Source of the DNA: Hysterium pulicare CBS 123377
Lineage: Eukaryota; Ascomycota; Dothideomycetes; Hysteriales; Hysteriaceae
Assembly (NCBI GenBank): GCA_000467715.1
Contig: AJFK01000289.1
Span: 1 to 64,000, forward strand
DNA length: 64,000 nt
Direction of reading: 5' to 3'
Below, in pieces: positions 1-64,000 of this stretch (its first letter is position 1; every line of letters begins with the position of its first letter). The notes beneath the pieces are model-generated. The model was not told where the DNA came from and searched no databases. It saw only the letters and a program-made list of their open reading frames with translations. The translations under genes were made by a program, and so were the position numbers.

Positions 1-959
1 TAGTGGCGGCAGATTGCACGCTATAAGCTTAAGCTTTTCACCCTTTATTGAATCAGCCACGTGAACAGCACGTATGGACTCTGTTATATTGGAGTAACAC
101 CCCCATTAGTATCTCCTTCCTTTTTGGAAAATGCCAAGCTTCCCAAAGTATTCATCTCGTACCTTTACTTTTGAAGCTTGCCTCGCGGAATGAGTCAAAC
201 CAGGCGACCTGGACTGCTCTAGCTGCAGGACCACCAGCGTACGTTGCCATTGTCCTGGTACCAAAGGAGAAGATGAGATACTTTGGCGAGGGTTCATGGT
301 GCGATGTGCAAGTCCAGGATGCTAATGAGAGGATTTTTGGTAGTGCACCAAGGAAGCGACTGTGTATGTGTTCCGACTGCCTGACCGATCCGCCGTTTGC
401 CACGTGGATATAAATGCGCTTATGGACTATTTTGGAGTTCCACGGGAGTGTAAGCAGGATGATGGTGAGCGGAAGCCTTGCCTCAAGAAGGAGTTCCGCA
501 CTTTTTAGATTGGTGTTGCATTACATTATTTCAGATATCTAGTAGATGATTCCAACTCGGTAGGTAGCTCACAGCTGCAAATGCTCCGTGGATACAGCAC
601 AAAACGATCCCTTGAAATTGCATAGCTTGCATAAACATGAGGATCCCAAAGAGGATGGAGAATGAGAAGCAATAATCAAGTCAATGGATGCTAAGAGTGA
701 CTCCAGCCTGACCGATTACCACCCCAGCATGGGTACGGTATATCATCATCTCGTGATTGAACAATGGCCTGATCTCCATAACTGTGCAGGCGCTAAAAAT
801 GAGAGGGGTATCCAAAGCGTACCTGGAAAATGACAGAACAAAGCAACGCAACAGAAGGTAATTTTAGACCGTGCAAGCAATGAGAGCAGAGTTGAAATCA
901 AAAAGAACAGAGAGAAGAGTACAAACAGTTGACCAGTAGGTCGGGTATCCAAATCAGGT
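1..959. other. Gene-poor left edge, no confident gene
   Basis: There is an open stretch on the plus strand at 48-413 and a second, frame-shifted one at about 344-508 with protein-like composition (...VFRLPDRSAVCHVDINALMDYFG in two parts). Neither begins with a convincing ATG and I recognise no family. The two could be exons of a gene running in from the left or an old fragment. The rest (510-959) holds only short random frames and is probably the 3' flank of the minus-strand kinase gene. Confidence 0.3.
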
Positions 960-3065
960 CTAATCATTAACAATCCACGGCCGAGCTACATTCTCAAAAA
1001 CGTCCATGCAACCCTCCAGCCAGCGACAATTGAGGATTTGGTTGATGTTCCATCGTTGTTCTGGATCCAAATGGAGGCAGCCTTTTACTAGAGCAATAGC
1101 ATCGTCGGCTCCGGATTGCAAAGCCTCGGCACCACGAAGCACGTCAACATCCCAGGCACCGTTCTTAATCCTTACCGTCGTCTTCGCATCGAGGCCCTCG
1201 TTGAAGGGGAGTTGCGCTGCGAGCAGAGCGTAAATGACAACACCCAACGCCCAAATGTCTGCAGCAGTAGAGAAGACCGGGCCTGGCGCATTGAACAATT
1301 CCGGTGCAGCATATTGCAGGCTGCCTGCGACAGACGTGCTTGTATCGGCAGGACCGATATTCTGGTTCGGTCCTCCAGAGTGTTGCTCAGGGCCATCTCT
1401 CTGATCGCTGACGATGAAATCCGCCATGCCGAAATCGCAAAGAAGCACATCCCCGCCGTCGATGTCAGCATTAGGGACGGTCATGTCGATGAGGCAATTC
1501 TCGAGTTTAATATCGCGGTGAACAATCAGCATATCTCTATGCAGATATCTAATGGCAGATGCCAACTGATAGGTGTAGCGCCTCGCGAGGTGCAAAGGTA
1601 TTCCCTTACGTTTCTTCCTGCGAGTATCGCGGACTAAGTCAAACAGTGTTCCCCCTTTGTTCAGTCTCGTGATACAGAAAGTAGCAAAATCCGTATTGTA
1701 GACTCTTAGGAGGGGTAGAATGTAGGGGTGTTTGAGAAAACGCCATATTTCTACTTCATGATCGAATTGCGTTTGGATCTGTTCATTTTCGAACTCTGAC
1801 TTGTCCCTCAAGAGTTTCCGCACGATCTTCACGGCATGCACAACCCTAGCACCATTTTCAATTGTTGTCACCTCCTTTACGACGCTGAAACCCCCAAACC
1901 CAATCTGCTTGCCGATGATATATTCCCCTTCGTAGCCCACGCCTTGGCCTTCGTCATCTGGCTCAGTGGGTTTCAGCGGACCATCCCCGGTTTTATACTT
2001 CGAGAGGAATGATGCCGCAGGCGACATTGACGAAAGGGACCGCCCGGAGCGGGTTGATGATCGGCGACTGGTTCTACGCATCCCTCCTTCAGCCTCGCCC
2101 ATCTCAGATCGGTAGCTCCGTGACCTTTGAGTACCGGATCGCCGAGATAGTGAGTAGGGAAGCTCTATGGGAGACGTAGCAGGGAATGGCGAGAGTAGAT
2201 AATCGGCGGATGAGTCTAGTGGTGTTCGGACTTCCTCAAAGGGAGGAGAAGCTGTGGCCTCGGAGGTCAACGAGGCGACGTGATCCTGGTCTGGATACTC
2301 AGGTTGTGTGACGAGCTCGTCTACGGTAGATTGCAGCAAAGGGTACCTCGACTCCCCAATGCGATGTTGTAGGCGCGTTCTCTGGTTAACGATATGTTCA
2401 GTGTAGGAGTCGTTGTCGGAATAATCCTCTGCGCCTGGCACCTCTTGCAGTGTTTCTGGTATTGAAGGTTTCGGTAGAGGGCCTTCGATAGATAATCTAT
2501 TGCCACTGTCAAGTGTGACTTCACTGTCGAAACTTATGGAGGTCTGGCGCTTTCTGAAGCTTGCTTCGACATCGTTGACGCCGATGGGAGCCGCAGAGCT
2601 GTCATCGGCCACCTGCGCATGGCCATTTGTACCTGCCTCGTGCTGGCTTGCTTCGCCATTGTGAAAGGGCGAACTGGATCCGTCAAGGTCCGATGAGGGG
2701 AAATAGGACGAAACCAAGTCATCTATATGAGGTTCTTCTCGTGAAATGGATGCAAAAGTCGAAGCGACGGGCTTATGCGATGCTCTAGTATCGAGTTTCA
2801 GCTTCTGGAAAGGGCGTGATGACTCTGGGATTGGGGCCATAAGATCGGCGGGGATGATTGCACAATTGCTGTAGAGCTCGGAGAGGCAGGCAGCTCTTTT
2901 AATATGAATGCCGTGGGGTGAGGTTTGGTAAAGGACGGGGGTAATAAATTTGCGTGAGTAGAGCGAATACGTTGTGTCACCAACTGAGAAGCTGCCAGGC
3001 TGCAGCCACCCTCGAGCGGCTATGCGCTCACAGAGCGAGAGGTGTGGGAGGTGAATCGCATACAA
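960..3065 (-). CDS. Serine/threonine protein kinase, long disordered N-terminus
   Basis: Single-exon frame of 701 residues. The C-terminal ~320 residues are a complete kinase domain: glycine loop GFGGFSVV near residue 390, the ATP lysine in HAVKIV, catalytic loop HRDIKLEN near 515, DFG near 545, APE near 592 and DIWALGVVIYAL after it. All catalytic residues are present, so it should be active. Residues ~80-370 are Ser/Arg-rich and probably disordered (RRTSRRSSTRSGRSLSS), typical of phosphorylated regulatory regions. The start is uncertain: an in-frame ATG at 2840 (MAPIPESS) would remove 75 residues, but that extension (LYSRKFITPVLYQTSP...) reads like real folded protein, so I keep the upstream start. 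The domain resembles yeast kinases of the Npr1/Prr group in layout, but I cannot assign an orthologue or pathway. Confidence 0.85.
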   Translation of the reverse strand: MYAIHLPHLSLCERIAARGWLQPGSFSVGDTTYSLYSRKFITPVLYQTSPHGIHIKRAACLSELYSNCAIIPADLMAPIPESSRPFQKLKLDTRASHKPVASTFASISREEPHIDDLVSSYFPSSDLDGSSSPFHNGEASQHEAGTNGHAQVADDSSAAPIGVNDVEASFRKRQTSISFDSEVTLDSGNRLSIEGPLPKPSIPETLQEVPGAEDYSDNDSYTEHIVNQRTRLQHRIGESRYPLLQSTVDELVTQPEYPDQDHVASLTSEATASPPFEEVRTPLDSSADYLLSPFPATSPIELPYSLSRRSGTQRSRSYRSEMGEAEGGMRRTSRRSSTRSGRSLSSMSPAASFLSKYKTGDGPLKPTEPDDEGQGVGYEGEYIIGKQIGFGGFSVVKEVTTIENGARVVHAVKIVRKLLRDKSEFENEQIQTQFDHEVEIWRFLKHPYILPLLRVYNTDFATFCITRLNKGGTLFDLVRDTRRKKRKGIPLHLARRYTYQLASAIRYLHRDMLIVHRDIKLENCLIDMTVPNADIDGGDVLLCDFGMADFIVSDQRDGPEQHSGGPNQNIGPADTSTSVAGSLQYAAPELFNAPGPVFSTAADIWALGVVIYALLAAQLPFNEGLDAKTTVRIKNGAWDVDVLRGAEALQSGADDAIALVKGCLHLDPEQRWNINQILNCRWLEGCMDVFENVARPWIVND

Positions 3066-4251
3066 GAGTGTTGATCGAACCCCGGATTTTCCAAGGCGGA
3101 CGCTGTGAGGAGAGACAAGTCAGTACCTCTTTGTCCTTATAGAGATGCGCGTTGACGCCGTTGCCCCCACGCTTAGAGATGGCCTGCAGCGAACAGGGTT
3201 GCAGCAGCTAGAATTAGCGACGCACGTGAAGGAAAAATCGAAACAATTTGCCGTCGACAAAGTGTGAACACTGCAAACCACCTATGAGGTTTATTTGATA
3301 GGTAATGTGTTGCTTTAGACGAGAACAACTGCCGGCTTTTGATGTCGTGTTCCAAGGAGGAAAATCGCTTGTCCTGGTGATCCTGAAGTCAAAATGTGAA
3401 AGCTGTAGCGCATTCTTCAGTATCTGCTGCGATGTTCACCATGAGACAGCGATGAATATGTTGTTCGTCTCATTACTCTCACAGCTCCTCATATAGTAGG
3501 CGCTGCATATGCAACGATAAGACTTCCCTGCTGGCCATCCCATCTATCTAGGATTGGTCGCCAGAGTCGAGTATACTGGTGATAAGCGCGTGGTGGTGTT
3601 TCCAGCGGGAGCTTCAGACGATGCTGCGCAGCTCTTGCTCTCAAGAGTTCATGCAGGGCCAAACGATAGATCTCGGCCCGTTCAACCGTGTGACAAAGAG
3701 AGCGGGACGAGTAGAATGTCAATACTATGCGAACTAATTTTAATAGTGAATGAGCTGCCTCGCGACGGAGAGGGACGGCTACCAAAGCAATGGAACGAGA
3801 GCGCATGACGTCGCTGACTCGGGAAGCACTTAGTCAAATGGTCGCAGCAACGATCCACTAAAGAGAGCGTGGTTGCTGCAAGCGCTGCTGGAGTTTCACA
3901 CTTGGGCAGTTGTAGTTGCAATAATGTATCCCATGATAGATTCCCTTTTGCTCCAAAGCAGCTTCCATGAGTATTCGACACAGCTTACATGGGGAAGCTA
4001 GACCCGAAGTAGTTGATGGGGTGAGCTATATGCCAAGAAATTTGCCCGGTCGATGCCAACATGTTGACGAGCGATTGTTGATCACCACGACTGCATGATA
4101 CAGATCACTCTACCGCCTATCTATACAACTGCGAATCCAACGAGGCTCGTTGTTCCATCTCTAGCCTACAATCACAGACTTCTTAAACTTTTGCGGTGAC
4201 CGAACAACGTCTCGCACTCGGGTGGCCGGTTGGCCCTAACTTCCATCCACC
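3066..4251. other. Divergent intergenic region, kinase / VAC8
   Basis: About 1.2 kb between two genes transcribed away from each other. It must hold both promoters and 5' leaders. Short open frames at 3489-3808 overlap on both strands and show no recognisable protein. No repeat or RNA gene seen. Confidence 0.5.
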
Positions 4252-6262
4252 ATGGGGCTCTCCAGCGTCTGCTCGAAGCTTTTTTCCGGCTGCTGTGGTG
4301 GTTAGTTATATCTTGTCGAAGTTAATCTCTTGTTGCTAATTCCACCCTTCTAAGGTCGCTCTAAAGACAGTTTGTATGATCCTGTGCTGGCAGACAGTGA
4401 GCGAGAAGCCGTGGCCGATCTCCTAGGTTTCCTAGAAAATGTATACACCTCCAACTACCTTCATTACCTCAACGACCCAGCTCATAAACAACTTCAGCGT
4501 GCCGAAACCGATTTCTTCTCCGGCGAACCCCTTCGAGCATTGAGTACCCTTGTTTACTCCGACAACATCGATTTACAACGTAGCGCCAGCTTAACCTTTG
4601 CAGAAATCACCGAAAGAGGTAATGTCCATGTCCCCGGAGAAGATACCCCATAATGCTAACTGTATTTACACTCAGATGTTCGAGAAGTTGATCGAGATAC
4701 CCTTGAGCCTATCCTGTTCCTCCTCCAAAACCCGGATATTGAAGTGCAGCGGGCTGCTAGTGCGGCACTGGGCAATTTGGCCGTAAACAGTATGTGCACT
4801 ACATAGATGGTCTACACAATGCTGACCTACTTTAGCGGAAAACAAAGTCGCAATCGTGGCACTGGGCGGACTCAGTCCGCTCATCAAACAAATGAACTCC
4901 CCAAACGTCGAAGTACAATGCAACGCGGTTGGATGCATAACCAATTTGGCTACCCATGAGGACAATAAAGCAAAGATAGCAAGGTCAGGAGCGTTGCTCC
5001 CGCTGACTAGGCTGGCAAAATCGAAGGATATGCGGGTACAGCGGAACGCAACTGGTGCACTTCTCAATATGACGCACTCGGGTACGACTCAGCAACGGAT
5101 GTAACACTCATGGAATATACTGATATGGAATGCAGATGATAATCGGCAACAGCTCGTCAATGCGGGAGCCATTCCAGTTCTTGTTCAGCTACTCACATCT
5201 ACCGATGTCGATGTGCAATATTATTGCACCACCGCCCTCAGTAACATTGCGGTCGATTCTAGTAATCGCATGAAATTAGCCCAGACAGAAGGACGACTTG
5301 TGCAGTCCCTGGTGCACTTGATGGAATCTTCTTCGCCCAAAGTGCAGTGCCAGGCTGCATTAGCGCTAAGGAACCTTGCCTCGGATGAACGATACCAGCT
5401 AGAAATTGTTCGCGCACGAGGATTGCCTTCTCTTCTTCGACTGCTCCAATCTTCATATCTCCCCCTGATTCTATCCGCCGTGGCGTGCATCCGGAATATC
5501 TCGATACACCCTGCAAATGAATCTCCTATCATCGATGCTGGTTTCCTGCGGCCCCTAGTGGAGCTCCTGGGTTCCGCCGAAAATGATGAGATTCAATGCC
5601 ACGCCATTTCTACTCTCCGAAACCTCGCCGCAAGCTCCGACCGTAACAAACAACTTGTCCTAGAAGCCGGAGCGGTCCAGAAGTGTAAACAGTTGGTACT
5701 AAGTGTGCGACTCCCAGTACAGTCCGAGATGACCGCGGCAATTGCAGTACTGGCGCTGAGTGACGAGCTCAAACCACATCTTCTGAACCTGGGCGTCTTC
5801 GATGTGTTGATACCGCTCACGGAATCAGAAAGTATAGAAGTACAAGGAAACAGCGCAGCGGCGTTGGGGAATTTGTCCTCAAAAGGTGAGAGTATCAACG
5901 TGACTTCGTGTTGCTCCTGCTAACTGTTAGTAGTTGGTGACTATTCTATATTTCTACAGAACTGGATGGAACCAGCCGGGGGTATCCATGGATATCTTCG
6001 TCGATTTTTGGCCAGCGGTGACCCAACTTTCCAGCATATCGCTATCTGGACATTGTTACAACTCCTCGAATCTGAAGACAAACGACTCATGGACAAAATC
6101 TCACATTCTACGGAGATGGTGAACATGGTTACAGAGATCGCCGAAAGGAATATCGAATCAGATGATGAAGATAATGACGACGGTGAAGGTGAAGTTATAA
6201 GCCTAGCTCGTCGCTGCCTGGAGATCCTAGGCAAGACTCCCAAAACATTGGTCGAAGGTTGA
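4252..6262 (+). CDS. VAC8: Vacuolar armadillo-repeat protein Vac8
   Basis: Six exons: 4252-4300, 4355-4618, 4676-4789, 4836-5081, 5136-5885, 5934-6262; all phases agree and give 583 residues. The first exon encodes [17 protein letters not shown]: Gly2 for N-myristoylation and Cys7/14/15 for palmitoylation, the classic Vac8 membrane anchor. The rest is a chain of armadillo repeats ([57 protein letters not shown] and more). The last exon carries the conserved end [22 protein letters not shown] and an acidic stretch before the stop. Known family role: vacuole inheritance, vacuole fusion, nucleus-vacuole junctions and Cvt/autophagy on the vacuolar membrane. Intron 1 sits just after the lipid-anchor codons. 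Downstream RPC4 is on the same strand but unrelated. Confidence 0.97.
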
Positions 6263-6804
6263 TGGAGCCCCATCATCGTGTCCCTTTTCCGGGACGTTTC
6301 TCATGTTTACCTTTCATCTTTCCGTGTGGATATCGAGTACCCTTATTGTTATATCGTACGCTTTGGTAAGACCTCCGGATGGTTGGCGTTTCGGAGCTTA
6401 CTTCCGCATTATTTCCTATGTTAGCGAGCATGGGTGGAGCGTGATTTCTATTCGGCGGCATACCACGTTAAGAGTTTGAGTTTGGCTCGAGATTAGTTCT
6501 TGACGATGAAATTGTATGAATCATCCAGAGTGTATTGGATGAAGGATAAGGTACATTTTCTCGATCATCGGTATCCTTACAAGTAGATGAAAGGATACAT
6601 TATGCTATAGGCTCCAACCGATCATGAGAACTGCTTGTGAAACTGTCACGTGAATGTGCCAAGAATGAGAAATAGCCGGAGAGACACCGCTATCGATAAA
6701 GATTTTCGACATTCGCGAACTCAAGAGTCACCTCTGCATCCACAACAGCTATGTCCACAAAGACTTTCGAAATCCGATAACACTAGCAGTGGTAGCTATC
6801 GAAG
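6263..6804. other. Intergenic, VAC8 3' flank and RPC4 promoter
   Basis: No gene seen. A frame open from 6650 to 6964 runs over the RPC4 start in another frame and has no protein-like features. Confidence 0.5.
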
Positions 6805-8855
6805 ATGCCGCCGAAAGGGAGACCAAAAGGAAGTGGTCGCGGAAGAGGAGCGACCGCTTCAACGCGCAAGAAGGCGGCCCAGCCAGAAACAGCTGCCCCA
6901 TCAACAGAAATCTCTAGTGCAGGCAGCTCAGAAACAGTCAGCGGGAGCACATCTATCCCTGTAGAGACGGCAGCAATATTAGAATTAATTGCAGAAAATG
7001 GCCCCGAACTTGAGTCAGCGGACACAGCAATGCCAGATATAGTCGAGCCGCAACCAAATGCTTCGACGGATCCCTCACCCCAGCCCGCCGTTGTTCCTAT
7101 GCCTACTCGACGACCGATACAGCGACTGGACAGTCTGAAAGCCAACAAAGCCACCAGCTCTCGCGCTGGTTCCCCTTCCACTCGTGGCTCATCTTCTGCA
7201 AGAGGCAAGAAGCCGCTCACACGGACGCCCAACTTTAGGGGTCGGAGGAGCGAAGAAGAGCGCGCTAGATTAGAACGTGAGGCTCTTGAAAAGGAGAGAG
7301 AGCGCCGAGCGGATAGAGAAGCGGAAATTCGAAAAATTACTAGGGGAGCATACAGGGGCGTTGGAGGGCGCGTGAGGGGGGATCGAGCTGGAAGAGGGAG
7401 AGGTGGATACATTGGCGATGTGCCAGTCAGTGGCCCATTTTCATCAGGCCGAGCTTCTACAGGTATTCCTCCATATTTCATAAAGAAGGGTGTCTCAATG
7501 TGGCGGGAAACTGACGCTCCATAGTGGAACAAAAAAGACCTACACATTCATATGCGGCATCAGGGTCCAGAGCTTACGTCAAGAAAGAACCGAATGTCAA
7601 ACTCGACAAGGATGATCTGGATCTGAATAAATCACTTGGCATATCGGTGAAAAAGGAAGTGGAGGATGGAGGTTACATCTCCTCGGATGATGACGAACAT
7701 CTTGGGCCCAAAAAGGACATTGACACGATCCAAATATCCTCAGACGACGAAGAGCCTGAAATGGCAGACCGTAGGCCGAGAGACAGAAGTACTCCGACGC
7801 TCCTGCCAATTCGCGTAGCGCGGAAAGAACATCACGATCGGGTTGTAGGCATCAATACAGAGGCAAGTTCTGCAGCGTCTGCAAAGATACTGCAACGAGC
7901 CGAAATGGATGGAGAAAGCCCCTCCATGGAAGCTAATGAGAGTACAACGCGTAAAGGTAAAGGGAAGGTGAAAGATGTCGAGATTACAGGAGTACGGCGG
8001 CCGTACAGGGGTGTGTGGCAGGACACAGATGATCAAGAAGAAGAGATTCGGGTCAAAGAAGAACCAGATGACGATGAAGCGGTGCTGGTATCCAGTGATA
8101 CCGCAGTTCTAGCAGGACATTCAGCTACAGAGAATCGAGCTTTGAAACAATCAACTTCCTCCCCAGAAGTCGAGAGGAAGATTAAGCCTCGACATCGGCG
8201 TGGTCCACTTGACGGAGAACCAGCCTTACAAACAGAGGAGGACAGGGAAGAATGGGAGCGTCTGCAATCTTCTCTCGATGAAGTTAGGGGGGAACTGGGT
8301 CCAACTCCGAAATTCGCGGCTGCTGCAGATGTTCAAACACAAGACGCAGATGGCGATGTCGCAATGAAGGATCAAACTAAGATTGAATTAAAACAAAGCA
8401 GAAGCGTTCGGGATGATCATGTCTATCTCTTCCAGTTACCTCCCATCATACCAGACCTCCTCCCGCCTGCTATCAAAAAGGAACGTTCCGATTCCAACGA
8501 AACCCCCATAATCACTTCAACAAACACAGATCAAACGCCCATCAAAGTGGAAGACGGTGCTCCTTCCAAAGCTCGTGGAACTGCCACTGCAGTGTCAGAT
8601 GGACCTCACTTCGCTAACGGCCGAGTTGGTAAACTTCGAGTTCATGAGTCCGGTCGGACAACCTTGAACTGGGGCGGTACCAGCTTCGAACTCAAATTAG
8701 GGCAGAAGGTCGCATTTCTGCAGGAAACCGTGTATACCAAGATCACGCCGGAATCGGAGCGCCTTACGCCTGATGATGGAGGAGAGGCTGTTGCTTTTGG
8801 GCCTGTGAGGGGGAAGTTTGTTATCGTGCCTGATTGGTCCGAGATGATAGGTTGA
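6805..8855 (+). CDS. RPC53: DNA-directed RNA polymerase III subunit RPC4 (C53)
   Basis: Two exons, 6805-7462 and 7525-8855, with a 62-bp intron (gtattc...catag); together 662 residues. The C-terminal ~80 residues match the RPC4 domain: VGKLRVHESGRTTLNWGG, then KLGQKVAFLQETV and the final FGPVRGKFVIVPDWSEM. Known role: with C37 it forms the TFIIF-like heterodimer of Pol III, needed for termination and reinitiation at tRNA and 5S genes. The N-terminal half is basic and low complexity (KGRPKGSGRGRG, RGRGGYIGD) and the middle is acidic with several VKKEV/VKEEP-type motifs (psi-K-x-E), which are possible SUMO sites; yeast C53 is known to be SUMOylated. It is longer than yeast Rpc53 (422 aa) because of these linkers. 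Symbol by homology only. Confidence 0.9.
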
Positions 8856-9529
8856 GTAGTAGTGATGGGCATTTGAAAACTGGCATGCATCTGGGCGTTT
8901 GATATCTAGTGCTGTAGAGCATTTCCGGGCGTTTCATAAAATCACTTATCTACTGAGAAAGGTGGAATTTCAAACTCAATTGAAATTACAAATTTTAGTA
9001 ACCCATGATCATCACTTACGAAGAGTAATTCCTTTGCTTTGAAAGAAGTTGTTCTTTCTCTATATATTCCATTCCCTTTATCGGCTTAGCGCACCCTTGG
9101 CGTCTCGGGCACCTTCACATCCGCTCCAAACTGCCGACCACACAACCTCACACGTCCGAGATTTTCGTCTCCCTTTCAGACATGAATGAGCCACAAGTCA
9201 CAGTTCACTAGCTACTACGCTACAAGCTCTGGCTCGACCCCGCACTTCTCGTGACACGCAAGATTGCGGAACTCGACCCGTTGCGGGGGTCCGCTGTAGG
9301 GCGGGTCGTTCCCGAGCTCATTAACGAAAGGGCTGTCGGTGGTACAGAATCCTGGACTGAAGTGAGCTGGATTGCTGAGATACCTCTAATTCCCTCTCCC
9401 ATTGATACTCCACATCTCATTCTCGTTTCTCAGTCTTGTCGCGTTTCCATCTCGACTCCAAACACTTTAGTTCATTCTTCTTCTTCATTTAGTTCTCAAC
9501 TCTCTCCGCCCTGTTCATAGCCAGCATCA
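8856..9529. other. Intergenic, ADH upstream region
   Basis: Contains a TATA-like run near 9060 and CT-rich sequence before the ADH start. A frame open at 9251-9520 (89 codons, protein-like N-terminal half KIAELDPLRGSAVGRVVPEL) lies directly before the ADH ATG; it lacks a good start and I do not recognise it. It may be an old fragment or part of the leader. Confidence 0.35.
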
Positions 9530-10785
9530 ATGGCGAATACCGGCCGCGCCATAGTATCCCATGGTCCTTTATCAGAGGGCAAATGGAAGATTGAAGATGT
9601 GACTTTAAGGGAAATTGGAGACGAAGAGTTGATTGTTAGGGTTGTGGCAAGTGGGATCTGTCATACGGATATTGTGTTTGGGGATGGGCAGCCCGGGGGG
9701 TTTGGAATTGTGTATCCGAGTGTTAAAGGGCACGAGGGTAAGTGTAGTTTACACCTTTTCTTTCGACCAAAACTGTGCCTAACTTTCGACTAGGTTCTGG
9801 ATATGTCGAAAAAGTGGGCAGTAAAGTCACAGTTGCAGCACCAGGAGACCCCGTCCTTCTCTCCTTTTCATCCTGTGGGAAATGCCAGCTTTGCAAAGAC
9901 CATCCTGCATATTGCACCTCATTCAATGATATCAACTTTATTGGGCAGCCTGATTTTGCTCTTGCTTCTATGTCTGCTTCCGTTTCTGAACCAAATGTTC
10001 AAGGAGGCTTCTTCGGTCAATCATCTTTTGCCAGTCTCACCATCGCTAATCAGCGATCTGTGGTAAACGTAAAAGGTCTTGTAAATGAGGAAGAATTGAA
10101 ATTACTAGCTCCACTGGGTTGCGGAATTCAAACTGGAAGTGGAACGATCTCGAAGGTGGCAAAGGCAAGCGAGAAGGACTCCGTGGCCGTCATGGGTATG
10201 GGCGGAGTCGGGCTGGCTGCGATTATGGTCAGCAGATCCAGCTTTTCTTTCAAACATTCGTTAGCTAACATGTCCCCAAAGGCAGCAAAAATCTGCAATT
10301 GCAAGACGATAATTGGCATCGACAAGGTAGAATCAAGACTTGAGCTTGCAAAAGAGTTGGGTGCAACGCATACGATCAACACTTCGAACATGTCCTCTCT
10401 TTCCGAGGTTGTCCCTGCCGTCCAAAGCATTACCGATGGCCTCGGCAGCTCGATTTCCATGGACACTACAGGCTTCCCGCCCTTGATCACGAAAGGAGTC
10501 GAGTTCACAGCACGGCTAGGGAAATTTATCCAAGTTGGCACCACAGCTCCTGGTACGAAGGCCGACTTTGGGATCTTTGAGCTCATGGTCACCGGGAAGC
10601 AATTCATTGGTGCGATAGAAGGAGACTCGATTACAAGCGAGAGCGTGCCACTGATGATCAAATGGTGGAGGGAGGGGAAATTTCCGGTGGAAAAGCTAGT
10701 CAAGTTCTTCAAGGCAGGCGAGTTTGAACAAGCGGTCAAAGAGATGCATGAGGGTTCAACAGTCAAGCCAGTCATTCTATGGTGA
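9530..10785 (+). CDS. Zinc-dependent alcohol dehydrogenase (MDR superfamily)
   Basis: Three exons: 9530-9737, 9794-10227, 10282-10785, giving 381 residues. The second intron (54 bp) is in frame and would otherwise look coding; splicing restores GLAAIM-AAKICNCKTIIGID. Catalytic zinc ligands are visible as Cys in SGICHTD, His in GHEG and Cys in APLGCGIQTG; the structural zinc site has four Cys in CGKCQLCKDHPAYC. The Rossmann motif is GMGGVG and the following GID acid suggests NAD+ rather than NADP+. It resembles aryl-alcohol/benzyl-alcohol type dehydrogenases common in fungi; substrate cannot be fixed from sequence. It converges with the minus-strand coiled-coil gene 135 bp away. Confidence 0.9.
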
Positions 10786-10920
10786 GGTGAGTACTCCACT
10801 GGCGACTGATGTATACACAAATAATACAATCAATAATTTAAGACAAACACCTATCTAGGTAACGACAACTGGACCACGAGAGTCTAGATCGCTCGCCTAA
10901 CACCTAAAGTTCGCAGTGGC

Positions 10921-13200
10921 TTAACCGTTCCGTCCCCGAATATCAAGTAGCTCGTTCTTCAACTTCTGCAACTTCTTCTCCGTCTTCAGATTTTCTGCCT
11001 CCTTTTCCAGCCGTGCCGTGTGGATGGCCTCCCATTCCAACTTCTTCTCCGCAATTTGCCTCTTCAGCTCCGCGACTTTGGCGTCCTTATTCTGTTGTTT
11101 GAGATTCCGGAGAGGCTCAAGCTCCGCCTTCAACGACTCGATTTTCTGCTCCCACTCCACTTCCCGCTCGTTGAATTGGTCCTGGTTTACTTGTTGAGCC
11201 TCCGCCTCTTCGACAAGTCTCGCGATATCTCTGTCCTGCTGCTCGATCTTCTTGCTCTGCTTCTCGACCTGTGCGGTGAGCTTCGTGAATTCTGCCGGAA
11301 CGGTTGGCGCTTGATCATTTAAAGATTTTTGTGTCGCTGCAGCGTTAACGAGTCTTGCCATCTCCTCTTCCAGGTACTCGCTTTTCGTGGTTAGTCTTCC
11401 GACTTCACTGTTCAAGTACGTATTCTCCTGGTTCAGCTTCGCGTTCAGGCCATCTTTGAAAGCGACCTGAGGGCCCATCTTGGCAAGACGTTTCTCGTAA
11501 TCCTCCTTGGTCTCTTTTTCCAAGGTTCCAATAAGCTCAGAGTGCTCCGCTGCCTGCTTCATCAACTTCTCCTCAGCAGATTTCTGAGCTTGCGCCAATC
11601 TTTCCTCGTAGCCCGCAATCAATCTCTGGATCTCCTCATCACGGTCTTTGGTGGCTTTTCCCTTCGGGTGTTGGATCTTTTCTTCATAACCAGTTCTCAA
11701 TTTTGCCGTGTCCGGTATTTCCAGCTTCTCTTGTAAGTGCAGATCTTGAGCTTGCTCCAGCAATTCCATAATCTCATCATCATGTTCGCAGCGCTTTGAG
11801 GATACTCCGGCAGCATTCTCATCAGCTTTCGTTCGAAGCAGCTGTATCAAGCTTTCTTGGATATCCAGTCTGTCTATCATCCGGTTGGAGTTCAAACACC
11901 CTCCACTATTTAAATGCGGAAGTAAATGGGGGACCTCGTTTCGCATGTATTGCACATGTTCATTGATGCATTGCCAACCCGTAAAGTCACAGGCATTCCA
12001 ATACTCCATTAAAAAGTCAACAGCGGCGTCATGCAGTTCTACCACTCGATTAGCGACCTTGGTGTACTCTTCGTCATCCTTCTTCTCGAAGAGGGCTATG
12101 AATACGGTTTTTTCACTTCGGACCGCTTCCTGAGGGTCTGCGTGAGCTAGCAAGACTGCATTCGATTTTTTCAAACGACTCAGGGCGGTTTGTAATTGGG
12201 TATTCTTCTCATGTAATTCTCTCATCGCCTCGATCTTCTGGCGCAAAGCTTGTGTCGTTGTGTCCAGTTCGTTCTGGAGGCGAGGATTTTCTCTGTCGAA
12301 CCTCTGATGTATGTGTCGGATCTCTTGTTTGAGTTGGATGTTCTCTAAGACTAGCGCTCCGCTTTCAAAGTTCATGACCTGCTGGTTGACGGTTCTCAAT
12401 TCCCATTGTAATCGGTCAATAGTCCTTTGCATTTCTTTCCCGCATGTAATCGTTTCGATGATTGAGTGCCCGGTACCGTTTCTAGTGACTCGCTCCTTTA
12501 GATCTCTGCATTCCTTATATATGTTTTCATAATAAGCATGCGTCGAAGTAAGCCGGTCCAGAAGTGCCTCAGATCCAGGTTGCTCGAGTAGTTGATTTGC
12601 ACTTCCTGCTTCCTCCAACTTCTCTTTCAAACTCTGGAGCTCCTTGATTAATTCGACATTGTGAGCCTGCTTCTCCGCTATCTGGTTTTCAAGTTGCTTG
12701 ATGTTCTCTTGCAGAGACTGGAGATTCATCTTCCACTCCTCAGGCTCCTTGTTCAGCAATTCCACCTTTGCTTCATTCGTGTCGACATTCTTCCATTTGT
12801 CACTCAATTGCTTCAAGTTCTCGCCATGTCGATGAACAAGTGCTAAGAGATCATCATACTCCCCAAGATCTCCAGATGTGAGTTGAGTTTGTAGACCTTT
12901 CAACGCACCTTCCAGAAGCGCGATTTGGTTTCTATGCATTTCATAGAATGGACCGATAAAATATGCATTTTCAGAGGATGGCTGCTGCTGAGGTATCAGG
13001 GAATTTGAAAGTGCCTTTTTATCTGAATGGTCCGCTGGGGCAGACGTAGTTTGCTCGTTTGGCACACGTGTGAGGATCTGCTCTTGCGGTAGCGAAGACT
13101 GAGGAGGCAGGATGACACCGCCTGTTGCCGGGCTTGTGCTGACAGATTGCGGAATTTCTAGGCCTCCTTGTTCCGAAGAGGTTTTGTCGTTTGATGCCAT
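10921..13200 (-). CDS. Large coiled-coil protein, unrecognised
   Basis: Uninterrupted 759-residue frame starting at an ATG (13200) in good context. Residues 1-75 are Ser/Pro/Gln-rich and likely disordered; from about 85 to the end the protein is almost all heptad-like Glu/Lys/Leu/Gln sequence (for example LQENIKQLENQIAEKQ, LKAELEPLRNLKQQNKD), broken near residues 375-440 by a more globular segment with Trp and Cys (YWNACDFTGWQCINEH). This implies a long rod, perhaps a scaffold or cytoskeletal tether, but no family is recognised. No signal peptide or membrane segment. It is the first of three adjacent coiled-coil genes; the next one is divergent. Confidence 0.75.
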   Translation of the reverse strand: MASNDKTSSEQGGLEIPQSVSTSPATGGVILPPQSSLPQEQILTRVPNEQTTSAPADHSDKKALSNSLIPQQQPSSENAYFIGPFYEMHRNQIALLEGALKGLQTQLTSGDLGEYDDLLALVHRHGENLKQLSDKWKNVDTNEAKVELLNKEPEEWKMNLQSLQENIKQLENQIAEKQAHNVELIKELQSLKEKLEEAGSANQLLEQPGSEALLDRLTSTHAYYENIYKECRDLKERVTRNGTGHSIIETITCGKEMQRTIDRLQWELRTVNQQVMNFESGALVLENIQLKQEIRHIHQRFDRENPRLQNELDTTTQALRQKIEAMRELHEKNTQLQTALSRLKKSNAVLLAHADPQEAVRSEKTVFIALFEKKDDEEYTKVANRVVELHDAAVDFLMEYWNACDFTGWQCINEHVQYMRNEVPHLLPHLNSGGCLNSNRMIDRLDIQESLIQLLRTKADENAAGVSSKRCEHDDEIMELLEQAQDLHLQEKLEIPDTAKLRTGYEEKIQHPKGKATKDRDEEIQRLIAGYEERLAQAQKSAEEKLMKQAAEHSELIGTLEKETKEDYEKRLAKMGPQVAFKDGLNAKLNQENTYLNSEVGRLTTKSEYLEEEMARLVNAAATQKSLNDQAPTVPAEFTKLTAQVEKQSKKIEQQDRDIARLVEEAEAQQVNQDQFNEREVEWEQKIESLKAELEPLRNLKQQNKDAKVAELKRQIAEKKLEWEAIHTARLEKEAENLKTEKKLQKLKNELLDIRGRNG

Positions 13201-14016
13201 GGCTGGATAACCCAGCGGGGGTAATGAAGAAAACCGGTGGAAGTTTTAAAGAATTCCTCGCAAGAAACCCTGCAATCGGTGGGTGGTCTTTGAACAGGTT
13301 GGCGATGGAGGTGAGTACATGTTGTGATTCCACATCTTTATATGGAGTTTCGTACGAGTGAATGTGCTGACTTTGGCAAGACATAAAATAGTGAAATGAG
13401 AACATGTTCAAGAGCCGCGCTTACACGCGGACTTCACGTACACACGTGGGCTCGAACGCTATAACGTCGATATTGGACTCATTCTCCCTCTCGCGGAGTC
13501 GAACTGGATCACGTTGATGGCCTTCAGTCCAAAAGGTTCCAGACAGCTTTCCCCGACACTTCGATCAAAATTCGAAAGGCCATTAAAGACATACCAGAAA
13601 AGGTGCATCATGAGTTACTCATCAATACAAGTGAATTTGAAATGCGCAGCGTTGATATCGCCCCTCTGATACCCAATTCACAATCGTCGCATTAGCGTGA
13701 TCCGGACGACGTCTGTGCACAGGGAATCACCATGTCCCTTAAGAAATACTGCAAGTTTACCATGGAGTTACTCTTGAACACCACTCCGTCAACACCCCGC
13801 TTGGTCCACAACCCTTTTCGACCTCAACCTAGCAACCACCATAACAATCCCAACACAACAAACGAACTCCTAACCTCGACACACCCGTTCTACACAGAAC
13901 TGTGTTGTCGACTTCGTCGGATACTTTCGATCTGGTTTATCGTGAGAAAGTCGCGATTGTAGGTCTACCGTCTCCTTTCATCGAGCATCGAACAAGCTTA
14001 ACTGGCACGCAGAAAG
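13201..14016. other. Divergent promoter region between two coiled-coil genes
   Basis: About 0.8 kb. Minus-side leader for the 759-residue gene and plus-side leader for the gene at 14017. A 76-codon frame at 13732-13962 has a Pro/Thr/Asn-rich, leader-like composition and no recognisable domain. Sequence just before 14017 is CT/CA-rich as in fungal 5' leaders. Confidence 0.45.
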
Positions 14017-17000
14017 ATGAATTCGAAAAACGAGAAATCTTCCAAACCTAGAGATGCCTCTGCTGGCAAGCTCAAAGCCAGCGAGCCTGTATTGAACAAC
14101 GCCGCTCGCGCCAAATCCAACGTCGCGCCAAAATCCAACGTCAAAGCCTCTACTTCAGTCGGCTCAAATCAAAATTTCAAACCTGAGGACTCCAAGAGCT
14201 ACAGGAACCGTAAGCCTAGCGCTAGCTCGAGCTCGAGTGAGGACCGTCGTGCTCGAACGTATCAGGCAACAGCCAAAAACAACTCCGGCTCCAACCCTGC
14301 TGTTGGAAAACACCCCGTTGAAGGCCGTGGCGCTCAAAATGGGATTGGGATTGGACCAAACTCTACAATTCAGGGCGCCTCTGCTCCAACCAACTATCCG
14401 CAGGCTATCGATTCTTCTCAAACCCTTCCAGGAAGCTTGGAAACGGCTAGCAACAGTGGCCCCGGCAATGGAACTCCTGCTCCCAAGTCAACAATGCCAA
14501 GTGATACTCGTGCCCAGCCTCCTCCAGTCAACTTCCTGCAGGCTCTAAGGAAATATTCTCGAGACTTTCCAAGAAGCCGAAAAGTGATAACCAACAAGGG
14601 GTCAGACAACAAAACTTCTGCTCCTGCACCAACGGTTCCAAATGTTACTTCTGCTCCCAAGTCAACAGTTTCGAATGGTGCTTCTGCTCCTACGCCAACG
14701 GTTCCAAACAGTACTTGTGCCCAACCTACATCGGTCAACTCCTCCAAAGATGCCGATTCTTCCCGATCCCTTCCAGGAGGCAAGAACCAAGCTAGCACTA
14801 CTTGGTCCAGCAGCAATGGCTCCAGCAAACGGCCATTAATGTTCAAGCCGGCGCCACCGAATAGTGCCCATACTCAGCGTGCATCCACCACCGAACCTCC
14901 CAATCCTTTCGGTCCCAATCCTTTCGGGATTTTTGCGGAGGGCAAGACTGCGGCCAGCAAGAATGCGGTCAGCAATACTCTTAGGAGCGAGAGCATTTCG
15001 CTCGACACGAATGCACCATCAGCTTTGTCTCAGTTCTATGAAGGTTTTGAACAATGGCAGCAGGCACCAGCTCCATCACACCAGTCACAAGCTCCACCGA
15101 ATCAAACTCCAACAGCATCGGATCAAGCTACAGCTTCGACGAAAGCTCCAGCTCCATCGCAACAAGCTCCAACTCCATCACCACAAGCTCCAGTTCCCTC
15201 CCAGCAAGCACTTGCTCCATCGCGAGCAAACAGTGTGTCAAGCGCTACGTCTGTAGGTTACGAGACTGCTACTTCTGGGAAGAAAAGTTCGGATTCGGAC
15301 TGGGAGACAGATAAATCTGATGACTCGAAAGGTTTGCCTACTTCGCCATCTGTACGCGAACCAAAGGCGGCAGGGAGCACCAACTCTGCTAGTACTGAGA
15401 GCAAGCATGTACTTGCTCATGACCTGGCTTCTAACATGCAATCTCTCAACATCGAAGAAACCCAGAAACCCACCGAACATAATACGGGTGAAAAGTTGGA
15501 CGGTGAAACGAAGGCTAGACCAGTAGACAATAAGACACCATCCTCCGCAGGGCGCTCACGCATCTCAGAAGAAGTGAGCCCATCGAACGTAAATGGACCT
15601 GTCGTCGAACAGTCGCAAAACAAGATGACTACCAATACTGAAGCCCTGAAAAAGAAGGATACAAACACTGCCAATAAAAAGATCCGGATCCGAGAGGGCG
15701 ATGCCAAGGTCCTCGTTTTGGAAAGTAAGGTCTCGAGCTTGACAGCGCAGTCTGCTAACGATAAAGAAATTTTGAAAGAGAAAGAAGAAGAGATATCCGC
15801 CCTGAAGCAGCAGTTAGATGACTTGAACCGGAAGTTCGATTTATCGAGCCGTCTGAACACAGAAGCGAGGAAGGAGTGTGAGGACATTAAGACCACCATT
15901 AAGGACAAGAACCTCCGTATCTTGGAACTGGAAAACAGTGTCGTGGATACTAATGGCGAACTTTTCGACAAGAGAGCAGCATTGGCAGACGCGCAGAAGC
16001 AGATTGCCGACACGAATCTCCGTACCAAGGAATTACAGAAGAACCTCTCGAAGGCCAACCAGAAAATTTCCAGTTTGAACAGTAGGTTGGATAAGGTGCC
16101 TCAGCAAATCGCCGACACAAAGAAGGAATGTGAGAAGGAGATAGACGATCTGAACAAGGAGAACAAACAGCTACATCAGGATCTAAGAAAAGCTGAAGCC
16201 AAATTTGCCGATAATCAGGCAGAGCTCTCGCGAGTGAAGGATGAGGCCAAAACTCTGCAGATTACCATTACGAACAGGGAGGTTGCAATCCAAAAGCAGA
16301 AGGAGAAGGGTACCAGCCAGAAAGTTCATGATCTCAATGCCGAAATTAAATCGCTTAAGGCTACTAATGCCGATTTGCAACATTCACTGGAAGAAGAGCA
16401 ACGTTTGCGTAAAAAATCTGATCAGGACCTAGCTGAGTTGCGAGCTCAAACGGAGCAACAAAAAAGCATGAAGAGAGCCTCCGTCTCCTCTGCCGAGTCT
16501 GATGAGGAAGTTCGCCAGCTGAGGCGGGACCTGAAAGGTGTAATCATGGAGATACAGAACGAAAGTTATCATCAAGATCAGGTCGAGCATAAAGCGAACG
16601 ACCTGAGGGTTCAGTTAGGGAAGAAAGAGAACGAGGTCACCAATGTGAAGGCGAAATCTAAGGCAACTGCCGAAGTAAGCAGGAAGGAGAAGAAAAAGCA
16701 GCAACAAGTAAGTCATTACAGTCTTCCCCTTCTAGCCTAATATTCCTTCTCACAAGCTAAAGAATGGACGAAGGCGATGAAAGGTGCCGCTCCCAAAGCA
16801 GCAGCTTCAGTTCCCAAATCTGCTGCTCCTCAGGGTCCAGCTCCTGTCACCCAACCCCCCGCGAACCAGAAGTTGGACTTCTCAGGCGCCCTTAAGAATG
16901 GCAATCCTGCGACTTTCAAAATGGTTCGCCCAGAAGGATATGTTAGCAAGAAAGGAAACCCCCAAGGACCTAAGGGTAATCAAATCCCTCTAACGGGACC

Positions 17001-17097
17001 GGAGCATGAGTCTCATACCAATCGGCGAAATAAGAAGGCGTTCGAAAATATTGCGAGAGTCGCGATGGAGAGGTATAACTCTCAGGGAAGCATGTAA
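14017..17097 (+). CDS. Low-complexity plus coiled-coil protein, unrecognised
   Basis: Main exon 14017-16707, then a GTAAGT donor at 16708. Acceptors near 16756 and 16762 would lead to a stop at 16780, whereas the acceptor after CTGCTCCTCAG at 16833 keeps phase 0 and joins to 16834-17097, giving about 984 residues and an end in YNSQGSM. If the intron is kept the protein stops at 16740. Residues 1-460 are Ser/Thr/Pro/Asn-rich with repeats of the type APxPTVPN (14625-14720) and APAPSQQ (15064-15230); residues 550-890 are coiled coil (KEKEEEISALKQQLDDLNRK). The short tail after the intron is basic. No enzyme motif seen; probably a structural or scaffolding protein. The true last exon needs transcript data. 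Confidence 0.7.
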
Positions 17098-17605
17098 ACT
17101 CCTCGTGTAGAGTGTGTGGGCTGGCTGTTGGTATCTCTCGACTCATGAATGTTCTCTCTCTAGAGGACTGGGTTTGTTGAGTTCATTTCGTTGTTGTTGA
17201 AGGCAATTCGGCAGTGTGTTCTTGTAGTTGAGTTGTTATAAGCACCGAACCTTGCAAACTGGCTTCGAGTGGCCTGCCGTTAAAGCTTTGAGTGATGTCA
17301 CGTGAAGAAGTGTCCAGAGGCCCAATTGGGCAGGGACAAGTTACATGTGGTAAGCTCACCTTGCTCTTTCACCACGTTCGTTACTCTGCCAACGGATTCA
17401 CTCTTTATTTACCCAAGTAATCCTGCACATTTCGAAAACACCAATTGTTCGCACAGCTACCACTCTTCTCTTGAGTGCTACACTCTGCGATTGACTCTAC
17501 CTACTGTCATTCCGTGTTCGAGGTTTACCTATTGTACAAGCTAACCGACATTGACGGTAAGCTACTCCACATACCGCTCCCAATCCTCCCACTGACAAGG
17601 CCAAG
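17098..17605. other. Intergenic between tandem coiled-coil genes
   Basis: About 0.5 kb holding the 3' flank of the upstream gene and the promoter of the next. From 17340 it is CT/CA-rich and contains a short open frame (17302-17544) with no family features. Confidence 0.45.
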
Positions 17606-18998
17606 ATGGAGAAGTCGCAGAGTCCCCAGCACCCACCAACTTCAGTGCCTTTGGGCAAGTCAGACCACGTACGTACCGAGTCTCAGAACAACGAGTCGCC
17701 GTTTGCGTCGTTGCCGACGGAACGAGACCAATTCCGTGCCAGGCTGAATGAATACGCCCGCATGGTTAAGGAGCGCGACAAGGAAATAGCTGACGAGTGG
17801 ATAAACGAGGCTGAGAACAGAATTGCACTCGATCAGAAAGGGGCTGAAGCGACGAAAGTCGCCAAAGAAAAAGCCGAAGCCATGAATCTGTTGGAAGAGC
17901 ATGAAAACAATTTTGACGAACTCACTCAAGTGCATGAGGAGGAAGCGAGAAAGCGAGCTGGACACTGGCACGACTTCTACATTCGAAAGGCAGAAGAGAC
18001 GGATGAGTTACGCAACGAACTGAAGGCCATTAGATACTTCTTAGATCTGGAGGAGAATGAGGATATCGTGAAGGAGCTTCACCGCCGTGTAGCCAAGAAG
18101 CCCAAATTCGAATCCGGAACTGTCGAAGTACGCCATGAAGGACCAGAGGGATTCATCTCAACGGCTGTGCTACACCTTGAGCTAGCTATGACGCGCGACG
18201 AGTTTCCGATTCTGTTCCCATGGGTTCAAGAGTGGTTGGAGAACGCCGGGAAATCATTGTACGCGGAGGTGGCCAAGGTCAAACCTTCATTGGAAGAGCA
18301 AGGCATCAACGGACTGAATCAAGTCGCGATCACCCCTCGTTCTGAAGCAGGTGATGCGAAGTCACTTTCTCAGTCGGTGTATGCACTCGGTTCTCGTCGG
18401 CGGTCTACCCTTATCACGCCGTCTCCTGCGAAGATCCCAGCCCCGTTGTCTGCGGAGGCGAGAGAGTGGCTGCCAACGACGCCGTCACCTTCACCAGTAC
18501 TTAAGCGGAGCGAGCTTTCAAGTGACATTGTAAGTATATTTCGAGAGCAAATGGTTGGCATGTTGCTGATGGCCATATAGGGTTCTCAGGCAACTGCGAT
18601 CTCCTCCTCAGCCCAGGAGGTCCTTTCTCTGGCGGAGTCCCACAGTACCACTCCTACTAAAGAGGCTGCAAGTGAAATTGTAAGTACTCTTTGAGTTTAG
18701 GTGATTAGGCATGCTGCTGACAGCTATATAGGGCTCTCAGGCAACTGCGATCGCCTCCTCAGCCCAAGAGGTCCTTTCTCAGCCGGATTCTCACAGCAGC
18801 ACTCCTACGAACGATAAGCGAGAACCTACGACCCCTCCACTTGATACATACCACCCGATGCATGGTCTTCGTATGACTCCCCTCCAGAAGAGCTGGTCTG
18901 ATTTCCCTAATACACCGAGAGGGCTAGCAACGGAGGTCGACTTGGGAGTCATGAATTTCGATTGGCGCTCGAAGTACGGCTCGAGTGCTCGTCGCTAG
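17606..18998 (+). CDS. Coiled-coil protein with a duplicated intron-exon unit
   Basis: Three exons: 17606-18529, 18581-18679, 18732-18998 (429 residues). Residues 30-175 form an Ala/Glu/Lys-rich coiled coil (ERDKEIADEWINEAENR). A more ordered part follows (AMTRDEFPILFPWVQEWLENAG), then a Ser/Pro-rich tail. Exons 2 and 3 both open with GSQATAI(S/A)SSAQEVLS and each is preceded by nearly the same intron (51 and 52 bp, both ending CTATATAG/CCATATAG) and by the same exon end (AGTGA-C/A-ATT). So a ~150-bp block made of exon end + intron + exon was copied in tandem, in frame, adding 33 codons. No family recognised; the gene is the third coiled-coil gene in this run. Confidence 0.8.
18521..18820 (+). 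repeat. Tandem duplication of ~150 bp containing an intron
   Basis: Copy 1 runs from 18521 (AGTGACATT then GTAAGT) and copy 2 from 18671 (AGTGAAATT then GTAAGT), offset 150-151 bp. In each, the exon after the intron begins GG(T/C)TCTCAGGCAACTGCGATC and continues with CTCCTCAGCCCA(G/A)GAGGTCC. Exon parts are more alike than intron middles, as expected for an older duplication under coding constraint. Confidence 0.9.
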
Positions 18999-19427
18999 GA
19001 TTCATAGCTAAAAAAGGAAAGCCGCTTATTATGATCAACCAAGATTTATATTCGCGTCGGATCGGTATTAGGACTTGCATATGCTGGCGGTCGATTAGGA
19101 TAAGCTCGGAGAGATTTCTCGTTGTTGTTGAGATGTGAACTGCATCTTTGAGATGAGGTGTGCCACCCTCTCATCAAGATCATGATCATCGGACATTTGT
19201 TTGACCTTTCATCACGAATACTAGTAGGTAGTCCAAGATTAAGCTTCTCGGAAGTTTACACATGAACAGGGCGATGCCCATGTACTCTTTCTGCAAGTTT
19301 CAGTCATTGATGAGGATAAGATGTGAAGAAGAGCTAAAAGAGGTCGCTAAACCCTGTCCTAGTGGGTCCAACTCCAACCTTGGGAACACAAACCTGCGGG
19401 GAAGCTATTCATTGACGCTGTATTACC
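18999..19427. other. Intergenic, no gene seen
   Basis: About 430 bp of 3' flank and promoter of the methyltransferase gene; no supported feature. Confidence 0.45.
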
Positions 19428-20393
19428 ATGGCTTCGGATACGTACAGTCTCCGGGCTGGACCTGCCGAGAAGGAAGTCGAGAGGTATAAGCGACCTTGTC
19501 ATTCTACGAACGACTATGGAGATGGTTTCGCATATTGACTGACACTTACAACACAGGCTCAACGCAGGCCACGACTTTGTCAGCCAGCTCACCGAAAGCG
19601 TGCTTCCGTTAGAAATCGCCCTTGATTCTTTAGCACCGATTAAAGTGGCAGATGTGGCTACCGGCACGGGGTAAAGCCAACAACCACAACACTCCAAATA
19701 GGCACTGAAACAAACCTATATGATTGCAGAGCATGGCTTATCCAGAACCGAAACCACTTCCCGCCCGACTCGATCTTTGACGGCTTCGACATATCTCCTG
19801 AGCAATTCCCTCCCGCGGAGACCGTCCCCGCTGGGGTAACTCTACGCATACAGGACATGCGTGAGCCATTTCCAAACGAGCACCTAGGAACTTACGATAT
19901 CGTGCACGTGCGCCTCGTAAAGTACGCTTTGAAAAGCGACGAATGGCTACCCGTAGTAAAGAACCTCTCAACACTCCTCAAACCGGGCGGCTATCTAGTC
20001 TGGGAAGATACTTCATATACCGAATGGGTTGCGATCCCCGCCTCTCCCGCACACACCCGCTTCCTGCAACTCGATCAAGCGTTCGCGGTAAAGGTAGGTC
20101 GAGACTTAACCTACTCCGCCCATCTGCTCCAGCATTTCCGAAGCGCGGGATTGGAGGCGTGTAAGAAAGAGATATTTTCTTCGTGGGATAGGCCGGAGTT
20201 GCATAGCCTTACTTCGGCGTTGATGATTAAGTTGCATGAGCTCTCTGCTAAGGGGATTGTAGAGCGGGGTGGGGTTGAGGGGATGAGGACGATGGAAGAG
20301 GTGGAGGGGATCTTGGGGGAGGTTAAGAGGGATTTGGAGAATGGGACTAGGCTTGGTTCTTGTATTAGGAGGATTTGGGGGAGGAAAGCATGA
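19428..20393 (+). CDS. Class I SAM-dependent methyltransferase
   Basis: Three exons: 19428-19483, 19557-19670, 19730-20393 (277 residues). The SAM-binding motif I is VADVATGTG followed by AWL; an acidic motif II sits in FDGFDISPEQFP, motif post-II in RIQDMREPFP, and LLKPGGYLVWED is the conserved strand 4/5 region. This matches small fungal methyltransferases of the Methyltransf_23/25 type, some of which act in secondary metabolism, but no substrate-specific feature is visible and no biosynthetic gene lies next to it. Start chosen at the ATG in CACC-like context (ACCATGG), which splices cleanly to the second exon. Confidence 0.85.
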
Positions 20394-20974
20394 ATGCAGT
20401 TGGGGATGTCTTGCTCTGAGCAGTCAGCTTTCTGGCAACTAAGGAGGCAAATGTTTGGCACCTATATTAGGTGGTGCAGTCACCCACCTTGAAAGGTTAT
20501 AGAGTTATAGTTTAACTAAAGTGATATGATGTGGTGCCAAACAGGAAACTTTGAGTGAAATGCCCGTAGGTGTTGTGGAGTCAATCGACCTCTGCACAGA
20601 ATGACTGTTAGAACAGAAGTATTAGACTGGGGCTGCCTGCTCAAGTGGTCACCTAAAGCAAGACAGGGTAGCTCTAAATTTTGAATTGTTAAGGTACAAT
20701 TCGAGTTGCGATATTAAGGTGAAGTTGATATAATAGAACACTTATCGAGCAAGGCATCTCAGCCCCATTTGGTACGCCACAACCACCAGCCACAATTACG
20801 GCATTAACGCCGCACATCAACCGGACGCGACTCCAGCCCGCAAAAGTCAGGCGGCGCGCCTCTCGAATCCCATTCCACAATTCCCGCGTCCAACACCGAC
20901 ATCTACTCTTCACATCACCAGAAGCCCCCCGCTATCCTCAATATTGACAGTATGCGCCGTGCGGCACCGACAAG
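20394..20974. other. Intergenic, no gene seen
   Basis: About 580 bp. A possible upstream ATG at 20952 is out of frame with the RFTS gene and would read over its start, so it may act as a small upstream frame. Otherwise nothing supported. Confidence 0.4.
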
Positions 20975-23033
20975 ATGCCTACTCCGGAGCTCGACATCTT
21001 GAAGCCGATTGACCCCTCCATCTCCAACTCTGACGAATACGAGATATACACTCTATCAAGCGCGCAAGCCTACCACGCGAAGACTGGGGAACCAGCGAGT
21101 CTCCTGGACGCATATGCGAACACACCCTTAACTGTTGAGGGGAAACTCGAACCTCCCGCTCGTCATCAGCATGTGAATCGTACGGGCTCCTTGTGCACCG
21201 GTTTCTTGAACATCTGCTAACGAACACTTTGAATAGTCGTCAAGCGTCCATATACCAAAGCGATTGTAATAGAAGTGGAAAATGTCACGCGCTTCTCTTA
21301 CGGGCAGACCGAAGAAGGCGAGACTGTGGTATGGGCTCTCGGAGAGGCTGGATGGTTCGAGATTAGACCGGCGCGGTCATACAAACACATTTTCTATGAG
21401 ATGATGGAGGCAATAGAGCTACTATACTTTGTAACGGATATCTATAATGAACCTCGGAAGAGGGGAGGTGGGCCCAGCGCAGACTTGATTTTCCAAGAGG
21501 TGCGCATACAGTACAGTCGTTGACTTGAATGATACTGACGAGCAATAGTATGCGGAAGATGGTCGTTTTAGCTGCAATAACCTGGAGGTGGCTGCTGAGA
21601 CATTCTATAAACATAGGGCGTTTCTGATAATGTGTATGCTCAATCGAGCGCAAGGCATTGGATGGAGTAACACACCTATATACCAACACATGAAGAAGAA
21701 GTTTCCGGTAGGTTGGAATTGACTCAGCAGGTATTCAGATACTAACACTTTGGCAGAATGACTTTCAGGCAGCGCGCGATAAGATTGACGGAAAAGCTGA
21801 AGTAACGACTACCAAGGCGAGCGCAAAGGCTTCAACTGCGCAGCCCAAGATGAAAGGAAAGAATGGAAGCAAGCAAAAATCCACGGAGGTTCCTAAGAAA
21901 GACGACAATTGGTGGGAGGCTGCAGCGCTCTGGGAGTTCATGCAAAAGGTCGTGGCTCAGGGTGCCGTTCACCTAGGGCACGTGACGCTCGAACGACTCG
22001 CCGAATTGATGGTGAAAAGATATGAAATTGATGATGAAGAGCTGGCCGCACACATTATTCTGGTGCACGGGCCAAACCTCCGATACATGATGCAACACCC
22101 CAAACGAAGGAAGTCCATTCACTTCATCGAGGAGCCAATCTTTCATGAACTCGCCCTCGACCATCAACTGTCTGCAGCGACGATCAGGAAAGCAGCACAG
22201 ATGGAGCTCAGGCCTCGCAAAGCTCATCTTAACTTCGAAGAGGATCTCATCGAAGACGCCTCAGATGACTCCAGCACCCTAGAAAGTGTAACACCCAAGC
22301 GCGGTCGACCTTCAAATAAAGGCAAATATTCAGTCCTTCGACCTAAAAGCAACAAGTTCTCTGGCAAAGGCAAGGGTGTCAAGAGAGGCAAAACCACTAT
22401 CTCCAGCGACGACGAAGATGCTGAGGACAGCGATGCCGCTTCACCAATGGAACTCACCTCTCCAACGAAACGCAAAGCAAACGACGACCTCGAACCCAAC
22501 CCTCGCAAACGAGCAGCTAGCCGTTCACCTGAGGCAGAACTGAATTCGCCACCATCCTCTCCTTCCTCTGTAGACACGCCTAATGAACCTCTGCCTCTAC
22601 GCTACAAAGCCTCCGCCAAGTCGATGAGTCCAGCCTTTCTCCCGCCTATCATATCCAGTCCCCTGCCATCGCTCGCAGCAAATGGACCGGGTGATTCATG
22701 GATCTGTACCTTTGATGGATGCTCTCAAAAGATATATGGAGCAAGCAAGGACAACGGTCGAATGCTGATTAAAGAACATCTTGGGCAGCACGCGGAGAAG
22801 AGGCAGAAGCAGATTGATCTGGTCATGAGCGAGGAGCAGAAGTTGCGGCTGCCGGTCAAGTAAGTCTTACTCAATTCTCCTTAATCTTTTCAGGTAGCTA
22901 ATTCGGAAACAGCAACCTCATCAAGCGCATTCGCGAAATGGCTGAACAGCAACAGAACCTCTTCCCATTCTCCGGTTCTGGCATGGCTTCCGCTTCCGCC
23001 ATCCCCTTAGCACCAATTGACCGCCGGATGTGA
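20975..23033 (+). CDS. RFTS (DNMT1 replication-foci) domain protein, possible heterochromatin factor
   Basis: Five exons: 20975-21179, 21237-21499, 21549-21707, 21757-22859, 22913-23033 (616 residues). The N-terminal ~180 residues match the replication-foci targeting fold: ILKPIDPSISNSDEYEIY, then AIVIEVENVTRFSYG and EAGWFEIRPARSYKHIFYEM. A middle region is helical and a basic/acidic low-complexity stretch follows (KRGRPSNKGK, SSDDEDAEDSD), then a zinc-finger-like site WICTFDGCSQKIY...H-x3-H near residue 540-565. There is no cytosine methyltransferase domain. Known family link: in S. pombe, Raf2 combines an RFTS domain with zinc-binding parts and works in the Clr4/Cul4 (CLRC) complex; Neurospora DIM-7 has the matching role. 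By domain layout I infer a Raf2/DIM-7-type role, not proven. Confidence 0.8.
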
Positions 23034-24481
23034 TCGGTCTTCCATTTTTGTCTATCTTCTCTCAATCTCCACTTTTTTCTTTCCGAGATACCTCTTTCTT
23101 TCTACTGTGCTAGGCGTTCAAGAAGGGGTGGTTTGCCCTCTGGTCGGGACTTTGAATTGGGCGGCGGGCTATAACGAGTTTCTCTTTCTCGACAACATAC
23201 TTTGATGAAGCCATGGATGGACGAATGGGTCACGAGTGAGACACGATTCTCACGCTGTATATACAACGTTGGTGGGGGATATATACGGCTGGTTAGGAGG
23301 TCGGGTATCCTCCATCCGTAGCTGGAAATGCGATCACTAGATTCAAGCTTCGATACTCCTCAAACTAAGATTCTTTCAATACCAGCAGCCGACAAGCTTT
23401 CAGCAAGTTGATGCACTATCTATGGCCATTTTGGGCTTACACGAAGCCATGAAAAGCGATCTTCTCCTTTAATTTGAATGCACAATACCAAATGACAACT
23501 ACTCCCCGAATTGACTCCCCCATAATCCATTGCTTACACGAGTTATACACAAAGTACATGCAGCGAAATGAGAAACATCACAACCAAAGCGCCCTACATT
23601 TAACTCGATGTCTGTATGTACACGTACTTACGTTACTCAAAACCATCTTATCACCAATCGCTATCTACATCTCCAAACGTGACCCCGCCATGGCCCCCAA
23701 CAATATAACCCCATAAATGCTTTGCATCGTCACCTTCCCAAAGAGTCTTAGTTCCCGGGGTACGTTTAACGAGAGTCGGCGCCTTACCGGCCGATCATAA
23801 AGCTTAGATAGCCAACCAACAGCTGGTGATATACACGGCACATGTGCCTATCGAGTTGAAAGTTGAAACAAACGAGTCCGGGGGAGTGTTTAGCGAAGTC
23901 AACCTTCCACCTTCCTCTTCCAATGATCTCCTGTATGTACAGCATGGCAGGGGCTTCACCGGGGAGACAAGGCCCTCTATGCACTGCAGATGTGCGTCTT
24001 CCAACCCCAGAACCAATAGAACACTCGACTCTGAGCGGGTGTTCCTGATCGCAACCCAGGGACTTCGAGTTTCAACCCGGACAACACAGAACACTTAGGT
24101 AAGGGTATATGTAAGTCAAGTTGATACCCCAGGTGCTGGCGAATGGAGGAGGGGAACTTGGGCAATTGCGGATGTCTGGCTGAACACAGACAATGCCGAC
24201 CTCGAATTATATTGTTGGAATATGCGGGATGCACCTTGCATACATGGCACAGGGGCTCTAGGATGGAGTGAGTAGGTGCGGAAACCACCGATCAGGGACC
24301 TATCGTGACCTTCGTTCTATTCGGAGTATATAAGTACCTCTATTTCCTATTATCAAGTCCGCTCCTCTAGCAGCGGATTCAATTTCAATCCCGTTCACTC
24401 GCTCACTCATAAGCCCTTTCGTTCCTTCGCTAGCCATCTCAGCCACTTAAGCCTTCAATCCCTACCTATCCAAGACCCAAG
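23034..24481. other. Long intergenic region, RNase promoter at its right end
   Basis: About 1.45 kb. I see only short frames (for example 23474-23716, 23826-24098) overlapping on both strands without family features. The last ~120 bases are CT-rich leader of the ribonuclease gene. Confidence 0.45.
24327..24334 (+). promoter_or_regulatory. TATA box, ribonuclease gene
   Basis: TATATAAG about 150 bp before the ATG at 24482, followed by CT-rich leader. Position fits a strong inducible promoter of a secreted protein. Confidence 0.5.
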
Positions 24482-25048
24482 ATGCGTGCCCTCACTCTCC
24501 TCACCCTCTTCCTCGCTCCCCTAGCCCTCGCCCTCCCAGCTACACTCACCGAACGCCAATCCGCCACCACCTGTGGCAGCAACCACTACACGGCCGCCCA
24601 GGTGTCCGCTGCCGCCAACGCAGCCTGCAATTATGTGAAGGAAGGCTCGACGGCCGGCGGCTCCAAGTATCCGGAGAAATATAATGATTACGAGGGATTT
24701 AGTTTTCATGGCGTTGCGAAGCCGTATTATGAGTTTCCGATTTTGGAGAGTGGGGTTTATAGTGGTGGTGAGTTGCTTTTTTTTCCCTGAGGCTTTTCTA
24801 GGGTTTGAGGGTGGTGGGTTGGGGATCTGGGGAAGAGATGGTGAAGGGGTGAGTGTTGGGGTTTGGCAAATTGGGGGGAGTGTTTGGAGGTGATTATTCC
24901 AGAGTGGAAGGATGCTGATGAACATTTCTGTATAGGTTCCCCAGGCGCAGACCGCGTTGTCATTAACAGCAAGTGCGTGTTTGCGGGTGTGATTACACAT
25001 ACCGGCGCCAGCGGTGATGATTTTGTTGCATGCTCTGGAACGAGCTAG
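24482..25048 (+). CDS. Secreted guanyl-specific ribonuclease (RNase T1/F1/N1 family)
   Basis: Two exons, 24482-24767 and 24936-25048, 132 residues; the 168-bp intron is long for this window. Residues 1-19 are a clear signal peptide ([18 protein letters not shown]), followed by a short pro-part ending near ER|QSATTCG. The mature enzyme follows RNase F1/T1 closely: YNDYEGF, YYEFPIL (general base Glu), GSPGADRVV (Arg), ITHTGASG (general acid His) and paired Cys. Family role: hydrolysis of RNA 3' to guanine outside the cell. Odd point: the site equal to RNase T1 His40 (YPHKY) reads YPEKY here, so a catalytic-site histidine is replaced by Glu. The codon is GAG, not close to a sequencing slip from CAC/CAT by one base. 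It may still bind RNA or act weakly. No stop or frame break; the gene looks whole. Confidence 0.93.
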
Positions 25049-25741
25049 CGGATGTCTTGGTTAGGAAGGGTGGTGCAACCAGAGTCAACCTTTTCATTGC
25101 CTGCTCTTTGGAGCCCTTGAATTCCCTTTCTTACTTCTGTGGAAGATTCGAACTATCTTGGAGCAGATGTTGCCGGATTTTCGGTTTTATTTGGCTTCTT
25201 TTCGAATTGAGCGTGGGCTTTTGTTGGTACATGAACATATACTCCCCGTTTGAGCGTCTCGGGCGCAAAATACGATACTTTATCTTTCAATTTTCTTCGG
25301 ATAGGGATTAGACCATGATGAAAGTCGTCTCAATCCTAATTCAACACTGGATTCGTTTCGGCGCAAAGCTTGACGGCCCAATTAATAGCCACGCTGTTCG
25401 GCTCCAAATTCGGGTATACAGAGACTCCAGTATTCAGTATCGTTTCTAGCTCTTCTTTTATAACCTGAGAAAAAAGCCTGCAATATGATGCAGGAAAAGA
25501 TAAGAAGGGTGTTGTATCCATCACGGAGTGGACTTATTTTCCTCGGAACAGGAGAGATTGTTGGGCTCTAGATTATTACTACGATAATAATCTTGATGCG
25601 TATGAAAATGTTGAATTTGATTCCACCCCTGATCTCCACCACTGAAAGTTACCTAAGCTCGGCAAGACCTGCCCCGAACGTCGGAACCCTTCACCACGAA
25701 AAAGGCCCCGACATACAAAGCTCAACGAACATCAACCTCAA
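25049..25741. other. Intergenic, no gene seen
   Basis: About 0.7 kb between the ribonuclease and PUS4; short frames only (25030-25311 starts inside the RNase last exon in another frame). Confidence 0.45.
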
Positions 25742-27321
25742 ATGTCTCCACCACCAACACTCCTCCGCACAATCATGACTTCCACAACCCAAGAACCCCA
25801 AAAAATCCTCCACGGAATATTCGGTAAGTCCAATTGACCCCAACCTCACGTTTCATAGCCTCCCAAATCTCGTAAGTTTTCAAGACAGCTAACTGAAATA
25901 AATCCACAGCAATCCACAAACCCCCCTCCCAAACCTCCGCCGCCGTCCTCCGCACCCTCCAACACCACTTCAACAGCAGCAAGCTCTTCGCCCCCTGGCT
26001 AAAAGACGAACGACGACGCCTCACGCTCGCGAGCGCAAAAGCGAGAACAATCCGAAACCTACAAGTGAAGCTCGGTCATGGCGGCACGCTCGACCCGCTC
26101 GCAACAGGCGTTTTGATCGTCGGCGTGGGGAAGGGCACGAAATGCCTCACGCGATTCCTAGAATGTACGAAGAGTTATGAATGTGTGGTATTGTTTGGCG
26201 CCGCGACAGATAGCTATGATTCCGAGGGCAAGGTCGTGAGTCGGGCGCCGTACGCGCATATCACGAAGGAGAAGATCGAGGAGGCGTTGGAGGGGTTTAG
26301 GGGGAAGATTATGCAGAAGCCGCCGATTTTCTCGGCGTTGAAGGTTGATGGGAAAGCGATGTACAAGTATGCGAGGGAAGGGGGTGAGGTGCCGGAGTTG
26401 AAGGCTAGAGCGGTTGAAGTCAAGGAGTTGGAGTTGCTGGAGTGGTTGGAGCCGGGCAGTCATGGGTACGAGTGGCCGATGGAGGAAGTGGGGAAGGCGG
26501 AGAAGGTTGGAGCGGAGAAGTTGATGGGTGTTAGGGATGTGGAGGATAAGGTTGATGGGGAGATGGAAGGTGTTGAAGGGCCGAGAGGCGTGAAGCGCGA
26601 ACGTACAGAGGACAAAGACGAAGATGCGACCATTACGGACACGGCATCGGCACCTAAGAAGATGAAATCGGATACAGAGCCCCTCATGTCAGGTGCACTG
26701 CCTGTAGAAAGCCCTACGGATAATTCTCAGGACCAACCTTCTCCCGTCCAGGAACCAGACTCCGATACTAAACCACAACCCCCTGCCGCCCGCCTCCGCA
26801 TGACCGTAACATCCGGCTTCTACGTCCGCAGTCTCTGCCACGACCTCGGCATCTCCCTCTCGTCACTCGGCCTCATGAGCGCCCTCATCCGCACACGTCA
26901 AGGCGATTACTCTCTAACCCCGAGCTCCGCCTCTGAATTCCCCGTCTTGGAATACTCTGATCTCGAAAAGGGTGAGGAAGTATGGGGACCTAAATTTCAA
27001 GGGACGTTGAAGGCGTTCATGGAGAGAGAGGGTTGGGAAGCCGAAACTGTGGGAGCTGACGAGGGTGGGGAGGAGGGGGGGAAGGGAGGGGAGAGGGAGA
27101 GGGGCCATCAGAGGAATGCGCAAGATGAGGGAAGGGGTGGTCATGATCGCGGTCGTGGACGTGGTCGCGGGCATGGAAATCGAAATCAGCGTCGGGATGA
27201 TGGGAAGGATCGGAGAAGGTATCACGACCGCGAGAACCATCATATTAGGTCGCGGGATGGCGAAGAGCATAGCAGACGGAATTCTTCGTCGCCGGAGTTT
27301 GTAATTGAGAAAAGCGAATAG
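25742..27321 (+). CDS. PUS4: tRNA pseudouridine-55 synthase (Pus4/TruB family)
   Basis: Two exons, 25742-25823 and 25910-27321 (497 residues); a second in-frame ATG at 25775 would shorten it by 11. Motifs: IHKPPSQTSA (TruB motif), LGHGGTLDPLATGVLIVG with the catalytic Asp in TLDP, KSYECVVLFGAATDSYDSEG, KPPIFSALKVDGKAMYKYAR, and later TSGFYVRSLCHDLG. Reaction: U55 to pseudouridine in the T-loop of elongator tRNAs, in nucleus and mitochondria in yeast. Two features are longer than in bacterial TruB: a Lys/Glu-rich insertion around residues 250-340 between the core motifs, and an Arg/Gly/His-rich tail (RGGHDRGRGRGRGHGNR) that may bind RNA. The coding strand is T-poor and very G-rich in the tail. 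Confidence 0.93.
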
Positions 27322-28158
27322 AGGCTGAGACTTTGCTTCCAGAGGCAGGGAGCTTTGTCGAATAGAAGATCCTCGGATTTTCTACTATCGAAATCCAAGA
27401 TACCCCTTCAGACTTGAGATAAATCTTATACCCATTTCCAGATGTTTTCGAGTTTGTCTGCCAGTACACGTTCCTTTCAACCCCGTGTCCACAGCCTCTG
27501 GGAATGCCACTGACACTCTTTCGCTGGGTTTAGGTATCCGAGAAATCGCGAACTTGGATCTGCAAATGGGAAAAAAATACAAGATAGGGTTCTTGTATTT
27601 AGTATTTGGGCTTTGGAATAGGCAAGCTGCCTGATCTCCGGCGCAGCTGGAGATATCACAACCAAGCCCATTGCGACCGTCTTGGGAGTCCAGACAGTGG
27701 CACAGGCGATTTGGAAATTGGAAGTCAAGGAGCCTGATGGCAAAGGAGCAGTATCACGCTTCCTTTATATGATATCAATAGAAAAAATAAATGATAATGA
27801 GATGTTCATTAGGGATAATTCAAAGATCTGATCAAGGTAATACAGAATAATAGAAATGGGGAAGGTACGTTCATAGATGGTAATAGATGAAGGAAGAAAA
27901 TGGGTATCCTAAAGCAAATGGCTGAAATGAAGAGTGAGAAATAAATACATAGTCCAAATTATAGGAGAAAGAAAATTGTAAGTATGACACAGATAAATAA
28001 TGGAATGAAGAAGATGAGTTAGGGGCTTCCTTCGTTGACCTGGAATGATGCAGGATATAAAGTAGACATGTAAGCATAATGTAGGCTAGTGATGAGGAAT
28101 CTAGAAGTCATAGCGGTGGTAGGGAGCTGCTTAGGCAGTTGAGATCGTCGAACTCAGT
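27322..28158. other. AT-rich intergenic region
   Basis: 27770-28080 is clearly AT-rich (GATAATGAGATG..., GAAAGAAAATTG...), unlike neighbouring genes, and lacks any protein-like frame. It lies between the convergent ends of PUS4 and the EPERE-repeat gene, so it probably holds two 3' ends. Confidence 0.5.
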
Positions 28159-28992
28159 TCAAGCAATAGTGTCTGAAGTCTTTCCGTCATCCTGATGTCC
28201 AGAATCCTTCCTCTCGGGTACCTTCCTTTCAGGCTCCTTCTTCTCAGGCTCCTTCCGCTCAGGCTCCTCCCTCTCAGGCTCCTCCCTCTCAGGCTCAGAA
28301 TTCCGAGAGGCAGACTGAGCTTGTTGCTTCTCTTGGTCACTGGCCTGTTGTTGAAGACGCCAAATTTGCTCTTGGAGTCGGTCATTGTAGGCCTTAACAT
28401 CATTTATGTCAAATTTTCGTTCATGCGATTTGATGTGAATGAAATGTATCCCCCTTCTTCCCTCGGACCAAGTAAGGCGATAATGATCGGTCTTGTAAGC
28501 ATGGTATAGAAGCCCAGGGCCGAGGAATGTCAATGTGGAATGAGCCTTCAGTGTTTTCCAGTCTTTGACCATCTAACAATATTTAGCAAATTTATCCCTT
28601 AAATGAAGTTAGGGTCTTGTATTTACGTCGTTCTCTTGTGCTCTATTCCAACTTACGCAACCTCCGCAAAGCAATTTGTCCGGTTGTTTATGCTTGTCAT
28701 AAATTGGGAGAAGTGGTTTATGGCCTCTTTCTTTAATGGCAGTGATGGTTTTGCCCTTAACGGCCTTTCCATCGGCTAGAGAATGAGATTTCTCTGGGCC
28801 AATAGCGATTCTTCCTTGTTTGAAAATACTCTTAATACCGGGCATGGCTGGATCCTTAGCATCTTCGCAAGGTGTGATAATAACGCCTATCCCTTCGCAT
28901 AGGGAACATTCGATCATTTTCGTTTTGCAGTCTTCACACCGTGTGGCTCGAGCTGTCGTCTGTCCACTTGTCCGGGATCGCACCCAAGGCAT
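28159..28992 (-). CDS. Unrecognised protein with CxxC motifs and EPERE repeats
   Basis: Two exons on the minus strand, 28992-28627 and 28572-28159, with a 54-bp intron (GTAAAT...TGTTAG); an alternative GTAAGT donor at 28656 would drop ten residues. About 259 residues. The N-terminal part has CEDCKTKMIECSLC and, before the intron, LLCGGC, so it may bind zinc. The middle (WKTLKAHSTLTFLGPGLL) looks ordered; the tail has a Gln/Ala-rich helix and six tandem 5-residue units of the type EPERE/EPERK. The whole forms an arrangement I cannot link to a family. Typical of lineage-specific fungal genes. Confidence 0.6.
28203..28296. repeat. 15-bp coding minisatellite (EPERE units)
   Basis: Six degenerate copies of a 15-bp unit, plus-strand consensus CTCAGGCTCCTYCCT, lying inside the minus-strand gene and encoding EPER(E/K)(E/K) steps. 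Unit length is a multiple of three, so copy number can change without breaking the frame. Confidence 0.85.
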
Positions 28993-30255
28993 GTTTGAGG
29001 ATGATGTTAACGCTCGGTATAGTGTAGGAAAGGCTTCGATTGGTAGAAGATCGAAATCGGTATCTGAAGGTGTAGGTATGTTCTTGATGTTCGCAGATGA
29101 TATTTAGGCTCGGTGAAGTATGATGAATGGAGGTAGTAGTTGGTGGTGGAGTGAGAAAGAAAACCTTTGGGCGACCCTCAATATATACCCCTTGCCAAGC
29201 GCATGTTACTCAGCAGTATATGCCAGGAGAGCTCGAGTATGACTGCTCTCCCATTGATGATTCAGACCTGGAGTCATTGTTGTTGCGTCTATCCAGCACA
29301 CGGAGCGGACTGAGCTGTGATGACGAGTTCGGGTGCGCTTGATGTACTCATCGATGTTCATGACGTGGAGAGCGGAGTACGGGACACCATTGCTGACTAG
29401 CTGTTTTATTGAACTTAGGAAAGTCGTAAACAGATACTTAATGATAGAAAGAGGATTCTGGAAGGTTTAAACCTCTTACCGAAAACTAGAGTGGGGTACT
29501 CACAGGTGCAGCGGTGTATGCGACGAAGAGGGATATGACATTTGTATCTGGGTACCAAGGTTGAACGAGTCTTGTACAGAGACGTCATCTGTACTTGACT
29601 AGCGATGCTGATATGACTCTCGTTGACTCGACTGCTGACTCTCGATGTGGTCGGAAAATATGATGTGGACATGATATATCTTCTGGGATGGTTCTTAGAG
29701 AGGGAGGAGTCCGATGCCTGAAAGTTCGGTCAATTTATACATTGTAAATGCCAGTGTTCTCGACGTTCTTTGATCCGTGTGTCTTGGAAGATCTGTTCTC
29801 TCTATGAGTTCGATAGAACATGTCAGTTTGGTTTGGATGGACCGGTCGGGATGATGAGCCAAACGATGACATACCAATGTCGAGTCAATTCAACCTTGGT
29901 GACATGTTCCAGAGTCAGGTCGCGGAGGTGTCCAAACAATCACTCATGTCTGACTCCATGCCTGATTTGACTGTTGCGATATATGAATATGATCGGAGTC
30001 CTAACCGTCAGGCTCATATCTTGAACCCCAGTGTCATAATGCATTGTGGACAGTGCTCCCACGTAACAATTTCCAAATTTCTTAAATGATTCCGTGGTCA
30101 ATTCGATTCTAATACAGCACATTCATCAGCATTCATCCTTGAGAATTCGAAAGATACCGTTGTGAAGACACGACTGCACGGGAGACGTACCAGCCAATAG
30201 AACCTTTCCAACCAAACCAAAGGAGAACCAAAGACTGAGCCGCAAAACTGCGACC
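28993..30255. other. Intergenic, accessory-like DNA
   Basis: About 1.26 kb. A TATA-like box for the minus gene is near 29181-29189 (about 190 bp before its ATG). The rest holds short overlapping frames (29820-30089 plus, 30098-30388 minus) and simple GACTCTCGTTGACTCGACTG-type runs near 29620-29650. I looked here for the missing HET domain of the downstream gene and did not find it. Confidence 0.45.
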
Positions 30256-31416
30256 ATGGTCCACCATGATGAAATTCGTCCCCAGACTGGCTCGGCGTTG
30301 AGTGAGCGAGAGAAAGCGGACGACCTTTCTGACAATTTCGACGCGTTTTCGGTTCGCTTCGAAGATGATCAATCCCTCCGACATGCAAGTCCTCTATGGC
30401 GTGAAGATGCCACGACTCGCATTCAGACGTTCAGAGCTAGAGAGATAGAAGAGAGACTGCTGGCGGCATTGAAACTCTATTGCGATGGGCCAGAGTTGCT
30501 TTTGGCAGGCTTGTCAGCCTCATTAGGAGAGGGGTCCACGATAACCACCAACTTGGAGATGGCCGAATTGAAACGCGCAAGAGAAGTGATGAGCTGTGCG
30601 CAGTTTTTCCCACCGGCAGGGGCACTCCATACGAACACCGCCATGTCCGAACCGTTATCGAACACGGAAGCTATCCTGGAGAACTGGTACCAGATTGTAA
30701 TCATATGTTCGAAGCTCCCACTGCTGCCTGTAGGTGGATTCACTGTCATTTCAGGCATGGCTTTGACGGTTCGTAAAGCTACCCGCTTCAGGTACCTCGG
30801 TGGTCTTTGGTTGGAGCACCTTCACTGCGGATTGTTGTGGTGTCCTGACCACCCCGAATCGTATGATTTCCCGGCCGCTCCATCATGGTCTTGGGTCTCT
30901 GCTGGAGGGCCAGTTCGGATGATCTATAACACGAACTCGACGCATTGTCCAGGGGCTCTCAATGCCATACTTCGATGCGCTACTATACTGCCAGGCGCCG
31001 AGCCGGACAGATACGTAAAGATAGTCGCTGCGCGAATACGTTTAGCAGCCCGTTGCATCGAGGTTTGGTGCAGAGCCTCTCATCAACTAGTTAGAGGTGA
31101 CGAGCTGAAACCCACATTAATATACGACATCTTCGATAGCTCCGGGATGCTGATCGGAAATGGATATCGAGATAGGCCAGCAGTGGAAAACGATGTGGCG
31201 CTGCCGTATCTAGCGGTGGCCATATCTCAGAGACAGAGTTCAGAGGGCGAATGTACAACAATGACCTACTTCCTCCTTGTGACTTTGAACCCAGTTGATG
31301 GCAGAGGGTCACGTCGGCGGGTTGGTGTCGGACACACCGTAAATAGTTTGAAAAAAGGTGCTTTGGCGGAAGCAGCTTTCACGAGAAGTGAAAGAAGGAC
31401 TATTTGTATTAGTTGA
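30256..31416 (+). CDS. HET-family protein, C-terminal half only
   Basis: A 386-residue frame from the ATG at 30256. Residues ~165-225 carry the hallmark of the region behind the HET domain in heterokaryon-incompatibility proteins: SGMALTVRKATRF, then RYLGGLWLEHLHCGLLWCP and APSWSWVSAGGPV. The N-terminal HET domain itself is not in the frame and I do not see it upstream. The first ~130 residues resemble the expected family sequence poorly, so this is probably a truncated or decayed family member rather than a working allorecognition gene. HET families are known to expand and decay quickly in filamentous fungi. Confidence 0.6.
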   Translation: MVHHDEIRPQTGSALSEREKADDLSDNFDAFSVRFEDDQSLRHASPLWREDATTRIQTFRAREIEERLLAALKLYCDGPELLLAGLSASLGEGSTITTNLEMAELKRAREVMSCAQFFPPAGALHTNTAMSEPLSNTEAILENWYQIVIICSKLPLLPVGGFTVISGMALTVRKATRFRYLGGLWLEHLHCGLLWCPDHPESYDFPAAPSWSWVSAGGPVRMIYNTNSTHCPGALNAILRCATILPGAEPDRYVKIVAARIRLAARCIEVWCRASHQLVRGDELKPTLIYDIFDSSGMLIGNGYRDRPAVENDVALPYLAVAISQRQSSEGECTTMTYFLLVTLNPVDGRGSRRRVGVGHTVNSLKKGALAEAAFTRSERRTICIS

Positions 31417-31993
31417 GATCTCACTTACCTAGTGAATAAGAAGAAGGAAAGAGCATTGAAGACGTAGACTCACCTTGACTTTAATGGAATATTGAAGAGA
31501 ATTTGTGGAGCTGGTGAAGGCCGTTGGAGGTATTACATTTTGGAACAGTTAGGTGTGATGAGGCTTTAAGGGCCTTGAAGAGATCCCATTTCAAGTTAAA
31601 ATTGCAGGATCTGTTGAAGTGAAGACTGGTTAAGGTTGAAATGTAGGTAAGAGAGTGAGGTGGATAAAGTTGCTTACTAAGCTCCACATGATACTGGTTT
31701 GCTTTTGCTCCAACACCCCGAGAAATGTCCGCAAACATAGCAGACGAACTACTACCGCTTCAGAGTCTAGAGAGCTTTAACCGCTGCCCATGTCGAGGGT
31801 GTTGGTCGATACGTAAGAGATGTTCGGGAACCGTACTTAGAGGCGCGACTACAAAGCCGATCGATTCCGCCCGACAGCGGGGATCCGAATTGGAACAAAG
31901 ATCGGCGCAAGGATGGGAAAGCTCATAAGATAAAATCTCCATCGGCGCACGCCCGAAGTCAATCTCACTTTCACTTTCTGGAATTTACCCATT
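31417..31993. other. Intergenic, AACS upstream region
   Basis: Contains a 67-codon frame at 31725-31928 with several Cys (CPCRGCWSIRKRCSG) that lies just before AACS; no family recognised and composition is not clearly coding. Otherwise nothing supported. Confidence 0.4.
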
Positions 31994-34205
31994 ATGACAG
32001 TCCCGAACGGCGAGAGCACTCACAATGGCACTAATGGCGCATCCAAAGGACCCCAAAAGCTCTGGGAACATCCAGACCCGGCGTCCACACCCATGTGGAA
32101 CCTTATGCAGACGGTAAACAAGAGAAAGAATTTGCAATTGAAGAGCTATGAGGAGTTATTTGAGTGGAGTGTCGATGATGTCGCGGAGTTTTGGGGTGAG
32201 GTGTGGGATTACGTGGGTATAAGAGCAAGTAAGCCTTATATGCAGGTTCGTAGTATGAAGCCCAAGAAATATGTAAGGCAGAAGGTAGGCTAACAACGCT
32301 TCAGGTAGTCGATGAGAAGGCACCTATGTTTCCTCGACCCTCATTCTTTGCTGGCGCGACGCTCAACTTCGCCGAAAACCTCCTTTACCCAACTCAAGAG
32401 GTAGATCCCTCGAGTCCTGCTATAATAGCTGCTACGGAGACAACCCGGGAAACAGTATCATGGAAAGAGCTTCGAGAACGAGTAAGGATATGCCAGGTGG
32501 GGATGCTGGATATTGGATTGAAAGAGGGGGATCGAGTCGCAGGTTACGTTGCGAATCACACGAATGCTGTTGTAGCCATGCTAGCTACGACATCTTTAGG
32601 AGGTATATGGACGGCAGTGAGTCCGGACACAGGTGTCCACGCCGTTCTAGAAAGACTTCGCCAGATTGAACCCGCCCTTCTATTCGCAGATAACGCAGCT
32701 TTCTACAATGGCCGCAGCCATCCTGTCCTCGCCAAAGTCGGCGAAATCGCTTCGGGCCTCCCTTCCCTCCGCTCCGTCGTCATTTTCCGCACTGTCAATT
32801 CCGTACCCATAGACCTCAGCTCCGTTAAAATTACCTCCGGAATACCACAAGAATACAGCACGTTCTGCAATTCGGGTATCCTCACAGAAACAGTAATTTT
32901 CCGCCCCTTACCACCCGACCACCCCGTCTACATCCTCTACAGTAGCGGCACGACCGGAGCACCGAAATGCATCGTCCATGGCGCCATTGGCACTCTCATC
33001 CAGCACAAAAAAGAGCACATCCTCCATTGCAGCATCACCCCCAAATCCCGCCTCTTCTACTTCACAACCTGCACCTGGATGATGTGGCACTGGCTCATCA
33101 GCGGTCTCGCCAGCGGCGCCACCATCGTTCTCTACGACGGCTCACCTTTCCGCTCCACCTCTTCCTCCGACCCCACAACCTCCGTTCCAGATGACCTCGC
33201 CATGCCACGTCTGATCGATGAGGTAGGGATAACGCATTTCGGAACATCAGCCAAATATCTCTCCGTGCTAGAGCAAAAAGCTCTATTTCCCAAAACCTCA
33301 TTATCTCTCAAGACACTAGAAGCTATATACAGCACCGGCTCCCCACTGGCCCCTTCAACCTTCGACTGGGTCTACAAAGCCTTTCCCGCGCGTGTAAATC
33401 TAGGCAGTATAACAGGCGGCACAGATATAATATCTCTCTTCGGCGCCCCGAACCCGCTTCTTCCCGTCTACGAAGGCGAAATCCAAGCAGCGGGCCTAGG
33501 CATGGCTATTCGCGCCTACGACTACACCGGGGCGGACGTGACCTCGACAGGTGAAGCGGGCGATCTCGTCTGCACGAAGCCATTCCCATGCCAACCCGTC
33601 GCATTCTGGGGCCCCGAAGGCTCGAAAAAATATCGCTCTAGCTATTTTGAGAAATTCGAGGTTGAGGGAAAGGGGATTTGGCATCATGGGGATTTCGTCC
33701 GGTTTAATCCTTCTACACACGGGCTCGTTATGCTTGGGCGCTCGGATGGGATTCTGAAGCCGGCTGGTGTGAGGTTTGGCTCTGCGGAGATATATAACGT
33801 CTTGCTACACCATTTCGCCGAGGAAGTGGCGGATGCGTTGTGTATCGGTCAACGAAGAGAACATGATACCGATGAAACTGTTGTTCTGTTTCTGAAAATG
33901 GCGGAGGGGAAGAAGTTCACTAGTGATCTGGTAGACGGGATTAGAATTATCGTTAAGAAAGAGTTATCCGCGAGACATGTGCCTGGGATCGTGGATGAGT
34001 GTCCTGAAATACCGGTTACGACTAATGGGAAGAAGTAAGTTCGACATATCCCTTTTCGGTGGTTTTGAGATACTGACAATATGATTGTAGAGTCGAAGGC
34101 GCCGTGAAACAAATTCTCTGCGGTTTGAATGTCAAGACCTCTGCCTCGGTCGCTAACGCCGAGTGTCTGGATTGGTATCGGGAGTGGACTAAGACGCACT
34201 CTTGA
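31994..34205 (+). CDS. Acetoacetyl-CoA synthetase
   Basis: Three exons: 31994-32245, 32305-34034, 34091-34205 (698 residues, near the 650-700 usual for the family). N-terminal ACAS-type region (LWEHPDPASTPMWNLM; FFAGATLNFAENLL). AMP-forming core motifs: YILYSSGTTGAPKCIVHG, MMWHWLISGL, ITGGTDIISLFG, WHHGDFVRF, LGRSDGILKPAGVRFGSAEI, and the catalytic lysine region PVTTNGKKVEGAVK formed across the last splice. Reaction: acetoacetate + ATP + CoA to acetoacetyl-CoA, feeding sterol or fatty-acid synthesis, or use of ketone bodies and leucine-derived acetoacetate. Cytosolic in known examples. No linked pathway gene beside it. Confidence 0.95.
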
Positions 34206-35117
34206 ACTCCAGTCCATCTATCTTTGCGACTGGAACACTAGCATGCCATGATCCGGCGAAGCTAAAGCTTGAGAGGAGCCATTCACTCAGTGATCAGGAT
34301 GCCATAATCTTCGGGAAAGCTTCAACAACATGCATGCAATCCGAAATGCTCATTTGGATGGAATTGCGAGCGCTTCGATCGGATTGGATTTGCCTTATCA
34401 TCGCCACTCAACTATGAAGCATGCAGGTCATGATTTGGGATCTGCACAGGGCACCCGGATGTTTGAAATCATCGCATCAAGTATCTTGATCAACTAGACG
34501 GACAAGTAGAGACGTTGCTATCGTGGCCTTGGATTTGGCATAGTGTGAGATAGGATCTACATACATACGTGTGGCTTGTGAAGAGTGCCTTTATGGTCAC
34601 ACCTGTGTATTGTCACTTGACAACTCTCAGTCAGCGCCCGTCATTCTGTGGCTGTCATAGATCGCATTGAGTAAGGATGAAGATACTAGTCCTCATATGT
34701 TATACATCCAATTCGCCTCTCAAAGTGTCCAAGCTGGCAAATACTGCTTCTTAGATGCGAAAACAACATCCGTCATGCCCTTGTCATAGGACTTTTCCCT
34801 GGACATAGCCAGCTGGCATGGATCGCCCTAACCTACAAAAGCCGCTCAAGACAGACGCAAAACACTGTTAAATACTTTTACAGTTTACCAAAGTCTTGCT
34901 TGCTAGGGAGAAGGGCAGAAGAGGGGCGCGCGCCATTGTGTCGATGCCGTCACATCGAGGGCGTAAAGCCAACCCGAAGGTGCTTCAGCCAACCCGTGGG
35001 TAACAAGCCAGCCCGAAGGCAGCAAGTCAACCCGAAGGTAGCAACCCAACCCGGAGGTTTAGGTCCTGCTGGCCAGGACTCCGACCCTTTCCTTTGCAAG
35101 CGAAAACTGAAAGTTCC
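34206..35117. other. Intergenic with a 19-bp minisatellite
   Basis: About 0.9 kb; apart from the tandem repeat at 34967-35060 no feature is supported. Confidence 0.5.
34967..35060. repeat. 19-bp tandem repeat, five degenerate copies
   Basis: Copies follow the consensus AGCCAACCCGAAGGTAGCA with one to four changes each; first unit 20 bp, later ones 19 bp. It lies 60 bp beyond the stop codon of the minus-strand glyoxalase II gene, so in its likely 3' UTR. Confidence 0.9.
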
Positions 35118-36266
35118 CTACGACCGATCCTTCATTTGCCGTAGCGTTTTCATGACTTCTACAGGCTGATCCTCACCGACGAGCTTTTGGATATCCGGGT
35201 CATTCACCCGCATGAAGACGTTGTGTTGCTGCGAAAGCTGTCAATCATTGAAACCGAAAGAGAGACCGGGGTGGGCGAAGCGAACCTTTTCGTCACCGAT
35301 GGTGAACTTGCCTTGCGTCTCTTTGTTCGCATTTGCAAACTCATCGAGTTTCTTTATAGCCTCATTGTTGAGGACCTTTTTGGCGAAGCGGACATTGCCT
35401 TTGGTGTACTCATGGCCGGGCTGGGTGTGGAGGTCAATCAATTGAAGGTGAGGCTGGCAAACGGCCACTTACATAAACTTTCGTATCATCTGGAAGCGAG
35501 GCAAGTGTCTCGTTCAAGGCTTTGTGCATCTCTATTGGAGTGCCTTCAAAGAAGCGTCCACAGCCTAGATACGGTCAGCAAATTCAAGTCAGTGTGGGAC
35601 AAAATGGCTCACCTCCAATGAATAGGGTGTCACCAGTGAAGACGGCCTTCTCCGCTCCATCTTCGAAGAAATAGCAGATACTGTCTTGGGTATGGCATGG
35701 CGTATGGAGTGCTGTCACTTTGATGCTTTCGCCGACTTTGAAAGTTGATTTGTGTGCAGGTGTGTTGGTGACTTTGTCGCAGTCCTTGCCTCCAATAATT
35801 GGGAGTTTGTACTTTTTGAGCTAATGGTTACGTCAGCGTAATCCCTCGTGGCACCCAGGTGGCGTGATCGCGCACAATTTCCTCATTACCACCCGCGTGA
35901 TCATGATGGCTAGGCACCAATGTCAGCGTTACTGGATTTAGAGAGCGAAGTGGGAGCTTACTGATGGGTGTTTATGATAGTAGTGAGCTTGATGGCACCG
36001 CTGTTTGATTTGGAATCAAGCACTGGTAGAACTCTGCAATTGAGATGGAGTCAGTGGCTATTTTTGAACAATTGTGTTCATGCCAGTGTAACAAGAACTT
36101 ACTCGGGTGGATTTGCGGGATCAATGATAACAGATTCCTTCGACTTGTCGTCCGTGACGAGGTAGGCATAGTTGTTGCCTGTGCCCTCCCCTGGGAACTG
36201 TTAGACTGTTGCTTATGAAGCTCTAGTGAAGTTGAACTTACACATGGGAATTGAGTGGATATGCAT
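35118..36266 (-). CDS. GLO2: Hydroxyacylglutathione hydrolase (glyoxalase II)
   Basis: Eight exons on the minus strand: 36266-36242, 36190-36103, 36033-35962, 35909-35876, 35820-35613, 35564-35473, 35420-35286, 35228-35118; every phase agrees, giving 254 residues, the usual size. The start MHIHSIPMW and NYAYLVTDD fit fungal Glo2. Metallo-beta-lactamase zinc motif T-H-x-H-x-D-H is THHHHDH at residues 60-66, rebuilt across intron 3. Other ligands: His in [10 protein letters not shown], Asp in FTGDTLF, His in YPGHEYT. The C-terminal glutathione-binding region has [14 protein letters not shown] and [11 protein letters not shown]. Reaction: S-lactoylglutathione + water to D-lactate + glutathione, second step of methylglyoxal detoxification. 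Introns are 46-70 bp and cut the small protein unusually often. Confidence 0.96.
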
Positions 36267-37162
36267 AGCGCGTGAAGTTGTCGGCTGCTTGACGTCAACT
36301 CTCAATTCGCTGCGTGGAAGGAAGCGCTCTCACCTTTACAAATAGTTGATTGAAGAAATGTCGTGGGCTTCTTTTGATAGCTGAAACGAGTAAGCTCATA
36401 AGGAAGATGATGATAAGAAATAGACGTTTGGAGGTTGACAAGAACATCAACTTTGAGGTGAAGTTTAGAAGAACATCCCGAGGTCTGACCATGACGTTGA
36501 GCGAATCAATTTATCGCCGTCCTATCTCCAGCTCACGTGATGCGGGGATTACCCACAACTCCGAGTCGGTTGCATCGATGAGAAACGTCAAAAGAAAGCT
36601 TCAAGTTCAGCTTTGCGACAAAGATATTACATCCTGGAAAGATATTGTATGCGCTTAGGTCTCACCAAAACAGAGCTCGTAAGACCAAATTTACTATGTC
36701 TTTTAGTCTATACCTTTATCTACGACTATTTTTGGACTTCATGCCAAAGTTATTGCTACCTTAACCCTATCTACCTAGTATTGCAAAGGATGACCGCATC
36801 GTAAATTGTGTCATTCGCATCAACACATGTTAGCGATTACACACCAACCCCAGTCCTGCAGCAGAGTAGCTGAGCAGTTGAAGTTAACAGTCTCCAATAA
36901 GAATTGTGTAAGCTTCATACCATGCATTACTGGGCTTAGACAGGCGTACTTCAATTGACCGGACTTATCTGATCCGAACCCCGGTTCCTCCGAGGATTGA
37001 TGAGCTATAAATATATGGCATTTAAATACTAGGTAGGTCTCCAAGTAGACTGTTCTTGTTCGTATTTTCTGAGGCTTGAAAGAGTCTCATATACTTAAAC
37101 TTTGTCTCATTTCGTCTTAGTGATTTCAGAACGGTCATTCCAAGATCAAGGAACTGTCCGAC
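36267..37162. other. Divergent intergenic region, GLO2 / SDR
   Basis: About 0.9 kb. Short frames (36350-36658 plus) without family features. Must contain both promoters. Confidence 0.45.
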
Positions 37163-38012
37163 ATGTCTCAAGAAGTGATCCTCGTAACTGGAGCAAACAG
37201 AGGTTCCATTCCGCTTAATCAATTACGAGAACGCCACTAACTGCTTCCTCAAGGCATCGGCTTCGCCGTTATTCAATCTCTCGCAACTCAAGCACCTGAG
37301 CACACCTACATCTTAGGCGTACGCTCCATCTCTTCCGGCGAAGAAGCAATCAAACAGCTCCGAGATCTTGGGCTTAGCTCAGCCTTTGAAGTGCTCCAAT
37401 TAGATGTGACCAAAGACTCCGACATAGCTCAATCCGTTTCAGCTATTAAAGAGAAGCATGGGAGACTCGACGGTACGTCCGCTCAGTTCACTAAGCAGCA
37501 CATAATTTAATATGGACCCATGATTTCCAGTCCTCATCAATAACGCCGGCTGGGCCAAAGTCCTCCCACCAGACGCCAATCTATCAGAACTCCGAGAAAG
37601 CTACAACAAAACCTTCGACACAAACATCACATCCGTCGTTGCGCTAACCCACACCGCTCTTCCCTTACTCAAGAACTCCGCGGATGCGAGAGTCATAAAT
37701 ATCTCCTCCGCCCGCGGCTCCATATTCCGCCAAACAAACGCCCAATTACCCCCCACAGCAGCCATTGCGTACAGCACTTCCAAAACCGCTTTGAACGTGA
37801 CCATGTTGGAGATGGCGAAGTTGGAACCGGGCGTCTTGTTTCAGGCGGCTTGTCCGGGACATTGTAAGACGGCGTTTAATGGGTGGAAGGGACCGAAGGA
37901 TCCGTTGGATGGGGCGAGGGTTGTGAGGGAGTTGGTGCTTTGTGAGAGGGAGAAGTTTGCTAGTGGGTTTTGGGAGTTTGAAGAGGGTGGTGTGAGGAAC
38001 GTGCCTTGGTAG
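37163..38012 (+). CDS. Short-chain dehydrogenase/reductase, classical type
   Basis: Three exons: 37163-37202, 37254-37472, 37531-38012 (246 residues). Cofactor motif TGANRGIGF is split by intron 1; LQLDVT (Asp near the adenine), INNAG, the Ser in VINISSARGS and the active-site YSTSK are all intact. So it is a functional classical SDR, C-factor/sniffer-like in shape, of unknown carbonyl or hydroxyl substrate. The tail is shortened (FEEGGVRNVPW). It converges with the GNAT gene 66 bp away, so the 3' ends nearly touch. Confidence 0.92.
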
Positions 38013-38078
38013 ATTATGATAATAAGATTTTGGGTAGGTGGAAAATAGCGTGGGAATACCATGTGGTGTATAAAACAA

Positions 38079-38876
38079 TCAAATAGCTTCCATATGCCCC
38101 TCCGCCAATCTATCTCCGCTCTCATCTGTGTCCTTGGCCATTCCGGCCTTTGGCTCTCGCATCATACAGTATAATGTGATCTTCCCACTATCATCCTCAC
38201 CTTCCTGACAATCCATCTCTTGAACCAGCTTGAAGCCAAACCTCTCATATATAGCAACATTTGGTTCCTTCCGACTACTCTCCAGATAACACCAAACTCC
38301 CTCCTTATCAGCCTGCTCCAGCACAGCTTCCATCAAGGCTCTTCCAACCCCCTTCCCCTGCGCTTCCGGCAACACAGTAACAATATTACAGAAGTAGTAG
38401 CCCTTCTCGCTCTTCCACAATTGTCCTTGCGCCTTCGCTTGCTGCGCTTTCCAAGTATAATATCGGGTCGTGGAGAGTCCGCCTCGTCCATACCATAGGT
38501 TCATGCGTATCTGAGCCAGCCATAGCCACCATGTCGAGAGGTATAACGACCAGGATTGCGGTGCTGATGGAGGGGTTGGGGGAAGCCACATGGCGGTACC
38601 GAGAATCTTGTTGGGTTCAGAAGTATCGCGGGCTACGCAGAAGAGGCCATGCTGTATGCCCCAGCGGCAGCGGAGGCCGAGGGAGACGCGATTTCGAGCT
38701 GGGGAGAACTGGGGATGGGGTGTTAGAGTATTGTTGAACGGCGAGGTGGATTGGCAAACCTTCGATCTGTCTGGGTATACCCATTTGTTATAAGGATCAT
38801 CAGCAAAGGCTTGTTGTATAGTATCAATTGCGCCGTCAATGTCGGCTTCTGTCATGCGATTGACTTCAATTGCCAT
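38079..38876 (-). CDS. GNAT-family N-acetyltransferase
   Basis: Minus strand, 38876-38760 and 38708-38079, about 248 residues. The frame is open throughout, but the 51 bases at 38709-38759 begin GT, end CCCCAG and interrupt the sequence (YPDRSK then FSPARNRV), so they are best read as an in-frame intron. Motifs: FADDPYNKWVYPD at the N-terminus, ILGTAMWLPP, IVTVLPEAQGKGVGRALMEA (acetyl-CoA motif A, Q/RxxGxG/A) and YERFGFKLVQEMD (motif B). Acceptor unknown; fungal members of this group are often annotated as generic acetyltransferases. Confidence 0.9.
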   Translation of the reverse strand: MAIEVNRMTEADIDGAIDTIQQAFADDPYNKWVYPDRSKVCQSTSPFNNTLTPHPQFSPARNRVSLGLRCRWGIQHGLFCVARDTSEPNKILGTAMWLPPTPPSAPQSWSLYLSTWWLWLAQIRMNLWYGRGGLSTTRYYTWKAQQAKAQGQLWKSEKGYYFCNIVTVLPEAQGKGVGRALMEAVLEQADKEGVWCYLESSRKEPNVAIYERFGFKLVQEMDCQEGEDDSGKITLYCMMREPKAGMAKDTDESGDRLAEGHMEAI

Positions 38877-39670
38877 CTTCGAGGTAGGAAGCTCGAGGAT
38901 GTTTGATAAGAATAGTATGATGTGATTTATATCCTTCTCATGGAGGCATTAAGAAGAAAGGGCGTGTCGAAGGGACAAGACAGAGTTTTCGTTGTATGAA
39001 GGCCATCATATTTGCGGGGTGGAGCTTTGCAGAAGAGTTGTGGCTTTCAGACTCATGGAGATAGTCCGGAAGCGGTAAAGCGCCAATATCTCAGCTAGAC
39101 TTGGATTGGCATGTGCAGCCGCGAGTGAACTCCCTGGTAGAAACATCGAAGTCTTTTCTCTTCACTTTCAGATAGAAGTATGCTCGGCACAACTTCACCC
39201 CTCCATCATGTAGCGACGGGGAAGCTCTTTGCAGCTCCTCCTATGTCAGTCCATTTCACAGTCAGCAACATGCAGCTTTAGATTGAATAAGGTCGTACAG
39301 ACCCCCAACGCGCCAAGAACCATGTTGAACAGGGCATCCGGCGACACTGACGAGGCTGAGCAGCTTGAGTCTCCATCATCTTTTACAAACTGGTTTTGAA
39401 TAGCAATGTTCTTCGACTCCTCTCATCTCTTTTCCAAGAAGTTCCAGTCGCCGGTCACCGTTATTCGATTGACAGAAGACTGCCTGTTTTCAGCTGAATA
39501 TTTGACTCAGCGAAGCCTTGAAGAGACTCGACGACCGGCCAATCAAACTCAGGCGTATTTATTTGTATCTATTTTAACGCCCGTCTTCGAAAGGAACAAC
39601 TTTACTTCACCAATTGCTCGGGGGTCTAACACGGCTCCCTGCATGCACTTGGGAGCTTTCTAGCATATCG
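38877..39670. other. Divergent intergenic region, GNAT / orphan kinase
   Basis: About 0.8 kb; short frames only (39406-39663). No repeat or RNA gene seen. Confidence 0.45.
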
Positions 39671-42085
39671 ATGCAACACGTTCCGCGAGGAGAGGTTAAT
39701 AGACCGTTCGATGTCGCCCTCTTGCCGAACCAGGCCGATGTCGCGCGGAAGGATTCTCTCGTGGATCTACCAGACGATGAAGCAGTTCAGGAAAGTTTTT
39801 ATAACATTCTCGACCAGCACTTACGTTCGTGCACAGACCATGAAACTATCTCGGAAACAAAGTTTTTCGAGATCAGTCAGCACCTCTGTGAAAAGGGGAT
39901 ACTAGAGTTGGCAGCCGTACCCCGACTCTGCTGCGTCTTATACATGATAAAACGAACGAGACTTATAGATGATTTTACAAAACATGGAGTCACAGACTAC
40001 TGGCTTCCTCTTCAAAATCAAACGCTTCGGCTCCTCCTCGCACATTCGGCAGACCAAAAGTGCTTTTCTGAAGCTCAATCACGAGTGCTTAGCCATCAAC
40101 TGCCTCCTTGGGACAAAGTACCTCGAGCCCATTTTAGTTGCGACGACGGAGATAGTTTAATGGAAGTCGAAAGAGTTCTTGGAGAAGGCGGTTCTGCTTT
40201 AGTTGAATCAGTCTCTTACCCGGACCATTCTTCGAAGAAATTATTTTGTGCACGCAAGAAAACTGAAAGAATACGGCAGCTCAAAGCTCATAAAATGATC
40301 ATGGGAGCCTTTAAAAAGGAAGTTGAAGTTATGCGTCAAGTCAGTCACACCCATTGCGTCCGTTTAATCGCCTCTTACACAGATGCGGATTCTGTCGCAA
40401 TATTGTCCGCTCCAGTGGCAGATATGGATATGGCCGCCTTACTGGATCTTGAAAACCTTAATGAGTATCAACACTTCACTCTCCGTCGGAGCTTGAACTG
40501 CCTGACAGTAGCACTTTCCTATCTTCATAGAAAGAAGATTCGGTACGTGACACGTCAAGTTTTCTTAAACACATAGCCCAGAAGCGTTCTAGTTGTGGCG
40601 CTAGGTGCTATCTCGCCTTCAATCTGCCCAGAGTTTGGATAGTAGTTTGTCACTACAAAGCAAGGCTAATGACTCTGATGGTGGCTTTGAGCCTCTACAT
40701 ACGGCTCAATGTGCCTATGGTCATGAAATAGTATCATACCTTGAAGGGTCATGGTTCTTTTCTCATTCAAGCACTCATTGCACTATTTCGTAACTCTTTT
40801 CTGCCCTTGTGTTCATTTGTTAGAGGACGGTTGATTACGACTGAGTATTGGACTTTTGTAACAGTTATCAATGTGGTCTTTACGTTTGGAAAGCTTGAGC
40901 GCTAATCTTAGGTAGTCATAAAGATCTCAAACCGCAAAATGTGCTTATACATGGATCGAACGTTCTCCTTACGGATTTTGGATGCAGGTAAGACTATCTC
41001 CGTTAGGGCACAAATTTACGTTGTGCTAAAGAGTTTAAACTACCAGTCTCGACTTTTCCGACAACTCGATATCGACCACCAGAGGCCGACCTTGTCACTG
41101 GACCGCGCGTTACGCGGCACCAGAAGTGATGGATTACGATGATCGAAATCGGGCCACTGACATATGGAGTCTGGGCTGTATTTTCATGGAGATTTTATCC
41201 AGGCTCGGAGGTTATACGCTTGAAGAGATGAAAAGTTTCTGGAAGGAAAATGGGACCAACCATCCTAGCTACGCCATGAACTTTGAAGCAACCAGTCTTT
41301 GGTATGACAAGCTCATTTCTGGTGATGGACTCAGCAATCCAGAGCGTCAGATTTTGGCGTTCATCCACAGGACAATGCTCGCTCCGAATCGACATATGCG
41401 GCCTACCGCAGATCAAGCAGTGCGGAAACTGGTCGGTATTGACAACATATTCGAAACCCCTGGATTTAAGATGTGTACTTCCTGCTATACGGAGACCAGC
41501 GAACATGACTACATAGATTGGCACGGGCTTCGCAATGTCCGAGTCGAAGGTGTCTGGCCTGTTCTCGAGCATTTATCTGGCCCAGAATCAAATCTAAATG
41601 TGTTTTTCGTCAACATGGATTTCAGGATATTTAGAGAGGACCAGCCCGGGGAAATTGCCGACCTCGCCAAAGTCTTCGATTCTTGGGATCAGCTTGCTAG
41701 CATTCGCGAGCAGCTTGAGGACATGGCACGAGAAAGGGGGGTAGCGTTGGACGATGTGCGATCGATACGAGATGAACCTACCGATGTCGAAACGGCCATC
41801 CAGAGCTATCGCATAGCTGCTATACAAGACGTTCCTTTCCTAATACGGGACTGTTCTTTGATGAGTCCAGGCAAACCTAGGTCGAAAAGAGAGATCTGTG
41901 CGGTCTATTTCGCACTTTACAGTATCATCCTTCCACGGTCTAAACTTTATGGGACGCCCTTCATGGTCATCCTCATGGATTCTAAACCATTGGGACGACT
42001 GTTACCTAATCGAGACGGAGATTCCAACGCCTCTGGCGCATTGTCGTCGGCCAATCATTGGGCTCAATCTCTCACCGATGTCTGA
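39671..42085 (+). CDS. Orphan Ser/Thr protein kinase with unique flanking regions
   Basis: Exons 39671-40542, 40916-40987, 41047-42085, about 660 residues. An earlier in-frame ATG at 39614 is less likely. Residues 1-160 are helical and unrecognised. Kinase core: LGEGGSALVES near 169, lysine in CARKK, helix-C Glu in FKKEVEVM, YLHRKKIRHKDLKPQNVLI near 292 (HKD instead of HRD), TDFGCSLDFSDNSISTTRG, RYAAPEVMDYDDRN and ATDIWSLGCIFMEIL. All catalytic positions survive, and the DFG-SLDFSD part is only right after splicing out 40988-41046. The first intron is 373 bp, far longer than others here. Residues ~430-660 form a mixed domain with CTSCYTETSEHDYIDWHG and NLNVFFVNMDFRIF that I do not recognise. 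Likely a lineage-specific fungal kinase. Confidence 0.8.
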
Positions 42086-42608
42086 CGTCGATGGCGCAGT
42101 TCGTGATCCTTGGAGAAGAATTTCTTCTCAAGTGGATTCTCTTCATACAAATGAACTCGGGAAACAAATCCTAAGGAAAAGATGGCGAGAAGCAGTACTA
42201 ATGTTACAGTCCCTAAAAGTCTTGTCGGCAACCAGTTTGAGCTAGTAGCCGTGCAAAACAATATCAGTAGGAATTGTCGATGCCCGCGACGCAGCTTCGG
42301 TCGAGAAACCGGTTGACCGAGCATTGTGTACGGACAAGAAGCTTAGCCGCTCAGAAGGGAACTATCGGAGGAGCTCTTAACAATAATAAGTCTTCCAATG
42401 AGGTAAAGTCCATCTTGCTATGTATAATGCCGAAAATGGTATTCGAGAAGTAGCAAGCAAATCAAACAGAGTTGATGCATGCGACATATTGGTTTTCTTT
42501 CTTTATACTTGAGTTGATAAACATGCAGGCGAATGAGACTGCTACGAAAATACCAATGTCCGATCGTTAACCCGCCGAATAAATACCCGTATTCCAACGG
42601 TTACTCGT
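42086..42608. other. Convergent intergenic region, kinase / LPMO
   Basis: About 0.5 kb with both 3' ends. A frame at 41898-42245 overlaps the kinase end in another frame and is a shadow. Confidence 0.45.
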
Positions 42609-43445
42609 CTAGCCTGTCCAAACATCCGGGCCTGGACATTTGTATGTGGTAGCCTTGCTGCCGTAGGTATCGACCTATCAATATCGTCAGCATTCGCTTT
42701 CACCTCCTCTCTTGCAGTCTGTCACTCACCGTAATTCCTGGATCACTCTGAGCAGCATATCCTGGGATCTTAGTCAGGTACGCTCCACTGGGTGTAGCCG
42801 TTCCGGACCCAGTAATAGCAACCTGAGCACACTCGGCATAGAATTGCGGGGTGTTGGCCTGGTGCAGCGCCAACAACTCATGTCTAATCAAATAATTCCC
42901 TGGCGCCAAACTCTTCGGGATCGTGCTCTCCCAGTACAGGTTCTTATACACTTGCGCTGTTCCCCAAGCGTTCCCAGAAAGCGGAGGTGCCGTCATGCCC
43001 ATCTGATCGATCTTGAACCAGTTCTGTCCGGAGCCGTCGCAGGACTTGAAGTCGCCGCTGCCGCACTTATACATCCACACCATAACGGGTCCTTGCTGAT
43101 GCGTCCATTGTTTCCAGTTCGCTCTGATCTTAGCCCCGGCCGCGGCGGTGGCATTTATGGCTGCGGAGGTACCGCCGTTGCACATGACTTTTTTGTCTGT
43201 GACGGTCATGGTTGGGTTGTAGTCGGGCCATTGACGCTGGATCGTCTTTGCGGACGTGGAAGGGTTGAAACCATCGTAACTGCAACATAAGCATGAGCTT
43301 ACTATTTCGAGCTGATAAGTCGAGGAAGTGTGAAGATTTACCCGGCATATGTCGTCCCGTCAATCACGTAGCTAGTAACGGCGCCGTGAGCGGCTGCCTC
43401 AGCGGCAAGAAGCACGACTGCGGAGAGGAGACTCGAGACAAGCAT
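42609..43445 (-). CDS. AA9 lytic polysaccharide monooxygenase (former GH61)
   Basis: Minus strand, three exons: 43445-43342, 43279-42730, 42674-42609 (239 residues). Signal peptide of 19 residues (LVSSLLSAVVLLAAEAAA) is followed directly by His (HGAVTSYVIDG), the N-terminal histidine of the copper brace. Second copper His lies in LIRHELLALHQA and the axial Tyr in QFYAECAQ. Cys pairs and the ending YGSKATTYKCPGPDVWTG are typical. Reaction: copper-dependent oxidative cleavage of cellulose or hemicellulose chains. There is no linker or cellulose-binding module. TATA box about 70 bp upstream. Suggests a plant-biomass-degrading life style. Confidence 0.96.
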
Positions 43446-45381
43446 GATGGCTAACTTGGCGCGAAAGAATGACAGAGAGCAGAAAATTGCGCAAGGCTAC
43501 GCACCATAGACGTTATATACTATTACGCACATTTCCGCCTCCTCCTCCGCACTGCACCCCACAATATGTGCAGCTGCCCATCACATAGAGGCCGGATATC
43601 ATATTACTGCAACTTGCGTGACAAGGTAGATTAGGTTGGCAGATAGAGTTGAGATTGATCGGAGATTAAATCTGCAATATGCGGAGAGTGCGTTTTCGGC
43701 CCGGTCCGCCCTCATTGGTGAATTTGATTAAGAACGCTCCGTTTGGAAACAACGTGCCGGCGGTTTGTAAAACTATCTCGTTTTGGGATGGGTGGATTGG
43801 AAACAAGCTTTTGACCTGGATGGTGGCGATTTATAGGCTGATATAGAATGGGAGCGCTTTATGCGATGTGAACGAATCGAGGGGTTAGAGACGATGGGAT
43901 TTGTCAAGGCGGTTGTTCTGGAAGCCTTGTATGAATCCGGATTATGCCTTACCGCTATCCAGGTTGAAAGAAATTGAGGGTGCTCACGGCAATGAACGCC
44001 TTGGGACGAAGAAATGTTACTTGCGTTAAGGACAAGGTTCTACATTAGTTTTCCAGAAGTAAACCTGGGAGTTGTTTGGTAGATTTCTCCCAACTTCACA
44101 TATAGGTCCGATACTCGAGAGTGAGTTACCTATTGATGAGAGGACGCGATGTAGAAGAGGAGATCGTCGAAGGAGTCCATGCGACTTGATGGTTACTATG
44201 AAACTAGACTGAACGTGGTCAAGTGGTTGCCGTTTTGGGACTCACGACGGATGGAAGCTTCGAAGACTTTGAGTCTATCTCAACCACGATACAACCTCAC
44301 ACTCACTCCTTCGTCTTCATATTTCTTTCTTGACCATGTCCGAGATGATCAGCTTGTGCGGAGAGGCCCGTCGTCCCTCGCTTCTTTGTTACGGAAGATG
44401 ACGCCATCATCCATTTGTCGACCATCGAAGCTACCTATTCGTAATATGATCATGGCTTTAGAGCTTGAGCCTTCTTGTGCCCTCCTCAAGATTGGGCATG
44501 CGCCAAGCACTGCTGTTTAGGAGCCTTTCAAGTCGTCTACTACATTGACGATTCTTTACCAAGTCCGATCTGTCTATGCTGACAGGTCGCAATGATGAAT
44601 ATGGGAACGTATATAGGCTTGAGAAAGTCAAGATTTGGTTCGCTCACTATGCCTGTCCCCGAAATATCAACCCGGCTTCGTCTCTCTGTTGTAGAATTTA
44701 TTCAGGGCGAAGAGGGGCTTAAGACTATCATCTGGAGCTCGGGCAAAGAGCTCACACGTGAGCAAACCAAATTTAGTAACTATCTGAGTCCCAAAACGGT
44801 AAACAGTCGTATCGAATCTTGCTTCCTGACAACCTTCGTCTGTTTTTGCCATCGTTCTAAAACAGGAAACAGTAAATGTACTTTTAGAAGTTGTCTTCAC
44901 AAATAACATCGCCGTCTTGCAAAGTTTTCACTCTCCGAAAGGGTAAGCTTCTGCAAGCCCTTCGGGATCTCGTCACAAGCAAAGGCATTATACAACGCTA
45001 CCGCCAGTTCTTAGCCTTTCGTTGCATTAGCTGCTTCACGTGGTGGCTATGCCCAACTTTCATAGACGATGTCCCGATTCGGGAATTAGTTATTCATGTT
45101 TCTCTTGAATCTCATTCCAAATAATCATCATCGCCTCTAACGCTTTCCCTTTAGCTACGTTTGTTGCACCACTTTTCTAAATGCCCTGAACCGGAATATA
45201 GGCGCTAACTCAAAGCGAACAAATTCCTGGGAGAAACTCAGCGGCTGGGTCACTTGAAGGATGAGGTTACGCGTGGGCAGTTCAACTGGTTACACCTCTC
45301 CCATCGAATACAAATACTCCTGTTCGTCTCCAAAGAAAGGCTCATGATAGACCACGTCCGCTTCTTCAAAGATCTAGCAAA
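43446..45381. other. Long intergenic region, LPMO / cupredoxin
   Basis: About 1.9 kb between divergent genes. Open frames at 44179-44520 and 44592-44906 (plus) are over 100 codons but show no start context, no splice pattern and no recognised family. No repeats seen. Confidence 0.45.
43513..43520 (-). promoter_or_regulatory. TATA box, AA9 gene
   Basis: GTATATAA on the minus strand, about 70 bp before the ATG at 43445. Confidence 0.5.
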
Positions 45382-46225
45382 ATGTTCATGTATACCCCCT
45401 TACTCGCTTTCGCAACCCTCCCTCTAACACTCGCTCAATATGGCAACCCCGGGAACAGCCAGGCGGCATCTTCCACTCCAGCTATGAGCGCCACCGCATC
45501 TGCCAACCCAAGCATCCACACCGTTGCCGTAGGAAAGGGTGGGTTTACCTTCACACCTGACTCCATCACGGCGAAAGTAGGCGAACAAGTCGAGTTCCAA
45601 TTCTATCCCGAGAACCACTCTGTCGTGCAAGCGTCCTTCGACAATCCATGTCAATCCCTAAGCGCTAGTGCTTTCTTCAGTGGCTTTGTGCCTACGCAGT
45701 CAATGCCCGATGTGAGTATCAATACAACTGATTAGAGAGATGCTACTGACTGAGGGCCATAGTCGAAAACCTTCACAATTAATGTGACAACTACCGATCC
45801 CGTATGGTTCTACTGCTCTGCTCTCCAGCCCTCGTCTCACTGCGCTGCTGGAATGGTTGGCGCTATCAACCCTCCGTAAGGCACATCTGCCTCCCAAGCC
45901 CCCACCCATACACTTTTCGGTGCCGCCGTCTATTGCTGACCGAACTCTCTTCAGAACAACCGGTAATACCCTCAACACCTTTCGCGCCGCCTCTATGAAA
46001 ACAAACACAAGCTCTCAACCGCCTAGCGTTCAGGGCGGTACTCTCTCATCCGCGTCTGGAAACTCCCCAGGCTCTCCCACCGTGAGTGGACCTGTAGCCT
46101 CAAGCTCGACCGGCGCTGCTGCGGCCTCGTTACAATTCAGAGCAACTTCGGGTATCGTGAGTGCTTTGACGGGCTTGTTTGCCGTTTTGATGTTGTGCGC
46201 GGGTTTGGTGGGTAGAGTGAATTGA
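45382..46225 (+). CDS. Secreted, probably GPI-anchored cupredoxin
   Basis: Three exons: 45382-45711, 45763-45875, 45955-46225 (237 residues). Signal peptide MFMYTPLLAFATLPLTLA. One cupredoxin domain: VGKGGFTFTPDSI, VGEQVEFQFYPENHSVVQ (first copper His) and, after splicing, VWFYCSALQPSSHCAAGM, which supplies Cys, His and Met of a type 1 copper site. A Ser/Gly/Thr-rich spacer and a hydrophobic C-terminus (VSALTGLFAVLMLCAGLVG) fit GPI attachment. Family members are cell-surface proteins of fungi; roles are not settled. Likely surface redox or copper binding. Confidence 0.9.
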
Positions 46226-46413
46226 CTGGATTGAGGGAGAGGCGAGGAAGTGCTGGGATATGGGATCTTGGATTTTCTAGACTGATAGGACGGCTTACTC
46301 GTGGAATGTTCGAGATCTTGAAAATGAATCATCATCTTTAGCAGATGCGGAATCATTGCCCAGTGATCCATCATATCCACGTTCCCCATGACCAACCTAC
46401 CTCTCCACCTCAC

Positions 46414-47855
46414 TCAAAAGAACTCCCATACCACCTCTTGAGCACCCTTCCCCTCCTTAACTCCTTCATGAACCTTCCTCGGGCCCATGACAGCCTCCTC
46501 CCACTCACTACCCCTCAGCTCCTCGCAAATAGCCCTCATCATCCTACACACGTTCCCCTGCAACCACCACAGTCCAGGCACTAATTTCGCAAATGCGAGC
46601 CACCATGCCAGGATAACTAGTGCCCTAGTGTCCTTTTTTTGGACTAAGGAGACGAACTCAGAGGAGAAGAAGGTTGGGAAGGTTGTTATGCGCGTGTAGA
46701 GGTCTGTTGAGAGGCCAAAAGAGGAGAGGGAGTGGAAGAGAGCGGTGAAGGCTTGAAGTGTTGTTCTGTAATTGGGGTCAATGTAGGTCGTGGGAGTCAG
46801 ATAAAGAGAGTGAAGAGGGAAGGGAATGAACGGTGGAATTTCAGCGATATTTATTTGAAATGGTGGTGTGGATTTGGAAGTTGTTATTGGCTCTTGTTCC
46901 ACCAATTCGAAGTCAGAGGAGCTTGGAGATGATGGATGCGAGGGATTCGTGTCCTTTGGAGTGGAGTATGAAGATGGTGGGAGGGGTTTTAGTTCGCGTT
47001 GGATTAGAGGGAAGATGCTTAGATTCTGGATCCCGGAAGCCCATTTCAGACTTGCCATTACACGGAGTCCTTGGTAGAGGGCGAGAACTGTGTGAATGAA
47101 TTCCCAGGTCGAGGAGTCGTCGGAATCGCCGGTTTCATTTGAGCTTGTTCCAGGAGGAGGAACCAAGGCTTGGAGGACTAATGAGGTCATGAGTAGAGCC
47201 TCATAATTCTCCGATGTGATATTTGAGAGTGTGGCGTTGAAGGCCGAAAGAGTCTTCTGCCGGTAAATGGCTGCTAGGTTCTCCGCTTTGGGTGTTGAAT
47301 TCAAGTGATTAGAGTGTGCCGCCGTGATTCCTAGAATGGCGTGCAGGAGGTAGGAATGCGAGAATCCGACCCGAGGGATCGTTCTTTGAACTATTCTATT
47401 TGTCACGAGGTCGTCGCGCACGGTGAGAGATTTCCAAGTGGAAGTCGAATATTGGTGCATCAGTTCGAGGTCAGTGATGGTCAGTACGCCAGAAGATGTT
47501 GTAACTAGTGGAGGTAGAAAAGGCGTAATTGTTAGGTCGTTGAAATCCAACTCTAGGACTTGATCCTCTTGGAAGTCCACAGGGGTTTGGGAGTTTGGAC
47601 TCTGAGTAGATTTGTCCTGATGCGGGCTTCTCTGTTGCAGTTCGGATGGGTATACGCAAGCCAGGTCTCGAACGAGACAAAACGTGCATTGTGGTAGGAG
47701 CTCATTGCACTATGAAGTTTTATTAGTTACCAAGCTTACAATTTCAAGCTTCTTGTATCTTTTACCTTCACTTTCTTACGCTTGCACGTTTGGCACCCTC
47801 CCCGAGACTTTTGATGTGGTCGCTTTGGGATAAATGCGGTCTTCTTACGCGGCAT
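46414..47855 (-). CDS. Zn2Cys6 transcription factor, Upc2-like
   Basis: Minus strand, exons 47855-47766 and 47709-46414 (461 residues). The zinc cluster is CQTCKRKKVKCNELLPQCTF then CLVRDLAC, with an intron exactly between Lys and the third Cys, as often seen in this class. The larger part (YSTSTWKSLTVRDD, IPRVGFSHSYLLHAILGITAAH) resembles the Upc2/sterol-uptake-control type regulatory domain. Such proteins bind sterol in yeast and control ergosterol and uptake genes; that role here is inferred. It lies 0.3 kb beyond the 3' end of an RTA1-like gene on the same strand. Confidence 0.88.
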
Positions 47856-48182
47856 TCGTTCGAGCTTAAAGTACGTACGGTGAATAATCAAGAATTCGTA
47901 CTAGGTATGCATAGTCGGAACTATCATAAGTATTGTGAACGCAATAGTCAAAATATGGAGTTGTTGAACTGGTACGTTGAACGTTGATAGATGCTGACAG
48001 TGCCGCAGTAAATAAGGATGACAGTCTAAGACGGAATGTAGTTACGTCCGTAACGCTAAGGAGCCCCCAATGCCTAGAATTACATCATGACTCAACGCCC
48101 GCTTGCCGATGCATAAGTACTAAAAAGAGACACGATATAGATACAAAGGGAAAGTTGATAAAAGCCGTTAAATATGCAAAGT
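47856..48182. other. Intergenic, TF promoter
   Basis: About 330 bp between two minus-strand genes; nothing beyond promoter and 3' flank seen. Confidence 0.45.
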
Positions 48183-49310
48183 TCAACTCTGATTCTGCTC
48201 AGGCTTCTCAGTCTCCGTCGCCAACTCTTCCAGATCCGACCCACTGAGCTTTCGGTTCTTCTCTGGAATATATCGTGCAGGCTGGAAGATCAATAAGAGA
48301 ACCAGCACAATACCCATCAATGTGGTATCGAAGACATAGAGGCACCACTCATGTGCCATCGGATAAGCTGCATTGCCCATAGCATACTCGACCAGACGGA
48401 AAACGCATCGAACGAGGATAAGCGAGCTGACAGTATAAAGTATCCACAAGACCTTTTCCCACTTCCCTGATTCAGGAGCGATCAACGGTATCGGGGTTTT
48501 GCGCAGCTTTCGGTGAAAGTCTGCCGCGACAATGATGAAGGCGAAGAAGGTCGTAACTTGCATAGCTAGACCGGCGATGATGATCTTTCCTCCAGCAATT
48601 GCTAGGTCAAGTTGCATTGAGCCCATGATAGAAGCACCTTTCGATTTCGTTAGCTGTAGTCATTATAGTGAAGAAAATCATGGCCCTGGACAATGCGCAT
48701 GCTTATCCCCACTAAGGTTGTGGCATACACTGAGCGTTTAGAGCTCTGCGACGGACCTCAGATAGAATTCCTCTCCGCTAAAGGGTCTTTTTGTTGCCTT
48801 GTGCATTACTCCTGACTTGAGCTGGCAAGGGAAAAGGATGTATGCTTACCTAGCCCCTGAACAACAAGAGTGCTAACATCAGCGGTCACGAAGATCCTCG
48901 TAAGCCATCTCGGCGATATCAGAGAGTATTTCTCAGCACCAGCGAGACGAATCGTTCGGCCTAACATCATGTAGATTGTTGCGGCGAAAAAGAGCGGCCC
49001 GATAAGGATGAAGACTCCTTGGATGATGAAAGCAGCCCATGACTCCTTATCGTAGTGTGAGGCAATTCGAGTACAATAGCCTATGACTTCGCCTAGATAT
49101 CAATGACTTAGTCTCACTCTTTTCCAACAGAGGGTGATCAGGCTTCTTACAAATAGATCCGATGATGATCCAGATGAGGAAGCGTTTTCGGCTTCGAAGT
49201 ATCTGCCATATGTGAAGTGCAGCAAGAATCGCGAAGACGATGATAGCGATAATTGCTCCAACGAGTGTCGGGATGTATCGGTATTTCTGGAAGTCAAAGG
49301 TCTTCGCCAT
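48183..49310 (-). CDS. RTA1-like seven-helix membrane protein
   Basis: Minus strand, exons 49310-49151, 49092-48850, 48637-48183 (285 residues). Transmembrane stretches: YIPTLVGAIIAIIVFAILAA, RFLIWIIIGSI, AAFIIQGVFILIGPLFFAAT, RWLTRIFVTADVSTLVVQGL, GGKIIIAGLAMQVTTFFAFI, VLWILYTVSSLILVRCVFR, and YVFDTTLMGIVLVLLLIF. Family-typical are GYCTRIASH, YMMLGR and FRLVEYAMGN. RTA1-like proteins include Rta1/Rsb1/Pug1, linked to resistance to aminocholesterol, sphingoid bases or other lipids at the plasma membrane. The second intron is 212 bp. The C-terminus is a short Glu-rich cytoplasmic tail. Confidence 0.92.
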
Positions 49311-49491
49311 GGTTGATGATAGGCAGCCAAAAGGATGCGAATTTTTTGATGGTCGTGTATAGATAGCAGGAGTATCAAGGAACCGAAACTCTAAAGTTGT
49401 GGACTATTTATTGGGGAAGAGAAAACACAGCATTATATATATTCGAAAGTTAGCCGTAGCTTGCCATTCTGAAGGATATTGACAGCATTAT

Positions 49492-49757
49492 AGGAGATAT
49501 GGCACGGTGATGAGAATTTACATAGCCCAATTTCGCATTTCAGAATTCGCATTCGCTTCAGTGCCTGCTTTAAGGGAGCAAAGCTAGGCCAAAGCACTGG
49601 TCTGAACCGCCCTGCATTATAGATCTCAACCCTCTAGGAGATATGACTTTACTAGCCCAACCTAACTTCGCATTACCCAGTTCGCATTCGCTTAGATGTC
49701 TGCTTTGGGAAAGGCGCAAACCTCCACCAAAGCACTAGCCTGAACTGTTCTGCATGA
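49492..49757. repeat. Degenerate ~125-bp direct repeat, two copies
   Basis: Copy 1 is 49492-49619 and copy 2 is 49636-49757. Shared blocks in the same order: AGGAGATATG, TAGCCCAA, TTCGCATT, (A)TTCGCATTCGCTT, CTGCTTT, CAAAGCACT and CTGCAT. Only about 15 bp separates the copies. Confidence 0.8.
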
Positions 49758-51530
49758 AGCTGTCAACCTTCTTTTCCCGCCGATCGAGAAATGAACTACG
49801 ATGAGATCCCCTACGTAACGGACGCTTCCCCCGATATCGCGAACTAGACGGGGTCGATAGATAGGGGAAAGGTGTGCAATGGAAGGGAATATTCGTTTAT
49901 GTGTGGCTTGCCCAAGAGCGCAAACCCTCAAAGTCGCTGTCACACTACTTGTGCCTCGTTGACAAACTGGCCTCTTGCTCTAGCGGATTGGCGCAGAATG
50001 AGGGAGTGCTATTGGACAAGGTCGATACTGTGTGGTTGTTCCGCTGGGAGTCGTGTAAGTCAGGCTGCTGGATCCGCTTGCCATCTGCGCCATCAACAGA
50101 GCGCTGATTGGACATAGTGTTTAGAAGTTCTTGGTGATGCATTCTGGCACTTGAATGGCTCTTGTTCCGGAGTAAAAGAGGTAGTAATGCGTGCAAAGTT
50201 TGGGTTTGGTTTGCTGGTCTCCATTTTCGGACTCCGCGGCCAATAGTCTACGGAAAAATCATCGATGATACTGAACTTAGGTTTGTCCTCGTCCCTGTAC
50301 TGTGTAAGTGATATTCGGGGTTTCAAACTACGAGTCTTAGTTTGGCTCCCAGAGCCAGGTAAAGATGCTAAGCCATAAGTTGGTTTCTATATCGTGGATG
50401 CTGTATGGGTGATAATCCAAGCAGTAGAACTTCATCCTGTATTGGGCATACAATATAGGTAGTGCATCCGTATGGAAAGATCTCAATCAATACGCTTAGT
50501 TCCGTATTGTGTATCCAAATTGGTGAAGCTCCTGAGTTGTAGAACTTGCTCTTGTGTTAAAGAAGCTAACATAAGCGCTTCACGAACGCTTACACTGGTG
50601 CGGGACTTCGAAGGCGGACTTCGTGAATGGTATATTTCTCGAGAACCAAGAGAATTTAAAGAAACACACGGGTACTTAGGTACGTAGGGTAAATAGGATG
50701 AGTTGTATTAAACATGATCGCCCTATTTATCCACTTTTGTCATCCGTTTGGCCGACGCTTGGCGTTACGTCACACGATATGGCCGCTACCTAGCCAAGCC
50801 TGCAACACCAACTTCTTCCATCAACAGAACACTGTACTTCAGCGTCAATTCTCTCAGCCTGACTGGACTAGTTGGGTATCAAGGCTTGCGACCATAGTAA
50901 GGTTATAGACGAAGCACCAACATAATGGCTCCAGTATGATGATGGTCCCCGGATGATGGCCCCAGTACGGGAACGCGGAGTCATTTTCGCACAAGAGGGT
51001 GTTCTGAAATTTTCGTGGACTTCCGGTCCGGCGAACACAAAATAACCTTGGCAAATTGAACAACGGTAGGATCACATTCATAGTTTTCCAACAGCTCCGA
51101 CAAATACCAATTACGACTATTGGCGGCCGTTTGGTGACGGTTGCCCCCTTCTGGTCTAGGTTGACCACCTCAGGGGTCATTCTCTTGTTCATCTCAACCT
51201 CATTCTTATATCAGCCTCTTTCTCATATCACACACTCTCTTGTACCAGCCTCTTTCTTATATCAATCACTTTCCTATTTCTTATAAAAAACTATCACCGA
51301 TATAACTTATTTATACAAATTCTGAACGATCGTACGTGATGAAGAAACTACAAGTACGCATTTTCTTTGCCAACCCAATGCCCTTATCGATACCAGCGTA
51401 CTGAAGGTGGACTCATTCAAGGTTTTGTGGGGTAAAAGGATCGAATGTAATCAAATTATACACATGGGGTAGACTTAATATGTGTTTTGTGGGGTACAGC
51501 AATATGGGCATATAAGCGGCAAAGTCTTGA

Positions 51531-51897
51531 TAGGTTGCATCGCCACCGAGGATGCTCACAGAGATTGGATCTAGTATTGATAATATACCAGATTGTCCCC
51601 ATGATTCGGCATTTCGACCTCCAGAAATTGGCTTCCAGAAGCTCGTATTATCAATACACCAAATTATTCCGATGACTCTGCCTATCGACTGGCTATGGCA
51701 CAACGGCAGTTGGACGGAAAAGCGCAGCGAGATGGTCAAGAATTATGCGCCAATAATCGGAAGAGTTTTGATAGGGTACTTCAACAACCAAGACAGTTAC
51801 AAAGATTGGTTACAGAATCTGGTATTAACAACATACCAAATTATCTCTTGGCATGACGGCAGTTGGACGGAAAAGTGCATCGAGATGGTCATATCTT
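51531..51897. repeat. Compound direct repeat, about 1.5-2 units
   Basis: Blocks recur in order: TTGATAGG(T/G)T...AGATTGG (51532-51577 and 51768-51809), TATTA(T/A)CAA(T/C)A...CCAAATTAT (51648-51669 and 51822-51844), and GGCAGTTGGACGGAAAAG then AGATGGTCA (51707-51739 and 51860-51892). A third partial TATTGATAATATACCAGATTGT copy is at 51574-51597. This looks like a tandemly copied element of unknown type. Confidence 0.75.
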
Positions 51898-52001
51898 GAT
51901 TTCCTTCAGAAGGATATAGACCCTCTGGCCCCAGTCCGCTGCTCCTTCTGCTCAGCATCCATTCCATTCGTTCCATTCCTTCGACATCAGGTTCCATCAC
52001 G

Positions 52002-53191
52002 ATGCTTCTCCCAACTATCCTCGCGCTCACGGCGCTCGCTGAAGCGTTGCCCCAGGGCGGTGGCGGCGGCGGCACCACTATGCTGCGATTTGGATGCCCC
52101 CAGGTCGATATCGACCGACTTGACCCCCTCGTCAACCCTGGTAGCATTCCCTCCCCACACGTCCACCAGATCGTAGGAGGAAACGCATTCAACGCGACAA
52201 TGACGACGGGCGATGTTTCGGGCGCTGCTTCTTGTACTACCTGCGAGTTCGCCGACGATTTCTCCAACTACTGGACGGCGAACGTGTACTTCAAGGCCCG
52301 AAACGGCACCTATAAGCGTGTTCCTCAGGGTGGTGCTGCGCTACAATTCAGCGACAAGTTCAGCAACCAAATGGGCAATGGTATCCTTGTCTACTATGTC
52401 TCGGCTCAGCCAGGCAAGATCACTGCCTTCAAGCCAGTAAGTTCAATTTGGGGAGGGATGGTAGTGTATCATCATGGTATTGACCGCGACCTTTAGGGTT
52501 TCCGCATGCTTGTTGGCGACCCCATGATGCGTTCGCGGACGGGAACTACCCTGAAGAGGCAAAATTGCTACCGGTGCTACACTGGTCCCAACTTCGGAGG
52601 TGATACCAGCGCTCCTTGCCAGGACCCCAAGATCGACACTGAGGCCTTCCCCACCAAACCATGCCCAGGTGGTATCCGCTCTAACATCCTTTTCCCAACG
52701 TAAGCTTCCTCTCACTACTATACTTTTGCTCTATGATAGCACTAACAGTACTTAGTTGCTGGGATGGTGTAAATCTTGACAGCCCGAATCATCAGGACCA
52801 CGTCGCCTATCCTTCTGGAACCCCCCCTAACTTCCTTAGCTTGGGAGGCACCTGCCCATCGACTCACCCCGTCAGGATCCCACAGTTGATGTTGGAGGTT
52901 GTCTGGGATACCACAAGTTTCAACAAGAAGGAGGATTGGCCCACAGACGGAAGCCAACCTTTCGTTCTCAGCACAGGAGATCCCACCGGATTAGGCCAAC
53001 ACGCTGATTACGTTTTCGGATGGAAGGGTAACTCTCTTCAGAAGGCTATGGATACCTCCGGCTGCATGGGTGCCTCGTGCGCAAGTCTCAAGACACAACA
53101 GGTCGCCGATGCGAAGAAGTGTGCCGTGAAGCCCGTTGTCAACGAGGACCATGACGGATGGCTTCCCCAGCTCCCAGGCGAGTCAATGTAA
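52002..53191 (+). CDS. Secreted DUF1996 protein
   Basis: Three exons: 52002-52436, 52497-52699, 52756-53191 (357 residues). Signal peptide MLLPTILALTALAEALP, then a Gly run. DUF1996 signature: RFGCPQVDIDRLDPLVNPG, SPHVHQIVGGNAFN, NYWTANVYFKARNGTYKRVP, and the C-terminal CWDGVNLDSPNHQDHVAYP with paired His and Asp, plus many Cys. Family proteins are common secreted fungal proteins; function is not settled, though the HxH and HxDH motifs suggest metal binding. The last exon ends in QLPGESM without a WSC domain. Confidence 0.93.
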
Positions 53192-55388
53192 GCGTAGCTA
53201 GAGATGACGGGAAGTGATAATCGGGGATGCGTCTGATTGTGACCTGGTTATACTGATGCGTACGCTCTTTGCTTGGATTTCCTGAAGCGTCATGTTGTTA
53301 GAGGCTCTAAGATTAGTGGCTGGGTTCAATTATCTTCTAGGAATGAAAGTTCTTTTCTCTGTATACAATGATAAATGCAAGTGCTGCTTCTATTCGATTT
53401 CCGGATCCCGGTTTCTTGTCCCTCGAACTCCCTCATATCGTTTATACTCTATAAATATGTGCCGCATTCTCGGGCCCGCTCGTTGGCCTGTAGATGTATC
53501 TACAACGCTAGACCGTCACATTCACCGTAAAGACTACATAGCTCCTTCCTGCACCCAATTCCCCTCCTCGCCGTACCACAATTCCGCATGCCTGAAAGCT
53601 TGTAAAGTCCCATTGGCTGAGCTTTTGACCTCGACCTCTTCTGTCTTGGAATGGTAACTCTAAAGCTAATTCTTCTACGTAATTGGGAATTCTCCCCATA
53701 CGGGCCACCCTGGTTCGCGAATCGCCCGAAGAGAGAAGTCAGACACGGACTGCTTCGTTCGATTATAAGCTCACAATCTCCAACGAAAAGCCAGGACTAC
53801 AGTGCGGGAGGTAAAGAAGGACGACTATTTCAGGACATCGCGGACCTGAAAGCAGATTGAGCTTGTCATACCATGCGCCCCGGATCAGATGGCATGATAT
53901 TGGAAAGGGGGGAAGAAGCGAACAGTTAAACTCGAGCTGGACTGGATTACGGACAAATCGATCAGAGCTGATCACTTGGATTCTAATATGCGATGCGAAA
54001 GCAGGTGAAGCTGTTTGAGTGACGTTCATTGAAGTTTCTTGACCATAATGAATTGAGAACAAGACAAACCTTGACAATCTTCATGCAACATGATTCATAC
54101 TGAGCTTATCAGCATCACCGAATATGCAATGGGACTGTAAGTTATAACCCGGATTCCGAAAATACGGAAGTTTTACGGAATGCAAAAGAAGTAGCCAGCT
54201 CCCCACCCACCAACATCACAATCTCCATCCTCCATTCCAACCCCCTTAATACCTCAAGCACCCAAGAGAGACAACTCACCTCTCCCCGACCTCCAATCAC
54301 TCCATCTCACGCCGTCCTTTCCAACGCCAAGCCTTCCGCCAGAGGGCCCTCGTCACCGGCGCTCTCCCGCCCGCCTGCGCCACATGAAACAATACCCGTT
54401 TGACGCGCGACCAAACATCTGGGATCCAACACTCGGGATTTTGTTTGTTTTGCCGCCATAAGGCCGATGATGAGGCGTCGTGGCTTGGCGGGAATAGGAT
54501 TACGCGGAGCGGACGTACTACGTGCATAGTTGGTTGAGGTTAAGAGTGCGTAGGTGTTTCATTAAGGGCTTGAGTAGATGAAGGGATTGTGTGGATGGAT
54601 GGGGGAAACGTGGAGAGAGAGGACGGGAAGAGTGGGGATGTTTCGATGCGGGGGAGTGGATTGGGGGGAGTGGGCAGGTTGAGGTGTTGTGATGGGGAGG
54701 GCTAGGCTTTGGGAAAGGATGGGAGTGGAGTCGGTGGCTCTGTGTGTAAGTGTCATGTTTGAATTGATTCATGTTTGAATTGATGCCGTTCTAGTTAGTG
54801 TGCTCATGCTGCTATGAAAAATTCATCTGTACTTTACCCGAAAACTCTCTTTTAAAGGTCTGTTTGAGAGGTGCAATGTGATTCGGTAACATTTCATGTC
54901 TTAATTCTATGGATTTAAGCATGCTATGCGATAATCATGTTGGAAATCAAAAAGCAGTCTTGTATAACAGGAGATTTTTAGAACAACAGATCCTTTGTAT
55001 ACTTAATAAGACTTTGGTAATTAGGTAACAGTTTAGTAAAGAGATTGGGGGGGTTGTTGGATTGGATTACCCGGACGGTATCAAAGTCCAATCAATTCGT
55101 GATACGAAGGTCAATCGTGATTCGCGCACGGCTGGAAAGGAGCTTCACATCACCACACAGCATAGAATTTCTCCCAACCCGGCGCAGCTAGGGGAAATCA
55201 TGGGAGCTCGTACTGCCAATTGGAGTGAAGAAAATTAGAGCAGGAATTCGTTATCATTCTAAGTAGGTACTACTCCTTTCGCAAGCAATGAGTCCTTATC
55301 CTACTTCATCATAAGAGACCGTCCGTGAAACGTAGATAGTCAACCCTAACGCCAGAAAGGATCAGAACCATTAATCCAGCCTATGTAA
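53192..55388. other. Long intergenic region, no gene seen
   Basis: About 2.2 kb. A TATA-like TATACTCTATAAATATG at ~53443-53459 precedes a 66-codon frame (53458-53657), and a CA/CT-rich stretch at 54180-54300 precedes a short frame (54387-54464) on the plus strand; I do not recognise either. 54570-54730 is a strongly purine-biased strand (GGGGGAGTGGATTGGGG), with a Pro/His/Ser-rich frame opposite that is probably a composition artefact. Confidence 0.45.
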
Positions 55389-56106
55389 TCACCAGCCGCC
55401 ACCATGGCCACCGCCTCCGCCTTGTTTCTTATTCTTCTGCTTATCTTCGAGCTTGCTACCTAGAATAGCTCCTGATATGGCGCCGATTAGGCCGTGACCG
55501 CCAAGCTTGTTTCCGCCAAAGTAGCCGGCTGCACCGCCTCCAAGAGCACCTAGAAGGCCTCGATCTCCTTCTTGCTGGGCTGCAGGATCTGTAGAGCCGT
55601 AGCCTGGCTGTTGTGGTGCTTGGCCATAGGGTTGCTGATTATGGCTTCCCTGAGGGTATTGGTCCTGAGCGTATGCACCTTGCTGCGGATATTGGTTTGC
55701 AGGGGCTGCGCCAGGGTATTGGGGTTGATATCCACTAAACATGAGTTAAGATACGTTCGCAGATTTTAAATTGCGATAAGACTCACCCTTGGTTTTGCTG
55801 TTGGTATGGATCGTGATAAGGCACCGGGCTCTGGCTTTGACCGTGCTGGAAGCCTCCTTGTGCTGGAGGGCCGTAGCCGCCTTGCTGCTGTCCGTACTGA
55901 TCTGGGTAGCCTTGCTGAGGATAGCCCTGTTGCGGTGGGTATTGCTGATGCTGATGCTGATGCTGCTGCTGCTGATACTGTGGGGGATAGCCTTGATTAG
56001 GGTCGTGATAACCCTGTTGTGGTGGAGGATAGCCTTGCCCAGGAGCAGGTGAACCGTACTGGTTTGGCGGGTATTGGTTATACTGATTATTGTATGGGTC
56101 TGACAT
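55389..56106 (-). CDS. Gln/Tyr/Pro/Gly-rich protein with glycine zipper
   Basis: Minus strand, exons 56106-55787 and 55734-55389 (221 residues). Residues 1-170 are a prion-like low-complexity region with repeated GYPPQ/QQGYP pieces and a run QYQQQQHQHQHQQYPP. The C-terminal part GLLGALGGGAAGYFGGNKLGG...IGAISGAILGSK is a glycine-zipper helix pair, and the end GGGGGHGGGW is Gly/His-rich, able to bind metal. Fungal relatives are annotated as glycine-zipper/rickettsia-17kDa-like proteins; they may associate with membranes or form condensates. TATA box near 56298 on the minus strand. Confidence 0.88.
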
Positions 56107-56297
56107 TTTGGACTTTGGTGTAGGTGGAGTGGAGGAGGGGTAGTGGCGAGCGGAGCTATAACCGGAAGGCTTTGGAAAACTCCGCTAATGGATGATGGTG
56201 GAGTATACGGTGATAGCTTGGACTCGGTATGACTCAAGGAACGAACAGTGGTATATTAGGAAATGATTGAGTGAAGGCAAAAGGTGTGAAGTCGACT

Positions 56298-56305
56298 TAT
56301 ATACA
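56298..56305 (-). promoter_or_regulatory. TATA box, glycine-zipper gene
   Basis: GTATATAA on the minus strand about 190 bp before the ATG at 56106. Confidence 0.4.
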
Positions 56306-57635
56306 AAGAAAATGGTATTACGGAATAAGTACCCCACATGATGACCATGAAGGCGGCGCAGTACCTGAACTCAGCCACATTGGACCTCAGGAACGACCGA
56401 GATGATTATTCGGATACTTCCAACCTTCCTGGTGTAAGACTATGCGCCGAACTGTACTACAAAGGGAAATAGTTTCGCAAAACTGGTTGCTCACCTTGCC
56501 TCCATCGTGATGTTGGAGGATGCTTCAAAAAGGCTGACTCCTCGCGCATATCAGCTGCGTTTCTCCCATTCCTCGCCTCGGTCAAATACTTCGGTGGCTG
56601 AAGCGATCCATTACACGGAAATATTGCGCACTTCAATACCTTACTTACAGAAGCTCGCAGAAACGTTCCCCTCCAGGCGATTCCGCTTTTGAGGCGGAGT
56701 ACTGAAGGCGTCCGGAAGGAAAGGCACGCAGCAAGCCGAACTGTGGCTGTCGGCTTCTCCTTGGCCGATATGTTTCTCTAACCAGACCCAGATCTAAGGA
56801 GGCGCAGCGACAGAGACGTTCAACAACGCGAGCGTGAACGCAAAGAGAACTGTCTCTCCTGGTTCGCTTTCAGCTGCCGACCAGGCGAGTCAACAACAAC
56901 AACATCTCGTAGATTTGCAAGGTTCATCCTCTCTCACAACCAGTCTCATCACTAACAAGTCTCGAATGATGCCCCTGTGGCGTTTGATCTGCCCTCTTCC
57001 GCCCGTAAGCTTACCGAAAGCGGGTCTTGAAACGCGAGGAGGGTAGTTCTGCGACACCACTCACCAACTTGGCTCAGGGGCTCTCCTCAAACAACCCAAT
57101 GCTGCAGCCACGCATCAAGAGCTGATGCCGCGGCTTTGCTCAAAGCAGAGAATGCGTTCCGACCAAGCTGACTGACTCGCTCCTTTGGGCATTTTGTGGT
57201 CTTTGTTCGGTGCAAATAGGTCCAAGTCTGGCGCCAGACGCACGTCCAAATGACACCACCTCCTCAAACTCACATGGGACCAGAATCGACTCACCTCTAG
57301 CGTTATTCATGCGCGTCCTCATATGCTTGTTGCTTCCCATCGCATGTCATGAAGTCCAAGAGTTCGCCCAGCTATTGTGGTAACCACAAGCCTTGCTTCC
57401 CTTCTTTCTGACTGTCTCTTCTTCCGCAGCCGGACTGCTGTTTAGCTCTCTACGATCTTTATTCTCCATTTCCTTGTCAGTAGTCCTAGCAGGCTTGGGA
57501 CTGTCAAAGCCTCCCCTTGATTGAACATACGTCGATCGTTGAGCGTTCAGATGTTGTTCGTTGAGTTGATCAAGCCTCGAGAAGCTTGATCTAAGGGGCC
57601 GGACACTCCAACGGACCCTACCATTCCCAGCAAAA
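56306..57635. other. Intergenic, no gene seen
   Basis: About 1.3 kb between divergent genes. Frames at 56507-56692, 56834-57046 and 57347-57688 (minus) are short and unrecognised. The last ~150 bp is leader of the membrane-protein gene. Confidence 0.45.
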
Positions 57636-59492
57636 ATGCCCATTGCGAGGCGGCGTGGACAAGAGAACTGGGCGAGAGATGCGGTCATAGTGGAAGACGA
57701 AATGGATTCGGATTACGACTCAGAGAATGACGGACCAGAACTCAAGGGACATGATCCGGCATCAATATCGGTCCAGAAGGCGACCCCGACGTTAACTTGG
57801 AACCCATCAATTACTATGACACAGGCAGGAAAGCAAGCAATGGGAACATCAGATGGCGACGATCCTGTAAGCTGGGCTCCCACCGGAGCTGTAGGACGAA
57901 TGCTAAAATTCAACAGATACGCATAACCATGACTATGACTTTGACACCTAGCGGGACCCCAATGGCAGCATCATCGGAAAATCCAACGGAAACGGTCATC
58001 GTCACCATCCCTCCGCCTCCTCCTCCGCATCATAAGTATGGTGTCTCGCAAACAACCGAACATCTCTTGATTGCTGCGGCATCCATTGGTACGTCTCGTT
58101 GGGCTTGTGTGTTGGCCTGCCGTTAATTGGAATAGGTGCAACTATCGTCGTCGTAATGATCCTCTTCGCTCTTCACACCATGCGCAAGCGCGGCATCACA
58201 TTCGCAGAAGCAATCAAGCGTGGAAAGAATGCGGCACATCGACGTTCGCATCGCGGACCTACCCCACCCCCGAAAAGTCGCAATTGGGCTACGCCAGCTT
58301 ACACTTGGGATCGCAATGAACAGTCCGAATATGGTTCTACAAGAGGCATTGCAATTACCACTCCAGCACGCTTAATGACACGCTCTGCTTCGGACGCCTC
58401 AGACAGACCGTTAATGGCCCCGCTCCGCAATGGAAGGTATGTCCTTAATTTCTTCAAATCGAGAAAGTATTCCAAATATAGCACGTGATGTTACCACTTT
58501 GTTCCTATTGTACACCTGTTTTGTTTCGACCGTCTACTATGCATTGACGAGACTTGCGTGTTCGGGTTTCAGAATGCTATCCTACGTCATCCTTCAACAA
58601 TGCTTCGTACTGACGGTGACACAGCCTCAATCGACAGGCCAGCAGCCGAACCAACCGAAGTGTATCTCCTAACGGGCAACGAAGCTTCCTTCTAGATTCA
58701 CCCCCACGCCCAACTCCAAGTCGGACTCACTCGCATAGCCGTGATGGTAGCGACACACCATCGTCCAATGTACTACCTTTGCAAACACAGCGTCAAAGTG
58801 CGTCAACCCGCAACACACGGTCTATGTCTTCTTCTTTATCCGATCTGCAATATCCTCTACCACCACTGAAACAGATGGAACCACTACCCCCACCACCCAC
58901 GTTCCGTCAATTCCTTTTCAACCGACGCTCGGTAGCTCAACCACGTCCAGGCGCTCCGGCAATGGTCAGCCGATTTAGCTGGACGAACTCGAATGCACCG
59001 CAAACACCGCACGATCCCACCCGCGACACGTATGGAAACGTACCTGGGATAATGCCACGTGAGAGCATCATGACATCTCGATCTTCAGTACCCCGCTTCC
59101 GGACCGTCGATTCATGGGTTAACCACCAAGCATCACGATTTGAAGAGCAGAAATTGCGAGAGCAATTACGTGCTCAAGGTTCGACGTTCCTAAGCGATGA
59201 TGAGAGAGACAACGATGTACCCGAAGTACCTATCCTACCACTTAATATCACGAAACTCAGGGAAGAAGCAAGCGGCTCCAATGGTGATGCCGTCCCCAAT
59301 GGAGGATTGGCTGGGAAAAACATCAAACATGAACGACACGATACCAGTACGACAGTGACCGATGATACAGCACCGATTTTTCGACAACATCCTGGAAATG
59401 AAGTGAGGTTCAGCACGAGGAGTCTGGTGCCTAGTGAAATTCTCAACAGTAAAATGAGGGCTAGTGTCTTGGAACACAGGACCTCATATTGA
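57636..59492 (+). CDS. Single-pass membrane protein with long Ser/Pro-rich tail, unrecognised
   Basis: Four exons: 57636-57866, 57917-58088, 58136-58436, 58625-59492 (523 residues); the third intron is 188 bp. There is no signal peptide. An acidic N-terminal part, a Pro run (IPPPPPPHHK), then one transmembrane helix (HLLIAAASIGATIVVVMILF) rebuilt across intron 2, followed by a basic stop-transfer (HTMRKRG). The tail has FSWTNSNAPQTPHDPTRD and FRTVDSWVNHQASRFEEQKLR, blocks that look conserved rather than random, inside a low-complexity Ser/Pro background (RPTPSRTHSHSRDGSDTP). Layout suggests a surface sensor or anchor, function unknown. Confidence 0.78.
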
Positions 59493-60117
59493 TTTGAGAG
59501 CATAGCAGTTGTGTAGTAAGGAAAAGGGAGGAATAAGGTTTGTAAGTACCTAATAGATTGCTTGTACTTTACGGCATTTGTATATTCAATCAAATCAATT
59601 CTACTGGACGTTCAAATGATGGCGTTGATCTAGAACTCATACTACGTGACTTTCCATCGTCACGTTGTTTCGATGCCGCCCTTTTCGGTCCACTTATTAC
59701 AAAACCTCAACATCGCTTACATATCCACTACCAGCGTGCCTCCTTCGCCTTCTTCCCCTTTGTACTGAAAGTAAGATGGCGCGATTTTGAATACGGCTTG
59801 CAAACTAACATCCTCATGCAACATGCTCACGTAATGAGGTGTCCTTTCATTGCCTAGCACTAGGGGTCGGGTTCATCCGCTTCTCGTCCGAAGTGTATCC
59901 TCCGGTCTGGCTTCTCAACTAACGAATCATGTTTCCCCAGCCTCACATTAAATCTTAACGACTACGATATATATAAATGCGCCGTTGTTCTTCCACTCAT
60001 CTTTTCCATAACTTTATCTGCTTCAACATCATCTCAATCCCCTTCCAACCCCATATCCTAGTTCTCTTCCTTCTCAGGTATCTTTCTCGCTCGACTTCAC
60101 GCATCGCCTTCCTCAGA
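59493..60117. other. Intergenic, SDR promoter
   Basis: About 0.6 kb. A TATATATA run at 59968-59976 lies about 145 bp before the SDR ATG. An in-frame upstream ATG at 59977 would extend the SDR by 47 residues but falls inside the likely leader. Confidence 0.45.
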
Positions 60118-61128
60118 ATGGTAATACTCTCCGCCGTCGAAGCCTCAAATAATGCAATACGCGCACACCTCCCTACCTCCCTCGTCTCCGTCTTCGTAGG
60201 CGGCACGACAGGCATCGGAGCCGCAACCGCCAAAGCCCTAGCAAAACACAGCACCAGCCCCAAGATCTACATTATCGGACGCTCGGAAGCCAGCGCCGAG
60301 AATGTGATTGCAGAGTGTAGGACCCTGAATCCAGACGGTGCGTACGAGTTTCTCAAGGCAGATGTCAGCACGATGAAAAGTGTCGACAGGGTATGTGAGG
60401 AGCTGAAGAAGAGGGAGAAGAGAGTCGATATACTAGTCCTATCGCCCATGACGCCTGATTTCAGTGGCACGAAGACGAGCGATGGACTCCCTATCATCAC
60501 GGCGCTGGGACACTATGCCAGGATGCGCTTCGCCTACAACTTACTTCCTCTCCTGGAATCTTCGCCTCTTGCGCGCGTTATATCGGTTGCGGGAGGCGGT
60601 AAAGAAGGCGTTCTCGATACGGACGACCTCGCGGCGTATAAGATCCCGCGTACGGAACTCCGTGCTCATTGTGCTAGTTTGATTTCTCTTGGGCTGGAGG
60701 GTCTCGCTGCGAACACAGATCAGGGGAAGAATGTGACTTTCATTCAAACTTACCCTGGTACTGTAGTTACTCCGTTGTTCGACAGCATCCCTGGGTTACT
60801 CGGCTTAGCTTTTAGATGGTATCTTTGGCTTATGGGATGGCTGATTTGTGTTCCCCTGGCAGAACGTGCGGAGAGGGATTTGTGGTTGTGCACGAGTGGG
60901 GCGTTCCCGGCGAAGGCAAGGAAGACTGGTGTGTCACTCGATGAAGGCCTAGTGAGTGTGGCGGAAGGAACGGATGGTGAGGTGGGCAGTGGAGTGTATA
61001 GCTTGGGTTGGGATGGAGAGAGTGCGACGCAGAGAGAGATGGATGTGCTTAGGAGATATAGGGAGGACGGGGTGGTGGAGAAAGTGTGGGAAGATTTGAG
61101 GGAGACGTGGGAGAGGACGACGAAGTGA
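60118..61128 (+). CDS. Divergent short-chain dehydrogenase, atypical active site
   Basis: Single exon, 336 residues from the ATG at 60118 (the frame is open from 59977). Cofactor motif VFVGGTTGIGAATAKAL is good, then YIIGRSEASAENV and KADVSTMKSVDRV. The usual NNAG is replaced by VLSPM, and after the Ser-bearing strand VISVAGGGKEG no YxxxK follows; HCASLISLGLEGLA takes that place. This pattern is known from a fungal SDR group whose catalytic residues differ. The C-terminal part has a hydrophobic segment (GLAFRWYLWLMGWLICVPLA) which may attach to membrane. Enzyme activity is therefore doubtful or unusual. Confidence 0.85.
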   Translation: MVILSAVEASNNAIRAHLPTSLVSVFVGGTTGIGAATAKALAKHSTSPKIYIIGRSEASAENVIAECRTLNPDGAYEFLKADVSTMKSVDRVCEELKKREKRVDILVLSPMTPDFSGTKTSDGLPIITALGHYARMRFAYNLLPLLESSPLARVISVAGGGKEGVLDTDDLAAYKIPRTELRAHCASLISLGLEGLAANTDQGKNVTFIQTYPGTVVTPLFDSIPGLLGLAFRWYLWLMGWLICVPLAERAERDLWLCTSGAFPAKARKTGVSLDEGLVSVAEGTDGEVGSGVYSLGWDGESATQREMDVLRRYREDGVVEKVWEDLRETWERTTK

Positions 61129-61296
61129 GCAATGAAGAGGAATGCGCCCATTGATGACGTGTTCAGATGTGTTCAGTACTTTCACAATCGCAAGTAGTTT
61201 GATAAGGTAAGTGGGAACATGGTTGGTATTGTACTATGTACCCATTTGGCTTTGAAGCCTCTATTTTTCACCATTCCGTACCCTTTGTAGATAAAT

Positions 61297-61920
61297 CTAA
61301 TCCTCATCTTCATCTGCCTCGTCGTTGACAACGTTGAAGAACCTGAGCTCGTAGACACCCTTCTGGGTGGAAACAACGCGCAGCCAGTCACGGAGTTGTT
61401 GCTTCTTGAGAAACTTCTTTGTCCTATACATCTCAGCTCATTAGCTATACTCTATTCTCACGCCGGCTAATAATCTAGTTGTTTCGAAAGTCGGTTGGCA
61501 CTCACAAGTACTTGAGGTAGCGACCGGAGAACTCCTGGTGCGCAATAACCTCGATCTTTCCCTCGCCCTGCTGAGAGATCTGGATGTTGTCACCGAGGTT
61601 ACCGGTACGGCCATCGACTTTGATACGGTCGTGGAGGAACTTTTCGAACTGGGTGACATCGAAGATTTTGTCGTTGGCAGGTTGAGAAGCGTTGATGATG
61701 AACTATATTCGTACCCGAATTAGCAATTGTTCAACCAAACACTCCAGCGACAATAGACATACCTTCTTGGTGATCTTCTGTCCCTTCTTCGATCCGCCCT
61801 TAAGGCCACCGCCGCCTGCAGTTGGTCGTTTCTACATCATGTACTTAGCCTACTGTTCTATGCTGGAGAATGTTCTCACAGCGGACAGCAAAGCGGTGTA
61901 CGTACTGTTCCTTGTGGCAT
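61297..61920 (-). CDS. RPL22: 60S ribosomal protein eL22
   Basis: Minus strand, four exons: 61920-61906, 61831-61763, 61702-61506, 61423-61297 (135 residues). The first exon has only five codons (MPQGT), a common pattern in fungal ribosomal-protein genes. Family sequence is clear: [90 protein letters not shown] and an acidic end DEADEDED. It is part of the large subunit around the exit tunnel. Divergent with ELG1, 411 bp between start codons. Confidence 0.97.
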
Positions 61921-62331
61921 TTTGAGCGATTATCAGAAGCGCAAAGAAGTGGGTATCCTGCGCTGAAGGGTTTCAATTAAATGTTGGTTGAAGTTGAGGT
62001 TGGGAGAGGCCTGAAGCTGGTGCATCTCAATTTTGCTGCGTGAGTGGGCGCTAACCGAGTTATGCTTGGTGGTGCCAAGATTTTACCTTAGATGAGATTA
62101 GATTAGATCCCAAAATGCGCTGGCCCGTGCTCACCAGGAAGTCGCGTTTGATGTCGCGCGTCTCGTTAATTGATCAGTCACTTTTGCCATTCACTTTCAC
62201 CATTCACCACCTTCGCCGCAACCATCTTCTTTTTGGACGCAGAAACCCTTCCAGCCCCTCTAATGTCGTCGATTCAACTCAGTAGTTTTTCATAAACGTC
62301 AGCAATGATACGGTAGCACCGACACACATTA
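61921..62331. promoter_or_regulatory. Bidirectional promoter region, eL22 / ELG1
   Basis: 411 bp between two start codons pointing away from each other. It includes TTAGATTAGATCCC-like sequence near 62095 and a CT/CA-rich leader (TTCACTTTCACCATTCACC) before ELG1. No other feature seen. Confidence 0.6.
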
Positions 62332-64000
62332 ATGGCTCTGGCTGTGCTGCAATCAGCCATGAATCTGGGGGAGAAGAAGACCTTGCACCCTTTCTTTACA
62401 AAATCAAGTATGCTCACAGGACATGATATACAATCAATGAGAGACTCACGCATTTGTAGGAATTCCATCTCCAGAACGCAGCAATCCGCCGGACGAGACA
62501 AATGCGCAGAGAACGGACAATGACCCGGACTACGAGTCTACAGATGCAAGCTTGCAAGCTGGAACTGAGCGAAAGAAAAGAGTCAGGAAGTCAAATGGAC
62601 GAAAAGCTGGCGCAGGATCCGAATTAGTGAAGAAAAACCAGGCTTCTTTAGAAAATTTCACAATAAAAGCGAAAGGTAGAGATGTCGGAGAGGATGTGGA
62701 AGTCCCTACAGGCCCGGCACAATCAGCGGATGATGGTCCCTCCCTTGAAGAAGATCCAAATGCAGCCCGCAGAAAGCGGAGGAAAACGACATCCCCAGCG
62801 CGTTCAAACACCGGGGCCCGTATACAGATTGAACCAGGTCAAGAGAAGGAAAAGCATGCTTCACTGTCCTGGCAGCAACAGCTTGAAAACGAGGCAACGA
62901 AAGACGGTGCCGAAGTCTTAGTCGAAGCATCTAGTCCACCTCACCAACCTGACAATCAGTTATCGAACGTCCTTCCCAGTACTCCTCCCATGAGTGAAGG
63001 CCACATTATGGATTCTGGAAATGCATCACTATCACCTTGCTCCATAACAGAACGAATACCGAGTACGCCTCAATCTGGAGATAAAAATGGTAAAGTGAAT
63101 AACAAAGCGACCCCCGGACGACGTTCAACGCCAAAGAAAAAGATATTGAAGCTTGGCAGCAATGGCAAGCTTGTTTCTCCTAAGTCCAAGAAGCCGACAG
63201 ACGAAAGCTCTGAAACCAGCGGAAAACGGAAAAGGGGAAGGAAGGCCAAGGAAACAAAATCTTCATCCACCATCACTGTGATCAAATACGGTACAGATCC
63301 CGAGACTCGTGCCGCCTTTGGTAATCGCATTGAACAAATTTTAAATACCGCAAAACCGGCGGTAAACACTACCAGTGAAGTGTTGCCAGCTCCGACTAAA
63401 CCAACTGAACCTCCAAAACCGACACATCCCTTTTTCCTAGGCAAGAAGAAAGAGGAGGCAACATCCGTACAAACCACAACTCAAGACAAGATGCCCCCTA
63501 CACCAAGGACACCAAGAAAGAGTGCAGTAACCCCAGGCAAATTAAGGGCTGAAGCACAAGCGGCGAAGTCACCACGTCCGTTCCCAAGATTCGGTTCATT
63601 ATCTGGAGATCGTAAAATTATGAAACAGCCGGGAATGGCTGAGCCACCTTACCCTCCAAAGGGCTTGGCACATGTGCGTAACCTGGATACTACCGAGTTA
63701 TACGGAATACCGTGCATCTCTGTGCCGGATCTGCCTTTCTTAGGTTTTCGGAAATTGAAGAACAGCGTAGTCACAGTACCAGATGCCGAAGACATTCTGA
63801 TGAGTATCTCACGCCAATTCAAGCCTCTCCTATCTAAGGCGGCAGCACAGGATAAAGTTCTTCAAGAACGATCGAGCTCATTACGAATACCGGAACGCCT
63901 TTTGACGACTGGAGTAGCATTACAAGATCTTGTGCGCAAAGAAGTTCATTCTCAATTGCCGAGCTCTAAACTTGACAACTCGCAGACTACTCTTCATCCG
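62332..64000 (+). CDS. ELG1: ELG1/ATAD5-type PCNA unloader, N-terminal part (runs off the window)
   Basis: Exon 1 62332-62407, intron 62408-62459, exon 2 from 62460 open to the window end. The N-terminal KKTLHPFFTKS and a later KPTHPFFLGKK are PIP-box/PIP-like pieces of the HPFF type seen at the start of fungal Elg1. Between them lie a basic region (NAARRKRRKTTSPAR), SLSWQQQLENEA and KKKILKLGSNGKLVSPKSKK, also typical of fungal Elg1. The AAA+ module would lie beyond 64000, so identity rests on the N-terminus. Known role: large subunit of an RFC-like complex (with Rfc2-5) that removes PCNA, especially SUMO-PCNA, from DNA after replication. Partial at the 3' end because of the window edge. Confidence 0.8.

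Follow-up and report, generated by a model that had tools for sequence, protein, structure and literature searches.

How did a single predicted gene come to hold two short introns of the same build, each set in a similar piece of coding sequence? The original prediction was that an exon and its intron had been duplicated together in tandem, and the question raised by this locus is whether the two introns are indeed copies of one intron or reached their places in another way. The window, by which we mean the whole stretch of 64,000 nucleotides that was analysed, lies on contig C227 of a genome assembly of 37.2 Mb in 596 contigs. The build of the gene, its intron size and the size of the genome suggest a filamentous fungus. 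The gene, its exons and introns, and the two repeated units were placed as follows.

17606-18998, plus strand: uncharacterised host gene, predicted product of 429 amino acids, gene model 17606-18529, 18581-18679, 18732-18998
17606-18529, plus strand: exon 1, 308 codons, open frame
18530-18580, plus strand: intron 1, predicted from sequence, 51 nt, phase 0, with donor GTAAGT, branch-like CTGAT and acceptor CCATATAG
18581-18679, plus strand: exon 2, 99 nt or 33 codons, symmetric (phase 0-0)
18680-18731, plus strand: intron 2, predicted from sequence, 52 nt, phase 0, with donor GTAAGT, branch-like CTGAC and acceptor CTATATAG
18732-18998, plus strand: exon 3, 88 codons and the stop TAG, beginning with the second copy of the module
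about 18512-18661, plus strand: unit 1 (exon end, intron 1, exon start), from repeat search and alignment
about 18662-18812, plus strand: unit 2 (exon end, intron 2, exon start), from repeat search and alignment

Spliced at these two introns alone, the host gene reads as an open frame of 429 codons followed by a stop. The N-terminal part of the exon 1 product holds many charged residues and appears coiled-coil-like by eye. A Pfam scan of the 429 amino acids placed no family above cut-off, the top two matches having E values of 0.28 and 0.3, and a PDB search with the exon 1 product (308 residues) found no relative at E up to 0.1. When viral contigs were searched with exon 1 as the query, one stretch fit a pattern and none was confirmed. 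Two long open frames adjoin the host gene, at 10921-13245 on the minus strand and at 14002-16740 on the plus strand, and both look coiled-coil-like by eye. In a local search of small size, the frame at 10921-13245 was weakly similar to the host gene (22% over 122 residues, E 0.003), a similarity that is probably compositional.

We compared the two units by repeat search and by alignment. A direct-repeat search over 17600-19000 returned one block of 34 nt, pairing 18512-18545 with 18662-18695 at 76% and a spacing of 150, and one of 107 nt, pairing 18557-18663 with 18708-18814 at 86% and a spacing of 151; the spacing shifts from 150 to 151 because of a 1-nt indel within the intron. Identity between the units is no higher than background to the left of about 18512 and to the right of about 18663, and it is this fall at both flanks that sets the unit limits at 18512-18661 and 18662-18812. 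The units first proposed, 18521-18670 and 18671-18820, describe this repeat too, with each boundary set about 9 bases further on. A blastn self-comparison aligned 18519-18663 and 18669-18814, intron included, over 146 columns with 81.5% identity (E 9e-33). The units align throughout and the frame is open, which bears out the original prediction that a whole intron, and exon on both sides of it, had been duplicated in tandem and in frame. The two units are homologous through exon and intron, with frame and signals kept. Genome-wide, a search with unit 1 matched units 1 and 2 alone and gave no third copy at E up to 10. The direct-repeat search of 17600-19000 also returned a third family, of 20 nt, that is unrelated to the duplication. 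A short AAGCGAG-like repeat at the duplication ends was set aside, its positions being out of line with the units when judged by eye.

Within each unit the donor, the branch-like site and the acceptor are complete and stand at matching places. The GTAAGT donor of both introns and the two acceptors agree with those first described, and we take CTGAT and CTGAC to be CTRAY-type branch sites. Aligned over 51 columns, the introns show 14 differences and one 1-nt gap (72.5% identity). The identity is 66.7% without the donor and acceptor, and 64.9% when the branch-like motif is left out too. When the intron cores, trimmed by six bases at each end, were compared with 5000 dinucleotide shuffles, 10 of these matched or exceeded the observed alignment score; intron identity at the level of chance, which would speak against a copied intron, was thus not seen.

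The similarity of the two introns was also set against that of other candidate introns on both strands of the window. The pattern that defined these candidates is strict and may miss introns; it gave 33 of 45-70 nt, four of which are introns 1 and 2 in two acceptor readings each. Once 8 pairs with a shared start and strand had been dropped, 520 candidate pairs were scored, with a mean of -9.2 and a standard deviation of 5.3. Introns 1 and 2, in their two acceptor readings, made up the two top pairs, with scores of 20 and 13, where the score of 20 belongs to the downstream CAG reading and takes in 9 exon bases per intron. The best pair among other introns scored 5. Candidate introns of 50-59 nt outnumbered those in a reversed-sequence control (21 against 6) when eight common donors and a CTRAC branch motif were applied to the window and 20 sampled stretches. 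A loose intron motif over all donors gave 1107 occurrences in the real sequence and 1613 in the reversed sequence, which is a rough control. By length, introns 1 and 2 both lie within the 50-59 nt excess class.

These features of the introns bear on the proposal that a purely coding segment was duplicated and that the introns arose later from latent splice sites, whether by AGGT-type creation or by intronization. That introns can be made by tandem duplication of exonic sequence is documented in PMC3443670. Here, however, both units contain a full intron, the donor, branch-like site and acceptor of which stand at matching places, and the intron lengths fall in the genome's excess class. The AGGT model predicts an intron that runs from the GT of one copy to the AG of the next, and neither intron spans the copies; with an intron complete in each unit, AGGT-type creation does not fit. 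We consider later creation of the introns very unlikely.

The coding parts of the copies were examined in the same way. The exon copies that follow the intron carry 11 differences in 81 bases (86.4% identity) and zero indels, and 21 of 27 residues are identical between the module copies. Third codon positions account for seven of the 11 differences (one-sided binomial p 0.039). For these 81 bases NG86 gave a dN of 0.108 and a dS of 0.278, a difference that is not significant (Fisher p 0.15), and the synonymous distance was 0.47 by LWL85 and 0.22 by YN00. Ahead of the intron, 18 coding bases with 4 differences are less alike than the 81 that follow it, and with these 18 added dN/dS becomes 0.65 (NG86), 0.57 (LWL85) or 0.90 (YN00). 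At values of 0.57-0.90, constraint on the module appears weak at best. The coding copies are closer to each other than the introns are (Fisher p 0.017), and synonymous and intron differences are not distinct (p 0.57). Since synonymous and intron differences are alike, ordinary constraint is enough to account for the contrast between coding sequence and intron. Gene conversion between the exons was considered for the same contrast and is, by the same comparison, not needed.

The sole indel in the aligned part of the units is the single intronic nucleotide, which would be a frameshift if the introns stayed in the transcript. This is the pattern expected if introns 1 and 2 are both removed, and it offers indirect evidence that they are spliced. 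It is also of interest for the reading in which the gene has decayed, or one intron is left unspliced, and the repeat is a duplication of DNA only. That two other members of the family in this genome are broken fragments speaks for decay. Against it, the frame of the host gene stays open over its 429 codons with these two introns alone, the coding copies are free of indels in 81 nt whereas the intron has one, and third-position changes are in excess, so that we give decay or a failure of splicing very little probability.

The broken fragments came to light in a protein search of the genome, which gave at least five places among the best candidates, two of them being the host gene. The fragments on contigs C257 (L007:4667-4412) and C423 (L008:4123-3971) are decayed paralogues that carry stops or frame breaks. 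The C257 fragment matches window positions 18186-18446 at 69% over 268 columns, with short weak matches beyond, and the C423 fragment matches positions 17925-18079 at 77% over 155 columns. On C257 an 18-nt match (94%) to the module start was found, but neither an intact unit nor a clear intron, and neither fragment retains a readable module region that could act as a one-copy outgroup. A further candidate on C96 (L006/L009; E 3.29) was taken as a chance match. The C-terminal protein with exon 2 skipped, when used as the query, returned three places in the host gene together with weak matches on C6 (E 0.11) and C318 (E 1.25). Beyond its homologous part, L007 on C257 has weak internal repeats, about 55-206 nt apart and 62-77% alike.

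Two similar introns within one likely fungal gene might also represent an introner-like element, a mobile intron that was inserted twice in the host gene. Such elements are known in Dothideomycetes, two of them in some genes, according to the account of them in PMC4457414. A 67-base query over intron 1 and its flanks recovered itself as the one match in the genome and missed even intron 2, and is therefore sensitive to near-identical copies alone. We also searched with a 24-base pattern of the intron end that was made to suit introns 1 and 2 alike. With up to 3 mismatches it gave 2 matches in 37.2 Mb, both at this locus, while a control pattern gave 0; the numerous, nearly identical copies that such an element would have in unrelated genes were not found in this genome-wide intron-end search. 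A mobile intron, moreover, does not explain why the exon is similar between the copies as well as the intron. This reading was rejected mainly for the copied exon and for the lack of a further intron-end match, and we judge it highly improbable. An assembly artefact that repeated a stretch, conceivable in a draft assembly of 596 contigs, is least probable of all and can practically be dismissed, since about 18% of the aligned columns differ between the copies, which is far above the expected sequencing or assembly error.

As a background for the duplication, a self-comparison was run on 290,503 bases made up of the window, 20 sampled stretches and 3 paralogue stretches, restricted to copies separated by 40-1500 bases, with a length of at least 60 and E up to 1e-6. 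This gave 15 tandem-repeat rows in 5 places, and intron-like signals stood in both copies in one of the 15 rows and in one of the 5 places, the duplication in the host gene. Exon-plus-intron duplication is uncommon in the sample, and one case in less than 1% of the genome says little on its rate. A second tandem duplication in the window, at 49506-49772 (offset 131, 72% identity), is without intron-like signals under the strict pattern. A dense tandem-repeat array, with offsets of 139, 278 and others, is found at L031:112-1143 near the start of C15.

The reading that we favour, and that is very probably correct, is one tandem duplication of about 150 bp, in the C-terminal part of the gene, of a segment that already had an intron. 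The ancestor that we infer held a single copy of the segment, intron included. The copied segment would have begun in the upstream exon, of which it took about six codons, and would have continued through an entire phase-0 intron into about 27 codons of the exon that follows. With both ends of the segment in the same coding phase, and with the intron's own donor, branch site and acceptor carried along, in-frame splicing could have followed at once, the outcome being an extra 33-codon exon and a second, sister intron. The mutational route was likely replication slippage or unequal exchange. After the duplication the introns would have drifted, and the coding parts would have changed more slowly and without indels.

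The event had been described as a recent intron gain, and both words require some adjustment. The number of introns in the gene probably did rise from one to two, but by the copying of an existing intron and not by the creation of a new one; in other words, the duplication probably amounts to intron multiplication. With regard to its age, the introns are only 65-67% identical outside their signals, the NG86 dS is 0.28 in the coding part, the intron distance outside the signals is about 0.44-0.47, and the synonymous distance between the copies is roughly 0.2-0.5 depending on the method. A recent date is not supported by these distances, and the duplication appears not to be very recent.

We also considered what proteins the duplicated arrangement could produce. 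With both introns spliced the predicted product has 429 amino acids, and with exon 2 skipped it would have 396, the frame being kept. Retention of intron 1 would bring in an in-frame TAG as its last codon and stop the protein after 324 amino acids, and retention of intron 2 would place a stop inside that intron, after 345. A second in-frame CAG lies 9 nt past each acceptor (18581-18589 and 18732-18740) in both copies, and its use drops GSQ. Use of both second acceptors is predicted to give 423 amino acids. Alternative use of the 33-codon exon, also suggested in the original prediction, would be compatible with the frame. A stronger form of this idea is that the exon is a cassette and that several protein forms differ in the number and edges of their GSQATAI modules. 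It is suggested because both introns are phase 0, their donors are identical and each acceptor has a second in-frame CAG; we regard it as unlikely. If true, the cassette would show exon skipping that arose in a fungus through a duplication.

The locus is a clean example of how one small duplication can add to introns and exons at the same time, and in it the copying of an intron is kept distinct from the creation of one. It has no bearing on where new introns come from because the intron seems to have been present already. As the units can be aligned base by base, relatives could date the duplication.

The duplication is a further example of a kind of event already published. Like the fungal introner-like elements, as they are presented in PMC4457414, it involves near-sister introns, probably in a fungus; unlike them, the exon was copied too, and the intron-end search found no copies elsewhere in the genome. 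It shares with the mutually exclusive tandem exons treated in PMC9013439 and PMC9741552 a pair of adjacent, homologous and frame-compatible coding segments, but differs from those described there in that the second copy forms only the first part of a last exon that runs on beyond it. Intron number is raised, as in the creation of introns by tandem duplication. The mechanism outlined in PMC3443670, however, builds an intron from exonic or boundary sequence, whereas here a whole intron was copied. Segmental duplications with entire introns were seen by Gao & Lynch 2009, as reported in the discussion of earlier work by Ma et al. 2016 (PMC4974935), and in those cases, as in this one, an internal gene duplication carries whole introns; theirs, as reported, is a survey of many genes, while here there is one instance, with no sign of a new intron derived from an exon. 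In Arabidopsis TOUCH3, a case from Knowles & McLysaght 2006 that is relayed in the same discussion (PMC4974935), an intron that was already present was copied whole, with exon sequence from either side, in two internal tandem duplications, and Ma et al. 2016 treat this as intron multiplication, set apart from intron creation. TOUCH3 is another gene in another kingdom and underwent two duplications where we find one, but in the plant gene, as far as that account describes it, and probably in this one as well, an internal tandem duplication copied a whole pre-existing intron together with exon on both sides.
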